Assembly (NCBI GenBank): GCA_016935095.1 | Contig: JAFGRO010000004.1 | Span: 1 to 45,150 of the forward strand | Length of the DNA: 45,150 bases | DNA from: Candidatus Woesearchaeota archaeon | GTDB lineage: Archaea > Nanobdellota > Nanobdellia > Woesearchaeales > GW2011-AR15 | Direction of reading: 5' to 3' | In this document: positions 1 through 45,150 of the stretch, piece by piece | Numbering within the stretch: the first letter of the stretch is position 1 | Layout of the letters: the number at the start of each line of letters is the position of its first letter | The notes under the pieces: generated by a model | What the model saw: only the letters and a program-made list of their open reading frames with translations | The model's database searches: none | What the model was told of the DNA's origin: nothing | Translations under genes and position numbers: made by a program

Positions 1-106
1 AAGTCCCTCAATAGCTCCCTTAGAATATATATTTACAAGGGGCGCTTGGGGAACGTCCTGTTTAACATTCAGGAGCAAACATCCAATCTCCCCAAGCCTA
101 AAAAAA
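1..106 (+). ncRNA. Structured repeat element, copy 1 (5' end cut off by window)
   Basis: This stretch matches the 3' two thirds of the element at 27.0 kb. The first base-paired arm (TCCCTCAA) is present but its partner would lie before the window. Visible helices are CCCTT/AAGGG (17-21 with 37-41), GCTTGGGGA/TCCCCAAGC (44-52 with 89-97, perfect) and TCCTG/CAGGA (56-60 with 70-74). The two copies differ mostly in loops and at one pair that changes from G-C to G-U, which suggests an RNA read from this strand. Family unknown. A DNA-level mobile repeat is the alternative. Confidence 0.4.
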
Positions 107-172
107 TTAATTTAAATTAATATTAAATAAAATTCAAACTAATAACCTATAGAATTCTAAACATTAAATCAT

Positions 173-958
173 TTACCCAATATAACTCGTGTCTTTTGGC
201 AGTTTTTTCATATATTTGGCTTTTTTAGATACATCAACTAGGTCTTTTGTTAATTTAAAATCCTTTTCCAGGTCTTTGATCTCCTTGTTAAGGTTTTTCA
301 GGTCAATATTCAGATTAAATATCTTATTCAGGTTTTTCAGGATTTCCCTTGCGCCTTTAAGGCCTAAAAACAGAGGATGGCCGTATGTCTCGGCAAGCAG
401 GGCAACAGCATCAACATTTTTCTTTTTTGCAAGCCCCACAAGCAGACCTGAAACACCGATTACAGGCCCGACGACTCCGTAAACCTCTGTGCTGATTGAC
501 TTGTATTTTTTATATTTTTTTAACGCTTTTTTTGAATTTCCCGTGCAATAAACCTTCGGAGTTTTTGGAACTTCCCTTAATCCTATTCCTCCAAGAGTAA
601 TGATCTCCCTGACTTTATATTCCTCAATAACTGAAAGGATTGTCTCGCAGAATTCATAGCAGCTTACCTCATCAACAGGCTGGACATCTCCTGTTAATAA
701 CAGCAAATCCCTTTCATTCTCTACAGACTTATAATACATATCAATCCTGGGCAATTCAACAAGATTATTTTCGTTTACAAAAACAGAATGCGGAAGAGTA
801 TATGAAAAGAAATTATATATTTTCTTTGCCTTAAGCTCATCAACAATGAAATCCGCAACTATTTTGCCGACATTGCCTATTCCGGGAAGGCCTTCAATTA
901 AAATCGGAGAAGTAAGTTTTGGGATATTATTGAATTTGGTTATTTTCCATGAAGACAT
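173..958 (-). CDS. PAC2-family protein (proteasome-assembly-chaperone-like)
   Basis: A 261-residue PAC2-fold protein of the archaeal COG2047 type. The family hallmark ILIEGLPGIGNVGKIV lies near residue 20, followed by LITGDVQP-like and TLGGIG segments and the G-rich VYGVVGPVIGVSGLLVGLA stretch. The last 50 residues are a lysine-rich helix. Family members are thought to help assemble or regulate the 20S proteasome; archaeal roles are poorly tested. I start it at the ATG giving MSSWKITKF rather than 16 codons upstream, because a TATTTAAA box (983-990, minus strand) sits about 28 nt before this ATG and would lie inside the longer version. It is divergent from the NFACT-R gene. Confidence 0.85.
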   Translation of the reverse strand: MSSWKITKFNNIPKLTSPILIEGLPGIGNVGKIVADFIVDELKAKKIYNFFSYTLPHSVFVNENNLVELPRIDMYYKSVENERDLLLLTGDVQPVDEVSCYEFCETILSVIEEYKVREIITLGGIGLREVPKTPKVYCTGNSKKALKKYKKYKSISTEVYGVVGPVIGVSGLLVGLAKKKNVDAVALLAETYGHPLFLGLKGAREILKNLNKIFNLNIDLKNLNKEIKDLEKDFKLTKDLVDVSKKAKYMKKLPKDTSYIG

Positions 959-982
959 ATAAATATAATAAAACAGGAATTG

Positions 983-990
983 TTTAAATA
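983..990 (-). promoter_or_regulatory. TATA box of the PAC2 gene
   Basis: TTTAAATA on the minus strand, centred 28 nt before the chosen ATG, which implies a leaderless or nearly leaderless transcript. Confidence 0.55.
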
Positions 991-1041
991 GTTTTTGAAT
1001 TTTCAAAATCTATATATATGTATTATATTTAATCCTTTTTT

Positions 1042-1818
1042 ATGAAGATCTCATTAGACCTGACTAAATCCGTTGAGCAGAACGCTTCTGTTTATTTTGA
1101 GAAAGCTAAAAAAGCAAAAAAAAAAATACAGGGAGCTAGAAAAGCAATGGAAGAGTCATATAAGAAATTAGCACAGATAGATAAAAAGATCCAAAAGCAA
1201 AAGTCCGAAGAACATGAAAACAAAGAAGAAAAAAGAAAATTAGAATGGTATGAAAAATTCAGGTGGTTTTTTTCTTCAAAAGGATTTTTTATAATTGCAG
1301 GAAGGGATGCTACAACAAATGAGATTATAATAAAAAAACATACAGATAAAAATGACCTTGTTTTTCACACTAATATTGCAGGAAGCCCTTTTGCTGTTAT
1401 TAAATCAGATAATAAAAAGATTGATGAAGATACTATTAAAGAGGCTGCACAGTTTGTTGCTTGCTATTCAAGGGCCTGGAAGCTTGGAATGAGCTCTTTG
1501 GAAGTCTTCTATGTAAAACCTGAGCAGGTAACCAAAGAAGCGCCTTCAGGAGAATATATCCAGAAAGGAAGCTTTATGATATACGGAAAAAAAAATACTT
1601 TAAACCCTTTGGTAAAAATATTTTTAGGGGTAATGAAAGACGGGAAAATAATGGCAGGCCCGGAAGAGGCTGTTAAAAAACATTGTGAAAAATACATTGA
1701 GATTTTCCAGGGAAGTGAAAAAGCGTCCTCTGTTGCAAAAAAGATTAAAGCAAAGATTGGCGGAGACTTAGATGATATTATCAGAGTGCTGCCCCCAGGC
1801 GGATGCAAGACAAGATAA
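1042..1818 (+). CDS. Stand-alone NFACT-R (RqcH C-terminal half) protein
   Basis: 258 residues. Residues 1-65 form a lysine-rich coiled coil opening with the segment that precedes the NFACT-R domain in full RqcH/NEMF proteins. Residues 68-180 carry the NFACT-R core: WYEKFRWFFSSKGFFIIAGR, then DATTNE, then HTNIAGSPFAVIK. In full RqcH an NFACT-N domain and helix-hairpin-helix come first and recruit Ala-tRNA to stalled 60S/50S subunits for C-terminal tailing. Here both are absent and the protein starts cleanly at a domain boundary, so this is probably a split gene rather than decay. A TATATATA box (1011-1019) lies 27 nt before the ATG. The CRM-domain gene follows immediately. Confidence 0.8.
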   Translation: MKISLDLTKSVEQNASVYFEKAKKAKKKIQGARKAMEESYKKLAQIDKKIQKQKSEEHENKEEKRKLEWYEKFRWFFSSKGFFIIAGRDATTNEIIIKKHTDKNDLVFHTNIAGSPFAVIKSDNKKIDEDTIKEAAQFVACYSRAWKLGMSSLEVFYVKPEQVTKEAPSGEYIQKGSFMIYGKKNTLNPLVKIFLGVMKDGKIMAGPEEAVKKHCEKYIEIFQGSEKASSVAKKIKAKIGGDLDDIIRVLPPGGCKTR

Positions 1819-1820
1819 AA

Positions 1821-2072
1821 ATGGACAAAAAAGAACTTAAATCAAAGGCAACGCTTCTCCAGCCGGTGTTGAGGTTAGGCAAAAACGGGTTGACAGATAA
1901 TACAATGGATGAAGCAAAAAAACTTCTTAAAAAAAGAAAACTGATTAAAATTAAGATCCTGAATAATTGCCCTACAGAGGATAAGAATGGATTAATAGAG
2001 GAAATTATTAAAAAAACAGGTTCTGAATTGATAAGTAAGACTGGAAACGTTTTTGTTTTATGGAAGAAATAA
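1821..2072 (+). CDS. YhbY/CRM-domain RNA-binding protein
   Basis: An 83-residue protein that is essentially one CRM (CRS1-YhbY) domain: a KATLLQPVLRLGKNGLTDN opening, a LLKKRKLIKIKIL helix-strand unit and a TGNVFVLWKK end that supplies the last strand. The bacterial homologue YhbY binds pre-50S particles, so a role in ribosome assembly fits its coupling to the NFACT-R gene. I prefer the ATG 3 nt after the upstream stop; another ATG 18 nt earlier overlaps that gene and gives six more residues (MQDKIK). Confidence 0.8.
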   Translation: MDKKELKSKATLLQPVLRLGKNGLTDNTMDEAKKLLKKRKLIKIKILNNCPTEDKNGLIEEIIKKTGSELISKTGNVFVLWKK

Positions 2073-2086
2073 AGAGAAATAAAAAA

Positions 2087-2350
2087 TTATTTCTCCAGAT
2101 ACTCGTCCTTCACTTCAATATAAAACACGATGAAGACAATTGTAAGGATTATCAGGATTAAATTCATGCTGAACAGCAATCCTAAACTCAGCACTTTGTA
2201 ATTCGCATCAGGAATCTCATCTACTGTAAGGATTTTTGCATAAAGGCCGAACCCGATTAAAAACAGGAACAGAAATATTATTGATACTAACCCTTTATGT
2301 GTGTTGTGTGTTTTGATTATCTTATGCTTTTTTGTATAATGGATTACCAT
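2087..2350 (-). CDS. Small two-TM membrane protein
   Basis: 87 residues with a basic cytoplasmic N-terminus (HYTKKHKIIKTHNTHK), TM1 at about 21-39 and TM2 at about 53-77, ending in a short acidic tail (KDEYLEK). No family recognised. It is last in the minus-strand series coiled-coil protein, CorA, 290-residue membrane protein, but an 80-nt gap precedes it and it may have its own promoter. Confidence 0.6.
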   Translation of the reverse strand: MVIHYTKKHKIIKTHNTHKGLVSIIFLFLFLIGFGLYAKILTVDEIPDANYKVLSLGLLFSMNLILIILTIVFIVFYIEVKDEYLEK

Positions 2351-2431
2351 GATACCACCCTCTTTTTTAATTAATTCAAGGACTTTAGATATTTAAATTT
2401 ATCTTTTTGCAGGAGCAATTTGGTTCATATT

Positions 2432-3304
2432 CTATCCTTTGCTTCCTGCAAACAGGGATACACTCATTCCGGTTATCAATGCGATTAATGAATCACTCTG
2501 AAAAAAATCAAGAGAGATTAATTTAGTTAAAGGAATATTGCCCCAGATGAACCCAAGAATAAAAGCAAAAAATAAACCGACAACAAATGTCGCTCCCAGG
2601 TAAGTAAACCCGATTTTCGCATCATGATAGGCTTTTTTAACAAACAAAACAATGCCTACAACAAAAATCAGAAACAACAGCACCCCTACCTTAATATTAG
2701 GGGCGGATAATGTAGGCGAGGAAAACACACCGAACTCTGCCACAAGCAGGTAAATCAATACTGTGATTAAAGATTTATCGCTTTTCAGGGAATCTTTTGA
2801 AAAAATCTGGCCTACATTTTCTGTATGGGCTGATTCCATTGCTGATGCTCCCCCTTTTATAGTTCTTTTTCCTGCATCCTGAATACTTTTACTTGATTTC
2901 CAGTCTTCAATATGCTTCTTTGCAGACCTGAATAAGCTCCTTGATGCTATATACAGTCCAATGCCGCTCACGACTAAAGCGCCAATCCCTATTAAGACTG
3001 TGCCTGTATTTGCACCTTCAGAACTTAATAACTGCAGGTATCTCGGAATAAAATCAATCAATACAAGCACAACAATAATAAAAACAACAGTCCTTCTAAG
3101 CAATTCCAGAATCAATGAGGTAACCTTATTTATGATTATAATAAGAATAAAAAACAATATCAGTGCAATAATCATTGATGCAATATCTCCATGCATCAGT
3201 GCATTCGGAAGATTATAGAAATAATCCCTGGTTGCATCTATAGTTGAAGTTGTATTAATATTATAAAACACAGGTGATGAGGTAATATTGGTAATATTTG
3301 ACAT
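2432..3304 (-). CDS. Polytopic membrane protein coupled to CorA
   Basis: 290 residues. The first 35 are N/S/T-rich and probably exposed outside. About seven hydrophobic spans follow: two near residues 40-87, one near 100-120, then a polar 50-residue cytoplasmic loop (KKHIEDWKSSKSIQDAGKR), then four spans to the C-terminus. No family recognised. The gene starts 1 nt after the CorA stop, so the two are almost certainly co-translated and may form one ion-transport unit. Confidence 0.65.
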   Translation of the reverse strand: MSNITNITSSPVFYNINTTSTIDATRDYFYNLPNALMHGDIASMIIALILFFILIIIINKVTSLILELLRRTVVFIIVVLVLIDFIPRYLQLLSSEGANTGTVLIGIGALVVSGIGLYIASRSLFRSAKKHIEDWKSSKSIQDAGKRTIKGGASAMESAHTENVGQIFSKDSLKSDKSLITVLIYLLVAEFGVFSSPTLSAPNIKVGVLLFLIFVVGIVLFVKKAYHDAKIGFTYLGATFVVGLFFAFILGFIWGNIPLTKLISLDFFQSDSLIALITGMSVSLFAGSKG

Positions 3305-3305
3305 T

Positions 3306-4265
3306 TCACATCCAGTCCATTTTTTTAAAATAGATATACATTACTATCACTGAGAGAAACATTAACCCAAATGAGAATGGATAGCCCCATTTCCATAATA
3401 ATTCCGGCATATTCCTGAAATTCATGCCGTATATTGAAGCTATCAGTGTAGGAAACATTGCAAAAGAGGTAATCACTGTAAGTTTCTTCATTACATGATT
3501 CAGATTATTTGAAACAGAGGTAAGATAGATATCAAGGCTTCCTGTCAAAATGTCTCTATAGGTGCCGACCATATCTATCAGTTGTGTAATGTCATTGTAA
3601 AGGTACCTGAACTTCTGAAGGTTTTTCCCTTTAACCTGTTTGACAAATTCCTTTTCAATGCCTGTTATTACCTCCCTGTTGCCTGTAAGAGACTTATGGA
3701 AATAAATCATTGTTTTTTTTAAACTGAATATCTCTTTCACTGTTTTCTTGTTTGGGTTTTTAAAAACATTCTCTTCAAGTTTTTCAATCCTGCCCTCAAT
3801 CTCGTCTATATACGTGAAAAAGTCATTTATAATTTCACTCATTATTGCATAAAGTGAATAACTTATTGTCATGTCCTTTTTCATAATATTAATCTTCTTT
3901 GATTCATCTAATGCATAAATCCTGCTCAGCGATTCCAATTCCTGTTTCCTGAGGATAAGTATCTTATGGTTAAAAACAAAAAAAGATACAGGGACAGTAG
4001 AAAGACTATTATTGGTTCTATTAACAAAAGGCGCATGAAAAGTAATGACAGAAAACTCATCAAATTCCAGGACGCTAGGCCTTTCGTATTCATCAAGCGC
4101 CCGGTCAAAATCCACAATTGAAACAGGTGTCTGCTCGGCTATTTTTTTAAGTTCCTCCCTTGTGGGACTAAGGCAGTCAACCCAAGTCTCATCACTCTTT
4201 ATTTTTATTTTGTCAATTGAGCCTTCTTTTATAGAATTTTGGACAAGATGTATTATTTTTATCAT
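3306..4265 (-). CDS. corA: CorA-family divalent-cation transporter
   Basis: 319 residues, the usual CorA length. The large N-terminal cytoplasmic domain and long stalk helix end in two C-terminal membrane spans; the first is followed by the diagnostic IYGMNF motif and a short MPELLWKWGYPF periplasmic loop. CorA pentamers carry Mg2+ (sometimes Co2+/Ni2+). It starts 2 nt after the coiled-coil gene stop and ends 1 nt before the next membrane protein start, a compact three-gene unit. Confidence 0.9.
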   Translation of the reverse strand: MIKIIHLVQNSIKEGSIDKIKIKSDETWVDCLSPTREELKKIAEQTPVSIVDFDRALDEYERPSVLEFDEFSVITFHAPFVNRTNNSLSTVPVSFFVFNHKILILRKQELESLSRIYALDESKKINIMKKDMTISYSLYAIMSEIINDFFTYIDEIEGRIEKLEENVFKNPNKKTVKEIFSLKKTMIYFHKSLTGNREVITGIEKEFVKQVKGKNLQKFRYLYNDITQLIDMVGTYRDILTGSLDIYLTSVSNNLNHVMKKLTVITSFAMFPTLIASIYGMNFRNMPELLWKWGYPFSFGLMFLSVIVMYIYFKKMDWM

Positions 4266-4267
4266 GT

Positions 4268-7015
4268 TTAATGTTTAACCTCAATCAGGTCTCTGCCTGC
4301 AAAATCCTCGAGTTTTTTAATGGAAGATTCATACTTTTCCAATTCAAGGTGCCTTTGTTTTAATTTTGAGAGTTCATTTAAATAATGTGATTTGATTTCG
4401 TCGATATGCTGTTTTGCCTGGTAGATTTCATTTTCTGTTTTTTTCAGGTTTTTTTCTCTGAGCTTTATTTTTTGTTTCTGGTTTTGCATGCTCTGGATAT
4501 GTTTTATTCTGGTTCTTTTTAGTTTAGCTATCTCCGCTAAGATTAATTTTAATTTCTTATTTTCCTCTTCTACCTGTTTTGAGATAAGCTCATACTTCCT
4601 TTTTAATTCATCATTCTTTTTTTCAAATTCAATTTTTTCTTTTAGCAAGTTTTCTTTCTTCAAGTCAGATTCTTCCAGTGTTTTAGACAGCTTGCTTTTT
4701 ATGTTGGTTACTTCTTCATATTCTTTCTTCAGGTAACTTGTTTTGTCCTGGATGTATTTTTCTTTTTTATCAACCTCAGCCTGTCTTTTTTTAACATCAT
4801 TCATAAGTTCGCGCTGGTTTTTTTCTTCTTTATTCAATAAAGCCAGTTTCTTTTTTATTAGCCTGCTTTTTTCCCTGAGTTCCCTTTCCAGTTCATGAAT
4901 GTCTTTTTCCTTTTTATTTAACCTGCTCTCGAGTTTATTTAATTGAAGCTCCCGTGAATCAACCTCTTTCTTGCTTTCTAATAATTTTAAATTAGTATCT
5001 GTATGTTTCTTAAAATTGTAATGCAGCTTGCGTTCTTTTTTTCCTAATTCAAGTTCTTTATTTTTCAGTGAAGCTTCCTGCTCCTCAAGCAGTTTTGTCT
5101 TCTGTTCAAGAATCTGTTTTTCCTGTTCAAGGTCTTTTATAAATTTTTCAATTTCTTTGTCCTTTTTATTTAACGAAGATTCTTTTTCTTCAAATTCTTT
5201 AATTTTAATATCAATTTCATTTTTAGACTCATTCAGATTAATATCTTTTGTTTTCAGTGATTTTTCATTTTCAACCAATTCAAGAGATTTTTTATGAACC
5301 TTCTTCTTTTCTTTCTCAAGGAGAGTTGCTTTTTCATTCAGCTGATTTTCCTTAAGCCTGAGCTCCTGTTCTTTTTTATTTAATGATTCTTTAAACTCTC
5401 TGCATGAATCCTGCTTTTGATAAAGGTCTGACTGGATTTTTTCCAGGTCTGACTTTTCTCTTTCTATTTGTTGTGATAATTTTTTCAGTTCTTTTTCTTC
5501 TTTGGAAAGAGTGACTAACTGGTCCCTGAGTTCAGCGACTTCTTTTTTAATGTCCTGTTTTTTATTATCCAAAACAAGCTCATGTTTTTCTGCTTCTTTC
5601 TGCTGTTGCATAAAAGATTTTTTATTTTCTTTGAGATTTGTCTCTTTTGTTTTAATATCAATTAACCTGTTTTCCAATTCATTCTTAACCCTGTTTAGCT
5701 TAAACTCTTTTTTAAGAAGCTTAGTCTCAAGCTCGGTTATATCTTTCTTAATTGTTTCGAATTCCCTTTTTTCTTTTTCCAGGCTTTTCTTTTGTGATTC
5801 AATTTTATTTTTTTGTTTAGTTAAGCTTATTTTCTGATTTATGAGTTCTCTTTGGTCTTTTTCATATTTTTTCAGATTTTTATTTAACTCTTTTTCTTTT
5901 TCCAGGAGCTCCTGTTCTTTTGATTTCATGAAGGGGAGTTTGTCTTCAATCTCAATCTTCTGTTTTATTAAGAGCTTGAACCTGTGGGCAATTGCCCTTT
6001 CTCTTTTAATCAGTTTTATTTTAAATAACTCAAGCTTGTTATTAATTATATTAATCTGGCTCTCCTTGTTTTCCAGTTTTTTGAATTTAATTAAGACAAG
6101 ATCTTCCTGGTCATCAAGCTCGGTTTTTTTAGAATTAAGTTTTGTTTCTCTTGCAATATTTTCTTTTTCCTGTTGATCCAGTCTTTTTTTATTTTTCAAT
6201 ATCTCTTTTTTTTCCTGTTTCAGCAGTTCATTTTTTGACAGGATCTTTTTTTCCAGTTTTTCTGTCCTTTGTTTCTCTTTTTCAAGCTTTTTTTCTTCGG
6301 TGCTGAAGTTCTCAGATTTTGTTTTGAGTTCTGCTTCTTTTTTTCTGAACCGCTCTTTTTCCCTTTGCAGCAGGTTTTCCTTTTCCTTTAATTTCTGGAA
6401 AAAATTCTCATGCAGCTTTTCTTTTTTAACAAGATTATGTTCTATTTTCAATATTTCTTTATGCTTTTTATCTAATTCATTCTCTTTGTTATTCAGCAAC
6501 TCCTGCTTCTTAGTGAGAGTCTCTTTTAAAGAAATTAAATTTTTTTCTTCATGAGATATGTGATTTTCCTGATTAAAATGTTTTTTTGCAGGTTGTTCCT
6601 CTTTCCTGTTCTGAACATTAATTTGTTCCGGAGAATTATTTACCACAGGATTCCTGCTGAGGTATTTTTTCTTTTCTATTTCCAGGATCTTTATCAATTC
6701 TTCATCAGATTTGTGATAACCTGTCTTTTTTATTTGTTTAAAGAATCTTTTCAATTGATTATTATTCCAGCCAGCCTTATGCTGGTAAACAAATTTCCTG
6801 CACATGTTAATTGTCTTTGATTTTGAAATTTCATCTTTTTTAAGGTAATTTTGTTTTTCCCTGTCAATAATCTCTTTTAGTTTTTCCTTATTAATCAGGA
6901 TTTTGCTTTTTTCAATATCATTCATTAATTTATTCCATTGTTTATTAGTCCATGAAGCATTAGTCTCTTTAATAAAATTATCAATGATCTCAAATAGTTT
7001 AAACTGTTTTTTCAT
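4268..7015 (-). CDS. Giant coiled-coil protein with two N-terminal W/N-rich domains
   Basis: 915 residues. The first 120 hold two copies of a ~55-residue helical unit: NASWTNKQWNKLMNDIEKS ending in DREKQNYL, and AGWNNNQLKRFFKQIKKTGY ending in IEIEKKKYL-like sequence (LEIEKKKYL). The same unit occurs in the next upstream gene. From about residue 165 to 890 it is an almost unbroken E/K/L heptad coiled coil, predicted about 100 nm if continuous. No ATPase heads or membrane span, so it is not SMC/Rad50. I use the ATG preceded by GGGGGAT rather than a TTG four codons upstream. A cytoskeletal, scaffold or tether role is inference from architecture. Confidence 0.7.
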   Translation of the reverse strand: MKKQFKLFEIIDNFIKETNASWTNKQWNKLMNDIEKSKILINKEKLKEIIDREKQNYLKKDEISKSKTINMCRKFVYQHKAGWNNNQLKRFFKQIKKTGYHKSDEELIKILEIEKKKYLSRNPVVNNSPEQINVQNRKEEQPAKKHFNQENHISHEEKNLISLKETLTKKQELLNNKENELDKKHKEILKIEHNLVKKEKLHENFFQKLKEKENLLQREKERFRKKEAELKTKSENFSTEEKKLEKEKQRTEKLEKKILSKNELLKQEKKEILKNKKRLDQQEKENIARETKLNSKKTELDDQEDLVLIKFKKLENKESQINIINNKLELFKIKLIKRERAIAHRFKLLIKQKIEIEDKLPFMKSKEQELLEKEKELNKNLKKYEKDQRELINQKISLTKQKNKIESQKKSLEKEKREFETIKKDITELETKLLKKEFKLNRVKNELENRLIDIKTKETNLKENKKSFMQQQKEAEKHELVLDNKKQDIKKEVAELRDQLVTLSKEEKELKKLSQQIEREKSDLEKIQSDLYQKQDSCREFKESLNKKEQELRLKENQLNEKATLLEKEKKKVHKKSLELVENEKSLKTKDINLNESKNEIDIKIKEFEEKESSLNKKDKEIEKFIKDLEQEKQILEQKTKLLEEQEASLKNKELELGKKERKLHYNFKKHTDTNLKLLESKKEVDSRELQLNKLESRLNKKEKDIHELERELREKSRLIKKKLALLNKEEKNQRELMNDVKKRQAEVDKKEKYIQDKTSYLKKEYEEVTNIKSKLSKTLEESDLKKENLLKEKIEFEKKNDELKRKYELISKQVEEENKKLKLILAEIAKLKRTRIKHIQSMQNQKQKIKLREKNLKKTENEIYQAKQHIDEIKSHYLNELSKLKQRHLELEKYESSIKKLEDFAGRDLIEVKH

Positions 7016-7100
7016 CAAATCCCCCAAATAAAATTATATAGGAATTATCTTACTTTAAATATTTTTGTTATTACATCAAGAAAGTAAAACAGGACAACAT

Positions 7101-7562
7101 TTATTGTTTCTTTATTTTAATTCTGTCAAATAAGCTTTTATTCTGGTATACCAGTTTGCCCCTGAAAAGTCTCATAACAGGAAAAGCAGTTAATTTTTGC
7201 AGGAGAACGTCCTGGTGTTTTTTGCTGTTGTAGGGAATAGTTTGTTTTATAATATTTTGTTTTGGAACAGGCTTTGCAAGCCTGAGTTCAGGCTTAATAA
7301 ATTCCTGCTTGTTCGTAAAATATTTTTTCTTTTCTGATTCCAAAATAAACCCGAGCTCATCCGGGTGATTATTATAGCCCTGTTCATTCATTTCCTTCAC
7401 AAAATTCAGCCAGTCATAATGGTTCCATTCCCCCTTTTTTTCAGAGACATAATTCCTGCATAATTCCAATGTTCTCGTGGGTGAAAGTTTAGCCCTCTTT
7501 ATTTTATCTGATAAAAACTTTTTATTATCAATAGTTTTAATCGGAACAGGTATGTTTTCCAT
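7101..7562 (-). CDS. Small basic protein sharing the W/N-rich domain
   Basis: 153 residues. Residues 30-88 match the unit repeated in the adjacent coiled-coil protein: LCRNYVSEKKGEWNHYDWLN, a GY turn, DELGFILESEKKKYF. The rest is basic and proline-containing with no recognised domain. A GGGGGAAAG ribosome-binding site precedes the ATG. Its position 85 nt upstream of the coiled-coil gene on the same strand suggests that the two proteins work together or bind the same partner. Function unknown. Confidence 0.6.
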   Translation of the reverse strand: MENIPVPIKTIDNKKFLSDKIKRAKLSPTRTLELCRNYVSEKKGEWNHYDWLNFVKEMNEQGYNNHPDELGFILESEKKKYFTNKQEFIKPELRLAKPVPKQNIIKQTIPYNSKKHQDVLLQKLTAFPVMRLFRGKLVYQNKSLFDRIKIKKQ

Positions 7563-7650
7563 TCTTTCCCCCGGACAATAATATTATTGATAAAGAAATG
7601 TATTATAAATATTTTTGTAATTACGAGAGAAAAGTGAAATAGCTCATTTA

Positions 7651-8157
7651 TTAGGGGTATTCAACAAAAATAAATCTCGCAATACCATCTTCTCCGGTTC
7701 CTAAATTCCTGTAATGATATGTTCTCATAGGATTACAAATAGTGGTGCCTGTATTTTTAGTGCCATACATATTTAATTCTACATCCATCTTATCATCTGG
7801 AGAGTTAAGCTCTTTAAATATAGGATATTTCCAATAGGGTGTTCCACAAGATATATGTGGCTCATCTACATCTACATCTACAACAAGAGAACCAATTGTA
7901 TCTGTGTAAGGCTCTGTTCTTCCAAATTCTTCTGATGGAGGATAAACAACAACAAGATCTGTAATTGTTGCTCCTTCCTAGGTTTCACTTTGAACAAGAG
8001 CAAGAGTTTCCAGATTCCCGTCTCCATTTAAATCGTATTTTGTAAATTCTTCTGGCTTTGCAATATATGCTCATGCAGCAGAAGAAGTAAGCGATAATAG
8101 TAAAGCTAATCCTGTCAGTGTCCTTCCAGCTCTTTGTTTTAGAGTCAGATTTCCCAT
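7651..8157 (-). pseudogene. Secreted EF-loop-like protein with two in-frame stops
   Basis: One frame of 168 codons reads well apart from TGA at codon 29 (8071-8073) and TAG at codon 60 (7978-7980). Residues 1-28 look like a signal peptide (basic RAGR, then a hydrophobic run to TSSAA); the TGA falls where cleavage would occur. Codons 42-50 encode DLNGDGNLE, a calcium-loop-like motif of dockerin/FG-GAP proteins. The rest is a beta-rich extracellular-like sequence with two cysteines. No frameshift is seen, so decay is recent, or the stops are sequencing errors or are read through. Confidence 0.55.
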
Positions 8158-8211
8158 TTTAATTTCAGATTTAAAGAAAGAAGAACTTATTTTTAAATAT
8201 TCTCAAAAAAT

Positions 8212-8556
8212 TCAGGAAACAACCTTTACAGAATTTGCAATCACCTGCCTGTTTTCATTGTATTCATCAATTTTTCCATGAACTTCCACAACATTTCCTT
8301 TTGTGAAATTTAATTCATTATTAAACAATAAAACACTGATTTTAGTTTGTTCTGAGATTTCAAGGACAGTAAGCCCTTCCCTGTTTATTACACTAGTTAT
8401 TCTTCCTGTAACTTTTACTTCGTTGTCAAGCTCTTCTTTATTTATTTTTTCTATTGTAGTATCATTTATCTCAATATTTCTTGAAATAAGATACAATACG
8501 ATAATCCCGGTAAATGAAAAGACCACTGCAAGTTTTAAGAGAAGAGACTCATTCAT
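8212..8556 (-). CDS. Membrane-anchored OB-fold (tRNA_anti-like) protein
   Basis: 114 residues: one N-terminal membrane span (residues 7-24), a short linker, then an OB-fold of the nucleic-acid-binding tRNA_anti type, with the typical strands VKVTGRITSV, LTVLEISEQTKISVLLF and GNVVEVHGKIDEY. Similar anchored OB proteins occur in many archaea with unknown ligands. Divergent from lonB. Confidence 0.65.
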   Translation of the reverse strand: MNESLLLKLAVVFSFTGIIVLYLISRNIEINDTTIEKINKEELDNEVKVTGRITSVINREGLTVLEISEQTKISVLLFNNELNFTKGNVVEVHGKIDEYNENRQVIANSVKVVS

Positions 8557-8624
8557 AAAAACAAGTTATTTTATTTATTATTAAAAAATTTTTTATTTTA
8601 TCTTTTTAAAGTTACTCCACTAAA

Positions 8625-8632
8625 TTTATATA
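8625..8632 (+). promoter_or_regulatory. TATA box of lonB
   Basis: TTTATATA, centred 26-27 nt before the lonB ATG. It argues against the TTG start six codons upstream, which would lie before the predicted transcript start. Confidence 0.55.
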
Positions 8633-8654
8633 TGAATTGCTTTTTTTTTGTTTT

Positions 8655-10550
8655 ATGGGTGGAAAATTAAATTTCAAGACAACTAAAGATATCAAGGTTT
8701 CTAAGAATATTATTGATCAGGTAATCGGTCAGGACAATGCAGTAAATGTAATCAAAAAAGCTGCAGGCCAAAGAAGGCATGTTTTATTGATAGGAGAGCC
8801 CGGAACCGGGAAATCAATGCTGGGACTGGCTTTAGCAGAGCTCCTCCCAAAAGAAAAGCTTGTTGATGTTATTTCTTTTCCGAATCCAAATGATGAAAAC
8901 CAGCCTTTAATCAGGACAATGCCCGCCGGAAAAGGCCGTGAGTTTGTTCTTAAGGCAAAACTGCAGAGCATGTCAATGTCAAAAAACTTAAATATAATCC
9001 TCATGATTATTTTTCTGGCTGTCGGGTTTTTTGTATATCATTTATGGAAAAGCGAGTATTTTATACAAGGCAACCAGACTGCAAATGCAATTATGTATGC
9101 ATCTATTTCTGTAACTTTGATGCTACTTATGGTTGGAGTCATGTTCTCTTTTACATTTGGAAAAAAAATGGAGAGGCAGACTCAGGTGCCAAAAGTAATA
9201 GTAGATAATTTCGGAAAAAAACAGGCTCCTTTCTTTGATGCTACAGGCGCGCATGCAGGAGCATTATTAGGAGATGTGCTTCATGATCCTTTCCAAAGCG
9301 GAGGTCTGGGAACACCTGCACATGAAAGGGTTGTAGCCGGAATGATCCATAAGGCAAACATGGGCGTTTTGTTTATTGATGAAATTGCAACATTACAGCC
9401 TTCTACCCAGCAGGAATTATTAACAGCTCTGCAGGAAGGAAAATACTCAATTACAGGGCAATCTGAACGAAGCGCAGGAGCAATGGTCAGAACTGAATCA
9501 GTTCCTTGTAACTTTATTCTTGTAGCAGCAGGCAATGTGGAGACTGTTGCAAAGATGCACCCTGCTTTAAGATCCAGGATTCGCGGTTATGGATATGAAG
9601 TGCATATGGAAGAGACAATTCAGGATACTCCTGAAAACTGCGACAAGATAGCTGTTTTTGTTGCACAGGAAATTGTAAAAGATAATAAAATTCCCCATTT
9701 TTCAAAAGCTGCAGTTGAAGCCATAGTTGAAGAAGCCCGCAAAAGAGCTAACAGAAAAGGACACCTTACCTTAAGGATGAGAGAATTAGGAGGACTTGTA
9801 AGGGCAGCAGGAGATCTTGCACAGGAAGAAAATGCAAAAATTGTAAAGCCTGAGCACATATACCGAGCAAAGCAGGTTGCACGAACACTGGAGCAGCAGA
9901 TAGCAGATAAATACATTGAAAGGAAAAAAGAATATGAAATAATCAGGACAGCCGGAAAACAGGTTGGAAGAGTAAACGGACTTGCTGTAATCGGAGGCGG
10001 CTCAGCTTACTCAGGGATTATCCTGCCCATAGAATCAGAGGTTACCCCCGGAGGCAAAGAATCTGAGTTTATTGCAACAGGCAAACTGGGAGATATTGCA
10101 AAAGAAGCTGTGAAAAATGTCTCCGCAATTATCAAGAAATATTTCGGGACTGACATTAAAGGCAAATATGATATTTATGTCCAGTTCTTGCAGACTTATG
10201 AAGGTGTTGAGGGAGATTCTGCAAGCATTGCCGTTGCAACAACAATAATATCTGCATTAAAAAGAATTCCTATTAAGCAGGACTATGCAATGACCGGAAG
10301 CTTATCTGTTAGAGGAGAGGTTCTTCCTGTTGGCGGTGTGACTGCAAAAGTAGAAGCAGCAATTGACGCTGGAATAAAGAATGTAATTGTTCCTAAATCT
10401 AATCTTAGAGATATAATTATTGATAAAGAAAAATTAAAGAAAATAAAAATTATTCCAGTTACTTCGATTTCTGAAGTGCTGAAGGAAGCACTTGTGTGGA
10501 ATAAGCACAAAGATGTTTTAGGAAAGATAATGAAGATAAACGGGAAGTGA
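8655..10550 (+). CDS. lonB: Archaeal ATP-dependent Lon protease (LonB)
   Basis: 631 residues, typical LonB length. Walker A GEPGTGKS is near residue 48. The membrane anchor inserted in the AAA+ domain is visible as two spans (about 116-135 and 147-170). Walker B-like [10 protein letters not shown] follows. The protease domain holds the Ser-Lys dyad Ser522 (EGDSAS) and Lys565 ([10 protein letters not shown]), 43 residues apart as in characterised archaeal LonB. It degrades unfolded and regulatory proteins at the membrane. Monocistronic. The stop is TGA, used here as an ordinary terminator. Confidence 0.95.
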
Positions 10551-10557
10551 AAAAAAA

Positions 10558-10680
10558 TTAAGGGAATATAGCATCCCTAAAATTTCCAAACATATATTTA
10601 ATGTCATATGCAAAATCACCTGGCTGTTCCTGAATAAGTTGCTGCAGTCTCCCTTCTGAAAAATACTCAATTATATAGTC
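10558..10680 (-). pseudogene. C-terminal remnant of a Nudix-type accessory protein
   Basis: The last ~40 codons of this frame (IIEYFSEGRLQQLIQEQPGD, then FAYDIKYM) align with the end of the 408-residue Nudix protein at 15.9-17.1 kb (LKREIEKHPDDFTEDLKYMV). The open frame continues to 10740, but those 20 residues are the antisense of the AbrB-PhoU remnant and are not counted. No catalytic part remains. Confidence 0.45.
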
Positions 10681-11292
10681 AACAGGTGCATCGGATTTGA
10701 GATTATTGAACAGACAAAAAACAAGGTTATAATCAAGCATATCTCAAAAGAGGCAAAAGAAGATTTTAAAGTGATTTTAAGGAGAATATTTTTACTGCTT
10801 AAGGAGGCTGCTGAAAGCCTATTAGAAGGGATAATGAATCATGACAATAATTTAATCAGAGCAATTGAAGAGAAACATGACAATATAACAAAGTTTGTCA
10901 GTTATTGCCTTAGGCTATTGAACAAATACGGTTACCCTGATGTTAAAAAAACATGCTTTTATTATCATATTATCGCATCACTTGATAAGATTGCAGATAT
11001 TCTCAAATATAATGCAAGGGAAATTTTAGACTATAAAGGAAAGATAAGCAATGCAACTATTAAAATATGGGAACAGATAAATCAATCAATCAGAGGGTAT
11101 TATAACTTATTCTATAAATATGATCTTGGAATAGTAGAGCAATTAAGCAAAAATAGAGATTATGTAAAAACATTAATAAAAAAAGAAAAGAAAGACATCT
11201 CAAAAGAAGAAATGGCTCTAATAAATAACATGAAGCAGATTCTTGAAATAATTCTGGATCTGACAGAAGCAAGGATGGGTCTTGAATATTAA
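10660..11292 (+). pseudogene. AbrB-PhoU protein remnant lacking its N-terminus
   Basis: About 210 codons align closely with residues ~105-314 of the intact AbrB-PhoU protein at 14.9 kb: IVNRCIGFE matches VVGRCIGIE, KHISKEAKEDFK matches KYITKETREDFK, and both end in EARMGLEY / EFRMGLEY. The AbrB DNA-binding hairpin and about 100 residues are missing and TGA stands at 10657-10659. A GTG at 10771 could start a 173-residue PhoU-only protein, so residual expression is possible. It overlaps the guanylate-kinase-like gene end by 4 nt, convergently. Confidence 0.6.
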
Positions 11293-12560
11293 CTAGATAA
11301 ATTATTCTCTACCAATCTTGTAAAACCATTTTGTTGAAGGAATTGTGCAATAGTACCATAAGTACATCCATAACTCATCCTATACTCTTTGCCAGGGCCA
11401 TCATAAGATGATTCATCTGTCGGAATTCTTCTTGGACGCATAAACCCAAACATATGTAAATCTTGTTTAAGTTTTGGTAATAATGTACCCTCTCCTGATA
11501 TCCACAATTCAACTGGTCCTAGAGTTGTTCCTCTAAATAGATGCAATCTATCCTGCTCTGGTATTTCTGTTCCTTCAGACGCAGGTTGAATTTGAACAAG
11601 ATAATTTTTCTCTAAATGCATGGGTCTATTCCATGGAATGATCACACTTAATCCAACTAATGTTCTTTCTCTATTCATAGTTACAAGGTGCTCTGAATCA
11701 ACTTCTGCATCTACACGTCTTCCACTCCTTGTCTTATAATACTCAGGTCTTAGTATACTTTCTTCAATTCCAAATTCTGATTCATATAATCTTTTAACAG
11801 GAGGAACATAATATTGTCCATTTTCATTTTGATCTAATATTCTCTGAATAATTTCAAAAAACACTCTCTCTGCCATTGCTTCTAAATCACAATTAGTATT
11901 ATCAACAATTATATCTGCGATAGGTTCTCTACAATTATATGTTGGAAAATAATGCTGTTCATGAGTCAGATGATGTAATTCTCCATTTTCATCAATAACA
12001 GATACTGGTTCATTTGCCATACATAATTCTAATCTCTCAGCTAGCAGTTCAGGAATATCAGAAAATTTTTCTTCCATTCTTCTCTTTACTTCCTCTGAAT
12101 TAACATCAATGTATACATGAATAGCACCATACAACTGAGCAAGGTCTACTGCTGATGAAAAGTCATTATGAGGTGTAACAACTAATTCATTTTTCTCAGG
12201 GCGTAAATCTCTTTTTCCTAGACCATACCAATAATTTCCATGTGTTATTGGACTATAAGGTACTAGTATCTCTCCTTCATCCACTTTTTGCTTAAACGCA
12301 GCTTCTGTTAAACAAATAATCTCTTCAGGATCATCATCATCTCTTTGAGCTCTTGTTGTATATTTTATTGCTTTACGAACAGACATTTCAGGTGGATCAA
12401 AATCAGAATTAATTCCAGCCAAAGAATAACCATTACCAAATATTGCTACAAGTAAATTACATAAAGAAGTTTTTCCACTACATGACCTTCAGCTGACTAC
12501 TACTAATCTGCCTAATTGTGTACAATTAGCTAATAAGTTTTCAATAGTTTTTTCAGTCAT
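11289..12560 (-). pseudogene. Guanylate-kinase-like P-loop protein with TGA inside Walker A
   Basis: 423 codons from an ATG 46 nt after the upstream paralogue. The frame is intact except TGA at codon 24 (12489-12491). It falls on the first glycine of the Walker A loop: LVVVS-TGA-RSCSGKTSL aligns with LVVLRGRPGSGKTTL of the neighbour. Further guanylate-kinase features are IKYTTRAQRDDDDPEE, LTEAAFKQKVDEGEI and YGL. Residues ~280-420 match the middle domain of the paralogue; the acetyltransferase-like domain is absent. Restart at codon 47 (ATG-less; GCT follows) is not available by ATG, but a protein could begin at a later TTG or ATG without the P-loop. Either inactivated, recoded or a sequencing error. 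Confidence 0.6.
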
Positions 12561-12606
12561 ATTTGTTTTCACTTTGTTTTATTCATAATTATTATTTAGT
12601 AGATTC

Positions 12607-14619
12607 TTATTCATTTATTAGAGATTGATACAATCCAATACTGGTAAAAAGATAATCAATCATCTCATCAGGAGTTGCATGAACAGCTCCTGCAATTTGT
12701 TCTAATTTTAAATCAAATTCATCTGATCCAAATCGGATTTTTTTTCCCATTTCTTCTCTAATAAAAAGACCTTTTGTAGAAGGTTTTTTGTCTAATTCAA
12801 ATAAACAACCAACATGATAAAGAGATCCATCATTCATAAGAACTCTCATTGAAACACCTTGTCTCTCAGCTACTCTTTCCAAAGTAAGTGTTCTGTATAA
12901 ATCAGGAGACAAAGGATCATTTGATTGCGAATCTAAATCAAATAAATATTCTCTTGGTTCCCAATTTTTTGACCATTTTTTTGTTACTTTCAATTGGTTT
13001 TCATCAGGTCTGTATTCCATTTCTATGACCGCATGATCTTCTTTAATCGGATACGCATGGAATTCATGAGTTTTATATGGAGCTTGAAAAACGTCCTCTA
13101 AATTAATAGGAGTAACTCCTAACAAATAAGTGTCAACATAATATAATTCAGATCCTGCTCCTATTAACAACGCACAATGTCTTCCTCTAATAGAATCTCT
13201 TATATATGTAAATTGAATTTCCTCTTCAGATAATAGATCTCTTAGTTCTTGCAGTTGATCAAAACAATTTAAACCAAACCCTTTAGGCGGCTGTAAATCA
13301 CAATTTGTATACATAGCTGCGGCAGAACTAAATGGAATTCCATAAATTGCTCTCTGATAAACCTTATTTAGTTTTTCATACATTGTTTCAGGTAAGAAAA
13401 TTCTTTGCAAGCCAAAATCCTCAAATATCTGCATTATATCTCTATATTGAGATGATGTTTCACAATATGTACATTTTGATCTATCAAGATCCCCTGTGGA
13501 TGTTTCATCTGATGTATATAAAACAGGTTCATCAAAACCATTTGCATACATATGATCAATAAATTCACGCAAATTTTCACTATCAACACACCAATATTCC
13601 ATTGGATGGATAATACCTCCTCTAAAAGCAACTTTTCTTTCATTCCATAAATCTATTTCTTTCCCTATTTCACTTACTCTTACAATGTAAGAAGGCAATC
13701 CGGATTTCCAAGGCCTATGTACTACACCAAGCATAACTAAATAAGGTAAATTGAATTTACCATAATCTACTTGTTCAGGATGGTTTACTGTTAACCCGCT
13801 TGGTCTTAATCTATCCTTAGGTCTAAGCGTTTCATATTGGCAAGTCTTACCATCAAATATAAGATTTCTTTGAGCAGGTATTGAAAAGAGTTTTTTTCCT
13901 TGTTGAACTAATTCAAGGATTTGAGGAAATATTGTTTCTGCTGTTAAACCAACATCTCCATTATTTTCAACAATTAAGTGAGAGATTCCTCCTAATGGAG
14001 CATATGTACCTAAGAATTCATCCTCAGGCGTTGAATCACGTATTTGTCCTGTTGCATCAAGCACTGTTACAGATCTATTCTGTGTGAGTCTATTAAGTCT
14101 TTCTTGAACCATCACAGAATTACCTCCTCTTACTCTAATTCTATCTTCTAACACACATGTTTGAACATCTAAATAAACACTAACTGCTCCTAAAAGCTGC
14201 TCTAAATCTCTTACATCAGGATCTTTTGTAGTGGTAAAAACAATTTCATTTCTATCTTTTGGATGTAATTCACCCTGAAGCCAACCATATCTTTTTCCAT
14301 TTTCTCTTGACTCATAATATAATTTAAGTTCTCCACCTTCTATCATTTGATCAAATCGCTCTTCTGTTACACATGTTCCTTCCTCAGTATCATCACCAGG
14401 TTTAGGATCCCGAGTAGTTACCATTCTTGCAATTCTTAAAGATAATTCTGGTTTATCAATTGGAAGTATTCTGAAAGAATCTGGTAATTTCATGCCATTA
14501 TACTGAGCAACAAGCTCCTTCATTAATGTTGTTTTACCAGAACCGGGTCTTCCCCTAAGTACTACTAACCCGGAGATGGATCTAGAATTTTCTAAAACCT
14601 GTGATATGTTTTGTACCAT
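12607..14619 (-). CDS. Guanylate-kinase-like P-loop protein fused to a NAT-like cysteine domain
   Basis: 670 residues. Residues 18-230 resemble guanylate kinase: Walker A GRPGSGKT (23-30), VTTRDPKPGDD near 67, a TEERFDQMIEGGELK helix, YGWL, and VYLDVQ plus a basic lid. Residues ~260-430 are a domain shared only with the paralogue downstream. Residues ~435-670 resemble arylamine N-acetyltransferases: Cys452 (GLNCFDQL), His481 (GRHCALLI), Asp496 (YYVDTYLL). The 15-residue His-Asp spacing equals that of NAT enzymes, and a W-P-Y-F-D-like strand region follows. It may phosphorylate and acyl- or amide-transfer a common substrate, but this is inference. A GAGGTAA ribosome-binding site precedes the ATG. 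Confidence 0.65.
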   Translation of the reverse strand: MVQNISQVLENSRSISGLVVLRGRPGSGKTTLMKELVAQYNGMKLPDSFRILPIDKPELSLRIARMVTTRDPKPGDDTEEGTCVTEERFDQMIEGGELKLYYESRENGKRYGWLQGELHPKDRNEIVFTTTKDPDVRDLEQLLGAVSVYLDVQTCVLEDRIRVRGGNSVMVQERLNRLTQNRSVTVLDATGQIRDSTPEDEFLGTYAPLGGISHLIVENNGDVGLTAETIFPQILELVQQGKKLFSIPAQRNLIFDGKTCQYETLRPKDRLRPSGLTVNHPEQVDYGKFNLPYLVMLGVVHRPWKSGLPSYIVRVSEIGKEIDLWNERKVAFRGGIIHPMEYWCVDSENLREFIDHMYANGFDEPVLYTSDETSTGDLDRSKCTYCETSSQYRDIMQIFEDFGLQRIFLPETMYEKLNKVYQRAIYGIPFSSAAAMYTNCDLQPPKGFGLNCFDQLQELRDLLSEEEIQFTYIRDSIRGRHCALLIGAGSELYYVDTYLLGVTPINLEDVFQAPYKTHEFHAYPIKEDHAVIEMEYRPDENQLKVTKKWSKNWEPREYLFDLDSQSNDPLSPDLYRTLTLERVAERQGVSMRVLMNDGSLYHVGCLFELDKKPSTKGLFIREEMGKKIRFGSDEFDLKLEQIAGAVHATPDEMIDYLFTSIGLYQSLINE

Positions 14620-14725
14620 TTTACCTCTAATAAGTAGTAAATATAGCTGTAATTTATAAATGTTTCGTTTTTTATAGACTATAAACCACTGTCCAGATAT
14701 ATTAATTTAAGAAAGAAATAATAAT

Positions 14726-14788
14726 CTAAACCTTCCTCTTATTCTTAACCTTAGAAACAACTATCAACAAAACAAATCTAATAATCAT
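14726..14788 (-). pseudogene. Duplicate of the ABC permease C-terminal tail
   Basis: A 20-codon frame, MII then RFVLLIVVSKVKNKRKV and a stop, copies the last residues of the permease at 17.2 kb (ILLVAVSKVKNKRQI). At DNA level 25 consecutive bases are identical. It has no upstream coding context, so it is a 3'-end scar rather than a gene. Confidence 0.65.
14735..14759. repeat. 25-bp direct repeat, left copy
   Basis: Identical to 17223-17247 and in the same orientation; 7 of the next 10 bases also match. The pair brackets the AbrB-PhoU and Nudix genes. Confidence 0.8.
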
Positions 14789-14862
14789 ATTATTTATAAT
14801 TTTAAATTACATACCTATATTTATTCAATATCGTATACATTATTTACATTTTTTTGGAAATA

Positions 14863-14870
14863 TTTATATA
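14863..14870 (+). promoter_or_regulatory. TATA box of the AbrB-PhoU gene
   Basis: TTTATATA centred 27-28 nt before the ATG, consistent with a leaderless transcript. Confidence 0.5.
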
Positions 14871-14893
14871 TAAGATAATTACCCCCAGCCGTT

Positions 14894-15838
14894 ATGGAAC
14901 AAAGAAAACTGGTAAAACATGGCGGTTCTACTTTGATGACATCTCTGCCTATACATTGGCTCAAGGATAGAGGACTTGAAAAAGGAGATTCTGTTTTTAT
15001 TGAAGAAGAAGGCAATAAGCTTATTATAAACACAGAACAGCCTCTAAAAATTGAGAAAGTGTCTGTTGATATTACTAGATTAGACAGGACATCTATTCTA
15101 CTCTGCATTCAAAGCCTATATAGGTTTGGTTATAATGAGATTGAATTTAAATTTAAAGAAATAAATACCACACATCATAGGAAAGCAAAAAAGGTCAATA
15201 TCCCTTCTGTCATTCATTATGTTGTTGGAAGATGCATTGGCATTGAAGTTGTTGAAGAATCAAGCAACAGGATGCTAATCAAATATATAACAAAAGAAAC
15301 AAGAGAAGATTTTAAAACAATACTTAAAAGAATATTTTTGTTATTAAAAGAGACTGCAGACTGCCTTTTAGAAGGAATAAAAACAAATGACTTATCTTTA
15401 ATTAGTACAATAGAAAAAAAACACGATAATATCAGTAGGTTTGTTAGTTATTCATTAAGGCTGCTAAATAAATTTGGCTATCCTGACGTCAAGAAAACAT
15501 GTCTTTACTACCATGTTATTGCATCAATAGATAAGATTGTTGATGTACTAAAATACAATGCAAGAGATTTGTTAATTTATAAAAAAAAGCTCCATCCTGA
15601 GACAATTGATCTGTGGAATCAAATAAACAAATCTATAGAAGGTTATTATGAATTATTTTATAAATTCAGTTTAGAAAAGGCAAATGAACTTGGAGAAAAC
15701 AGGGATCATGTAAAAAATTTATTAAATAAAAAAGAGGAAAGCATTCCTAAAAAAGAGATTATTCTTCTTACCAAAATGATCCAAATCCTCGAGATAATTC
15801 TTGATTTAACTGAATTCCGGATGGGATTGGAGTATTAG
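14894..15838 (+). CDS. AbrB-PhoU fusion regulator
   Basis: 314 residues. Residues 3-48 form a SpoVT/AbrB-type swapped hairpin (KLVKHGGSTLMTSLPIHWLK, then GLEKGDSVFIEEEGNKLII). Residues ~125-310 are a helical PhoU-like domain. Archaeal proteins of this architecture are annotated as phosphate-uptake regulators, but no phosphate transporter is nearby. It is divergent from the guanylate-kinase/NAT gene (274 nt) and convergent with the Nudix gene (63 nt). Its remnant paralogue at 10.7 kb and a third family member at 36 kb sit beside comparable enzymes, which suggests dedicated regulators of these enzyme genes. Confidence 0.75.
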   Translation: MEQRKLVKHGGSTLMTSLPIHWLKDRGLEKGDSVFIEEEGNKLIINTEQPLKIEKVSVDITRLDRTSILLCIQSLYRFGYNEIEFKFKEINTTHHRKAKKVNIPSVIHYVVGRCIGIEVVEESSNRMLIKYITKETREDFKTILKRIFLLLKETADCLLEGIKTNDLSLISTIEKKHDNISRFVSYSLRLLNKFGYPDVKKTCLYYHVIASIDKIVDVLKYNARDLLIYKKKLHPETIDLWNQINKSIEGYYELFYKFSLEKANELGENRDHVKNLLNKKEESIPKKEIILLTKMIQILEIILDLTEFRMGLEY

Positions 15839-15901
15839 TTTTCTAAATGTAAACTAAATAAATTTTGTACTTTACTCGTTAAGATGGATAAAAACAGTAT
15901 T

Positions 15902-17128
15902 TTATACAACCCTGCCTGCAAGAGGTATTAACTCTTTCTCGTACATTTTAACCATGTATTTTAAATCTTCTGTAAAGTCATCTGGATGTTTCTCAATCTC
16001 TCTTTTTAGATGATCAATATTTTCATATTTTATTAATTCAATTGCTTCATGATCACTATTAAAAAACTGATTTGGACCATTATAATATCCAATTGTGAAA
16101 TATTGATCACATATCTCCCAAAAAGATCTTCCATCTGGCCTTACTCTCCATGATTTGTAATTTTCAATAAGTTCTGGCTCTCTACAAACTGCCATTTTTT
16201 TCATCATATCTGGACAGGTATGCAAGATGTTTAACCAAGATATTGTATCATAAATTCCTACTGCTATTCCTACTTCTTTAGCAAATTCATGGTAAGCTGA
16301 TATTCTGTATGAAACTCCTGTTGGGATGTGACCTCCTGCAATTTTATCAATCAACCCTGGATTTTCATCCTTATTATTAGACCTTTTTTGGCAGTATATC
16401 TCACCTTTAACACCAATAAGAATTCCTCCAATATGCTTATGTTTATATGGTTGGAACTTTTCAGGATTTTTCTTTTTTCTATGCTTACAATAGGATCTAA
16501 TGATTTTCTTATGTACTTTTTTTCTTGGTATGTCTTTAAGATATTTGCCTTTTAATCCATAACAACGGACTAGTTCTTCTTCTGGAAAGGAAACAGCTGA
16601 CCTACGAATAATTTTAACAATGTCTCTTATTTGAGTTCCATACAAACCAACAAGTGTTTTATAATCTCCTATTTTGTTTCCTATGTCTACAGAAGCAATC
16701 CCAGACTTATCATGATCAAGGGGATAAATAGCTCTCCGATGTTTATACTTTCCATTATATGCTCCTAGAAAAATATGTTCTTGACAAACATCAGGATCTT
16801 GGTCTCCTTTCCTAGTTGATTCAAAATCTCCCTTAAAGGCAATCTCAGCTACATATGCCTGAAGGTCAAGAAGTTCAGGATGAAATAATATAATCTTATA
16901 AAGTTCTTCTTGCGTTACCTGAACTGCAGGGATATCAAGTTCACCATTTGCTGCTCTTAATAAAGCTGTATCAAGCTTATAACCTGCTGGAACTTGGGTG
17001 CTTATTGTGGGATTAGCTAAAATTCCAGATAGAGGATTCTGATTAAATATATTATTCATAGAAAGAAGTGCTTGAGCATCCATATTAAACAGTAATACAC
17101 TTATTCCTTTTTTAGTTTTAGAGATCAT
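15902..17128 (-). CDS. Accessory protein with a degenerate Nudix domain
   Basis: 408 residues. Residues ~50-220 are unrecognised and end in a very basic stretch (KKVHKKIIRSYCKHRKKK). A Nudix-like domain follows: GGILIGVKGEIYCQKRS, then a box with the right spacing from GGHIPTGV to YHEFAKEVGI. Relative to GX5EX7REUXEEXGU, the first Glu is Val, Arg is His and one catalytic Glu is Lys, while two Glu and the final Gly remain. Metal-dependent hydrolysis may therefore be weak, altered or lost. A remnant of a related C-terminus lies at 10.6 kb. TATTTAAA (17171-17178) suggests a 20-nt leader. Confidence 0.6.
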   Translation of the reverse strand: MISKTKKGISVLLFNMDAQALLSMNNIFNQNPLSGILANPTISTQVPAGYKLDTALLRAANGELDIPAVQVTQEELYKIILFHPELLDLQAYVAEIAFKGDFESTRKGDQDPDVCQEHIFLGAYNGKYKHRRAIYPLDHDKSGIASVDIGNKIGDYKTLVGLYGTQIRDIVKIIRRSAVSFPEEELVRCYGLKGKYLKDIPRKKVHKKIIRSYCKHRKKKNPEKFQPYKHKHIGGILIGVKGEIYCQKRSNNKDENPGLIDKIAGGHIPTGVSYRISAYHEFAKEVGIAVGIYDTISWLNILHTCPDMMKKMAVCREPELIENYKSWRVRPDGRSFWEICDQYFTIGYYNGPNQFFNSDHEAIELIKYENIDHLKREIEKHPDDFTEDLKYMVKMYEKELIPLAGRVV

Positions 17129-17213
17129 TTTAATAAAATTATATTTCTTTCATAAGTGGAAAACAGCTAATATTTAAATTTTTATATTTATACTACTAAA
17201 AGGTAATATATTT

Positions 17214-19121
17214 TCAGATCTGCCTCTTATTCTTAACCTTAGAAACAGCTACCAAAAGGATTAAACTGACTAGAAAATAGAGCAAAAGGATAATCATCTC
17301 TTTCTGCATATAAAACAGAGGTATATCAAACAAAATAATCTTTTTAAAAACACTGCTGATAAAGACAAATGGGTTTAGTGAGGCAAGCCTTGACGCAAGC
17401 ATCGGCATTGTCTCCAATGGTGTGATTGCATCGCTGAAAAGATAAAATGCAATTGCTGTAAATGTCGTTACAAGAATGCTTGTCTGCTCATTATTGAAGA
17501 GATACGCATATATCATCCCGAAAAAGACAAAGACAAGTGAAAAAATAATGCATATAAATGAAATTTCAGCAATATTATGAAAGACATTAATCCTGAATTT
17601 AAACTCTGCTACAATTAACAAAACCAAAACCTGGAACATTACAACCACAAGATTAGTGATTATCAAACCTATAGTGAATATAAAGTCATTAACAGGCGTG
17701 ATAAGATTCCTGAAAAACGCCTTTGAATTTATCTCACTCAATGTGACTATGTTAGAGAACAATATGCTGATAAAGACTATAATCATACTCAAAAGAGATG
17801 GAAAAACAAGATTTATGTCTTTTAAATTTGCAGATAAAGGCTCAAATGACTGCACAATCGGCTTAATTAATTTTTCTGCCAGGTTTGGATTCAGCTTGGA
17901 TAATTTAACAAGATTTTCATTTAATTTGTCCTGAAGCTCATGGATTTTAATTACAGCCGCATCAATCTTCCTTAAATATATGTCAGTCGCTTCAATCTCT
18001 GAATCCAGCATTATCCTGAACTCATCCAGCTGGAATATCACAGAGTCAAACTCTGTTTTCAACAGGATAAACTCATTATAAAGCCCGGTTGTTGAGTCTG
18101 TTGCGCGTTCAACCAATGAATGCACTTTATTTATCCTGTCATCAATTGAAGATGCCAGTAATTTCCTATAATCATTTTCAGATATATCTGAAATGTCAAT
18201 CATATCATTATTGAGAGTGTCATTCAGCATTGTCCTGTTAATAAAAGTAAAATTAGTTAAATTGAACTGGGAGAAAGTTATATTATTCAATGAAAGAAAA
18301 CTAAGGTTAGTTGTCATATACCTTGTCATGTTAATTTCATAGATGTAATATCCCGGAAGAGTTATTGGGTTTATCCAGCCGGTGATCTCATAATTCAATA
18401 ATTCCAGCTCATAATCCAGAAGATTTAGCTCATAAATAAATTCACTATATGAAGAATTAACTGATTCAGTGATATTGTTAATCCTGCTTTGTATAAGTTT
18501 TATTTTATTATATCTTGGCAAAAATTCATCCCTGAATCCAACCAGCTTTTGTCTTCTCTCTGTTAAGTCATGCTTTAAATTAGATGATTCATTAACCAGT
18601 ACAACAATATCAGAATTCCGCTGATCTAAAAATACAACCAGCGCTTCAATATTTGCAAAGATTGTTTTAGCTGATTCAATGCTTATCTTCTCTGAAGTAA
18701 TGCCCATGAACTCAGTCAATTCCTGCACAATCGCATTTGATATTTTTTTGCGGGTATTGTCAAAATAAAAGACAATCTGGCCCGAAGGTATTGTCTCATT
18801 ATCCTCTGTTTTTATAAAATCATCGCTGAACTCAATGCATATGTGTGTTTTTTCCAGGCGCATATCCTCAATGCAGGGCTCAACCTCGCTGTATTCATGA
18901 ATCGTGCCTATTCCAGAGAAATTTGATATAACCGGCTGCAGTGCATTGAAATCAGCGGACTTAATGCCTATTGTTATGCTGTGCACATCATCTCCTGAAA
19001 ATGCAAACCCAATCAGCAAAATCAAAAAGAGAGGGCCTATTACCAGAAGCATTAATGAGCTCAAATTTCTAAAAATCAGATTAAAGTTCTTGTAAAGCTC
19101 AAAGTATAGTTTTTTTATCAT
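17214..19121 (-). CDS. ABC-2-type transporter permease with large external domain
   Basis: 635 residues. One membrane span at about 20-40, then a ~380-residue extracytoplasmic domain rich in Asn-X-Ser/Thr sites and coiled-coil segments, then about five to six spans from residue 440 to the end. This is the ABC2_membrane_3 layout (YhgE/Pip-like or DrrB-like exporters). It pairs with the ATPase gene upstream on the same strand; the 214-nt gap contains palindromic element A. Substrate cannot be told. Confidence 0.8.
   Translation of the reverse strand: MIKKLYFELYKNFNLIFRNLSSLMLLVIGPLFLILLIGFAFSGDDVHSITIGIKSADFNALQPVISNFSGIGTIHEYSEVEPCIEDMRLEKTHICIEFSDDFIKTEDNETIPSGQIVFYFDNTRKKISNAIVQELTEFMGITSEKISIESAKTIFANIEALVVFLDQRNSDIVVLVNESSNLKHDLTERRQKLVGFRDEFLPRYNKIKLIQSRINNITESVNSSYSEFIYELNLLDYELELLNYEITGWINPITLPGYYIYEINMTRYMTTNLSFLSLNNITFSQFNLTNFTFINRTMLNDTLNNDMIDISDISENDYRKLLASSIDDRINKVHSLVERATDSTTGLYNEFILLKTEFDSVIFQLDEFRIMLDSEIEATDIYLRKIDAAVIKIHELQDKLNENLVKLSKLNPNLAEKLIKPIVQSFEPLSANLKDINLVFPSLLSMIIVFISILFSNIVTLSEINSKAFFRNLITPVNDFIFTIGLIITNLVVVMFQVLVLLIVAEFKFRINVFHNIAEISFICIIFSLVFVFFGMIYAYLFNNEQTSILVTTFTAIAFYLFSDAITPLETMPMLASRLASLNPFVFISSVFKKIILFDIPLFYMQKEMIILLLYFLVSLILLVAVSKVKNKRQI
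17223..17247. repeat. 25-bp direct repeat, right copy (inside permease 3' end)
   Basis: This copy encodes the functional C-terminus of the ABC permease; the copy at 14735-14759 is the scar. Confidence 0.8.
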
Positions 19122-19156
19122 TTTATTAATGGAAGTTCAAGGTTTATAATTTTAAT

Positions 19157-19272
19157 AGAAAAATCACCACCATGGCCAGATGGAATTTTTGCGTGTTTTA
19201 GCAAAAATGAAATAGGGCTCACAAGTTTTTCCTTTGTGAGACCGTCTGTGCCATGATGGTGGTGATTTTTCT
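19157..19272 (+). ncRNA. Structured palindromic element, copy A
   Basis: A perfect 15-bp outer stem (AGAAAAATCACCACC with its complement at 19258-19272), a 3-nt bulge (GAT), an inner stem ATGGC/GCCAT, and two internal hairpins: ATTTTTGC/GCAAAAAT with an 8-nt loop, and CTCACAA/TTGTGAG. Copy B (33.4 kb, opposite strand) keeps the junction sequences and first hairpin but has different, still complementary bases in the outer stem and second hairpin. Strand is given in the sense shared with the reverse complement of copy B; the true transcribed strand is unknown. It sits between the two ABC transporter genes, antisense to them. Family not recognised. Confidence 0.5.
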
Positions 19273-19335
19273 TCATTATTGTTAAATTTTTATATGAATA
19301 TCATTTCGCGGCATTGTTGTTATTTTTCTTTTTTA

Positions 19336-20079
19336 TTATGCTTTTTTATCAGGTTTTTTTTCTACGTATTTTTTGAATAAAGGGTATAGTTGGATGAGCT
19401 CTTTTGATTTTTTCATTTGTTCAAGATTAATTATATGAACTATTTTCCCGTTATTCATAATCCCTACTCTTGAAGAGTTTTCTTCAATTTCCCGGAAAAT
19501 ATGCGAGCTCACAATTATTGTTTTGTCTCTTTTATTGAATTTTTTTACAATTGCCCAGAACTGCCTCACCAAGATAGGGTCTAATCCTGTAGTCGGCTCA
19601 TCTAATACAAGAATATCAGGGTCATGAATCAGGGAGATTGCAAAATCAAGCCTGCGCTTCATGCCTCCTGAGATATTATCTGCAAGGACATTTCTTGCTT
19701 TGTAAAGGTCAACCTCCCTTAAAATATTTTCAAGATACTGCCTGAGGTTTTCCTGCTTTACATTGTAGAGGTTAGCATAATACCTCATGTTTTCATAGAC
19801 TGTAAGCTTATAATAGAAAGAATTCTCCTGGGTTGTAAATCCGACGCGTCTCCTTATCTCCACAAGGTTTTTTGAGAGGTCTTTTTTATTGATGAATATC
19901 TTTCCCGAGTCTGCCTGGTAAATCCCGAGCAGTATTTTCATTAACGTTGATTTCCCGCATCCGGAGGGGCCTATCAAGCCAAGTATTTCCCCTTTGTCAA
20001 TTTTCAGGTTAAACCCGGAAAGAACCCTGTTCTGGCCAAAAGATTTTGAAATATCCCGGAATTCAATTATTGAAGGCAT
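19336..20079 (-). CDS. ABC transporter ATP-binding protein
   Basis: 247 residues with a complete ABC cassette: Walker A GPSGCGKST, Q-loop FTTQENS, signature NISGGMKRRL, Walker B ILVLDEPT, D-loop TTGLDP and switch His (VSSHIFRE). The ABC-2 exporter class matches the permease downstream. I use the ATG of MPSIIEF; one codon upstream is a TTG. Energises export through the adjacent permease. Confidence 0.9.
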   Translation of the reverse strand: MPSIIEFRDISKSFGQNRVLSGFNLKIDKGEILGLIGPSGCGKSTLMKILLGIYQADSGKIFINKKDLSKNLVEIRRRVGFTTQENSFYYKLTVYENMRYYANLYNVKQENLRQYLENILREVDLYKARNVLADNISGGMKRRLDFAISLIHDPDILVLDEPTTGLDPILVRQFWAIVKKFNKRDKTIIVSSHIFREIEENSSRVGIMNNGKIVHIINLEQMKKSKELIQLYPLFKKYVEKKPDKKA

Positions 20080-20144
20080 CAAATAGAATTAGGAATAAGA
20101 AGTTATTAAAGATTGCGGAAAAATATAATAAAGAAAAACAGAAA

Positions 20145-20738
20145 TTAAGTATATAATCCCCTTATCTCCTCCAGGACTGCAATATTTTCATTTGTTTTCA
20201 GAAATCCGGGAGATATTTCATTGACTTTTTTAAAATAAGATAATGCTTTATCTAAATCTTCTAAAGAACGGCTTTCATAATAATACAGATTCCCTAAATT
20301 AATTGCAAGGTCATAATTATAATCTGCATTTTCAGGAAATTGATCGGCTAATACCTGGAATTGCTCAACAGCTTCCTTATACTTAGCCTGCTTATTATAA
20401 ATCAGCGCAAGGTTTTTTCTTGCAATTTCATAATCAGGGTCTTGTTTTAAAGCCAATAAAAAAAACCCTTCTGATTTTGCTTCATCAATATCAAGATAAG
20501 CTATGCCCTTGTTATTCAGCAATTTCCCATTTGCTGAATCAATCTCAAGACCTTTGTCATAGACTGCAAGCGCCTGCGCTTTGAACCCGTTTTTTACTAG
20601 AAAATCACCCAGTGAAATATACAGATTCGGATCATTTGGATCAGCAGGAGAATTTGATTTGAGCAGTAAACCATAGGCTAAAACAAAACTAGATAAAAGA
20701 ACCGCTACAATAACAAAAATAATAACCCCTCTTTTCAT
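20145..20738 (-). CDS. Membrane-anchored TPR protein
   Basis: 197 residues. An N-terminal span (residues 5-26, after MKR) works as signal anchor, placing the rest outside. Residues ~37-195 hold about four to five tetratricopeptide repeats (for example NLYISLGDFLVKNGFKAQAL and ALSYFKKVNEISPG). TPRs mediate protein contacts; partners unknown. It follows kae1 on the same strand after a 78-nt gap. Confidence 0.75.
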   Translation of the reverse strand: MKRGVIIFVIVAVLLSSFVLAYGLLLKSNSPADPNDPNLYISLGDFLVKNGFKAQALAVYDKGLEIDSANGKLLNNKGIAYLDIDEAKSEGFFLLALKQDPDYEIARKNLALIYNKQAKYKEAVEQFQVLADQFPENADYNYDLAINLGNLYYYESRSLEDLDKALSYFKKVNEISPGFLKTNENIAVLEEIRGLYT

Positions 20739-20816
20739 TATTCAAAATATAATACCCTTTTATTTATAAATTTTTCTAAAATAGATACTAGTATAGAAAA
20801 AAGTATATTAATATTA

Positions 20817-21800
20817 TTATCTCCATGTTACGTTTATATCATCAGTGCGCTCATAGGGTTTTATATCAATATCGTCTATGCTCATTCTTACCCCTGAATT
20901 ATATTCAATCAACCCTAGCCAGGCTATCATTGCAGGATTATCCACTAGAAATTGGTTTGCAGGCACAAAAGACTTTGCTCCTCTTTCCCTGCACATTATA
21001 TCACACATTTCCTGGAGGCGCTTATTGCAGGCAACACCTCCTCCCAGCAACAATTCTTTTTTCTCGCAGTGCGCCATTGCCCTCTCGCTTACCTCAACCA
21101 GCATTGCAAATACTGTCTCCTGCAGTGAAAAGCATAAGTCATCTGTACTATATTTTTTTGAATTATACTTCTGCTTTAAATTTGTTAAAATACCACCAAA
21201 ATTAACATCCATGCCTTTTACGCAATACGGAATTTCAATATAATTCTTTGATGCTGAAGCGAGTTTTTCAATTTTAGGTCCCTGCGGAAAACCTAAGCCA
21301 AGATGCCTCCCAAAAGAATCCAGTGCATTTCCTATGCCATTATCCAATGTCTCTCCGAAAATCCTGTACTTGCCGCCGTCATACGCTATAATCTGTGTAT
21401 TTGCCCCTGATGCATATAAAAGCACCGGGTCTTTGCATTCAGGAAAAAGCATTCTCCCTATTTCAAGATGCGCTACGCAGTGATTTACACCGATTATCGG
21501 AATCTTTAATTTTTTAGCAAGCTCTTTTGCAAAATTACATCCAACATGCAAAGCTGGAGCCATTCCCGGCGATTGTGAAAATGAAATTAATTCAATATCT
21601 TCTAATTTAATATTTGCTTTTTCCAGAGATTCTTTTAAAACATCATTCTTAACCCTGTTATGATGCTCTTTTAATTCATTAGGGATTATCCCGCCGGATT
21701 CTGTAGTATAGAATGATTTATGATTAGAGAGGACTTCTTTGTCTTTAAGAATAGCTATCCCAAATGTATGGGCTGTTGATTCAATGCCTAAAACAATCAT
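20817..21800 (-). CDS. kae1: tRNA N6-adenosine threonylcarbamoyltransferase Kae1
   Basis: 327 residues, full length for archaeal Kae1 without a Bud32 fusion. It has the ASKHA opening MIVLGIESTAHTFGIAI, metal-binding His107 and His111 (NHCVAHLE), a LLYASGANTQII phosphate loop and GGGVACN near the C-terminus. As part of KEOPS it transfers threonylcarbamoyl to A37 of ANN-decoding tRNAs. Bud32 is not in this window. It follows rps6e by 37 nt on the same strand. Confidence 0.95.
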   Translation of the reverse strand: MIVLGIESTAHTFGIAILKDKEVLSNHKSFYTTESGGIIPNELKEHHNRVKNDVLKESLEKANIKLEDIELISFSQSPGMAPALHVGCNFAKELAKKLKIPIIGVNHCVAHLEIGRMLFPECKDPVLLYASGANTQIIAYDGGKYRIFGETLDNGIGNALDSFGRHLGLGFPQGPKIEKLASASKNYIEIPYCVKGMDVNFGGILTNLKQKYNSKKYSTDDLCFSLQETVFAMLVEVSERAMAHCEKKELLLGGGVACNKRLQEMCDIMCRERGAKSFVPANQFLVDNPAMIAWLGLIEYNSGVRMSIDDIDIKPYERTDDINVTWR

Positions 21801-21837
21801 AAGAAAATGGAAATAATAAAAGGTTTAAAAAATTAAT

Positions 21838-22416
21838 TTATTCTTTTTTTCCGGCTGATTCAGGTTCCTTTTTTGCCTCTTCCTTTTTCTCTTCAGCCGG
21901 CTTTTCTTCTTTCTTGGGCTCTGCCGGTTCTGTTTTTACTTCTTGCTTTTTATCTTCTTTCTTTTGTTCAGCAGGTTTTTCTTTAGGTTTCTCTTCTTTT
22001 TTTTCTGCTGGCTTAGCTTCTGCAGGCGGTTCTCCTTCTGCAGCGGGCTTTTCGTCCAGGGGTTTCTTACCATATTTAATTACTTTTAAACAGACCTGTG
22101 TTATCCTATCATGAATCGTATTTCCGCATACTGTTTTTCTTTTTCTGATTCCCTGTTCCTTGTTCCTTATTCCGACGCCTTTGACTATCAATATTTTTTT
22201 TCTTACAGGTCCTTCAATATCCCTCCTCATCGGAAACCCGCAATAATCTGCTCCGCCTGTAATCTCAAACTCATAACCGCTCATATCAAATGATTCTCCC
22301 CTGAGTTTATCTCCTATCTTTTTTCCGACCAAGGGGCGGGCATTTTCTCCCTGTACAACCTTTTGATGGCATTTGCCTGTTTTAGGATCTGCTATTACCA
22401 ACTTAAATTCAGCCAT
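21838..22416 (-). CDS. rps6e: Ribosomal protein S6e with long charged tail
   Basis: 192 residues. Residues 1-125 are a standard archaeal S6e (MAEFKLVIADPKTGKCHQK, LVGKKIGD, GGADYCGFPMRRDI, RKTVCGNTI). Most archaeal S6e proteins end here. The remaining ~65 residues are an almost pure Lys/Glu/Pro/Ala tail with repeated PAE/KKE units, predicted disordered. The tail has stop-free reading in the same frame and balanced codon use, so it seems a genuine extension. First gene of an rps6e-kae1 unit. Confidence 0.9.
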   Translation of the reverse strand: MAEFKLVIADPKTGKCHQKVVQGENARPLVGKKIGDKLRGESFDMSGYEFEITGGADYCGFPMRRDIEGPVRKKILIVKGVGIRNKEQGIRKRKTVCGNTIHDRITQVCLKVIKYGKKPLDEKPAAEGEPPAEAKPAEKKEEKPKEKPAEQKKEDKKQEVKTEPAEPKKEEKPAEEKKEEAKKEPESAGKKE

Positions 22417-22470
22417 ATTCTCTCACCTTTATTATTAAAGTTTTATTATTTAATTATTGGGCTCATAGAA

Positions 22471-22558
22471 ATCAGTTAATCCGTATAGGAAACCCGAGAA
22501 CTTCTATAAGCCTCAGCATTTTATTGAGAAAAAAGGTTCATTTAAAAAATTAACTGAT
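22471..22558. ncRNA. Candidate structured RNA in the pheS / zinc-protein / rps6e gap
   Basis: Perfect arms ATCAGTTAAT (22471-22480) and ATTAACTGAT (22549-22558) enclose nested complementary segments GAAC/GTTC (22498-22501 with 22536-22539) and CTCA/TGAG (22512-22515 with 22525-22528). This makes one long hairpin with internal loops. No promoter or U-tract fixes the strand. Single copy, so there is no covariation support. It could also be a terminator region between convergent or tandem minus-strand genes. Confidence 0.3.
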
Positions 22559-22567
22559 TGACTAGGG

Positions 22568-22747
22568 TTATCTCTTGTCCGTATTCATGAAACTGGCTTT
22601 TTTATGGATACAGGGCTCTTTATTCCAGCTACATGTATTTATACAGCATCCGGGATGTACAAAACCCTGCTTGTGCTGACACAAATAAATTATATCATCG
22701 TGCTTGCCCAATTTGGCATTGCAAATCCTGCAATACAACAAAATCAC
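22568..22747 (-). CDS. Zinc-finger microprotein (GTG start)
   Basis: 59 residues. The spacing C-x2-C (6,9), C23-x-H25, H31-x2-C34-C35, C39, C46-x-H48 gives enough ligands for two zinc sites. A TTTAAATA box (22770-22777) is 26-27 nt before the GTG, the standard distance for leaderless genes here, which supports both the start and the gene. No family recognised; likely a nucleic-acid- or protein-binding zinc ribbon. Confidence 0.6.
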   Translation of the reverse strand: MILLYCRICNAKLGKHDDIIYLCQHKQGFVHPGCCINTCSWNKEPCIHKKASFMNTDKR

Positions 22748-22769
22748 CCGGAAATATAAAATATTAGGG

Positions 22770-22777
22770 TATTTAAA
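22770..22777 (-). promoter_or_regulatory. TATA box of the zinc microprotein
   Basis: TTTAAATA on the minus strand, 26-27 nt before the GTG start. Confidence 0.5.
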
Positions 22778-22916
22778 AATTTTTTTAACTACAAAAAAGA
22801 GTAAATTTATCCGAAAAATTTATTTTTGTGTAAATCTCAACCATATTAATTTGCTGTTGATACATTAATTAGCGCTGTTCAAAAATTTTTTATACATAAA
22901 CACTTTCACAAGAAAA

Positions 22917-24452
22917 ATGGAAATCCAGAAAATCATTGATTCTTTGACAGAGATAGAAAGAAAAGTCCTTAATGCTGTTAATAAATTTAATGCTTTTGAA
23001 GAAATTCAAGATTCTACAAAATTATCTGAAGTTGAAGTAATGCGTGCTTTACAATGGCTCCAGAATAAAAAGGTCATTGATTTAAATGAAAACATAAAAG
23101 AGCTGGTAGAATTAGATGTTAATGGAAAAAATTATGTTAAAAAAGGCTTGCCTGAGAGAATTTTTTTAGAGGCTGTTAAAAATAAAACATTAACATTAGG
23201 AGAAGTCAAAAGCAAAACAGGTTTAGATAAAAATGAAATTAATATCTGTATTGGCACACTAAGAAAAAAAGCAGCTATTGATGTTAAAAAAGATAAAGAA
23301 TTAAGTTTCTCAATTAATGAACAAGGAAAAAAATTACTTGCAAAAGAATCATTAGAAGAGCAATTTCTAAAAAAGAAATTTCCATTAGATTTATCCTTGT
23401 TAAAGCCGGAGGAAAAGTTTGCATATGAAGAGCTGAAAAAAAGAAAAAATATCCTTAAAAAAACCATTAAAAAGCTTAAGTATGCAAATCTTACAAGCCT
23501 TGGCAAAAAATTACTTAAACAGGGCATTAAAACAAAAAATGTTATTGAAAAGCTCTCTCTCAAAGAGATTAAATCTGGCAAGTGGAAAAATAAATCTTTT
23601 AGAAGATATGATGTTTCAATAAATGTTCCCAGAATTTCAGGAGGAAAAAGGCACTTTACAAAGCAGGCTGTTGATTATATTAAAAAGATATGGATTGAGC
23701 TTGGATTTAAAGAGATGACCGGGCCCTTAGTCCAGACAAGTTTCTGGGATTTAGATGCCTTATTTGTGCCGCAGGACCATCCTGCAAGAGATGTGCAGGA
23801 TACATTTTATATTAAAGACCCTGCTAAAGGCAGAATAGATAATAAACAAGTTTTGAAAAGAGTCAAAGCAACTCATGAAAACGGCTGGACCACCGGCTCA
23901 TTAGGATGGCAGTGTGAGTGGAGTACGGAAAGGGCAAAAGAGAATCTGCTTAGAACACATAACACCGTATTAAGTGCTCGCACTATATCAGAACTTAAAA
24001 AACAGGACCTTCCTGTAAAATTTTTTTCTGTTGCCAAGGTCTTTAGAAATGAAACTTTAGACTGGAAGCATTTGTTTGAATTTTACCAGGTTGAGGGCAT
24101 TGTAGTTGATCCTGATGTTACTTTCAGGAATTTGCTTGGATATTTGACAGAGTTTTATAAAAAGATGGGCTATCCTAAAGTAAGGATTAAGCCAGGACAT
24201 TTCCCTTATACAGAGCCTTCTGCAGAAGTCTCTGTATTTCATCCTGTAAGAAAAGAATGGGTTGAGCTTGGCGGCTCAGGTGTGTTCCGCCCGGAAGTTG
24301 TAAAGCCTTTGCTCGGTATTGATATTCCTGTACTAGCATGGGGGCAGGGCATGGGCAGGATTATCTCAGAATATTGGGAGATAAATGATATCCGAGAATT
24401 ATATAAGAATGATTTAAAACAATTAAGAGAAATGAAAATTTGGTTGAGGTGA
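22917..24452 (+). CDS. pheS: Phenylalanyl-tRNA synthetase alpha subunit
   Basis: 511 residues, archaeal/eukaryotic type, with N-terminal winged-helix units (residues 1-150) that contact tRNA. The class II core follows: motif 1 near KKIWIELGFKEMTGPLVQ, motif 2 FRNETLDWKHLFEFYQVEG, motif 3 WGQGMGRI. It forms the (alpha-beta)2 enzyme with PheT encoded 240 nt downstream. A TTTATACA box (22889-22896) is about 24 nt before the ATG. The stop is TGA exactly where the family ends. Confidence 0.95.
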   Translation: MEIQKIIDSLTEIERKVLNAVNKFNAFEEIQDSTKLSEVEVMRALQWLQNKKVIDLNENIKELVELDVNGKNYVKKGLPERIFLEAVKNKTLTLGEVKSKTGLDKNEINICIGTLRKKAAIDVKKDKELSFSINEQGKKLLAKESLEEQFLKKKFPLDLSLLKPEEKFAYEELKKRKNILKKTIKKLKYANLTSLGKKLLKQGIKTKNVIEKLSLKEIKSGKWKNKSFRRYDVSINVPRISGGKRHFTKQAVDYIKKIWIELGFKEMTGPLVQTSFWDLDALFVPQDHPARDVQDTFYIKDPAKGRIDNKQVLKRVKATHENGWTTGSLGWQCEWSTERAKENLLRTHNTVLSARTISELKKQDLPVKFFSVAKVFRNETLDWKHLFEFYQVEGIVVDPDVTFRNLLGYLTEFYKKMGYPKVRIKPGHFPYTEPSAEVSVFHPVRKEWVELGGSGVFRPEVVKPLLGIDIPVLAWGQGMGRIISEYWEINDIRELYKNDLKQLREMKIWLR

Positions 24453-24503
24453 AAAAAATCAATAGATTTTTGAGGCCTCTTCATAAAATTCAGAGGTGAA
24501 AAA

Positions 24504-24686
24504 ATGGAAGACTTACTAAAGAAGTACAAAAATGAATTATCTGTAAAAAAACAAGAGCCTGTTTTTAAAGAAGCAAAAACTGAACTGAATTTTTTAAAGA
24601 CAGTTGAGACAAAAGATGTATTGGATTATTATGAAAAAAAGCATAAAGAAGATATTAAAGATTTGATGAAATTCATGAGACAGTAA
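24504..24686 (+). CDS. 60-residue helical protein between pheS and pheT
   Basis: A charged, helix-favouring protein (DLLKKYKNELSVKKQEP, DVLDYYEKKHKEDIKDLMKF) with no cysteine or membrane span. A strong GAGGTGA site lies 5-6 nt before the ATG and its stop is 3 nt before pheT, so it is clearly translated in the operon. Family not recognised. It could be a small subunit or assembly factor of the synthetase, but position is the only evidence. Confidence 0.65.
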   Translation: MEDLLKKYKNELSVKKQEPVFKEAKTELNFLKTVETKDVLDYYEKKHKEDIKDLMKFMRQ

Positions 24687-24689
24687 AGA

Positions 24690-26816
24690 ATGCCGACAAT
24701 AACTGCAAACAGGAAAGTTGTAGAAAAGATAATCGGAAAAAGATTATCCGAGGAAGAGCTTGTAGACAGAATTTCTTACCTGGGAGCAAATGTTGATGCT
24801 ATTGATGAAAATGAGATGACTCTTGAGATTGAACCAAATAGGCCGGATATTCTTTCTGAACAGGGCTTTGGAAGAGCATTAAGCTCTTTTATCGGCAATA
24901 AGACTGGATTAATCAATTACAAGACAAAGAAATCTAATGAAAAGTGTTTTGTAAGCAAAGGCATGGAAAACATAAGGCCGTATACTGCATGCTGTATTGT
25001 TAAAAACTTAAAATTAAATGATGAAAAAATAAAAGAGATAATCCAGGTGCAGGAAAAGCTTCACATAACCTTCTGCAGGAAAAGGACAAAAGCTGCAATG
25101 GGGATTTATCCCTGTGAAAAAATAAAATTCCCTATTTACTTAAAGTGCGATAAGCCTGAAAACATTATTTTCCGTCCATTAGAATTTCCACGCGAGATAA
25201 ACGCTCGCCAGATATTATCAATGCACCCTACCGGAAGGGAATATGCTCATTTAGTTGAGGGCCTGGAGAAATTTGCTTATTTCATGGATTCAGATAATCA
25301 GGTGTTGAGCTTTACACCAGTTATCAACTCGCATCTTACCGGAAAAATATCTGATGAAACAAAAGAGGCATTCATTGAAGTTTCAGGCTTTGATTTAAAT
25401 GTCTGTAAAATGGTACTGAATATTCTGGTTACTGCTCTTGCTGACATGGGCGCTGAAATCTATTCAATGGAAGTTGTTTATCCTGAGAATACTATTACAA
25501 CTCCAGACTTAGCTCCAAGAAAAATGAAAGCCAATATTAGTTATATCAATAAAAGGCTTGGCTTGAATTTAAAAGAAAAAGAACTAAAAAGGTTATTAGA
25601 GAAAATGGGATTTGGCTATAAAGACAAAACAGCCTATGTCCCATGCTACAGGCCGGATGTTATCCATCCGATTGATTTGGCAGAGGATGTCGCTATTGCC
25701 TACGGCTATGAAAATTTTATTCCGGAAATTCCGAATTTGGCAACTATCGGAGAAGAGTCTGCTTTTGAGGTTTTTAAAACAAAAATCGCTAATTTGCTGA
25801 TAGGCTTAAATTTAACTGAAACTAGCACATATCACATCACAAGCAAAGATATTCAAACAAAACTGATGAACATTGACATTCATTTAGTAGAGCTGGCAAA
25901 TGCCATGACAGTTGATTATAATGTGTTAAGAGCATGGATTATTCCAAGCCTAATGCAGGTTTTAAAGGAAAACAAGCATAATGAATATCCCCAGGAAATT
26001 TTTGATATTGACTCTGTGTTTAAGAAAAATAAAAAATCAGAAACAGGCATCCAGGAAGATACTCGTCTAGGTGTTGTAAGCTGCTCAAAAGATACAGATT
26101 ATACAAGGATAAGGCAGATTCTGGATTATTTAATGAATTCTATCGGATTGACATATAATATTACAGAAACAGAGCACAAGTCATTTATTCCGGGCAGGGC
26201 AGGAAGAGTTTTAGCAGAGGGAGTAAAAGTTGCATATATCGGAGAAATCCATCCTGAAGTTCTCAAGAATTTTGACCTTGACATTCCTGTATCTGCATTT
26301 GAATTGAATCTAAGTGAGATATTCAAGATATTAAATAAAAAAGAAGATTTGTTTTCAAAGCTTGATATAAGGGTTGCGGAAATAATTGATGTAATAGACC
26401 ATCCTGAATCTGAAAAACTGTATATTTTAAAAGTCAGCACAGGAAAAGAAAAAAAGCAGTTAGTAGCAGGACTTAAAAAATATTACCCTGAGAGAAAAAA
26501 ACTAATCGGAAAAAGAATACTTGTTCTATGCAATTTAAATCCGGGCAAATTTAAAGGCGTGAGCAGCGAGGGAATGCTGCTGACAGCAGAAGACAGTGAA
26601 GAAGTGGAATTAATATTTACTCAAGCCAAATCAGGAGAAAGAATTATTGCAGAGGGAATCCAGCCGGAAGAGCAATTTGAAGAGATTGACATTGATTTTT
26701 TCAAAAGGATAAATATGAAAATCAGGAAAAGCAGGGTTTTCTATGAAGACATGAAAGTGCTGGCAGGAAAAAAACAGGTTAAGACAAAGAAAGTGAAAGA
26801 AGGGGAAGTTACATAA
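24690..26816 (+). CDS. pheT: Phenylalanyl-tRNA synthetase beta subunit with C-terminal OB-fold
   Basis: 708 residues; archaeal PheT is normally near 550. Residues 1-550 are a normal archaeal beta subunit with the B3/B4 editing region, B5 domain (KMKANISYINKRLGLNLKEK) and catalytic-like core. Residues ~555-665 are an added EMAPII/Trbp111-type tRNA-binding domain: LDIRVAEIIDVIDHPESEKL, GLKKYY, and KFKGVSSEGMLLTA. Bacterial PheT has such a domain, but at the N-terminus. The last 40 residues are lysine-rich. The addition presumably strengthens tRNA binding. Confidence 0.9.
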   Translation: MPTITANRKVVEKIIGKRLSEEELVDRISYLGANVDAIDENEMTLEIEPNRPDILSEQGFGRALSSFIGNKTGLINYKTKKSNEKCFVSKGMENIRPYTACCIVKNLKLNDEKIKEIIQVQEKLHITFCRKRTKAAMGIYPCEKIKFPIYLKCDKPENIIFRPLEFPREINARQILSMHPTGREYAHLVEGLEKFAYFMDSDNQVLSFTPVINSHLTGKISDETKEAFIEVSGFDLNVCKMVLNILVTALADMGAEIYSMEVVYPENTITTPDLAPRKMKANISYINKRLGLNLKEKELKRLLEKMGFGYKDKTAYVPCYRPDVIHPIDLAEDVAIAYGYENFIPEIPNLATIGEESAFEVFKTKIANLLIGLNLTETSTYHITSKDIQTKLMNIDIHLVELANAMTVDYNVLRAWIIPSLMQVLKENKHNEYPQEIFDIDSVFKKNKKSETGIQEDTRLGVVSCSKDTDYTRIRQILDYLMNSIGLTYNITETEHKSFIPGRAGRVLAEGVKVAYIGEIHPEVLKNFDLDIPVSAFELNLSEIFKILNKKEDLFSKLDIRVAEIIDVIDHPESEKLYILKVSTGKEKKQLVAGLKKYYPERKKLIGKRILVLCNLNPGKFKGVSSEGMLLTAEDSEEVELIFTQAKSGERIIAEGIQPEEQFEEIDIDFFKRINMKIRKSRVFYEDMKVLAGKKQVKTKKVKEGEVT

Positions 26817-26973
26817 CAGAAACTGCATAAGGATGTATACCTGGTCCATATTCATAAGAAGGCAACTCCGGCAGAAGTACAGTATCAACAGGAACTGAAT
26901 TACTTAAATTTAATTGAGCTGTTAAGTTATGTGAGCTAATTGAATAATTTTTTTCATTAATATTTTTTTTCTT
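26809..26973 (-). pseudogene. C-terminal fragment of an unknown protein
   Basis: A 54-codon frame with no start codon ends just inside the pheT 3' end. Its last part, TVLLPELPSYEYGPGIHPYA, has the composition of a folded protein rather than a shadow frame, and its codon use resembles the accessory genes. Upstream it runs into TAA and poly-A. Probably a leftover of an accessory gene; chance cannot be excluded. Confidence 0.3.
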
Positions 26974-26992
26974 TTACTTTTAATTTTAGTTA

Positions 26993-27132
26993 TTGAGGGA
27001 GAGCGCACGTTGCCCTCGCTGTAAAAACATGATGTCCCTCAATGGCTCCCTTAGATTATTTAATCACAAGGGGCGCTTGGGGAACATCCTGTTTAAAATT
27101 CAGAATCAATTATACACTCTCCCTAAGCCTGA
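26993..27132 (+). ncRNA. Structured repeat element, copy 2 (complete)
   Basis: Three main helices follow one another: TTGAGGGA/TCCCTCAA (26993-27000 with 27035-27042) capped by AGCG/CGCT; CCCTT/AAGGG (27048-27052 with 27068-27072) extended by a T-G wobble; and GCTTGGGGA/TCCCTAAGC (27075-27083 with 27120-27128). Compared with copy 1 at the window start, one pair in the third helix is G-T here and G-C there, so pairing is kept on this strand only. About 75% identity otherwise, with a conserved core ACAAGGGGCGCTTGGGGAAC. No match to SRP, RNase P, tRNA or C/D RNAs that I can recognise. Confidence 0.45.
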
Positions 27133-27284
27133 AAATAAATTTAAAAACAGAATCTTTTTGTTTAATGATTTTTTCTATACTCTTTTCCCCATGCCTGAAT
27201 TTAAACAAAATAAAAAATTACTGATTAAGTTATATTATTTTTTTCCCCAACTTTTTTAAAACCATATGTTTTCCTTTATAAATC

Positions 27285-28442
27285 ATGGCCTCAAAAAAAG
27301 ACTATTATGAAATTCTCGGAGTAGAGAGGAATGCATCCAAAGATGAGATTAAAAAAGCATATAAGACACTAGCTAAAAAATATCATCCTGACAAGCACCA
27401 GGATTCAAAACAAAAAAAAGAAGCTGAAGAAAAGTTTAAAGAGATTAATGAGGCTGCCGCTGTTCTCGGAGATGAGCAAAAACGTGCTCAATATGACAGG
27501 TTCGGCCATGCAGGAGGAGGTTTTGATTTTTCTGGTTTTGATTTCCGTGATTTCGGTGGTTTTAGTGATTTCGGGGCTGATTTTGATTTTGGAGATATAT
27601 TTGACACGTTTTTCGGAGGAGGCTTCGGAGGCTTTTCAAGATCACGTAGAAGAGAGAACTCATACAGGGGAGCTGACTTAAGATTTGATTTGAACATCTC
27701 ATTGGAAGAAGTTGCAGAAGGCGTTGAAAAAACAATTGTCATCCCGAGGTTTGAAAAATGTGATAAATGCGACGGAAAAGGCGCAGCCCATTCAGGTGAT
27801 ATAGTTACGTGTGAGGTGTGCAACGGCTCCGGAAGGCAAACCACTACAAGAAGGACCCCGTTTGGTTTATTTCAGACAACAACCACCTGCAGAAAATGCC
27901 ACGGCGAAGGCACAATAATAAATAATCCATGCAGGCTTTGCAAAGGAGAAGGCCGTGTTCAGAAATCATCTAAACTAAAGATAAGGATCCCTGCAGGAGT
28001 GGATGACAACACCAGATTAAGAATTGCAAGGGAAGGAGAAGCTGGAATCAAAGGAGGCTCTCCCGGAGATTTATATGTCATTATCCATGTAATGCAGCAT
28101 AAACTATTTGAAAGAGAGGGAGACAGTATTTTTCTTGATGTTCCTATTTCATTTATCCAGGCTGCTCTCGGAGATACAATTGAAATCCCTACTTTAAAAG
28201 GAAAAGCAAAATTAAAAATCCCTGAAGGCACACAGACAAACACTGTTTTCAAAATAAAAGACAAAGGCCTTCCAAATTTGAACGGATATGGCAGAGGCTC
28301 ACAAAACGTAAAGGTAATTGTACAAACACCTAAAAGACTTAATAAAAAGCAAAAAGAACTTCTTAATGAACTTGCAAAAGAGCTCGGGGAGAAAACCACT
28401 CCTAACAAAAGTTTTTTTGAAAAATTAAAAGATAAGCTTTGA
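27285..28442 (+). CDS. dnaJ: Hsp40 co-chaperone DnaJ
   Basis: 385 residues, type I DnaJ. J domain with H34-P35-D36, a Gly/Phe-rich segment (residues ~75-125) and four zinc-binding CxxCxGxG repeats ([32 protein letters not shown]), then the C-terminal substrate-binding domain. It delivers clients to Hsp70 and stimulates its ATPase; dnaK and grpE are not in this window. Ends 8 nt from a convergent membrane-protein gene. Confidence 0.95.
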
Positions 28443-28450
28443 AAATTTTT

Positions 28451-29902
28451 TTATTTGTTCTTAAACACCATGACTACAAAAACAAAATAGCCCCCTACAT
28501 AGAACAACACAGAAATAAGCAAAAACACACACATATAAAACATTAAGAAAAACGAGTTCTGTATGAATAATGCGCGGATTGCTGAAATATAAAATAAAGC
28601 CAGGTTAATAAAATAATTATAAATATAATATCCAAAGAAAGTCAATGAGAGCAGAGTCATAATTACAAAAAATAATTTTTTGATCTGCCCTGCTTTCAAT
28701 AACAAAGAAAGGGAGAATAAAACAACCAAACTTATTATTGCCGTTGTCCTCAGTGAAAATGAATTCTGTAAGATTGAATAAAGCTTTATATCTACACCAA
28801 TCAGGTTTTCGGCATTTAACTGCGTTATTTTGAAGATAGGGTTTAATATAAAAAATACTAGGGAAGAAAAAAACAGGCTTATTAAAAAATTTGAAACTTT
28901 TCTTGTTTTCACGTCATACATAACATACCATATAAAACTCGGAAAAGTCATTAAGATCACAATTGCGACAATATTAAATAAGTAGCCTGAAATCAAAAAG
29001 ATTTTTTCAGAAATCAACTGGGCAGATGACATGTCATTCAGCAACAGGAAAAATATAGTTGACCTGGATTCTCCTATTTTTGAAAAATAAAGGGTTTTGC
29101 TAAAACCCAAGACATAGGGTATAATGAAATTAGCCAGGTCTGTCAACAAATGCAAAACAAGCATACCGCCTATTCCAAGAAATATTGTCTGCCTGTTATG
29201 AAACAGATTCACAAACCTTCTATAAAATCCCTCGCCGAAGTCTGCAATTTTATATATTACAGATTCAGTGTCAAGTGTTTTTGAATAGCCGTGAAATTTG
29301 AAGATATAAAACAACACTGCAATCAGCACTAAAGGAGCATCTATAACAACAGATATCCATTCAAACAACAGATTGAAAACAACTATAAAAAAACCCATAA
29401 CAACAAAGAAAACACTAATTACCCTTAAAACAGATCTCAGTGAAAAGTCCTGCTTTTCATGGCCGTGCAGCATATGCAGTATACTGGGCTTTTTTATGTC
29501 AATATAATATGTAATATAAAAAGATAAAAACATAAGAGAGATACACCCGATATAAAAGCTGACTGTTTCAAAAACCTGGGCATTTTCCAAGATATACGAG
29601 AATAATGAGTATAGATAATCAGATTCGTTTATTGATTCCCGGCTGAATTCAACAAAATTTTTTAGAATTAGCAAAAAATAGCTGATAATCAGAATAAGAT
29701 CAATATGCTTGTGCTTATGGCCGAAAAAAAGATCGCTTAAACTGATTTTGTATAATAAATAGCCGAGAGCTGACCAGGTTATTATGATTATTATATACTC
29801 GCCTTCAACAGGCAATATCCCGAAAATACTAAATAAATTCAACAGGATTATAGTAATCAGAATCAATTCTTCTATTCTTGTCTGCAAAACTGTCTTTTGC
29901 AT
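28451..29902 (-). CDS. Polytopic membrane protein of unknown function
   Basis: 483 residues with about twelve hydrophobic spans spread along the whole length and a short histidine-rich cytoplasmic loop (FFGHKHKHID) between the second and third. No transporter signature recognised. It stands alone, convergent with dnaJ and 38 nt from the zinc-microprotein gene behind it on the same strand. Confidence 0.65.
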   Translation of the reverse strand: MQKTVLQTRIEELILITIILLNLFSIFGILPVEGEYIIIIITWSALGYLLYKISLSDLFFGHKHKHIDLILIISYFLLILKNFVEFSRESINESDYLYSLFSYILENAQVFETVSFYIGCISLMFLSFYITYYIDIKKPSILHMLHGHEKQDFSLRSVLRVISVFFVVMGFFIVVFNLLFEWISVVIDAPLVLIAVLFYIFKFHGYSKTLDTESVIYKIADFGEGFYRRFVNLFHNRQTIFLGIGGMLVLHLLTDLANFIIPYVLGFSKTLYFSKIGESRSTIFFLLLNDMSSAQLISEKIFLISGYLFNIVAIVILMTFPSFIWYVMYDVKTRKVSNFLISLFFSSLVFFILNPIFKITQLNAENLIGVDIKLYSILQNSFSLRTTAIISLVVLFSLSLLLKAGQIKKLFFVIMTLLSLTFFGYYIYNYFINLALFYISAIRALFIQNSFFLMFYMCVFLLISVLFYVGGYFVFVVMVFKNK

Positions 29903-29940
29903 AAATTAGTTTTAGGACATTTAGTATTTATATTTTATTG

Positions 29941-30114
29941 TTAGAATTCCTCAAGGTAATCTAATGCCGGAAACTGCTCAAGAGCACAATCTTTACAATA
30001 ACAGTTATGAGGGCTTCCTTTTACGAAATAATGAGCTTCTCTTTCTTCACAAAGCATACATTTCTTTTGTTGGGGAGTAATTTCCTTTTTAAATTCATCA
30101 ATAATCGAGTCCAT
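29941..30114 (-). CDS. Zinc-ribbon microprotein
   Basis: 57 residues with C-x2-C (19,22) and C-x-C-x2-C (38,40,43) in an acidic background, a treble-clef or ribbon-like pattern (CMLCEERE, then CYCKDCALEQF). It starts 9 nt after the stop of the upstream two-TM protein, so they are co-transcribed. Family unknown; probably an adaptor rather than an enzyme. Confidence 0.6.
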   Translation of the reverse strand: MDSIIDEFKKEITPQQKKCMLCEEREAHYFVKGSPHNCYCKDCALEQFPALDYLEEF

Positions 30115-30123
30115 GAAAAGGAT

Positions 30124-30444
30124 TTATTTCTTCTTTTTAGAGAGTTCATGCCTAAGCATTTTCATCTCGTCAAGCTGGTCATTAACAATCTCTTTCAAAA
30201 GCCTTATCTCAGCAACATGCTCTTTTGATATCAAAGACAGCTCTTCTTTCATGTCAACATTGGTTGCGGCAACAATCATTATTATTATCAAGATCAGCCA
30301 GTTAAAAAGTGCAATTAATCTGAGCCATATAACATCTTTGGATATAATATCCGCCTGGATCAGCAAGTAAAATCCAAATGTAACTACAAGCATTCCTGTT
30401 ACCAAAATAATCTTTTCAAAAAGATTTATTTTTCTCTCAAACAT
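30124..30444 (-). CDS. Two-TM protein with cytoplasmic coiled coil
   Basis: 106 residues: spans at about 10-29 and 41-60, then an amphipathic coiled coil (LISKEHVAEIRLLKEIVNDQ) and a KKKK end. Paired with the zinc-ribbon microprotein downstream and placed 36 nt after sppA. Family not recognised. The layout suits a small membrane scaffold. Confidence 0.6.
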   Translation of the reverse strand: MFERKINLFEKIILVTGMLVVTFGFYLLIQADIISKDVIWLRLIALFNWLILIIIMIVAATNVDMKEELSLISKEHVAEIRLLKEIVNDQLDEMKMLRHELSKKKK

Positions 30445-30480
30445 TACCCCACCTCTTTTTTTGTTGAAATTAAGCTGAAT

Positions 30481-31374
30481 TTATAATGTAATAACAGGCT
30501 CATTGTTTTTTTTATATATAAATCTTCCCATTGTAATTCTGGGCTCTGAAAAAAGTCTGCCTAAGATATCCATAATTGATTTTTTGTCTTTGAATTCAGT
30601 TGTTTTAACAGTCGTGTTCAGTTTATTTTCAAGATATTTAACAGCGGTTTCCCTGTTGCCAAGCTCATCTATTAAGCCGAGCTCTTTTGCCTCTACGCCA
30701 AGATAAATCATACCGTTAGCCAGTTCCCTTGTCTGCTCCAGTGAAAGGCCCCTGTTTTCAGAAACCTCTTTTATAAAGAATTCATGCAGTTTATTTAGTA
30801 TCCGTTGATAAAGCTCCTGCTCTTCTTCACTCATGTCTTTATAAGGGCTGCCTAAATCCTTGTAATCTCCTGCAACAAACCTCCTGTAAGTAACATTGAA
30901 TCTTGTGAGCAGTTCAGAGAATTCAAGATAAGAGCCATATACGCCTATGCTTCCTGTAACAGACATCCTGTTCGCAATTACATGGTCACAGGCAGATGCT
31001 ATCCAGTAAGCTCCGCTGGCACCTATTTCCCTTATTACAGCAACAGTGGTTTTGTTTATTGATTTGATTTTCTGGGAGATTTCGTCAGTCGCAACAGGAT
31101 AGCCTCCCGGAGAATTAATTTCAAATATTATTGCTTTTATATTAGGGTTCAGGTCAACCTTTTCAATGGTCTTAATAACAGAATCAGCAGAAGAGACACT
31201 CTCCCCAAAAAGTGAGTCCTGCTCTGATAAGGAGATGACTCCTGTTATAGGGATTAACGCAACATTTCCCTGGACAATTTCAATGCCAGTATTGATTGAA
31301 AGGAAAAATGCAAATAAATGGCTAAGCACATATAATCCAAACAAGATAGCAATTATTGCAGGTATTTTTTTCAT
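30481..31374 (-). CDS. sppA: Signal peptide peptidase SppA (family S49)
   Basis: 297 residues, the short archaeal/Gram-positive form. An N-terminal anchor (residues 5-27) is followed by one S49 protease domain: INSPGGYP, nucleophile Ser120 in IGASGAYWIA, and general-base Lys172 in YKDLGSPYKD. It cleaves leftover signal peptides and membrane peptides from the extracytoplasmic side. Overlaps the RDD gene by 4 nt. Confidence 0.92.
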   Translation of the reverse strand: MKKIPAIIAILFGLYVLSHLFAFFLSINTGIEIVQGNVALIPITGVISLSEQDSLFGESVSSADSVIKTIEKVDLNPNIKAIIFEINSPGGYPVATDEISQKIKSINKTTVAVIREIGASGAYWIASACDHVIANRMSVTGSIGVYGSYLEFSELLTRFNVTYRRFVAGDYKDLGSPYKDMSEEEQELYQRILNKLHEFFIKEVSENRGLSLEQTRELANGMIYLGVEAKELGLIDELGNRETAVKYLENKLNTTVKTTEFKDKKSIMDILGRLFSEPRITMGRFIYKKNNEPVITL

Positions 31375-31880
31375 GCTGAAATAACCTCGACCACTTTTGT
31401 CTTTGCAAGAACATCACTCAATCGCTGGCCTTTAATGACATAATAAACAATATCAATTAAAAAAATAAAATTAAACAGGATAAATAAATTTCTCACAAAA
31501 CACTGCCAGAATCCTAATTTATTCTGTTTTTTAACAATTGATCTGATATCTAATTTTAACAGCATTTTTCCCGGAGTCTGCTGTAATTTAAATTCCATAA
31601 CCAGAAAATACAGGAATGCTATTACCAGAATAAAAAGGTTTACTGTATTAATCCTGTTCTTAATCTCAGGATTGGTTAAAAGGAAAGAATTCATGTAATT
31701 CACTGAACTGATAATATCTGTTTCCAAGCTTGGCACAGGAATATAATCCATCATTACATTAAACAGGGGATATGCAACAATGAGTATAATAAAACAATCA
31801 ACGATAAATGCAATAATCCTTTTCCACAGAGAAGCATTGACTTCAATTTTTCTTTTTTTAGGCAGATTCAAGCGAGGCAT
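31371..31880 (-). CDS. RDD-family membrane protein
   Basis: 169 residues. The RDD domain is visible as RIIAFIVDCFIILIVAYPLF, a central span near 78-95, QQTPGKMLLKLDI and a last span with the FVRNLFILFNFIFLID motif. RDD proteins are small membrane proteins, a few implicated in ion exchange. Stop and sppA start overlap by 4 nt, so they are translationally coupled. Confidence 0.8.
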   Translation of the reverse strand: MPRLNLPKKRKIEVNASLWKRIIAFIVDCFIILIVAYPLFNVMMDYIPVPSLETDIISSVNYMNSFLLTNPEIKNRINTVNLFILVIAFLYFLVMEFKLQQTPGKMLLKLDIRSIVKKQNKLGFWQCFVRNLFILFNFIFLIDIVYYVIKGQRLSDVLAKTKVVEVISA

Positions 31881-31909
31881 AGACTAACTTAAAGAGCATT
31901 ACCTTTATA

Positions 31910-32719
31910 TTATTTTCGGGAAAGCCTTTTCTTTTCCTCTTCTTTTATCTTTTTCCAGTTCTCAAGAATCTGCTCGACAGTGAGGTTTTTATCTTTCAGC
32001 TCACCGAAAACATGAGGATGCCTTCTTATCATTTTTTCACAGGTGTTTTTAAGAATCTCGCTTAAATCAAGGACGCCTTTTTCTTTGCCTATTATAATCA
32101 TCATGAGCAATGTCTGTAAAACATCGCCTATTTCCTCACCTAAATGCCTGTAGTCTTTTTCATCAAATGCCTCTGCTAATTCCTTTGCTTCTCCGAAAAA
32201 ATGGTTTTTCATTGTCTCTATTGTCTGCTTTTTATCCCAGGGGCATTTTTTTCTGAGATTTAATTCAATTTCATAGAGCCTTTTGAACTCTTCTAAGTAA
32301 GAATTTTTTTTTTTAGAAAGGAAATTTTCAATAAAGCCTTTTGTAGCGATTCCTAAATCAGGAAGATTTAAAGCTTTTTCCGGAGTAATCCACTTATAGT
32401 CAGAGGCCTCTTCCGGGTCTAATTTAACATCTGCAGTCAATGCCTTGCATACATAATCTATAAAAATAAAATGCCTGTGCTCATATAGATTGTAAACATT
32501 ATCCTGGATTTCAAGAAAATAAAGTATCTCTATATCTAGATCAGTTTCTTCTTTTATTTCGCGAATAATAGCCTTTTCTAATTTCTCGCCAAGCTCGACA
32601 TGGCCTCCGGGCACAATATACTGGTCATGGTATTTTGGGGATTTAATCAGAAATATTTCTCCTTTATCATTGAATATCAAAGCGCCTACTGCAACTTCAG
32701 GATATTCTGATTTTTTCAT
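31910..32719 (-). CDS. Nudix-MazG fusion nucleotide pyrophosphohydrolase
   Basis: 269 residues. Residues 8-135 are a Nudix hydrolase with a near-perfect box: GGHVELGEKL from Gly39, then REIKEETDL (Arg53, Glu54, Glu57, Glu58). Residues ~145-260 are a MazG domain: KCPWDKKQT, EAKELAEAF and GEEIGDVLQTLL with the acidic metal ligands. Both families hydrolyse nucleoside di- or triphosphates and derivatives, so the fusion looks like a double house-cleaning enzyme. Overlaps the HAD phosphatase gene by 4 nt. Confidence 0.88.
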   Translation of the reverse strand: MKKSEYPEVAVGALIFNDKGEIFLIKSPKYHDQYIVPGGHVELGEKLEKAIIREIKEETDLDIEILYFLEIQDNVYNLYEHRHFIFIDYVCKALTADVKLDPEEASDYKWITPEKALNLPDLGIATKGFIENFLSKKKNSYLEEFKRLYEIELNLRKKCPWDKKQTIETMKNHFFGEAKELAEAFDEKDYRHLGEEIGDVLQTLLMMIIIGKEKGVLDLSEILKNTCEKMIRRHPHVFGELKDKNLTVEQILENWKKIKEEEKKRLSRK

Positions 32720-33351
32720 TTCACTGCCTCTATTATCTCTTCAGGAGTATTGACAAGTATATCTGCTTTTTTTAATCTGCTGATTGTATGAAAGCCATAT
32801 GTAACAGCAATGACTTTTTTTACTTTTGCGGCTTTGCCTGCCTGGATATCCCCTTCCATATCACCGACAAAAACAGTCTCTCCCGGAAGGCAGTCTAATT
32901 TATCCATGCATTTTAGCAGCAAATCCGGGCTTGGCTTGAATTCACCGTCATCAATACCCAGGATCAGATCAAAGTAATCATGTAAAGAATATTCTTTTAG
33001 CTTAGGGATAAAGTTCTGCTTCTGGTTGTTTGAAACAATTGCAAGCCTGTATTTTTCATGCAATTTCCCAAGCACTTTATCTATCCCTTTAAACGGCCTG
33101 AACTTATGGTAATTCTTTTTGACAAGATCCTCAAAAATACCGACTGCCCTTGCCATCCCTTCCTCAGTGTTAATATTGAGTTTTCTTAATGTTTTTCGCC
33201 AATCAAGCTCAAAGAAATCCCTGTAAAATTCTTTGCCTTCCGGCTTTTTTATATTGTGTTTTTTGGTAAGCTCATCATAAATATCCGCAATAACTCCAAA
33301 AGAATCAATGATCACTCCGTCACAATCAAAGATCACAAGCCTTGTTTTCAT
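32716..33351 (-). CDS. HAD-superfamily phosphatase
   Basis: 211 residues, beta-phosphoglucomutase/Gph-like subfamily I. Motif I is FDCDGVIIDS (Asp9, Asp11), motif II VSNN, motif III a lysine near KPSPDLLLK, and motif IV VFVGDMEGDIQAGKAA. Substrate unclear; phosphoglycolate or a nucleotide monophosphate are common for this class. Coupled to the Nudix-MazG gene, which would release nucleotide monophosphates. Confidence 0.85.
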   Translation of the reverse strand: MKTRLVIFDCDGVIIDSFGVIADIYDELTKKHNIKKPEGKEFYRDFFELDWRKTLRKLNINTEEGMARAVGIFEDLVKKNYHKFRPFKGIDKVLGKLHEKYRLAIVSNNQKQNFIPKLKEYSLHDYFDLILGIDDGEFKPSPDLLLKCMDKLDCLPGETVFVGDMEGDIQAGKAAKVKKVIAVTYGFHTISRLKKADILVNTPEEIIEAVK

Positions 33352-33422
33352 TGAATGGAAAAATAAGAAGTTGTTTTTAAGGTTTGTTGTTGGATGGATT
33401 TAGATTATATTCAATTTCACTT

Positions 33423-33528
33423 AGCAACAACAATAATGGCAGCGACGGTCTCGATAAGAAAAAAATATCGAGCCCTATTCCATTTTTGCTAAAACTCGCA
33501 AAAATTCCATCTGGCCATTGTTGTTGCT
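33423..33528 (-). ncRNA. Structured palindromic element, copy B
   Basis: The reverse complement matches copy A (19.2 kb). Outer stem AGCAACAACA/TGTTGTTGCT (33423-33432 with 33519-33528), a 3-nt bulge, inner stem ATGGC/GCCAT, hairpin ATTTTTGC/GCAAAAAT identical to copy A, and second hairpin CTCGATA/TATCGAG, which replaces CTCACAA/TTGTGAG. The junctions CAGATGGA, AATAGGG and ACCGTC are conserved. It lies just upstream of the HAD gene, on the same strand in this orientation, so it could be in its 5' leader, unlike copy A. Confidence 0.5.
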
Positions 33529-33565
33529 TATAAATTATAAAAAAGAGAAAAAAATACATGTTAAT

Positions 33566-33736
33566 CTAATATTTCACAATATTCCAGACAGATCTTAGAA
33601 TTGATAAAAAAGAGAGAAGCATAATGATAATATTAATTATCCCTAAAGAAAGCCCTATCCTGACAAAGAAAAGCCCGTACTTGTAATCAAGAAAAACCAT
33701 AATAAAAATTACAAAAAATATTACCAGGATCCCCAT
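33566..33736 (-). CDS. Small two-TM hydrophobic protein
   Basis: 56 residues with two spans (about 2-16 and 24-47) separated by DYKYGLFF. The frame stays open upstream for about 17 codons without a usable start, ending in KIKNKELIFL just before this ATG, so the true start is uncertain. The TATA-like TTTATA near 33800 is too far for leaderless use. Unknown function. Confidence 0.4.
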   Translation of the reverse strand: MGILVIFFVIFIMVFLDYKYGLFFVRIGLSLGIINIIIMLLSFLSILRSVWNIVKY

Positions 33737-33812
33737 TAAAAAAATAAGTTCTTTGTTTTTTATTTTTAAGCCCCGAGAATAAGGAAGATGAATTAATATT
33801 TATAGCTATAGG

Positions 33813-34373
33813 TTATGACCTTAAAAAATTCACTAAAAATTCTCCGAAAAATGAGAAAAAAACATAACTTGCGGCTAAATGCCCTATTCTTCTGGGTATT
33901 CTGCGTGTATCTATACCTCCTGAAATTAAATAATCAATAAGATATTCCAAAAAATATCTTAATATAAATAGTATAAAACCTAATACAGCAATATTATATG
34001 AGTTAAATAAATATGCAAGGATTGATAGAATAGCCAATATTGGAAGTTTAATAAAGTGTCTTTTTGATAGTTTTCCGAGAATTATCCTTGCCGGTAAAAA
34101 TAACGGAGTCAATATCAATCCATATTTATAAGACAATGCATAGCTGATTGTTATTAATCCTAATGGCAGAAAATCAAACATCAGATCGATTCTATATTTA
34201 TTATCAACATAGGAAACAATAAAGTCCAGGATCAAAATCAATATTATTAATGAAAAAAGCTTATAAACAAAAAACAAGCCAGACAAGAGAAATAAAAATA
34301 CTAATTTCTTATAGTTGTTTTTAAGGGAAATAATGATTTTATCCAAATAGTTTTTATGAATTATTGAAGTCAT
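33813..34373 (-). CDS. Polytopic membrane protein of unknown function
   Basis: 186 residues with about five to six spans and a conserved-looking basic loop near the end (GGIDTRRIPRRIGHL). TATTTAAA (34397-34404) lies 27-28 nt before the ATG, a leaderless promoter. Divergent from the kinase-like gene across 133 nt. Family not recognised. Confidence 0.6.
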   Translation of the reverse strand: MTSIIHKNYLDKIIISLKNNYKKLVFLFLLSGLFFVYKLFSLIILILILDFIVSYVDNKYRIDLMFDFLPLGLITISYALSYKYGLILTPLFLPARIILGKLSKRHFIKLPILAILSILAYLFNSYNIAVLGFILFILRYFLEYLIDYLISGGIDTRRIPRRIGHLAASYVFFSFFGEFLVNFLRS

Positions 34374-34446
34374 TTGCAGGCGTTAGTTAAGTTGAATATT
34401 TAAATTTTACTATTTTTATTATTTGAAAGTAGTAAATGTAGAAAGA

Positions 34447-34456
34447 TTTATAAATA
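34447..34456 (+). promoter_or_regulatory. TATA box of the kinase-like gene
   Basis: TTTATAAATA; transcription should begin near 34478, leaving a leader of about 29 nt. Confidence 0.5.
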
Positions 34457-34461
34457 ACAAG

Positions 34462-34493
34462 TCTCTTCAAGAGAAGAGTTCTCCTAAGGAGAA
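34462..34493 (+). promoter_or_regulatory. Tandem palindromes spanning the predicted transcript start
   Basis: TCTCTTCAAGAGA (34462-34474) and TTCTCCTAAGGAGAA (34479-34493) are perfect odd-length palindromes with dyad centres 18 nt apart. The first lies between TATA box and start point, the second at the start of the leader, and its AAGGAGA half could act as ribosome-binding site. The arrangement fits a repressor operator, or an RNA hairpin hiding the site. Confidence 0.5.
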
Positions 34494-34506
34494 AGTATAA
34501 TTAAAA

Positions 34507-36048
34507 ATGGATCCATCATTAATCGAAAAAATAGTGAAATTTGAGAACGGCCATCCTGAGGGAAGTTACCCTGATATAGGAATTGTAGCATCCAATATGG
34601 AAAGGTTCCCCGGAGAGTCAGAATCACGATTTGGAATAACTTTATCTGGGACAGAGGCACTCATATATCATTATATGGCAGAATCTTTGAAACTTATAAA
34701 AAATGGGGCACCAGCATCTCAAATCCGAAGATTTCCACATAATTTAGGAGACCATCTCTTAAAATATGTTCTAAAAAATAATACTCCTCTCTCTCTTTTA
34801 AGTATAAATGTTTGGGCTATCAGTGATGGTACTCGCATTTATATGAGTCGGTGGTTGGAATTCTTAGCAAAAGCTTTGTTCCTTGATAATAATGTAAGAA
34901 GTGGTGATATATATCAAAAACTTAGGGAAACCTATGGTGATACCCCTGATCTTGTTTTGGAAGAAATAACTGAAATATTAGAAAGGACATTGGATATCAC
35001 TGATGAATATAGAGTAACTCAAAGGTTTAACACATTAGGCTCTCTTGGTGTCGTTGGCCTTAAATTGAATGGCGATGAAATTCAAGGCGCTGTAGGGAAA
35101 ATTAATCCGTTAGATATAGCAAAACAGGAAATAGCATATCTTAAAAGAATGTCTGAATTTGCTAATGAACCCTGCTTACCCAGGGTGCCTGAACTAATTG
35201 AAGTAGGCTATGCTGATGGTCTTGGAGCACTTACAATGGTATATCACGAACCTGCACCTATCAGAAATTTCTCATTAGAAGAATTAAATAAATTATTATT
35301 CCAGATTGCGAATTTTCATAAACAAAATCACGAAATCTTTGATCAGGAATGGAGGGATGAAAATCCAGGCGTTGTGAAAGAATTTTCATATGAGACAAGT
35401 GATGAGCTCTGTATTGCCAGATTCGGTCCTGATTATATTGAAAACAGAGGTATTAGTAAGAGATGTGGTGGTAATCTTCCAGAGATTGATGAAATAGTCA
35501 ATGAGCTCATAGACTTAAGAAATGAATATGACGCTGCCAGACAGTACCTTATTGGACAAATTGAGCTTGTCAGAGCAGAAGGAATTATCAATCACAGGGA
35601 TATCAAAAAGCGTAATTTAGTAGGTAGAAATTTATTATGGATAGATTGGGAACGTGCAGCTATTTGTCACAGAGCACATGAACTGGCTAAACCCTTGTGG
35701 GATTCTGAGATTAGGTATTTATTAAGAATTGATCAGTTGCCACAAGAAGAAAAGAGGGATTATTTGTTAGAATCTCTTCTATTATACAATCAACATAAAG
35801 GGCATAGACTGACTGATGTAAGTGCTGCTTCATTATTTGCAGCAGGAGTTACTGACAATTACAGACTAGCATTAACTCAATTTTTACCAGGTGTTATTCC
35901 AGATTTATGCTATGTAAGAACATATATTGACTATACTAGGGAAGCTATTCATTTTTTCAAAGAAAAGTTAGGAAGAACAAGAGATCAAAAATATCATATG
36001 GTTCCCGACCTAACTAATTTATCTTCTAGATCAAGTATTTTTCTTTAA
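34507..36048 (+). CDS. APH/choline-kinase-fold accessory protein
   Basis: 513 residues. Residues 1-185 are unrecognised. From ~190 a protein-kinase-like fold appears: a GAVGKIN strand with the candidate ATP lysine, an acidic alpha-C helix (KQEIAYLKRMSEF), hinge MVYHEPAP, catalytic loop INHRDIKKRN (His363, Asp365, Asn370) and metal loop LLWIDWERA (Asp380, Glu382). This is the Brenner-motif order of aminoglycoside and choline kinases. The substrate is unknown; a small molecule is likelier than a protein. It ends overlapping the convergent AbrB-PhoU gene by 4 nt. Confidence 0.6.
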   Translation: MDPSLIEKIVKFENGHPEGSYPDIGIVASNMERFPGESESRFGITLSGTEALIYHYMAESLKLIKNGAPASQIRRFPHNLGDHLLKYVLKNNTPLSLLSINVWAISDGTRIYMSRWLEFLAKALFLDNNVRSGDIYQKLRETYGDTPDLVLEEITEILERTLDITDEYRVTQRFNTLGSLGVVGLKLNGDEIQGAVGKINPLDIAKQEIAYLKRMSEFANEPCLPRVPELIEVGYADGLGALTMVYHEPAPIRNFSLEELNKLLFQIANFHKQNHEIFDQEWRDENPGVVKEFSYETSDELCIARFGPDYIENRGISKRCGGNLPEIDEIVNELIDLRNEYDAARQYLIGQIELVRAEGIINHRDIKKRNLVGRNLLWIDWERAAICHRAHELAKPLWDSEIRYLLRIDQLPQEEKRDYLLESLLLYNQHKGHRLTDVSAASLFAAGVTDNYRLALTQFLPGVIPDLCYVRTYIDYTREAIHFFKEKLGRTRDQKYHMVPDLTNLSSRSSIFL

Positions 36049-36965
36049 TGTTTCTCTCTTATTGCAATTATAGAAGTTGAGAAATCTACTATTTTTAAGG
36101 TATTACTATGAAGATATTGTAAGAGAACGGTCTCTACTTTGTCTCTCTTTTCATTTGATAAATGGTTAATTTTATCTAGTATTTCCTGTTTTTCTTTATT
36201 GAGTCGGATTAGTTTATCAAAAGAAAAATCATAAAAATAGTCGTAATAGTTATTTAAGAAGTTGATAATATTATCAAACAAGATTAAAATATCCTGTGAG
36301 ATAATAGCTTCAGGTTCTTTTATTTTTAAGGAACAAATATACTTATAATCATCGCATACTTTTTCCAGGTTCCAAATTATAACATAATAAAATGATGGAT
36401 TTTTTGCAATGATTCCTTTGTTAATTAGTCTTTGGCAGATATTAGATAATTGGTTATTTGTATGTTCCATCTGGATAGTTTTTTTTAAGTTTTCTATATT
36501 ATTCTCTCTTAAATTTTGCAGAGTTTCTTTGGCCATTTCTTTTGTTACAAGAAAAGATCTTTTCAATAGATTTTCAAACACAGCTTCATCATCTTTAGAA
36601 AGGGACTTCAATACTACATATTTGTTTGTGGTTTCAATAATAATGAAGCCAATCAGTAACTTGTTTATTAATAGTTTTATATTTTCTAGTTCAAAAGGAG
36701 TAGAATAATGTATCTTAATCTCGTCATACCCTTTTTTATGTAAGCTTGATAATATCCATCTCGTTGTTTTTTCTGACATGTTGGAAATGTTAACTTCTGT
36801 TTTCATTAATGGTTTTTCAATTCCTTCTTTGGATAACTCTAAAATTTTGTCTTTTTCTTCTATATTTAACTCATCCCCCTTCTTAACTCCATACTTCTTT
36901 ACCCATTTGCTTGGAAGGGAAACCATTAGCGTAGCGGGTCCAATTTGAGATACTTTTCTTTTCAT
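36045..36965 (-). CDS. AbrB-PhoU fusion regulator (second family member)
   Basis: 306 residues. Residues 3-47 are the AbrB hairpin (VSQIGPATLMVSLPSKWVKK, then GVKKGDELNIEEKDKILEL); residues ~115-300 are PhoU-like helices. It is only distantly similar to the protein at 14.9 kb, so this is an older duplication. Convergent with the kinase-like gene and divergent from the receiver-domain gene, from which an A/T-only stretch separates it. By analogy it may regulate one or both. Confidence 0.7.
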   Translation of the reverse strand: MKRKVSQIGPATLMVSLPSKWVKKYGVKKGDELNIEEKDKILELSKEGIEKPLMKTEVNISNMSEKTTRWILSSLHKKGYDEIKIHYSTPFELENIKLLINKLLIGFIIIETTNKYVVLKSLSKDDEAVFENLLKRSFLVTKEMAKETLQNLRENNIENLKKTIQMEHTNNQLSNICQRLINKGIIAKNPSFYYVIIWNLEKVCDDYKYICSLKIKEPEAIISQDILILFDNIINFLNNYYDYFYDFSFDKLIRLNKEKQEILDKINHLSNEKRDKVETVLLQYLHSNTLKIVDFSTSIIAIREKH

Positions 36966-37130
36966 AATTTAAATTAAAATTACCTTATATTTAAATTTTT
37001 CTAAAATATTATAATATTATAATGTATTATTATAATTTAATAAAAATATTTAAATATTACATGAATTCCACTGCTTTTACTCAAAGAAGAAAACAGGGAA
37101 GTTTTCTCAATAAAAAGAATTAACCTGAAA

Positions 37131-37685
37131 ATGACAGAATCCACCAAATTTAAACCAAACCTAATCCTTCATATTGAGGATGATATTGAGGATGATATTG
37201 GCTGGATAGATAGAGTCTATGAGCTATTATCCGAAAATTCAAAAATAATTGAAGGTTATCAAGGTTCTTTTACTCATATTGTCTCAAATATTGATTCTGA
37301 ATTATCTCAGTCAGATTTGGAAAAAGAGATTCAGAGAATTGAGGGAAACTTAGATGAAAAACCAATTATTTTAAGTGTTATGAGCGGTCAAGTTGCCAGA
37401 ACAATAATTAAAAAATACTTGCCAGGAGTCATAATTTCTGACACCGGTTTTCCAATGAATGGAAAAAAAACAGTAGAGTGGCTGATTTACCATGGTCTAG
37501 AAGACTATGCATTAATAGGATTATCTGGAACTCCTATTAAGGACTTACATGACAATATAAAAGAATATTTTATGAAAAGTAATGCCAGATATTTTTCAAA
37601 GACAGACATTATTGAACAAATGGAGAGCATTATTTCACAAGTTCTTTACAATAGACGTTATCATATTCAGGAATTTGGCAGTTAA
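37131..37685 (+). CDS. Stand-alone response-regulator receiver-like protein
   Basis: 184 residues. Acidic pair Asp17-Asp18 (LILHIEDDIEDD), phosphoacceptor candidate Asp104 (GVIISDTGFPMNGKKTVEWL), switch Ser132/Thr134 (IGLSGTP) and Lys157 (YFSKTD) follow receiver-domain order. About 60 residues lie between the first strand and the helix before Asp104, longer than normal. There is no output domain and no histidine kinase nearby. A TTTAAATA box (37049-37056) leaves a leader of ~50 nt with a GAAAAC/GTTTTC hairpin. Confidence 0.65.
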   Translation: MTESTKFKPNLILHIEDDIEDDIGWIDRVYELLSENSKIIEGYQGSFTHIVSNIDSELSQSDLEKEIQRIEGNLDEKPIILSVMSGQVARTIIKKYLPGVIISDTGFPMNGKKTVEWLIYHGLEDYALIGLSGTPIKDLHDNIKEYFMKSNARYFSKTDIIEQMESIISQVLYNRRYHIQEFGS

Positions 37686-37720
37686 AACTTCACAAGTAAA
37701 GAGAAATTTTCCACAATTTC

Positions 37721-37737
37721 TCAACAAACCTTAACAA
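37721..37737 (+). repeat. 17-nt direct repeat before small gene, copy 1
   Basis: TCAACAAACCTTAACAA, ending 22 nt before the ATG at 37760. The copy at 37957-37973 stands 21 nt before the next ATG. Equal spacing suggests a control site. Confidence 0.55.
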
Positions 37738-37759
37738 TGAAAAAACGTAACTGAATCAT

Positions 37760-37933
37760 ATGAAAGACACACAAAACTTGTTTTTGACAAAAAAAGAATT
37801 TAAAAAGAAGATTAAGACTAAAGAGCTTGTCCTGAAAAAAGAATCAACTAATCATTTTGTTGTCCAAAAGGGTACTAACCTTGTCTTTAAACTTGAACAA
37901 GGATTCTTATTAACTTTTATAGGTCTGGATTGA
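37760..37933 (+). CDS. 57-residue basic protein
   Basis: A lysine-rich small protein (KKEFKKKIKTKELVLKK, then a beta-like tail VFKLEQGFLLTFIGL). No family recognised. The length, ATG and identical upstream 17-mer shared with the next gene support translation. It might be a DNA-binding or toxin-like component of the small cluster; there is no direct evidence. Confidence 0.45.
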   Translation: MKDTQNLFLTKKEFKKKIKTKELVLKKESTNHFVVQKGTNLVFKLEQGFLLTFIGLD

Positions 37934-37956
37934 AGATAGAACAAGCAGAAAATTTA

Positions 37957-37973
37957 TCAACAAACCTTAACAA
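37957..37973 (+). repeat. 17-nt direct repeat before small gene, copy 2
   Basis: Same 17-mer as at 37721, 21 nt before the ribbon-helix-helix-like gene. Confidence 0.55.
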
Positions 37974-37994
37974 CCGAAAAAAAACACATAAAAA

Positions 37995-38225
37995 ATGCTA
38001 AACGAAAAATTAAAAGACAATTCAAAGTATGATCTGAAGACAATTAAACTTAAACCAGTAACTTACGACAAATTAATCAAAGCAAAAGCAAAGCTGGAAT
38101 TCAAACAGGTAGAGAGACATTCTTTTGATAGCTTAGTTAGTCATCTTATTGATTTATATTTAGGAGATAATGAACTTATTACAAATGACCCTAAGAGGAT
38201 AGGCGAAAGAAATGAAAAACAATAG
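37995..38225 (+). CDS. Ribbon-helix-helix (VapB-like) antitoxin-type protein
   Basis: 76 residues. Residues ~14-56 fit the archaeal RHH pattern: a beta strand KTIKLKPVTYDKLIKAK, helix, then HSFDSLVSHLIDLYL. Such proteins bind operator DNA as dimers and often neutralise a toxin encoded next door. It overlaps the following gene by 14 nt, the usual antitoxin-toxin coupling, but that gene is not a recognisable PIN or RelE toxin. Confidence 0.6.
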   Translation: MLNEKLKDNSKYDLKTIKLKPVTYDKLIKAKAKLEFKQVERHSFDSLVSHLIDLYLGDNELITNDPKRIGERNEKQ

Positions 38226-38553
38226 GTCACAAAACTTTCATGAAATCAAAGGAGCTTTTCTGGACATAATCTCAAAAAGCAATTCTCAGCTTAATGAATC
38301 CATAATCAATATACTCCCTAATATGGAATATTTCATTCAATTAAATATTAAAAACAAGGACTTTCTTCTTGTCATATTAAAAAATCAGGAAAAAAATAAA
38401 TTTAGAATAAGACAAATTGAAACTAATTCAGATAATGAATTCAAGATCTCAAGAAAAATAGGTTCTGAATATAAAGAAATTCAACTTGACGATTTTGATT
38501 CGCTGGATGATGCTTTGGATATGATCAGAAAGATAAATCAGCGAAAATTTTAA
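38212..38553 (+). CDS. Unknown 113-residue protein coupled to the RHH gene
   Basis: An alpha-beta protein with strands FIQLNIKNKDFLLVIL and KFRIRQIE and an acidic end (LDDFDSLDDALDMIRKI). No PIN, RelE, HEPN or GNAT signature seen. Overlap with the RHH gene suggests one transcriptional and possibly functional pair. Its stop codon lies inside the TATA box of the thr leader. Confidence 0.5.
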   Translation: MKNNRSQNFHEIKGAFLDIISKSNSQLNESIINILPNMEYFIQLNIKNKDFLLVILKNQEKNKFRIRQIETNSDNEFKISRKIGSEYKEIQLDDFDSLDDALDMIRKINQRKF

Positions 38554-38555
38554 AT
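38548..38555 (+). promoter_or_regulatory. TATA box of the thr leader transcript
   Basis: TTTAAATA, centred 28-29 nt before the ATG at 38580, the same distance as at the PAC2, SAM-hydrolase and other leaderless genes of this window. Confidence 0.55.
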
Positions 38556-38579
38556 ATCAGCTATAAATTAAAATGTCAC

Positions 38580-38654
38580 ATGCATTCAGTAGAAGCCTTG
38601 AAAACAGGAATTTCTTTAACTACTTCTACTACTACAACTACTACTACCTGCTGA
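38580..38654 (+). CDS. Threonine-codon leader peptide (thrL-like)
   Basis: 24 codons. Codons 14-23 are Thr-Thr-Ser and then seven Thr in a row (ACT, ACA and ACC), followed by Cys and TGA; codon 9 is also Thr. The gene downstream makes threonine precursors. This is the layout of thrL-type leaders, in which ribosome position at Thr codons sets transcription into thrA. The stop codon lies in the loop of the following hairpin. A longer Tyr/Phe-rich frame from the ATG at 38573 is the antisense-free +1 shadow of the same ACT run and fits the promoter distance less well. Confidence 0.65.
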   Translation: MHSVEALKTGISLTTSTTTTTTTC

Positions 38655-38677
38655 CGCAGGTCATTGGTCTTTTTTTT
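38646..38677 (+). terminator. Attenuator hairpin and U-tract before thrA
   Basis: ACCTGC/GCAGGT, a 6-bp GC-rich stem with loop TGAC, then 8 nt and a run of eight T (38670-38677). The stem begins at the last Thr codon and the leader stop is in its loop, so a ribosome on the leader must affect folding. The gap between stem and U-tract is longer than in bacterial terminators; archaeal termination, however, depends mainly on the U-tract. Confidence 0.6.
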
Positions 38678-38755
38678 CTGAAATTTTGTATGAATTTCTA
38701 AAAATTATTTTTCAGGGAAAATGATAATAAAAAATCAGACAAAGGGGAGGAGAAC

Positions 38756-41236
38756 ATGATTGTGTTAAAATTCGGGGGAGCATCTTTAAGAGATTCAGAT
38801 AATGTAAATAACGTAATTGAATATATCAAGAAAGTACAAAACAAAAATCCTGTTGTTGTAGTATCTGCAATGAAAGGCGTAACAGATTTATTAATAGAGA
38901 CAATCAATTATTCCGTAAATAAAGAAAATGAAAAAATAACTCAGAATCTTAATTTACTGAAAAAAAAACATGGGACTGTTGTTAATGATTTAATAAAATC
39001 AAACAAGATTAAAAATACAGTCCTTGATTATCTGGATAATAATATTTCTGAATTAAACTCATTATTCAACAGCATATCAATTTTAGGAGAGAGCACACCT
39101 AAATCATATGCTTACATTGTTTCTTTCGGGGAAAAGCTCTGCTCTAAGATAGTTGCATCTATTCTGCTGGACCAAGGCATGAATGCAGAGCAGATTACCG
39201 GAGAAGAGACAATTGTTACTGACAATAACTATGTGAATGCTTATCCTGATTTTGAGCTTACAATAAAAAGGTCTAGAGAGATCATCCCTGATAAAATTGA
39301 AAAAGGCATTCTTCCAATTGTGGCGGGATTTATAGGGACAAATGAAAATGGAGAAACAACCACCCTTGGAAGAGGTGGCTCTGATTTTACTGCTTCAATC
39401 CTTGCATATTGTCTTGATGCCGAGGAAGTATGGTTCTTAAAAGAAACCAATGGAATAATGAGTGCTGACCCAAAACTAGTAAAGAACGCAAAGACAATCA
39501 ATAAAATGAATTACAATGAAGTGGCGGAACTTACTTATTTCGGAGCAAAGATACTTCATCCTATTGCATCACACCCGCTAAAGGAGAAAAACATTAAATC
39601 GTTTATAAAAAATGTTTATAATTTTAACTTTCCCGGCACTGAAATAAATAATAAGAAACTGCAGAACGGAACAACAGCAAAAGCATTAACTTATATAAAA
39701 GATGTGAGTATAATTACTGTACAGGGCCCGGGAATGGTTGGCATCCCTGGGATTGCAGGAAGAGTCTTTACTTCTTTAAAAAGATCTAATATAAATGTCC
39801 TAATGATCTCCCAGTCAAGCTCTGAGCAGAACATATGCTTTGTTGTGCTAGGCAAAGAGGCTAAAAAGGCATTGGAATTATTAAACAAAGAACTTGAGCT
39901 TGAAATACTAAAAAACCAGATTGATGAAATTACTGCTGAAAACAATGTCTCAATCATTTCAATGGTCGGCGAGGGAATGAAAAACTCTCCGGGTGTTGCC
40001 GGAAAAATGTTCTCTGCTCTCGGCAATAATAACATAAACATAAAAGTAATTGCACAGGGCTCTTCAGAACTCAATATCTCATTTATAATTGAAAGCAGGG
40101 ATTTAGAGAATGCATTGAACTGTATTCACGATGAGTTTAACCTTGGAAAGAAAAAGACAAGAAACATAAACTTAGTTCAATTCGGATTAGGAAATATAGG
40201 GAAAGAACTTATTAATCAAATAATTCAAAGCAAAGAGCAGATAATCAAAGAGAATTATTTAAACCTGAGATACGTTGCATTGATTGACAGTGTTTCAGGT
40301 GTTTATAATCCAAAAGGCTTTTCAGACAATGAAATAAAAGAGATTTTAAAATTAAAAAATAAGGATAGTTCATTAAGAAATTCCAAATTTCACTTAGACA
40401 GAAATGTTATAACAGAAAAAATAAGGCAACTGGAAAATACTGTTTTAATTGACGTAACCAGTTCCTATGACCTTGACAATCTAATTTTAGATTGCCTGAA
40501 AAACAACATAAGCGTGGTATTGGCAAACAAGATCCCTCTTACAGGAGATTACAGCATTTATAAAAAATTGATTGAGCAAAGCAGGAAAAGCACTGCAAAA
40601 TTATTCTTTGAATGCACTGCCGGCGCCGGCCTTCCTGTCATATATATCCTGAAATCACTTCTTGATTCAGGAGACCAGATTATTGAAATCAACGGCTGTT
40701 TTTCAGGAACCCTCGGCTATGTCTTCTCGGAATTAGAAAAAGGGATTAAGTTCTCTGAAATCATAAAAAAGGCAAAAGAGCTCGGCTATACAGAACCTGA
40801 TCCAAGAGATGACCTGTCCGGATTAGATGTCGCAAGAAAAGCATTGATTCTCGCGAGGCTCATGGGAGAAGATATAGAACTTTCAGATATTGAGATAGAG
40901 AGCCTTGTGCCAGAATCTCTAAAACAATGTTCAGTCAGGGAATTCCTTGAAGGGTTAAACAAATATGACGCCAATATGCTTACAAGATATAACAGGTCAA
41001 AGGAAAAAGGCTCTACCCTGAGATATGTCGCCGTGATTAAAAAAGGAAAAATAAATGTCGGCATAAAAGAAGTGCCTCTGGATTCACAAATCGGGATGCT
41101 GAAAGGCCCTGCGAATATCTGCATTATCACGACAAAAAAGTATAATCTCTTCCCTCTGGTTATTCAGGGACCGGGAGCGGGAATTGATGTGACTGCAGAC
41201 GGTGTGCTGAGAAATATCCTCGAGGCGAGCAAATGA
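38756..41236 (+). CDS. thrA: Bifunctional aspartokinase / homoserine dehydrogenase
   Basis: 826 residues, the length of bacterial ThrA. Aspartokinase domain residues 1-300 (VLKFGGASL at the start, TTLGRGGSDFTAS near 205). Two ACT domains follow at ~315-460 (ITVQGPGMVGIPGIAGRVF, then ISMVGEGMKNSPGVAGKMF), the usual threonine-binding region. Homoserine dehydrogenase occupies ~470-826 (NAD loop VQFGLGNIGKELI, catalytic region GCFSGTLGY, EPDPRDDLSG). It catalyses the first and third steps from aspartate to threonine and methionine. The fusion is typical of bacteria and unusual in archaea, suggesting transfer. A strong GGGGAGGAG site precedes the ATG. Confidence 0.95.
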   Translation: MIVLKFGGASLRDSDNVNNVIEYIKKVQNKNPVVVVSAMKGVTDLLIETINYSVNKENEKITQNLNLLKKKHGTVVNDLIKSNKIKNTVLDYLDNNISELNSLFNSISILGESTPKSYAYIVSFGEKLCSKIVASILLDQGMNAEQITGEETIVTDNNYVNAYPDFELTIKRSREIIPDKIEKGILPIVAGFIGTNENGETTTLGRGGSDFTASILAYCLDAEEVWFLKETNGIMSADPKLVKNAKTINKMNYNEVAELTYFGAKILHPIASHPLKEKNIKSFIKNVYNFNFPGTEINNKKLQNGTTAKALTYIKDVSIITVQGPGMVGIPGIAGRVFTSLKRSNINVLMISQSSSEQNICFVVLGKEAKKALELLNKELELEILKNQIDEITAENNVSIISMVGEGMKNSPGVAGKMFSALGNNNINIKVIAQGSSELNISFIIESRDLENALNCIHDEFNLGKKKTRNINLVQFGLGNIGKELINQIIQSKEQIIKENYLNLRYVALIDSVSGVYNPKGFSDNEIKEILKLKNKDSSLRNSKFHLDRNVITEKIRQLENTVLIDVTSSYDLDNLILDCLKNNISVVLANKIPLTGDYSIYKKLIEQSRKSTAKLFFECTAGAGLPVIYILKSLLDSGDQIIEINGCFSGTLGYVFSELEKGIKFSEIIKKAKELGYTEPDPRDDLSGLDVARKALILARLMGEDIELSDIEIESLVPESLKQCSVREFLEGLNKYDANMLTRYNRSKEKGSTLRYVAVIKKGKINVGIKEVPLDSQIGMLKGPANICIITTKKYNLFPLVIQGPGAGIDVTADGVLRNILEASK

Positions 41237-41301
41237 ATCACAATGATGGGATAAGCAGTGATTATGAAGAGTTTAAGAAATTGCTGGCAATGTCCAAATA
41301 A
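41233..41301 (+). CDS. 22-codon microORF coupled to thrA
   Basis: ATGA overlap with the thrA stop gives the sequence MNHNDGISSDYEEFKKLLAM followed by two more residues. It may be a translated microprotein, the truncated start of a lost downstream thr gene, or noise. No homology recognised. Confidence 0.3.
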   Translation: MNHNDGISSDYEEFKKLLAMSK

Positions 41302-41319
41302 CATATAGTTGAAAATTTT

Positions 41320-41649
41320 TTAATTCCCTTTGCCCTTTGGTACAATTCCTTTCTGGCCACCTCTCCCATGCCTTGGTGTCCCTCCTTTTTCTTTTGCTTC
41401 ATCAACTTTTTCTTTTCTTCTTTTTTTACTTGTTCTTCCATCATTAGCTCCTGCAAAATAATAAGAATCAAATAATCTTTCAAATAGAGCAGGTTCAGCA
41501 GTACATGGATAAGTTGCTTTTTCAAAAAGAGGAACTAAATCATTAGGCTGACAAGTTCTTAAATAACATTCAACAGGAAGAGTTATATTTGGATAAAATC
41601 CTCGATTTTGATATAAATCTCGTTAGTCTCTAGTGGCTGCTACATACAT
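41320..41649 (-). pseudogene. Small unknown accessory gene with in-frame TAA
   Basis: A 109-codon frame from an ATG 25-30 nt after a TTTATATATAATTTAT promoter-like stretch. It is open except for TAA at codon 9. The body reads DLYQNRGFYPNITLPVECYL, then LVPLFEKATYPCTAEPALFE, and ends in a Lys/Arg/Gly-rich tail. Cysteines at three sites and aromatic content look protein-like. A TTG a few codons after the TAA is absent, so expression would need readthrough or the stop is a sequencing error. Confidence 0.45.
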
Positions 41650-41724
41650 TCTTTGACTTCAAAAAGATAAATTATATATAAATTTAGTCATAAAAAATAA
41701 AATTCTTTCAACAGATTAAATAAA

Positions 41725-42183
41725 TCAGATCAGATTCAGCAGATACACATAATTCCTGTTAACTGCAAAATAAACAAAAAACAAAACAAAAGAAGCAATC
41801 ATGAATATCCAGTATATTCCTGTTTTCGGATTAAATATGCCTTTGAATTCTAATTTACTGAATGGAGCAAAAGGCCTGCTCCTGCTTACAAAAAGATAAT
41901 CAATCACTATATGCAATGTAAAAAAGATTATTGGAACTGCTGACTTAAGGATTATACTGGCTAAGATAACAACAGGATAAAATATTGCCTCCTGGACAAA
42001 TGTTTTTTTATAGGAATTAAGTAAAATTATCTTTTTCCTTTTTATTAACCTGAGCATATAATAAAAAACATGGTCCAAATCTACTAATACACCAAATATA
42101 AATGCAAGGATAAAATTATAATACGAGAGATTTAATAATTCAGAAAAGATCAATGTATAACCTAAATGTATGAATATATTCAT
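41725..42183 (-). CDS. Small membrane protein, possibly YdjM/DUF457-like
   Basis: 152 residues with four to five spans. The pattern IFGVLVDLDHVFYY (acidic-His in a span), a TLHIVIDYLF span and SRPFAPFSKLEFKGIF loop resemble the membrane-bound metal-dependent hydrolase family YdjM, in which D-x-DH and H-x3-D ligands are shared. The protein is on the short side for that family. Convergent to the microORF region, divergent from the gene at 42.3 kb. Confidence 0.5.
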   Translation of the reverse strand: MNIFIHLGYTLIFSELLNLSYYNFILAFIFGVLVDLDHVFYYMLRLIKRKKIILLNSYKKTFVQEAIFYPVVILASIILKSAVPIIFFTLHIVIDYLFVSRSRPFAPFSKLEFKGIFNPKTGIYWIFMIASFVLFFVYFAVNRNYVYLLNLI

Positions 42184-42261
42184 AGGACAATGATTTTTTT
42201 ATTTTTTATAAAATTTGTTTTTTAAGAATGATTTAAATATTAAGTTAAGTTCCCAGAAAAA

Positions 42262-43437
42262 ATGGTTTTGGGAACAATAGTATTAGGCGGAGGAAACATT
42301 TATGCACCAATGCTAGAAGATTTAATTATAGAGTTATGCGAAGTTCCAGAATGTGCACAGTCGCCATTATTAGTTGCAACTGAATCTGAATTGACCTCAG
42401 ATATTGAACATCCATATTTCCACCTGGTTCAAACTGGAGAAAGCATCATTCCAACTGTTGTAAATGCTTTAATGGGGATGGCTTATATTTTATTGGGAGA
42501 GGAAATTCCTTCCAGAATTCAATTAGAACCAAGAAAGTTAAACTTAATCAAAGAAAAGATTGAAAATAAAGATATTGAAGATAAGTTTCTTGTAAGTTTT
42601 GGTGATTTTACTGCTCCCTTTCAGTTATTTCAAGGACTTTTAGACATCCATGAATTTCTTGAAGCTGAAGATTATAGAGTTGATGTAATGGTTTGTTATG
42701 TATCATTAGAAGACGCCAAAGAATATCTCAGGGAAAATTGTACTAATCAAGATATTGAATACATCCATGGAGGACCAAGAGGATGCGGTTCACTTTTTCT
42801 GGAAGCTTCAATGACCTCAACAGAGATGCTTGCAAATGGTTATACTCATTTATATAACCTATCCGGAAGACAATATAAGCCAACAGAAAAGTTTATTCCA
42901 GTTCAGGCATTTGTTATCAGACCTAAAAATGTATTTCAAAGAAAAGTGTACAGGGCAAGAGCAATAGGAGAGATTGTATACAGTCTTAAACATGCCAGGT
43001 TAAAAGAAAGATTGTGGGGCGGACTCCGGATTCTATGCAACTCAATATTACATGGATTTGCTTTAGATATTATAAGATATGCAATACCTGTATTAACAAA
43101 TTATAATAATACTGTTGTTGCCAGAGGAGATATTCCAGAAAAAAAACTTTCAGAGCTAGCTCAGGAAACCACAGCAGAGAATTATTTTGGTTCATTATCT
43201 GGTGTTTTTAATTTAAACATGGCATGTGTCATTCTTCCTCCGGAGTTTGTATTGGGAGCAATGGACCTGGATTTGAATCCTAAAGCCCAAGGGAAGGAAG
43301 AAGAAAGAATTGAAAATAATGAAAGATGGTACCAAGAAAATTATCCATCAGTTGTTGAAGCAACAAGAAGAGATATTCCTGCATATTTAGAAAAATTAAG
43401 CAGAGGGAAAATTCAGATTCATGCTCCAAGAGAGTAA
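42262..43437 (+). CDS. Accessory protein, possible nucleotidyltransferase fold
   Basis: 391 residues. The start GTIVLGGGNIYAPMLEDLI, the middle segment VDVMVCYVSLEDAKEYLREN and then YIHGGPRGCGSLFLEA follow the order of sugar-1-phosphate nucleotidyltransferases (GGG loop, strand with a helix, G-rich sl-EA segment), but the canonical G-x-G-T-R-x2-P-x-T signature is not preserved. The C-terminal 200 residues are unrecognised. TTTAAATA (42232-42239) is 26-27 nt before the ATG, so leaderless. Codon use resembles the other accessory genes. Confidence 0.4.
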   Translation: MVLGTIVLGGGNIYAPMLEDLIIELCEVPECAQSPLLVATESELTSDIEHPYFHLVQTGESIIPTVVNALMGMAYILLGEEIPSRIQLEPRKLNLIKEKIENKDIEDKFLVSFGDFTAPFQLFQGLLDIHEFLEAEDYRVDVMVCYVSLEDAKEYLRENCTNQDIEYIHGGPRGCGSLFLEASMTSTEMLANGYTHLYNLSGRQYKPTEKFIPVQAFVIRPKNVFQRKVYRARAIGEIVYSLKHARLKERLWGGLRILCNSILHGFALDIIRYAIPVLTNYNNTVVARGDIPEKKLSELAQETTAENYFGSLSGVFNLNMACVILPPEFVLGAMDLDLNPKAQGKEEERIENNERWYQENYPSVVEATRRDIPAYLEKLSRGKIQIHAPRE

Positions 43438-43439
43438 TT

Positions 43440-43922
43440 TTAATTTGTTTTTTTCAAATACGCATAAACAAATTCAGGCACATCTTCTTTCCATTCTTTT
43501 CCCTGCTTAATCCTTCTTCTTATCCTTGTTGCAAAGATTCCTTTTATTCTTTTTTTTATTATATTTACGTTATAGCCATGCTTTTCTAAGATTTGCTTTG
43601 TCAGCTTGTTTTCTCCTGCAAAATAAGTGTCAAATCTATTAACCTCTTTTTTCAGATTATTAAACCATTTTTCATTATCTTCCGGAAAGTCTTTCAATGG
43701 CTGGATCTTTATTTTCTTAATATCAATTCCAGATTCTTTCAGGCTTCCGATAATCATCTCTTTTCTCTGCTCATAAGAAAAAGGGTTTTTTTCTGTGTTT
43801 TTTTTCTGAGAACTTCCTATTACAATAATTAAATTATCATATTTTCTGAGAATTCTTTTGACGTATTCCAGATGGCCGAGATGAAACGGCTGGAATCTTC
43901 CGATGAACAGGGCTGTTTTCAT
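43440..43922 (-). CDS. nadM: Nicotinamide-nucleotide adenylyltransferase (archaeal NadM type)
   Basis: 160 residues, standard for the archaeal enzyme. The nucleotidyltransferase signature GRFQPFHLGHLEYVKRIL includes the HxGH ATP site; IIVIGSSQ and a basic FATRIRRRI segment, matching the I-S-T-x-x-R position, follow. It adenylates NMN to NAD+. Coupled by 4-nt overlap to the SAM hydrolase gene on the same strand. Confidence 0.9.
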   Translation of the reverse strand: MKTALFIGRFQPFHLGHLEYVKRILRKYDNLIIVIGSSQKKNTEKNPFSYEQRKEMIIGSLKESGIDIKKIKIQPLKDFPEDNEKWFNNLKKEVNRFDTYFAGENKLTKQILEKHGYNVNIIKKRIKGIFATRIRRRIKQGKEWKEDVPEFVYAYLKKTN

Positions 43923-44647
43923 TCTATTTTTATCTTATCCCCAACCCTAATTTTCAGCTTTTTACATGCTTCTTTCTCTTTAATTGAAATCTCAAGAGTT
44001 TTTGAGCTTCCTTCTATTAAAAACAATTTTTTTTCAGGGGCCTTGGCATAGGTTTTGAAAAAAGGCAATTTTATTCTTTTTTTCCTTATCGTTACATTAT
44101 AATTATCTTTTTTTAATGCAGGGATATTTGTTATTATATTCCCGAATTTATCTATTCTGACGATTTCACCTTCTCTTTGTTTCAGATGAAAATTTAATTT
44201 TTCAATTTCATGAATAAACTCTCCAATTTCATCTATGTTAAGACCTTTTTCAAGTTTAGCAGCAGTTACAGAAAATACATCCCTTCCGTGAAAAGTTGAA
44301 GATATTTTTTCAAGATATTCAATTTTTGCAATTCTCAATATCTCATCATCTGCTGCTGCTGGATACATTAAGCCATTATCAGGACCGACAAACAAATAAT
44401 TCTCTGTTTCAATTATTATGCTCTTTCTGGAAGAGCCTACTCCGGGATCAACAACACATAAAAAAATACTGTTTTTAGGGAAGAATTTATAGTTCCTCAA
44501 TAATATCCAGGCACCCTCTTTAATATTATATGAATCAACCTCATTATAGAGGTCTGTAATATTTGCTTTCGGCGCTGTTGAATAAATCACGCCTTTCATC
44601 ACACCAAGGTATTCTGAATTGCCGAAATCAGTTAATGTAATGATCAT
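43919..44647 (-). CDS. SAM hydroxide adenosyltransferase (DUF62)
   Basis: 242 residues. All family motifs are present: TLTDFGNSEYLGVMKGVIY, VVDPGVGSSRKSIII, FVGPDNGL and the catalytic STFHGRDVFS. The family cleaves S-adenosylmethionine with water to adenosine and methionine (bacterial relatives use chloride or fluoride). AATATAAATA on the minus strand, about 28 nt before the ATG, points to a leaderless transcript leading the nadM unit. Confidence 0.9.
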   Translation of the reverse strand: MIITLTDFGNSEYLGVMKGVIYSTAPKANITDLYNEVDSYNIKEGAWILLRNYKFFPKNSIFLCVVDPGVGSSRKSIIIETENYLFVGPDNGLMYPAAADDEILRIAKIEYLEKISSTFHGRDVFSVTAAKLEKGLNIDEIGEFIHEIEKLNFHLKQREGEIVRIDKFGNIITNIPALKKDNYNVTIRKKRIKLPFFKTYAKAPEKKLFLIEGSSKTLEISIKEKEACKKLKIRVGDKIKIE

Positions 44648-44758
44648 ATTTAATTAATTATTGGAAAAAGTATTTATATTTTTTTAAAAAAGCCGTATAT
44701 TTAAATATAAAATCACAATCCGGTTTCTAAAGCATGATAAAAATCAAGGGGATGCAAA

Positions 44759-45085
44759 TTGCAGGATCTGGACAGAAGGGTATTTGAGCTTTTAAGAGAA
44801 CTGGTTGAAGAAGCAGGGAACAAAGATATTGAAAGATTTCATTTTCTAAAAAACTGGATTGAAACTCATCCAGAAATTGAATCTGCCAGAGAAAGAGGAG
44901 TTGAAATTGTTGTCCAAGATATTGGATTTTGGAGAAAAAGGTCTTCTTCCAGATATAACCTTATTATAGAGTTTCCTGGTCAGGGTGAAGACGATTCTCC
45001 AATTACAGTCAATGATGAAGGTGCTTCTCCAATCACAATCTATTCCCATACTGATACTATTACCCGGCAAAGTCAAGTTAAGTGA
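44759..45085 (+). CDS. Unknown 108-residue protein with TTG start
   Basis: A charged cytosolic protein: helices LDRRVFELLRELVEEAGN and FHFLKNWIETHPEIESAR, then a beta half (EIVVQDIGFW, YNLIIEFPGQGEDDS). No ATG is available in frame; the TTG has AAGGGGA 6 nt before it. An 11-codon ATG frame overlaps the start. Family unknown. It stands alone at the window end. Confidence 0.5.
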   Translation: MQDLDRRVFELLRELVEEAGNKDIERFHFLKNWIETHPEIESARERGVEIVVQDIGFWRKRSSSRYNLIIEFPGQGEDDSPITVNDEGASPITIYSHTDTITRQSQVK

Positions 45086-45119
45086 GGAAACACATTAATT
45101 CTTAGAATTCTTAATAATT

Positions 45120-45140
45120 ATTGGCAGTTGTACTGCCAAT
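45120..45140. terminator. Hairpin after the last gene
   Basis: ATTGGCAG/CTGCCAAT, 8 bp with loop TTGTA, 35 nt after the stop. Only a short T run follows, so it may be a weak terminator, or the start of a palindromic site cut by the window end. Confidence 0.35.
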
Positions 45141-45150
45141 TTGACAATCA

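Follow-up and report, generated by a model that had tools for sequence, protein, structure and literature searches.

Among the described systems, integron attC sites, REP/REPIN repeats, MITEs and certain structured RNAs come closest to the repeat that we describe here. Integron attC sites, which are also known from archaea (PMC9668308; an attC-like motif, OTH-22-1, has been reported as well, PMC8632094), are folded single strands in which structure is conserved over sequence, with extrahelical bases in the base stem and a variable terminal structure. The REP/REPIN sequences that accompany RAYT (Y1/HUH) transposases are small, dispersed, intergenic palindromic repeats with probable recognition as ssDNA, and neighbouring inverted pairs of them occur. 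MITEs are short, non-coding and dispersed, with inverted ends. Finally, in three-way-junction RNAs, such as hammerhead-type ribozymes, variable helices surround a conserved unpaired core. The present element shares these traits, its occurrence in archaea included and the single-stranded form by inference only, and differs from each system in others. By contrast with attC, it has a conserved three-way-junction core and forms no cassette arrays; unlike that of REP/REPIN, its fold is branched; unlike those of MITEs, its ends lack sequence conservation and its internal helices covary. In comparison with hammerhead-type ribozymes, its core sequence is different, there is no Rfam match and neither its loops nor its wobble pairs have RNA-like statistics.

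The window, that is, the whole stretch of DNA analysed, comprises 45,150 nt of a Candidatus Woesearchaeota archaeon (assembly GCA_016935095.1, contig JAFGRO010000004.1, positions 1 to 45,150). A sequence-only reading of it had reported two copies, A and B, on opposite strands, with shared conserved junctions, one identical hairpin, and an outer stem and second hairpin in which both arms had changed between the copies with pairing maintained. The coordinates, strands, junctions and paired changes were all recovered (Table 1); as for the identical hairpin, P2, its stem is indeed the same in both copies, but one loop base differs. Taken alone, copy A folds at -55.3 kcal/mol and copy B at -40.1 kcal/mol, and none of 200 shuffles was as good in either case. 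The proposed three-way junction is present too, with one refinement: it is the GG of AATAGG that forms pairs with CCGTC, through the CC of the latter, and so extends P3, rather than GATGG. In the aligned copies, the column pair that represents GG/CC (135-183) is paired in 49 of 49 cases, with 7 double changes, whereas the alternative (25-183) is unpaired in 10. GG/CC is assigned to P3, since it turns into GA/TC, GC/GC or GT/AC while GATGG remains unchanged.

Table 1. Positions of the two copies of the element, and of their parts, within the 45,150-nt window.
Feature	Positions	Strand	Basis or remark
Copy A, whole element	19157-19272	+	Fold z -8.9; 106.7 bits with the covariance model; + is the functional strand
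Copy A, P1 base stem, left arm (AGAAAAATCACCACCAT, GGC, CAGA)	19157-19180	+	Sequence, helices 1 and 2
Copy A, conserved unpaired junction TGGA	19181-19184	+	Aligned copies
Copy A, hairpin P2 (ATTTTTGC ... GCAAAAAT)	19185-19208	+	Fold and covariation
Copy A, conserved unpaired junction GAAATA (usually GGAATA)	19209-19214	+	Aligned copies
Copy A, hairpin P3 (GG.CTCACAA ... TTGTGAG.CC)	19215-19243	+	GG/CC covaries elsewhere (GA/TC, GC/GC, GT/AC)
Copy A, P1 right arm (TCTG, bulged T at 19249, GCC, 3-nt bulge at 19253-19255, outer arm)	19245-19272	+	
Copy B, whole element	33423-33528	-	Fold z -5.2; 97.1 bits with the covariance model
Copy B, outer left arm AGCAACAACAAT	33517-33528	-	Pairs with 33423-33434
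Copy B, outer right arm ATTGTTGTTGCT	33423-33434	-	Both members of several outer pairs differ from those in copy A
Copy B, hairpin P2	33482-33505	-	Stem same as in copy A
Copy B, hairpin P3 (CTCGATA / TATCGAG)	33447-33475	-	Both stem arms differ from copy A
Lone right-arm-like stretch GCGGCATTGTTGTTATTTTTC, 3′ of copy A	19308-19328	+	Sequence; possibly a relic half copy

Similar lone arms were also seen after two other copies (G000:C72 and G000:C16b). Where half copies occur, left halves lie to the left of full copies (upstream in L276 and L278) and right halves to the right (L277, the stretch in the window, and downstream of G000:C72 and G000:C16:12992), as if half copies accumulated on one side.

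The element measures about 75-165 nt, with one minimal form of 46 nt. Its outermost part is a stem of 11-17 pairs of variable sequence (AAC/AAT triplets, ACCACC, GATGAT, GCCTCC and ATCCAGCC types), followed inwards by a 3-nt bulge in the right arm, a GGC/GCC helix (alternatively GAC/GTC or GCC/GGC), a single T bulge, again in the right arm, and an NNGA/TCNN helix (CAGA/TCTG, GCGA/TCGC and others). The junction then runs through unpaired TGGA, P2, unpaired (G)GAATA, P3, which opens with GG...CC, and an unpaired G; in several genomes, there is a second junction form, GGCGA...GAGTAGG. Across the aligned copies, variability is highest, or nearly so, at the outermost bases of the element, and the two right-arm bulges, which are seen in the fold of copy A, are both kept. 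P2 varies in size between a few pairs and more than 100 nt, and both P2 and P3 may be short, long, replaced or absent. For instance, one copy (G000:C36:22594-22639) is a base stem only, and another (G000:C70:16137-16300) has both hairpins enlarged. Given this variability of P2 and P3, the module that is recognised, recognition itself being inferred, is likely to be the base stem and its two bulges, in most cases together with the junction. In genome G025, the copies in L110, L111, L114 and L116 keep the base stem and bulges and have lost the TGGA/GGAATA core, the copy in L108 being the exception; this loss suggests, from comparison of sequences only, that the base stem may be the essential part. 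Additionally, two near-identical copies with near-identical flanks in G002 (L098, contig C16, and L105, contig C76) are distinguished by an insertion of about 75 bp, rich in hairpins, between P2 and P3 of one of them.

The family extends well beyond the window. With blastn, the genome gave 8 matches, of which two represent the end that two contigs share. A first covariance model, built from six copies, gave 23 rows in the genome, which amount to about 18 copies because some rows are a copy matched again on its opposite strand; two other members of the genus had 15 and 13 rows, and further genomes had scattered copies. With a second model, built from 54 copies, 60 of 352 Woesearchaeales genomes were positive, the counts per genome being minimum values with a ceiling of 10, and a phylum-wide draw gave 30 positives among 371 genomes, all of them in Woesearchaeales. 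In a pattern scan of named genomes, the matches were mostly chance bacterial ones, and the carriers were Candidatus Woesearchaeota and 'Nanoarchaeota' MAGs; three patterns had zero matches in viral contigs. Subfamilies are specific to lineages. The sequence-only reading had recognised no known class, and Rfam bears this out: at the gathering score neither the window nor 20 further loci had a match, and permissive thresholds gave chance matches only. Nor was the element found described in the literature, as far as open-licence papers go.

Covariation was measured by counting paired and double-change cells and comparing them with shuffled and slid alignments. In the alignment of 54 copies, 94.4% of the cells pair and every one of the 37 pairs has changed on both sides; there are 480 double-change cells, as against 122 +/- 12 in shuffles and at most 102 in slides, and the covariation score is 0.63, as against 0.18 and 0.09-0.14, respectively. 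A set of 58 largely independent copies gave 92.4% paired cells, two-sided changes in 36 of 37 pairs and 385 double-change cells. The covariation in hairpins P2 and P3 is no weaker than that in the base stem. Two caveats apply: both alignments were made by fitting the copies to the model, and the copies are related, so the cell counts are not independent events. The fold is kept by compensatory change in every helix. Chance is excluded because there are homologues, in the form of the blastn matches, the approximately 18 copies found with the covariance model and the 37 pairs changed on both sides. The initial proposal, a covarying RNA or ssDNA fold with a conserved three-way junction, is consequently supported. 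It would have been refuted by an absence of further homologues with paired substitutions, and these exist in quantity, or by a match to a known transposon end or Rfam family, neither of which was found.

All copies are intergenic or abut gene ends. When both neighbouring genes were called (54 copies), 17 copies lay between divergent genes, 16 were antisense and 12 sense to tandem genes, and 9 lay between convergent ones. The neighbours are housekeeping genes without a common theme, and no recurring gene family was seen. Upstream of the copies, there is no TATA-like peak at a fixed distance, and no replication-strand bias was seen (GC skew, 21 segments). In G000 and also in G001, a copy stands just downstream of the ThrRS gene, the outer stems of these two copies being entirely different. 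In another locus (L077:2993-4009, from G000:C16), the copy starts within the last codons and stop of a gene for a Xer-like tyrosine recombinase.

As to the strand, when G.U pairing was forbidden, the 1x1 mismatches comprised 19 G.T and 1 A.C in a first set of copies and 26 G.T and 3 A.C in a second. With G.T so far above A.C, the strand given by the initial reading is taken as the folding, functional one. Whether this strand folds as DNA or as RNA is a matter of finer statistics. G.U makes up about 3% of the paired cells in the aligned helices and, by free folding, 7.5-7.8% of pairs in the element, as against 18.5% in the SRP RNA of the same genomes. The hairpin loops are mostly triloops, C-GNA-G or C-ANA-G (c[AG]NAg loops account for 26 of 68 element triloops and for 3 of 60 in other genomic hairpins); GNRA loops are rare and UNCG loops are lacking (20 C-GAA-G, 1 GNRA and 0 UNCG in the second set). 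GNA and GNNA loops are known to form extraordinarily stable DNA minihairpins, d(GCGAAGC) melting near 78 °C (PMC4686876). The few G.U pairs, the many C-GNA-G triloops and the near absence of GNRA and UNCG loops therefore favour an ssDNA fold over RNA. It must be considered that the SRP RNA comparison concerns a single family and that all of these arguments are statistical. Moreover, RNA is not excluded, because G.U pairs are present and a few positions, some junction-proximal pairs in the 58-copy set, are rich in wobble. On balance, ssDNA is more likely than RNA, and the strand asymmetry and loop types are compatible, no more, with a folded single strand as substrate, the form of the substrate being inferred.

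The alternative that survives best is that each copy is, or sits in, a transcribed structured RNA, such as a small RNA in many copies or a mobile element that depends on RNA, and that its changes are ordinary RNA covariation. The very strong, strand-specific covariation and the conserved unpaired junction would be expected of it, as would the excess of G.U over A.C on one strand and the G.U-rich pairs near the junction. Against the wobble and loop statistics, however, together with the absence of a promoter signal at a fixed distance, the random orientation to genes, the lack of an Rfam family and the distribution of reverse transcriptases, which were undetected in G000 and G002 and show no association with the element overall (16 of 60 carriers and 79 of 292 others, p 1), we consider an RNA the less likely reading, if still a serious possibility.

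The element is a dispersed, mobile-type repeat that has been gained or lost between species: two sister species have occupied sites in common, and one site is occupied in one species and not in the other. In the sister species G120 and G121, an orthologous site carries the element in inverted orientation (L273:2309-2393 and L286:2079-2171); a second copy, about 500 bp away, has its orientation unchanged. No convincing target-site duplication was found, the lengths of direct repeats being near those of a permuted control with a small excess only, and no clean empty site was found. In G001, a DDE_Tnp_1 insertion sequence (L218 and L221; G001:C216/C214) harbours one copy in the interval from its transposase stop codon to its right end, and this insertion sequence has its own terminal repeats, GGCTACGACTCACATAAGA, and a 9-bp target duplication, TACAAAAAC. 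Two copies in G002 are located on remnants of an insertion sequence of this type.

Another explanation is that the element is an ordinary MITE, its base stem being a terminal inverted repeat that belongs to a DDE transposon, and that its arms match because of subfamilies and template-switch palindrome correction, and not because of selection on the fold. A MITE would account for the element's size, its dispersal between genes, its inverted repeats and the restriction of subfamilies to lineages, recombination between arms would explain the inverted site in the sister species, and palindrome correction would explain why G.U intermediates are scarce. By contrast, the variability of the outermost bases, the lack of a convincing target duplication, the covariation of internal P2 and P3 as strong as that of the base stem, the asymmetry between G.T and A.C, and the persistence of bulges and an unpaired junction that correction should erase are all difficult to accommodate; and the only DDE element found holds the repeat internally, within different terminal repeats and a 9-bp duplication of its own. 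This explanation consequently seems quite doubtful. A cis-acting UTR element or transcription terminator for the adjacent genes is very improbable indeed: some copies do directly follow a stop codon (ThrRS in two species, an HDAC-like gene, the Xer recombinase) and right arms are often T-rich, but many copies lack a T-run, no gene family recurs among the neighbours, 17 of 54 copies are between divergent genes and 16 of 54 antisense to both neighbours, and this random orientation, with the absence of a promoter-like peak, speaks against any general role as a UTR element, riboswitch or terminator.

Copies in close pairs, 5-60 nt apart, were also observed, in four cases (L266:1501-1723, L267:1501-1742, L258:1354-1598 and L290:2058-2308), all with 5′ ends facing each other and with outer-stem types that mostly differ within the pair, an arrangement that recalls REP pairs. 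In flanks of G120 and G121 (L280, L283, L288 and L275), a second short repeat, approximately ACTAGG-NNC-GAA-GNN-CATGT, with a GNA-type loop, recurs in one family at no more than about 100 bp from the element and may there be part of a larger unit.

With regard to the described systems, the attC R boxes (RYYYAAC / GTTRRRY) are both present at the base-stem ends in only 6 of 120 copies, and the attC criterion of either clusters, with cassettes and less than 4 kb between sites, or a nearby IntI fails, the copies being mostly single and dispersed between ordinary genes and PF00589 being undetected in the carrier G042. The GTAG or GGAG expected of REP/REPIN at the 5′ edge or hairpin foot occurs in 8 of 120 copies, and in 20 Y1 regions examined no RAYT gene is flanked by the element, with one clear match at about 2 kb from a Y1 gene. 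For MITEs, neither convincing target-site duplications nor shared terminal inverted repeats are found, as the outer arms vary freely, and no partner transposon was found in genomes that were not read exhaustively. Since these defining tests failed, we file the element as a new family of structured dispersed DNA repeat. As for a possible enzyme, Y1_Tnp (PF01797) is statistically associated with the element, in likeness to REP/REPIN (present in 36 of the 60 carriers, compared with 89 of the 292 genomes without the element; odds ratio 3.4, p 2.5e-5). The comparison is uncorrected for phylogeny and genome size, and the association may reflect no more than the size of the genomes or their load of mobile elements; a Y1 gene went undetected in 8 of 21 multicopy genomes. 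Tyrosine recombinases do not correlate with carriage, and none (PF00589) was detected in the carrier G042, a further difference from attC.

The explanation that we favour, with a probability of about 0.5, is that of a Woesearchaeales family of small dispersed repeats with a conserved function that requires one DNA strand to fold. By inference, this strand would fold as ssDNA when exposed on the lagging strand or in a transfer or transposition intermediate, and a structure-specific enzyme, not identified, would recognise its shape rather than its sequence and then copy, insert or process the element. Its working style may, by analogy, resemble that of the REP/REPIN of Y1 (HUH) transposases and of integron attC sites. 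It is a more tentative proposal that DPANN archaea have here a new class of element, mobile or active in genome processing and separate from attC and REPIN, which combines folded ssDNA, a three-way-junction core and an unidentified structure-specific enzyme. Strongly covarying dispersed folds are usually classed as RNA; the loop and wobble statistics reported here argue that selection may act on ssDNA, and they suggest a testable way of separating ssDNA from RNA folds. If this is indeed an ssDNA element, it would be a further type alongside attC and REPIN, and it would imply that an unknown structure-specific recombinase or HUH enzyme shapes the intergenic DNA of an uncultured archaeal order.

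Follow-up and report, generated by a model that had tools for sequence, protein, structure and literature searches.

A short ORF rich in threonine codons lies in front of thrA in the window, a stretch of 45,150 nt of Candidatus Woesearchaeota archaeon DNA, and sequence comparison with related draft genomes suggested that it is likely a cis-acting leader-peptide attenuator, which would sense charged tRNA-Thr, control thrA, and belong to a family of amino-acid-specific leaders of this archaeal order. The parts of this proposal differ in strength: the sensing step by the ribosome is highly probable, transcription termination, to which the ribosome would be coupled, is probably the output, and the particular stem logic, with a closed stem leading to a stop and an open stem to read-through, is tentative and stands slightly below an even balance. 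In bacteria, attenuation by leader peptides is a textbook mechanism, and a survey from 2010 described such systems as known in Proteobacteria and Actinobacteria, to which it added Firmicutes (PMC2965389). Among the titles and abstracts listed by full-text searches of the open-access literature we found no earlier archaeal leader-peptide attenuator; subscription papers were outside this scope, so that this negative is no proof of priority. Ribosome-sensing gene control of this kind has so far been described only in bacteria, and the present sequence data point to an archaeal case.

As shown in Table 1, the 24-codon frame with nine Thr codons in codons 14-23, the stop in a hairpin loop, the T8 tract, the strong Shine-Dalgarno (SD) sequence, and the ThrA fusion named in the original prediction were all present as placed, exact to the base. 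Thr occupies leader codons 14, 15, and 17-23, and the stop in the loop of the 38646-38661 hairpin is UGA. The TATA-like sequence TTTTAAATATC at about 38553 lies 27 nt from the ATG at 38580, in agreement with the leaderless distance that had been claimed. Another ATG at 38573 opens an overlapping Tyr-run frame and is not at leaderless distance from the TATA box, so the Thr frame is favoured. In the outer helix, RNAfold paired Thr codons with the motif region. The downstream gene is an aspartate kinase-homoserine dehydrogenase fusion of 826 codons, which scored 820 bits with NF006959. An archaeal LonB LID domain is encoded in the window, and an archaeal LeuRS (TIGR00395) and an archaeal HMG-CoA synthase (TIGR00748) in the same genome, indicating that the host is an archaeon; with the TATA box at leaderless distance, the leader thus has the marks of an archaeal transcription unit. 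The CAUUG motif, the outer pairing, and the extension of the design beyond Thr were not part of the original prediction. A second mini-ORF, MIIKNQTKGRRT (window 38721-38759), ends in an ATGA overlapping the thrA start, and G002 and G005 have similar mini-ORFs of 11-13 codons with this overlap at their end; the mini-ORFs perhaps have a role in translational coupling.

Table 1 The Thr leader, its signals, and thrA in the window. Peptides here and in the text are given up to their stop codon.
Feature	Position	Strand	Basis
TATA-like box (TTTAAATAT) of the candidate leaderless leader promoter	38549..38557	+	Sequence; about 27 nt 5' of ATG 38580
Leader ORF MHSVEALKTGISLTTSTTTTTTTC	38580..38654	+	24 codons; homologous Thr-run frames in relatives
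Thr control-codon run, codons 14-23 (nine Thr and one Ser)	38619..38648	+	Translation
Outer helix, 38640-38643 with 38665-38668	38640..38668	+	RNAfold; codon-run/post-stop permutation P < 0.0005
Stop-spanning hairpin ACCUGC-UGAC-GCAGGU	38646..38661	+	Covariation 0/500; 5'/3' side permutation P < 0.0002
CAUUG motif, 10 nt from first base of stop	38662..38666	+	Fixed spacing across leaders; alignment A3
U8 tract, candidate archaeal termination site	38670..38677	+	Sequence; T-tract enrichment across leaders
Shine-Dalgarno of thrA, GGGGAGGAG	38744..38752	+	Sequence
thrA, bifunctional aspartate kinase/homoserine dehydrogenase	38756..41236	+	NF006959 above cut-off; Pfam AA_kinase, ACT, Homoserine_dh

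A thrA of this kind was found in three of ten genomes of the window's family, and all three carried the leader. The leader of G002 reads MNIIEVQNYNISLAFSTMMTTMTTTC and has the hairpin ACCUGC-UAAG-GCAGGU, and that of G005 reads MKTIEVKNISILMTTSMTMATTC and has the hairpin ACUUGC-UAAG-GCAAGU, which represents a compensatory change from C:G to U:A. The original prediction had proposed conservation of the Thr frame and third-position bias as checks; the frame recurred before thrA in both relatives, its hairpin bearing compensatory changes, and across the Thr leaders the Thr codons varied in the third position (ACT 99, ACA 69, ACC 23, ACG 5) with the frame kept. Met codons are mixed with the Thr codons in the G002 and G005 leaders, which suits thrA, whose enzyme belongs to the pathway shared by Thr and Met. 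Both relatives have a weaker U-tract (CUCUUUAUUUC, GUCUUUCUC).

A first covariance model (CM) was built from the three thrA leaders and used to search the family and 353 genomes of the order, and it picked out upstream regions of thrS, the threonyl-tRNA synthetase gene. Among 137 thrS upstream regions, with the genes located by protein search and seven regions added for carrying a model match, 23 contained a short ORF whose final 12 residues include at least five Thr, while none was seen on the reverse strand; residues other than Thr had about the same frequency in forward and reverse short ORFs of these 137 regions. In total, Thr leaders before thrS were found in about 24 species of seven families (f1, f10, f25, f27, f42, f60, f74), all of one archaeal order. 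In G194 and G072 the leader precedes an archaeal-type ThrRS, and the ThrRS of the other genomes is of bacterial type. TATA-like boxes also stand before most leaders in the relatives. A second CM from 25 leaders was run over a phylum sample of 371 genomes, and all 19 matches above 36 bits lay before thrS or thrA (about 0.8 kb upstream in G151); matches below 36 bits looked like simple repeats or noise. Outside the order, in one class-level sample, CM matches were simple repeats only, and within the order a recognisable leader was absent in most relatives.

Other conserved sequences were also observed before thrS. In f7 (L099-L101, L103, L106), L120 (G032), and L112 (G258), thrS is preceded by short conserved frames that end in FLDIFLLTTR or similar and have only one or two Thr codons; these are perhaps degenerate relatives of the Thr leaders. 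Upstream regions of thrS in f10 (e.g. L202, L179, L215) carry a conserved TTCAAYAAAATATATAAA between the leader U-tract and thrS, which is likely a second promoter. In f82 (L108, L110, L116; G299, G298, G300), a different conserved element, GCCGUUGUUGGGCUGAUCCGGAGG, lies just 5' of thrS and forms a hairpin adjoining the SD; the hairpin loop contains UGU, which is a Thr anticodon. By analogy with the E. coli thrS operator, this element possibly serves ThrRS autoregulation.

The design was not confined to Thr. Upstream regions of class I and class II synthetases were inspected by eye in six genomes, and Leu runs before leuS (e.g. MKLNGLDLLLLLVL and MIKYKILVLLL) and Val runs before valS (e.g. MYQLFKTVSVVVV) were each seen in the window's own genome (G000), G002, G003, and G005. 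Ile runs before ileS were present in G003 and G005, as were Met codons before metG in G002 and G005. For Ser, serS of G005 offered a weak case; no run leaders were seen at tyrS, trpS, glyS, proS, or pheS in the six genomes. Among the synthetase upstream regions of two f10 genomes, leaders were present at thrS only.

An unbiased scan for leaderless sORFs over 1.09 Mb, or 61% of the own genome, yielded 1537 sORFs, 598 of them with a downstream gene, and 33 of these had CAKTG no more than 33 nt from the stop. The 33 included the leaders of thrA, thrS, leuS, valS, cysK (MKPNQCCCC), argG (ending SRFRRC), aspS (MANNNINNNNNDR, with Asn/Asp codons), a DUF1015-class V aminotransferase fusion (MELICSSCSA; L384, 2077 onward, G000:C70), and HMG-CoA synthase. 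Runs of at least five in eight residues occurred in 5/33 sORFs with the motif versus 4/565 without it (Fisher P 4e-5). When predictions of the scan were checked in the family, Cys-run leaders were found before four of six cysK genes, ending in SCCCCCC (G001), ICCCC (G002), and CCFCC (G007) in relatives, and aspS of G002 was preceded by MYINNNRDNDQ. The Leu (leuS), Val (valS), Cys (cysK), and Asn/Asp (aspS) leaders are thus each present in at least two species of the window's family, and the Arg (argG) and Ser (DUF1015-aminotransferase) leaders are single cases. The Ser-rich leader suggests a role of DUF1015 in serine biosynthesis. A Leu-run leader, MKRILTLLLLLL (L337 15667, - strand, G000:C21), with an 8-bp stem GAAUACUC/GAGUAUUC, precedes a cluster of HMG-CoA synthase, thiolase, HMG-CoA reductase, and mevalonate kinase; its codons have no obvious match to the product of the downstream operon, and it was not found in relatives. 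In all, a short ORF rich in the regulating amino acid was seen for Thr, Leu, Val, Cys, Asn/Asp, and Ile, and more weakly for Met, Arg, and Ser.

The stem spanning the stop was changed on both sides in five of six pairs, and its covariation score was 0.337 versus 0.137 ± 0.031 for shuffled data (0/500) and fell when the partners were slid. These counts came from alignment A3, in which a few 3' arms are off by one column, so they are conservative; the earlier, CM-made alignment A2 is poor for weak members and was not used. When the post-stop segments of 42 leaders were swapped, the mean hairpin score was 10.2 with the own segment versus 3.8 ± 0.7 (P < 0.0002), and the same swap among non-Thr leaders alone gave P 0.0014. 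The codon run likewise paired better with the post-stop segment of the same leader than with segments taken from other leaders (permutation P < 0.0005), and all these P values are optimistic because related sequences are not independent. A ribosome occupying the control codons or the stop would disturb the RNA structure formed by the covarying hairpin and the pairing of codon run with post-stop segment. The stem is weak or absent in some leaders (G170, G157, G004, metG, serC). The folds found were the stop-spanning stem and partial pairings of the 5' end only: the leaders had no consistent separate terminator hairpin, and no canonical 1:2/2:3/3:4 set was identified.

T-tracts were present in 31/42 leaders versus 15.8 ± 2.9 in shuffled sequences, the U-tract was missing or broken in 8/42, and its end lay a median of 31.5 nt from the stop. 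In archaea, U-tracts serve as terminators without requiring a hairpin and with assistance from aCPSF1/FttA (PMC8716108, PMC8116511). An SD-like sequence was seen in 17/19 leader-controlled genes examined, as expected for translation from transcripts that begin with the leaderless leader. The tract after the stop paired with the SD of its own gene no better than with the SDs of other genes (P 0.45, permutation). Taken together, the U-tract enrichment, the hairpin-free nature of archaeal terminators, the downstream SDs, and the lack of SD sequestering favour regulated termination.

The leaders also share a motif, CA(U/G)UG, which begins 6-12 nt (median 10) past the first base of the stop in 38/42 leaders, a count that takes in the variants CAAUG and CAUCG. 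Its spacing is independent of hairpin, gene, and amino acid, and it is kept where the hairpin is lost (G004). The leaders from the own-genome scan and the CM matches were chosen partly by the motif; most thrS, leuS, and valS cases were not. CAUUG was considered as a general terminator of the own genome and was rejected, the clearest intergenic occurrences with a T-tract being these same leaders. CAUUG may also pair with the leader's 5' end; this was suggested by P values of 0.003 in the window's family and 0.0135 overall, and the pairing was not uniform. A ribosome that halts at the stop would cover the motif with its front edge. The motif also falls near the RNA threaded by FttA when polymerase is at the U-tract, since FttA touches RNA 20-28 nt behind the 3' end (PMC11616081) and the U-tract ends at the median distance given above. 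CAUUG at a fixed distance from the stop would be a new signal, with a putative action.

The leaders follow one layout, in which a leaderless promoter is followed by a short ORF that ends mostly in one amino acid, a stop in or beside a stem between codons and post-stop segment, CAUUG at fixed distance, a U-rich tract, and the SD of the gene, whose function usually matches the leader codons. We propose that, when the amino acid is plentiful, the ribosome would finish and depart, the stem would close behind RNA polymerase, and transcription would end at the U-tract, either intrinsically or dependent on FttA/aCPSF1. When charged tRNA is scarce, the ribosome would linger on the codon run and cover the 5' arm, so that the stem would be held open and the polymerase would read through into the gene. 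The original prediction had pointed out that a ribosome stalled on Thr codons leaves the hairpin free, the reverse of the E. coli logic. This worry still holds if the ribosome freezes at the first of the nine Thr codons, because it would then leave the hairpin free and give the wrong sign for the stem logic. Across all leaders it is eased: the predicted 5' arm of the cysK, aspS, leuS, and HMG-CoA synthase leaders lies before the control codons or overlaps them, and a delayed ribosome would therefore block the stem. In the Thr leaders, the last codons of the Thr run form the 5' arm, and a ribosome at most positions of the run would also block the stem.

The stall on the first Thr codons is the reason for keeping a rival in which the stem acts as antiterminator. 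According to it, a starvation stall would leave the stem free and hide the RNA from FttA/aCPSF1, and in plenty the ribosome would melt the stem and FttA would terminate at the U-tract. The FttA contact indeed coincides with the segment holding the 3' arm when polymerase stands at the U-tract (PMC11616081), but a stall in the cysK, aspS, leuS, and HMG-CoA synthase leaders would block the stem rather than leave it free, and we consider this rival unlikely. Somewhat less likely still is translational control, in which translation of the leader would change ribosome access to the downstream SD without premature termination. The strong downstream SDs are consistent with it, as are actinobacterial cys operons, among which are leaders that lack obvious terminators (PMC1262725); however, the SD pairing result described above, the enrichment of U-tracts, and the f10 thrS genes, which have no SD yet keep the leader, argue against it.

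It is improbable that the region encodes a functional small peptide or is bound directly by a protein or tRNA, in the manner of a T-box or of ThrRS autoregulation. The peptides of thrA and thrS leaders have some N-terminal similarity, but they vary freely outside the residue run; the f82 hairpin with its UGU loop would suit direct binding, but the region has no Rfam match, and one design serves several amino acids. Hardly any weight is left for a low-complexity coincidence, namely an (ACT)n repeat that reads as Thr by chance beside a chance hairpin. The run is repeat-like, and models R1 and R2 also match simple ACT repeats elsewhere at low score, but comparative data refuted this explanation: third positions vary within the Thr frame, the hairpin covaries, matches lie before thrS and thrA, and other residues recur before their matching genes. 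Overall, the idea of a thr attenuator in an archaeon was strongly supported by conservation, third-position variation, covariation, the match of codons to genes, and the range of amino acids, and the attenuation mechanism is what these sequence patterns suggest.

Among known systems, the closest described design is that of the actinobacterial ilvB/ilvBNC leaders, which are similarly simple and without an evident separate antiterminator, and in ilvB a candidate terminator hairpin with poly-U shares sequence with the control codons; these leaders are bacterial and show no CAUUG in the available part of that report (PMC1262725), whereas the present ones have an archaeal leaderless promoter and serve several amino acids. 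Like enterobacterial thrL, the element has a Thr-rich leader peptide before thrA, a stop near RNA stems, and a U-tract. In contrast to thrL, it shows no canonical alternative 3:4 terminator, and relatives of the window carry Thr and Met codons rather than Thr and Ile. A search of 38400-38800 against Rfam, Thr leader and T-box included, gave no match, the one chance hit being to another family at 9.3 bits versus a cut-off of 55 bits. The label "thrL-like" therefore holds for the way of working and fails for descent, given the missing Rfam match, the archaeal leaderless promoter, and the missing canonical set of alternative stems. In E. coli pheM-pheST, a leader peptide with the cognate codon controls an aminoacyl-tRNA synthetase gene. 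The Streptomyces leuS attenuator also places a leader peptide with the cognate codon before a synthetase gene (PMC1262725), but both systems are bacterial and differ in RNA anatomy. T-box riboswitches of Gram-positive bacteria resemble the present leaders in the amino-acid-specific control of synthetase and biosynthesis genes; unlike them, T-boxes lack a leader ORF and recognise tRNA by direct binding. From the sequences, it appears evenly balanced whether a regulon of ribosome-sensing attenuators for about eight amino acids, with U-tract/FttA termination and a stop-anchored CAUUG in place of bacterial terminator hairpins, arose independently in this archaeal order.

Coupled transcription-translation and U-tract/FttA termination have both been described in archaea (PMC8116511, PMC8716108, PMC11616081). 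If the proposal is true, the coupling between ribosomes and RNA polymerase in archaea is tight enough to permit sensing codon by codon, archaea respond to amino-acid starvation through their synthetase and biosynthesis genes, and the way in which translation gates FttA/U-tract termination becomes directly testable.

Two kinds of repeats were also noted in the genomes. Palindromic TAGTATACTA/ACTAGTATA repeats precede ileS in L280 (G000) and L279 (G002), at the place where G003 and G005 have Ile leaders, and are possibly a replacement by a protein operator. Finally, an identical repeat, CTAAAAAAAGCTATGC...CTCAGCTGATTGAGGGACAT, was present at the contig starts of L330, L379, and L395 (G000), and is probably a repeated element that breaks the assembly.
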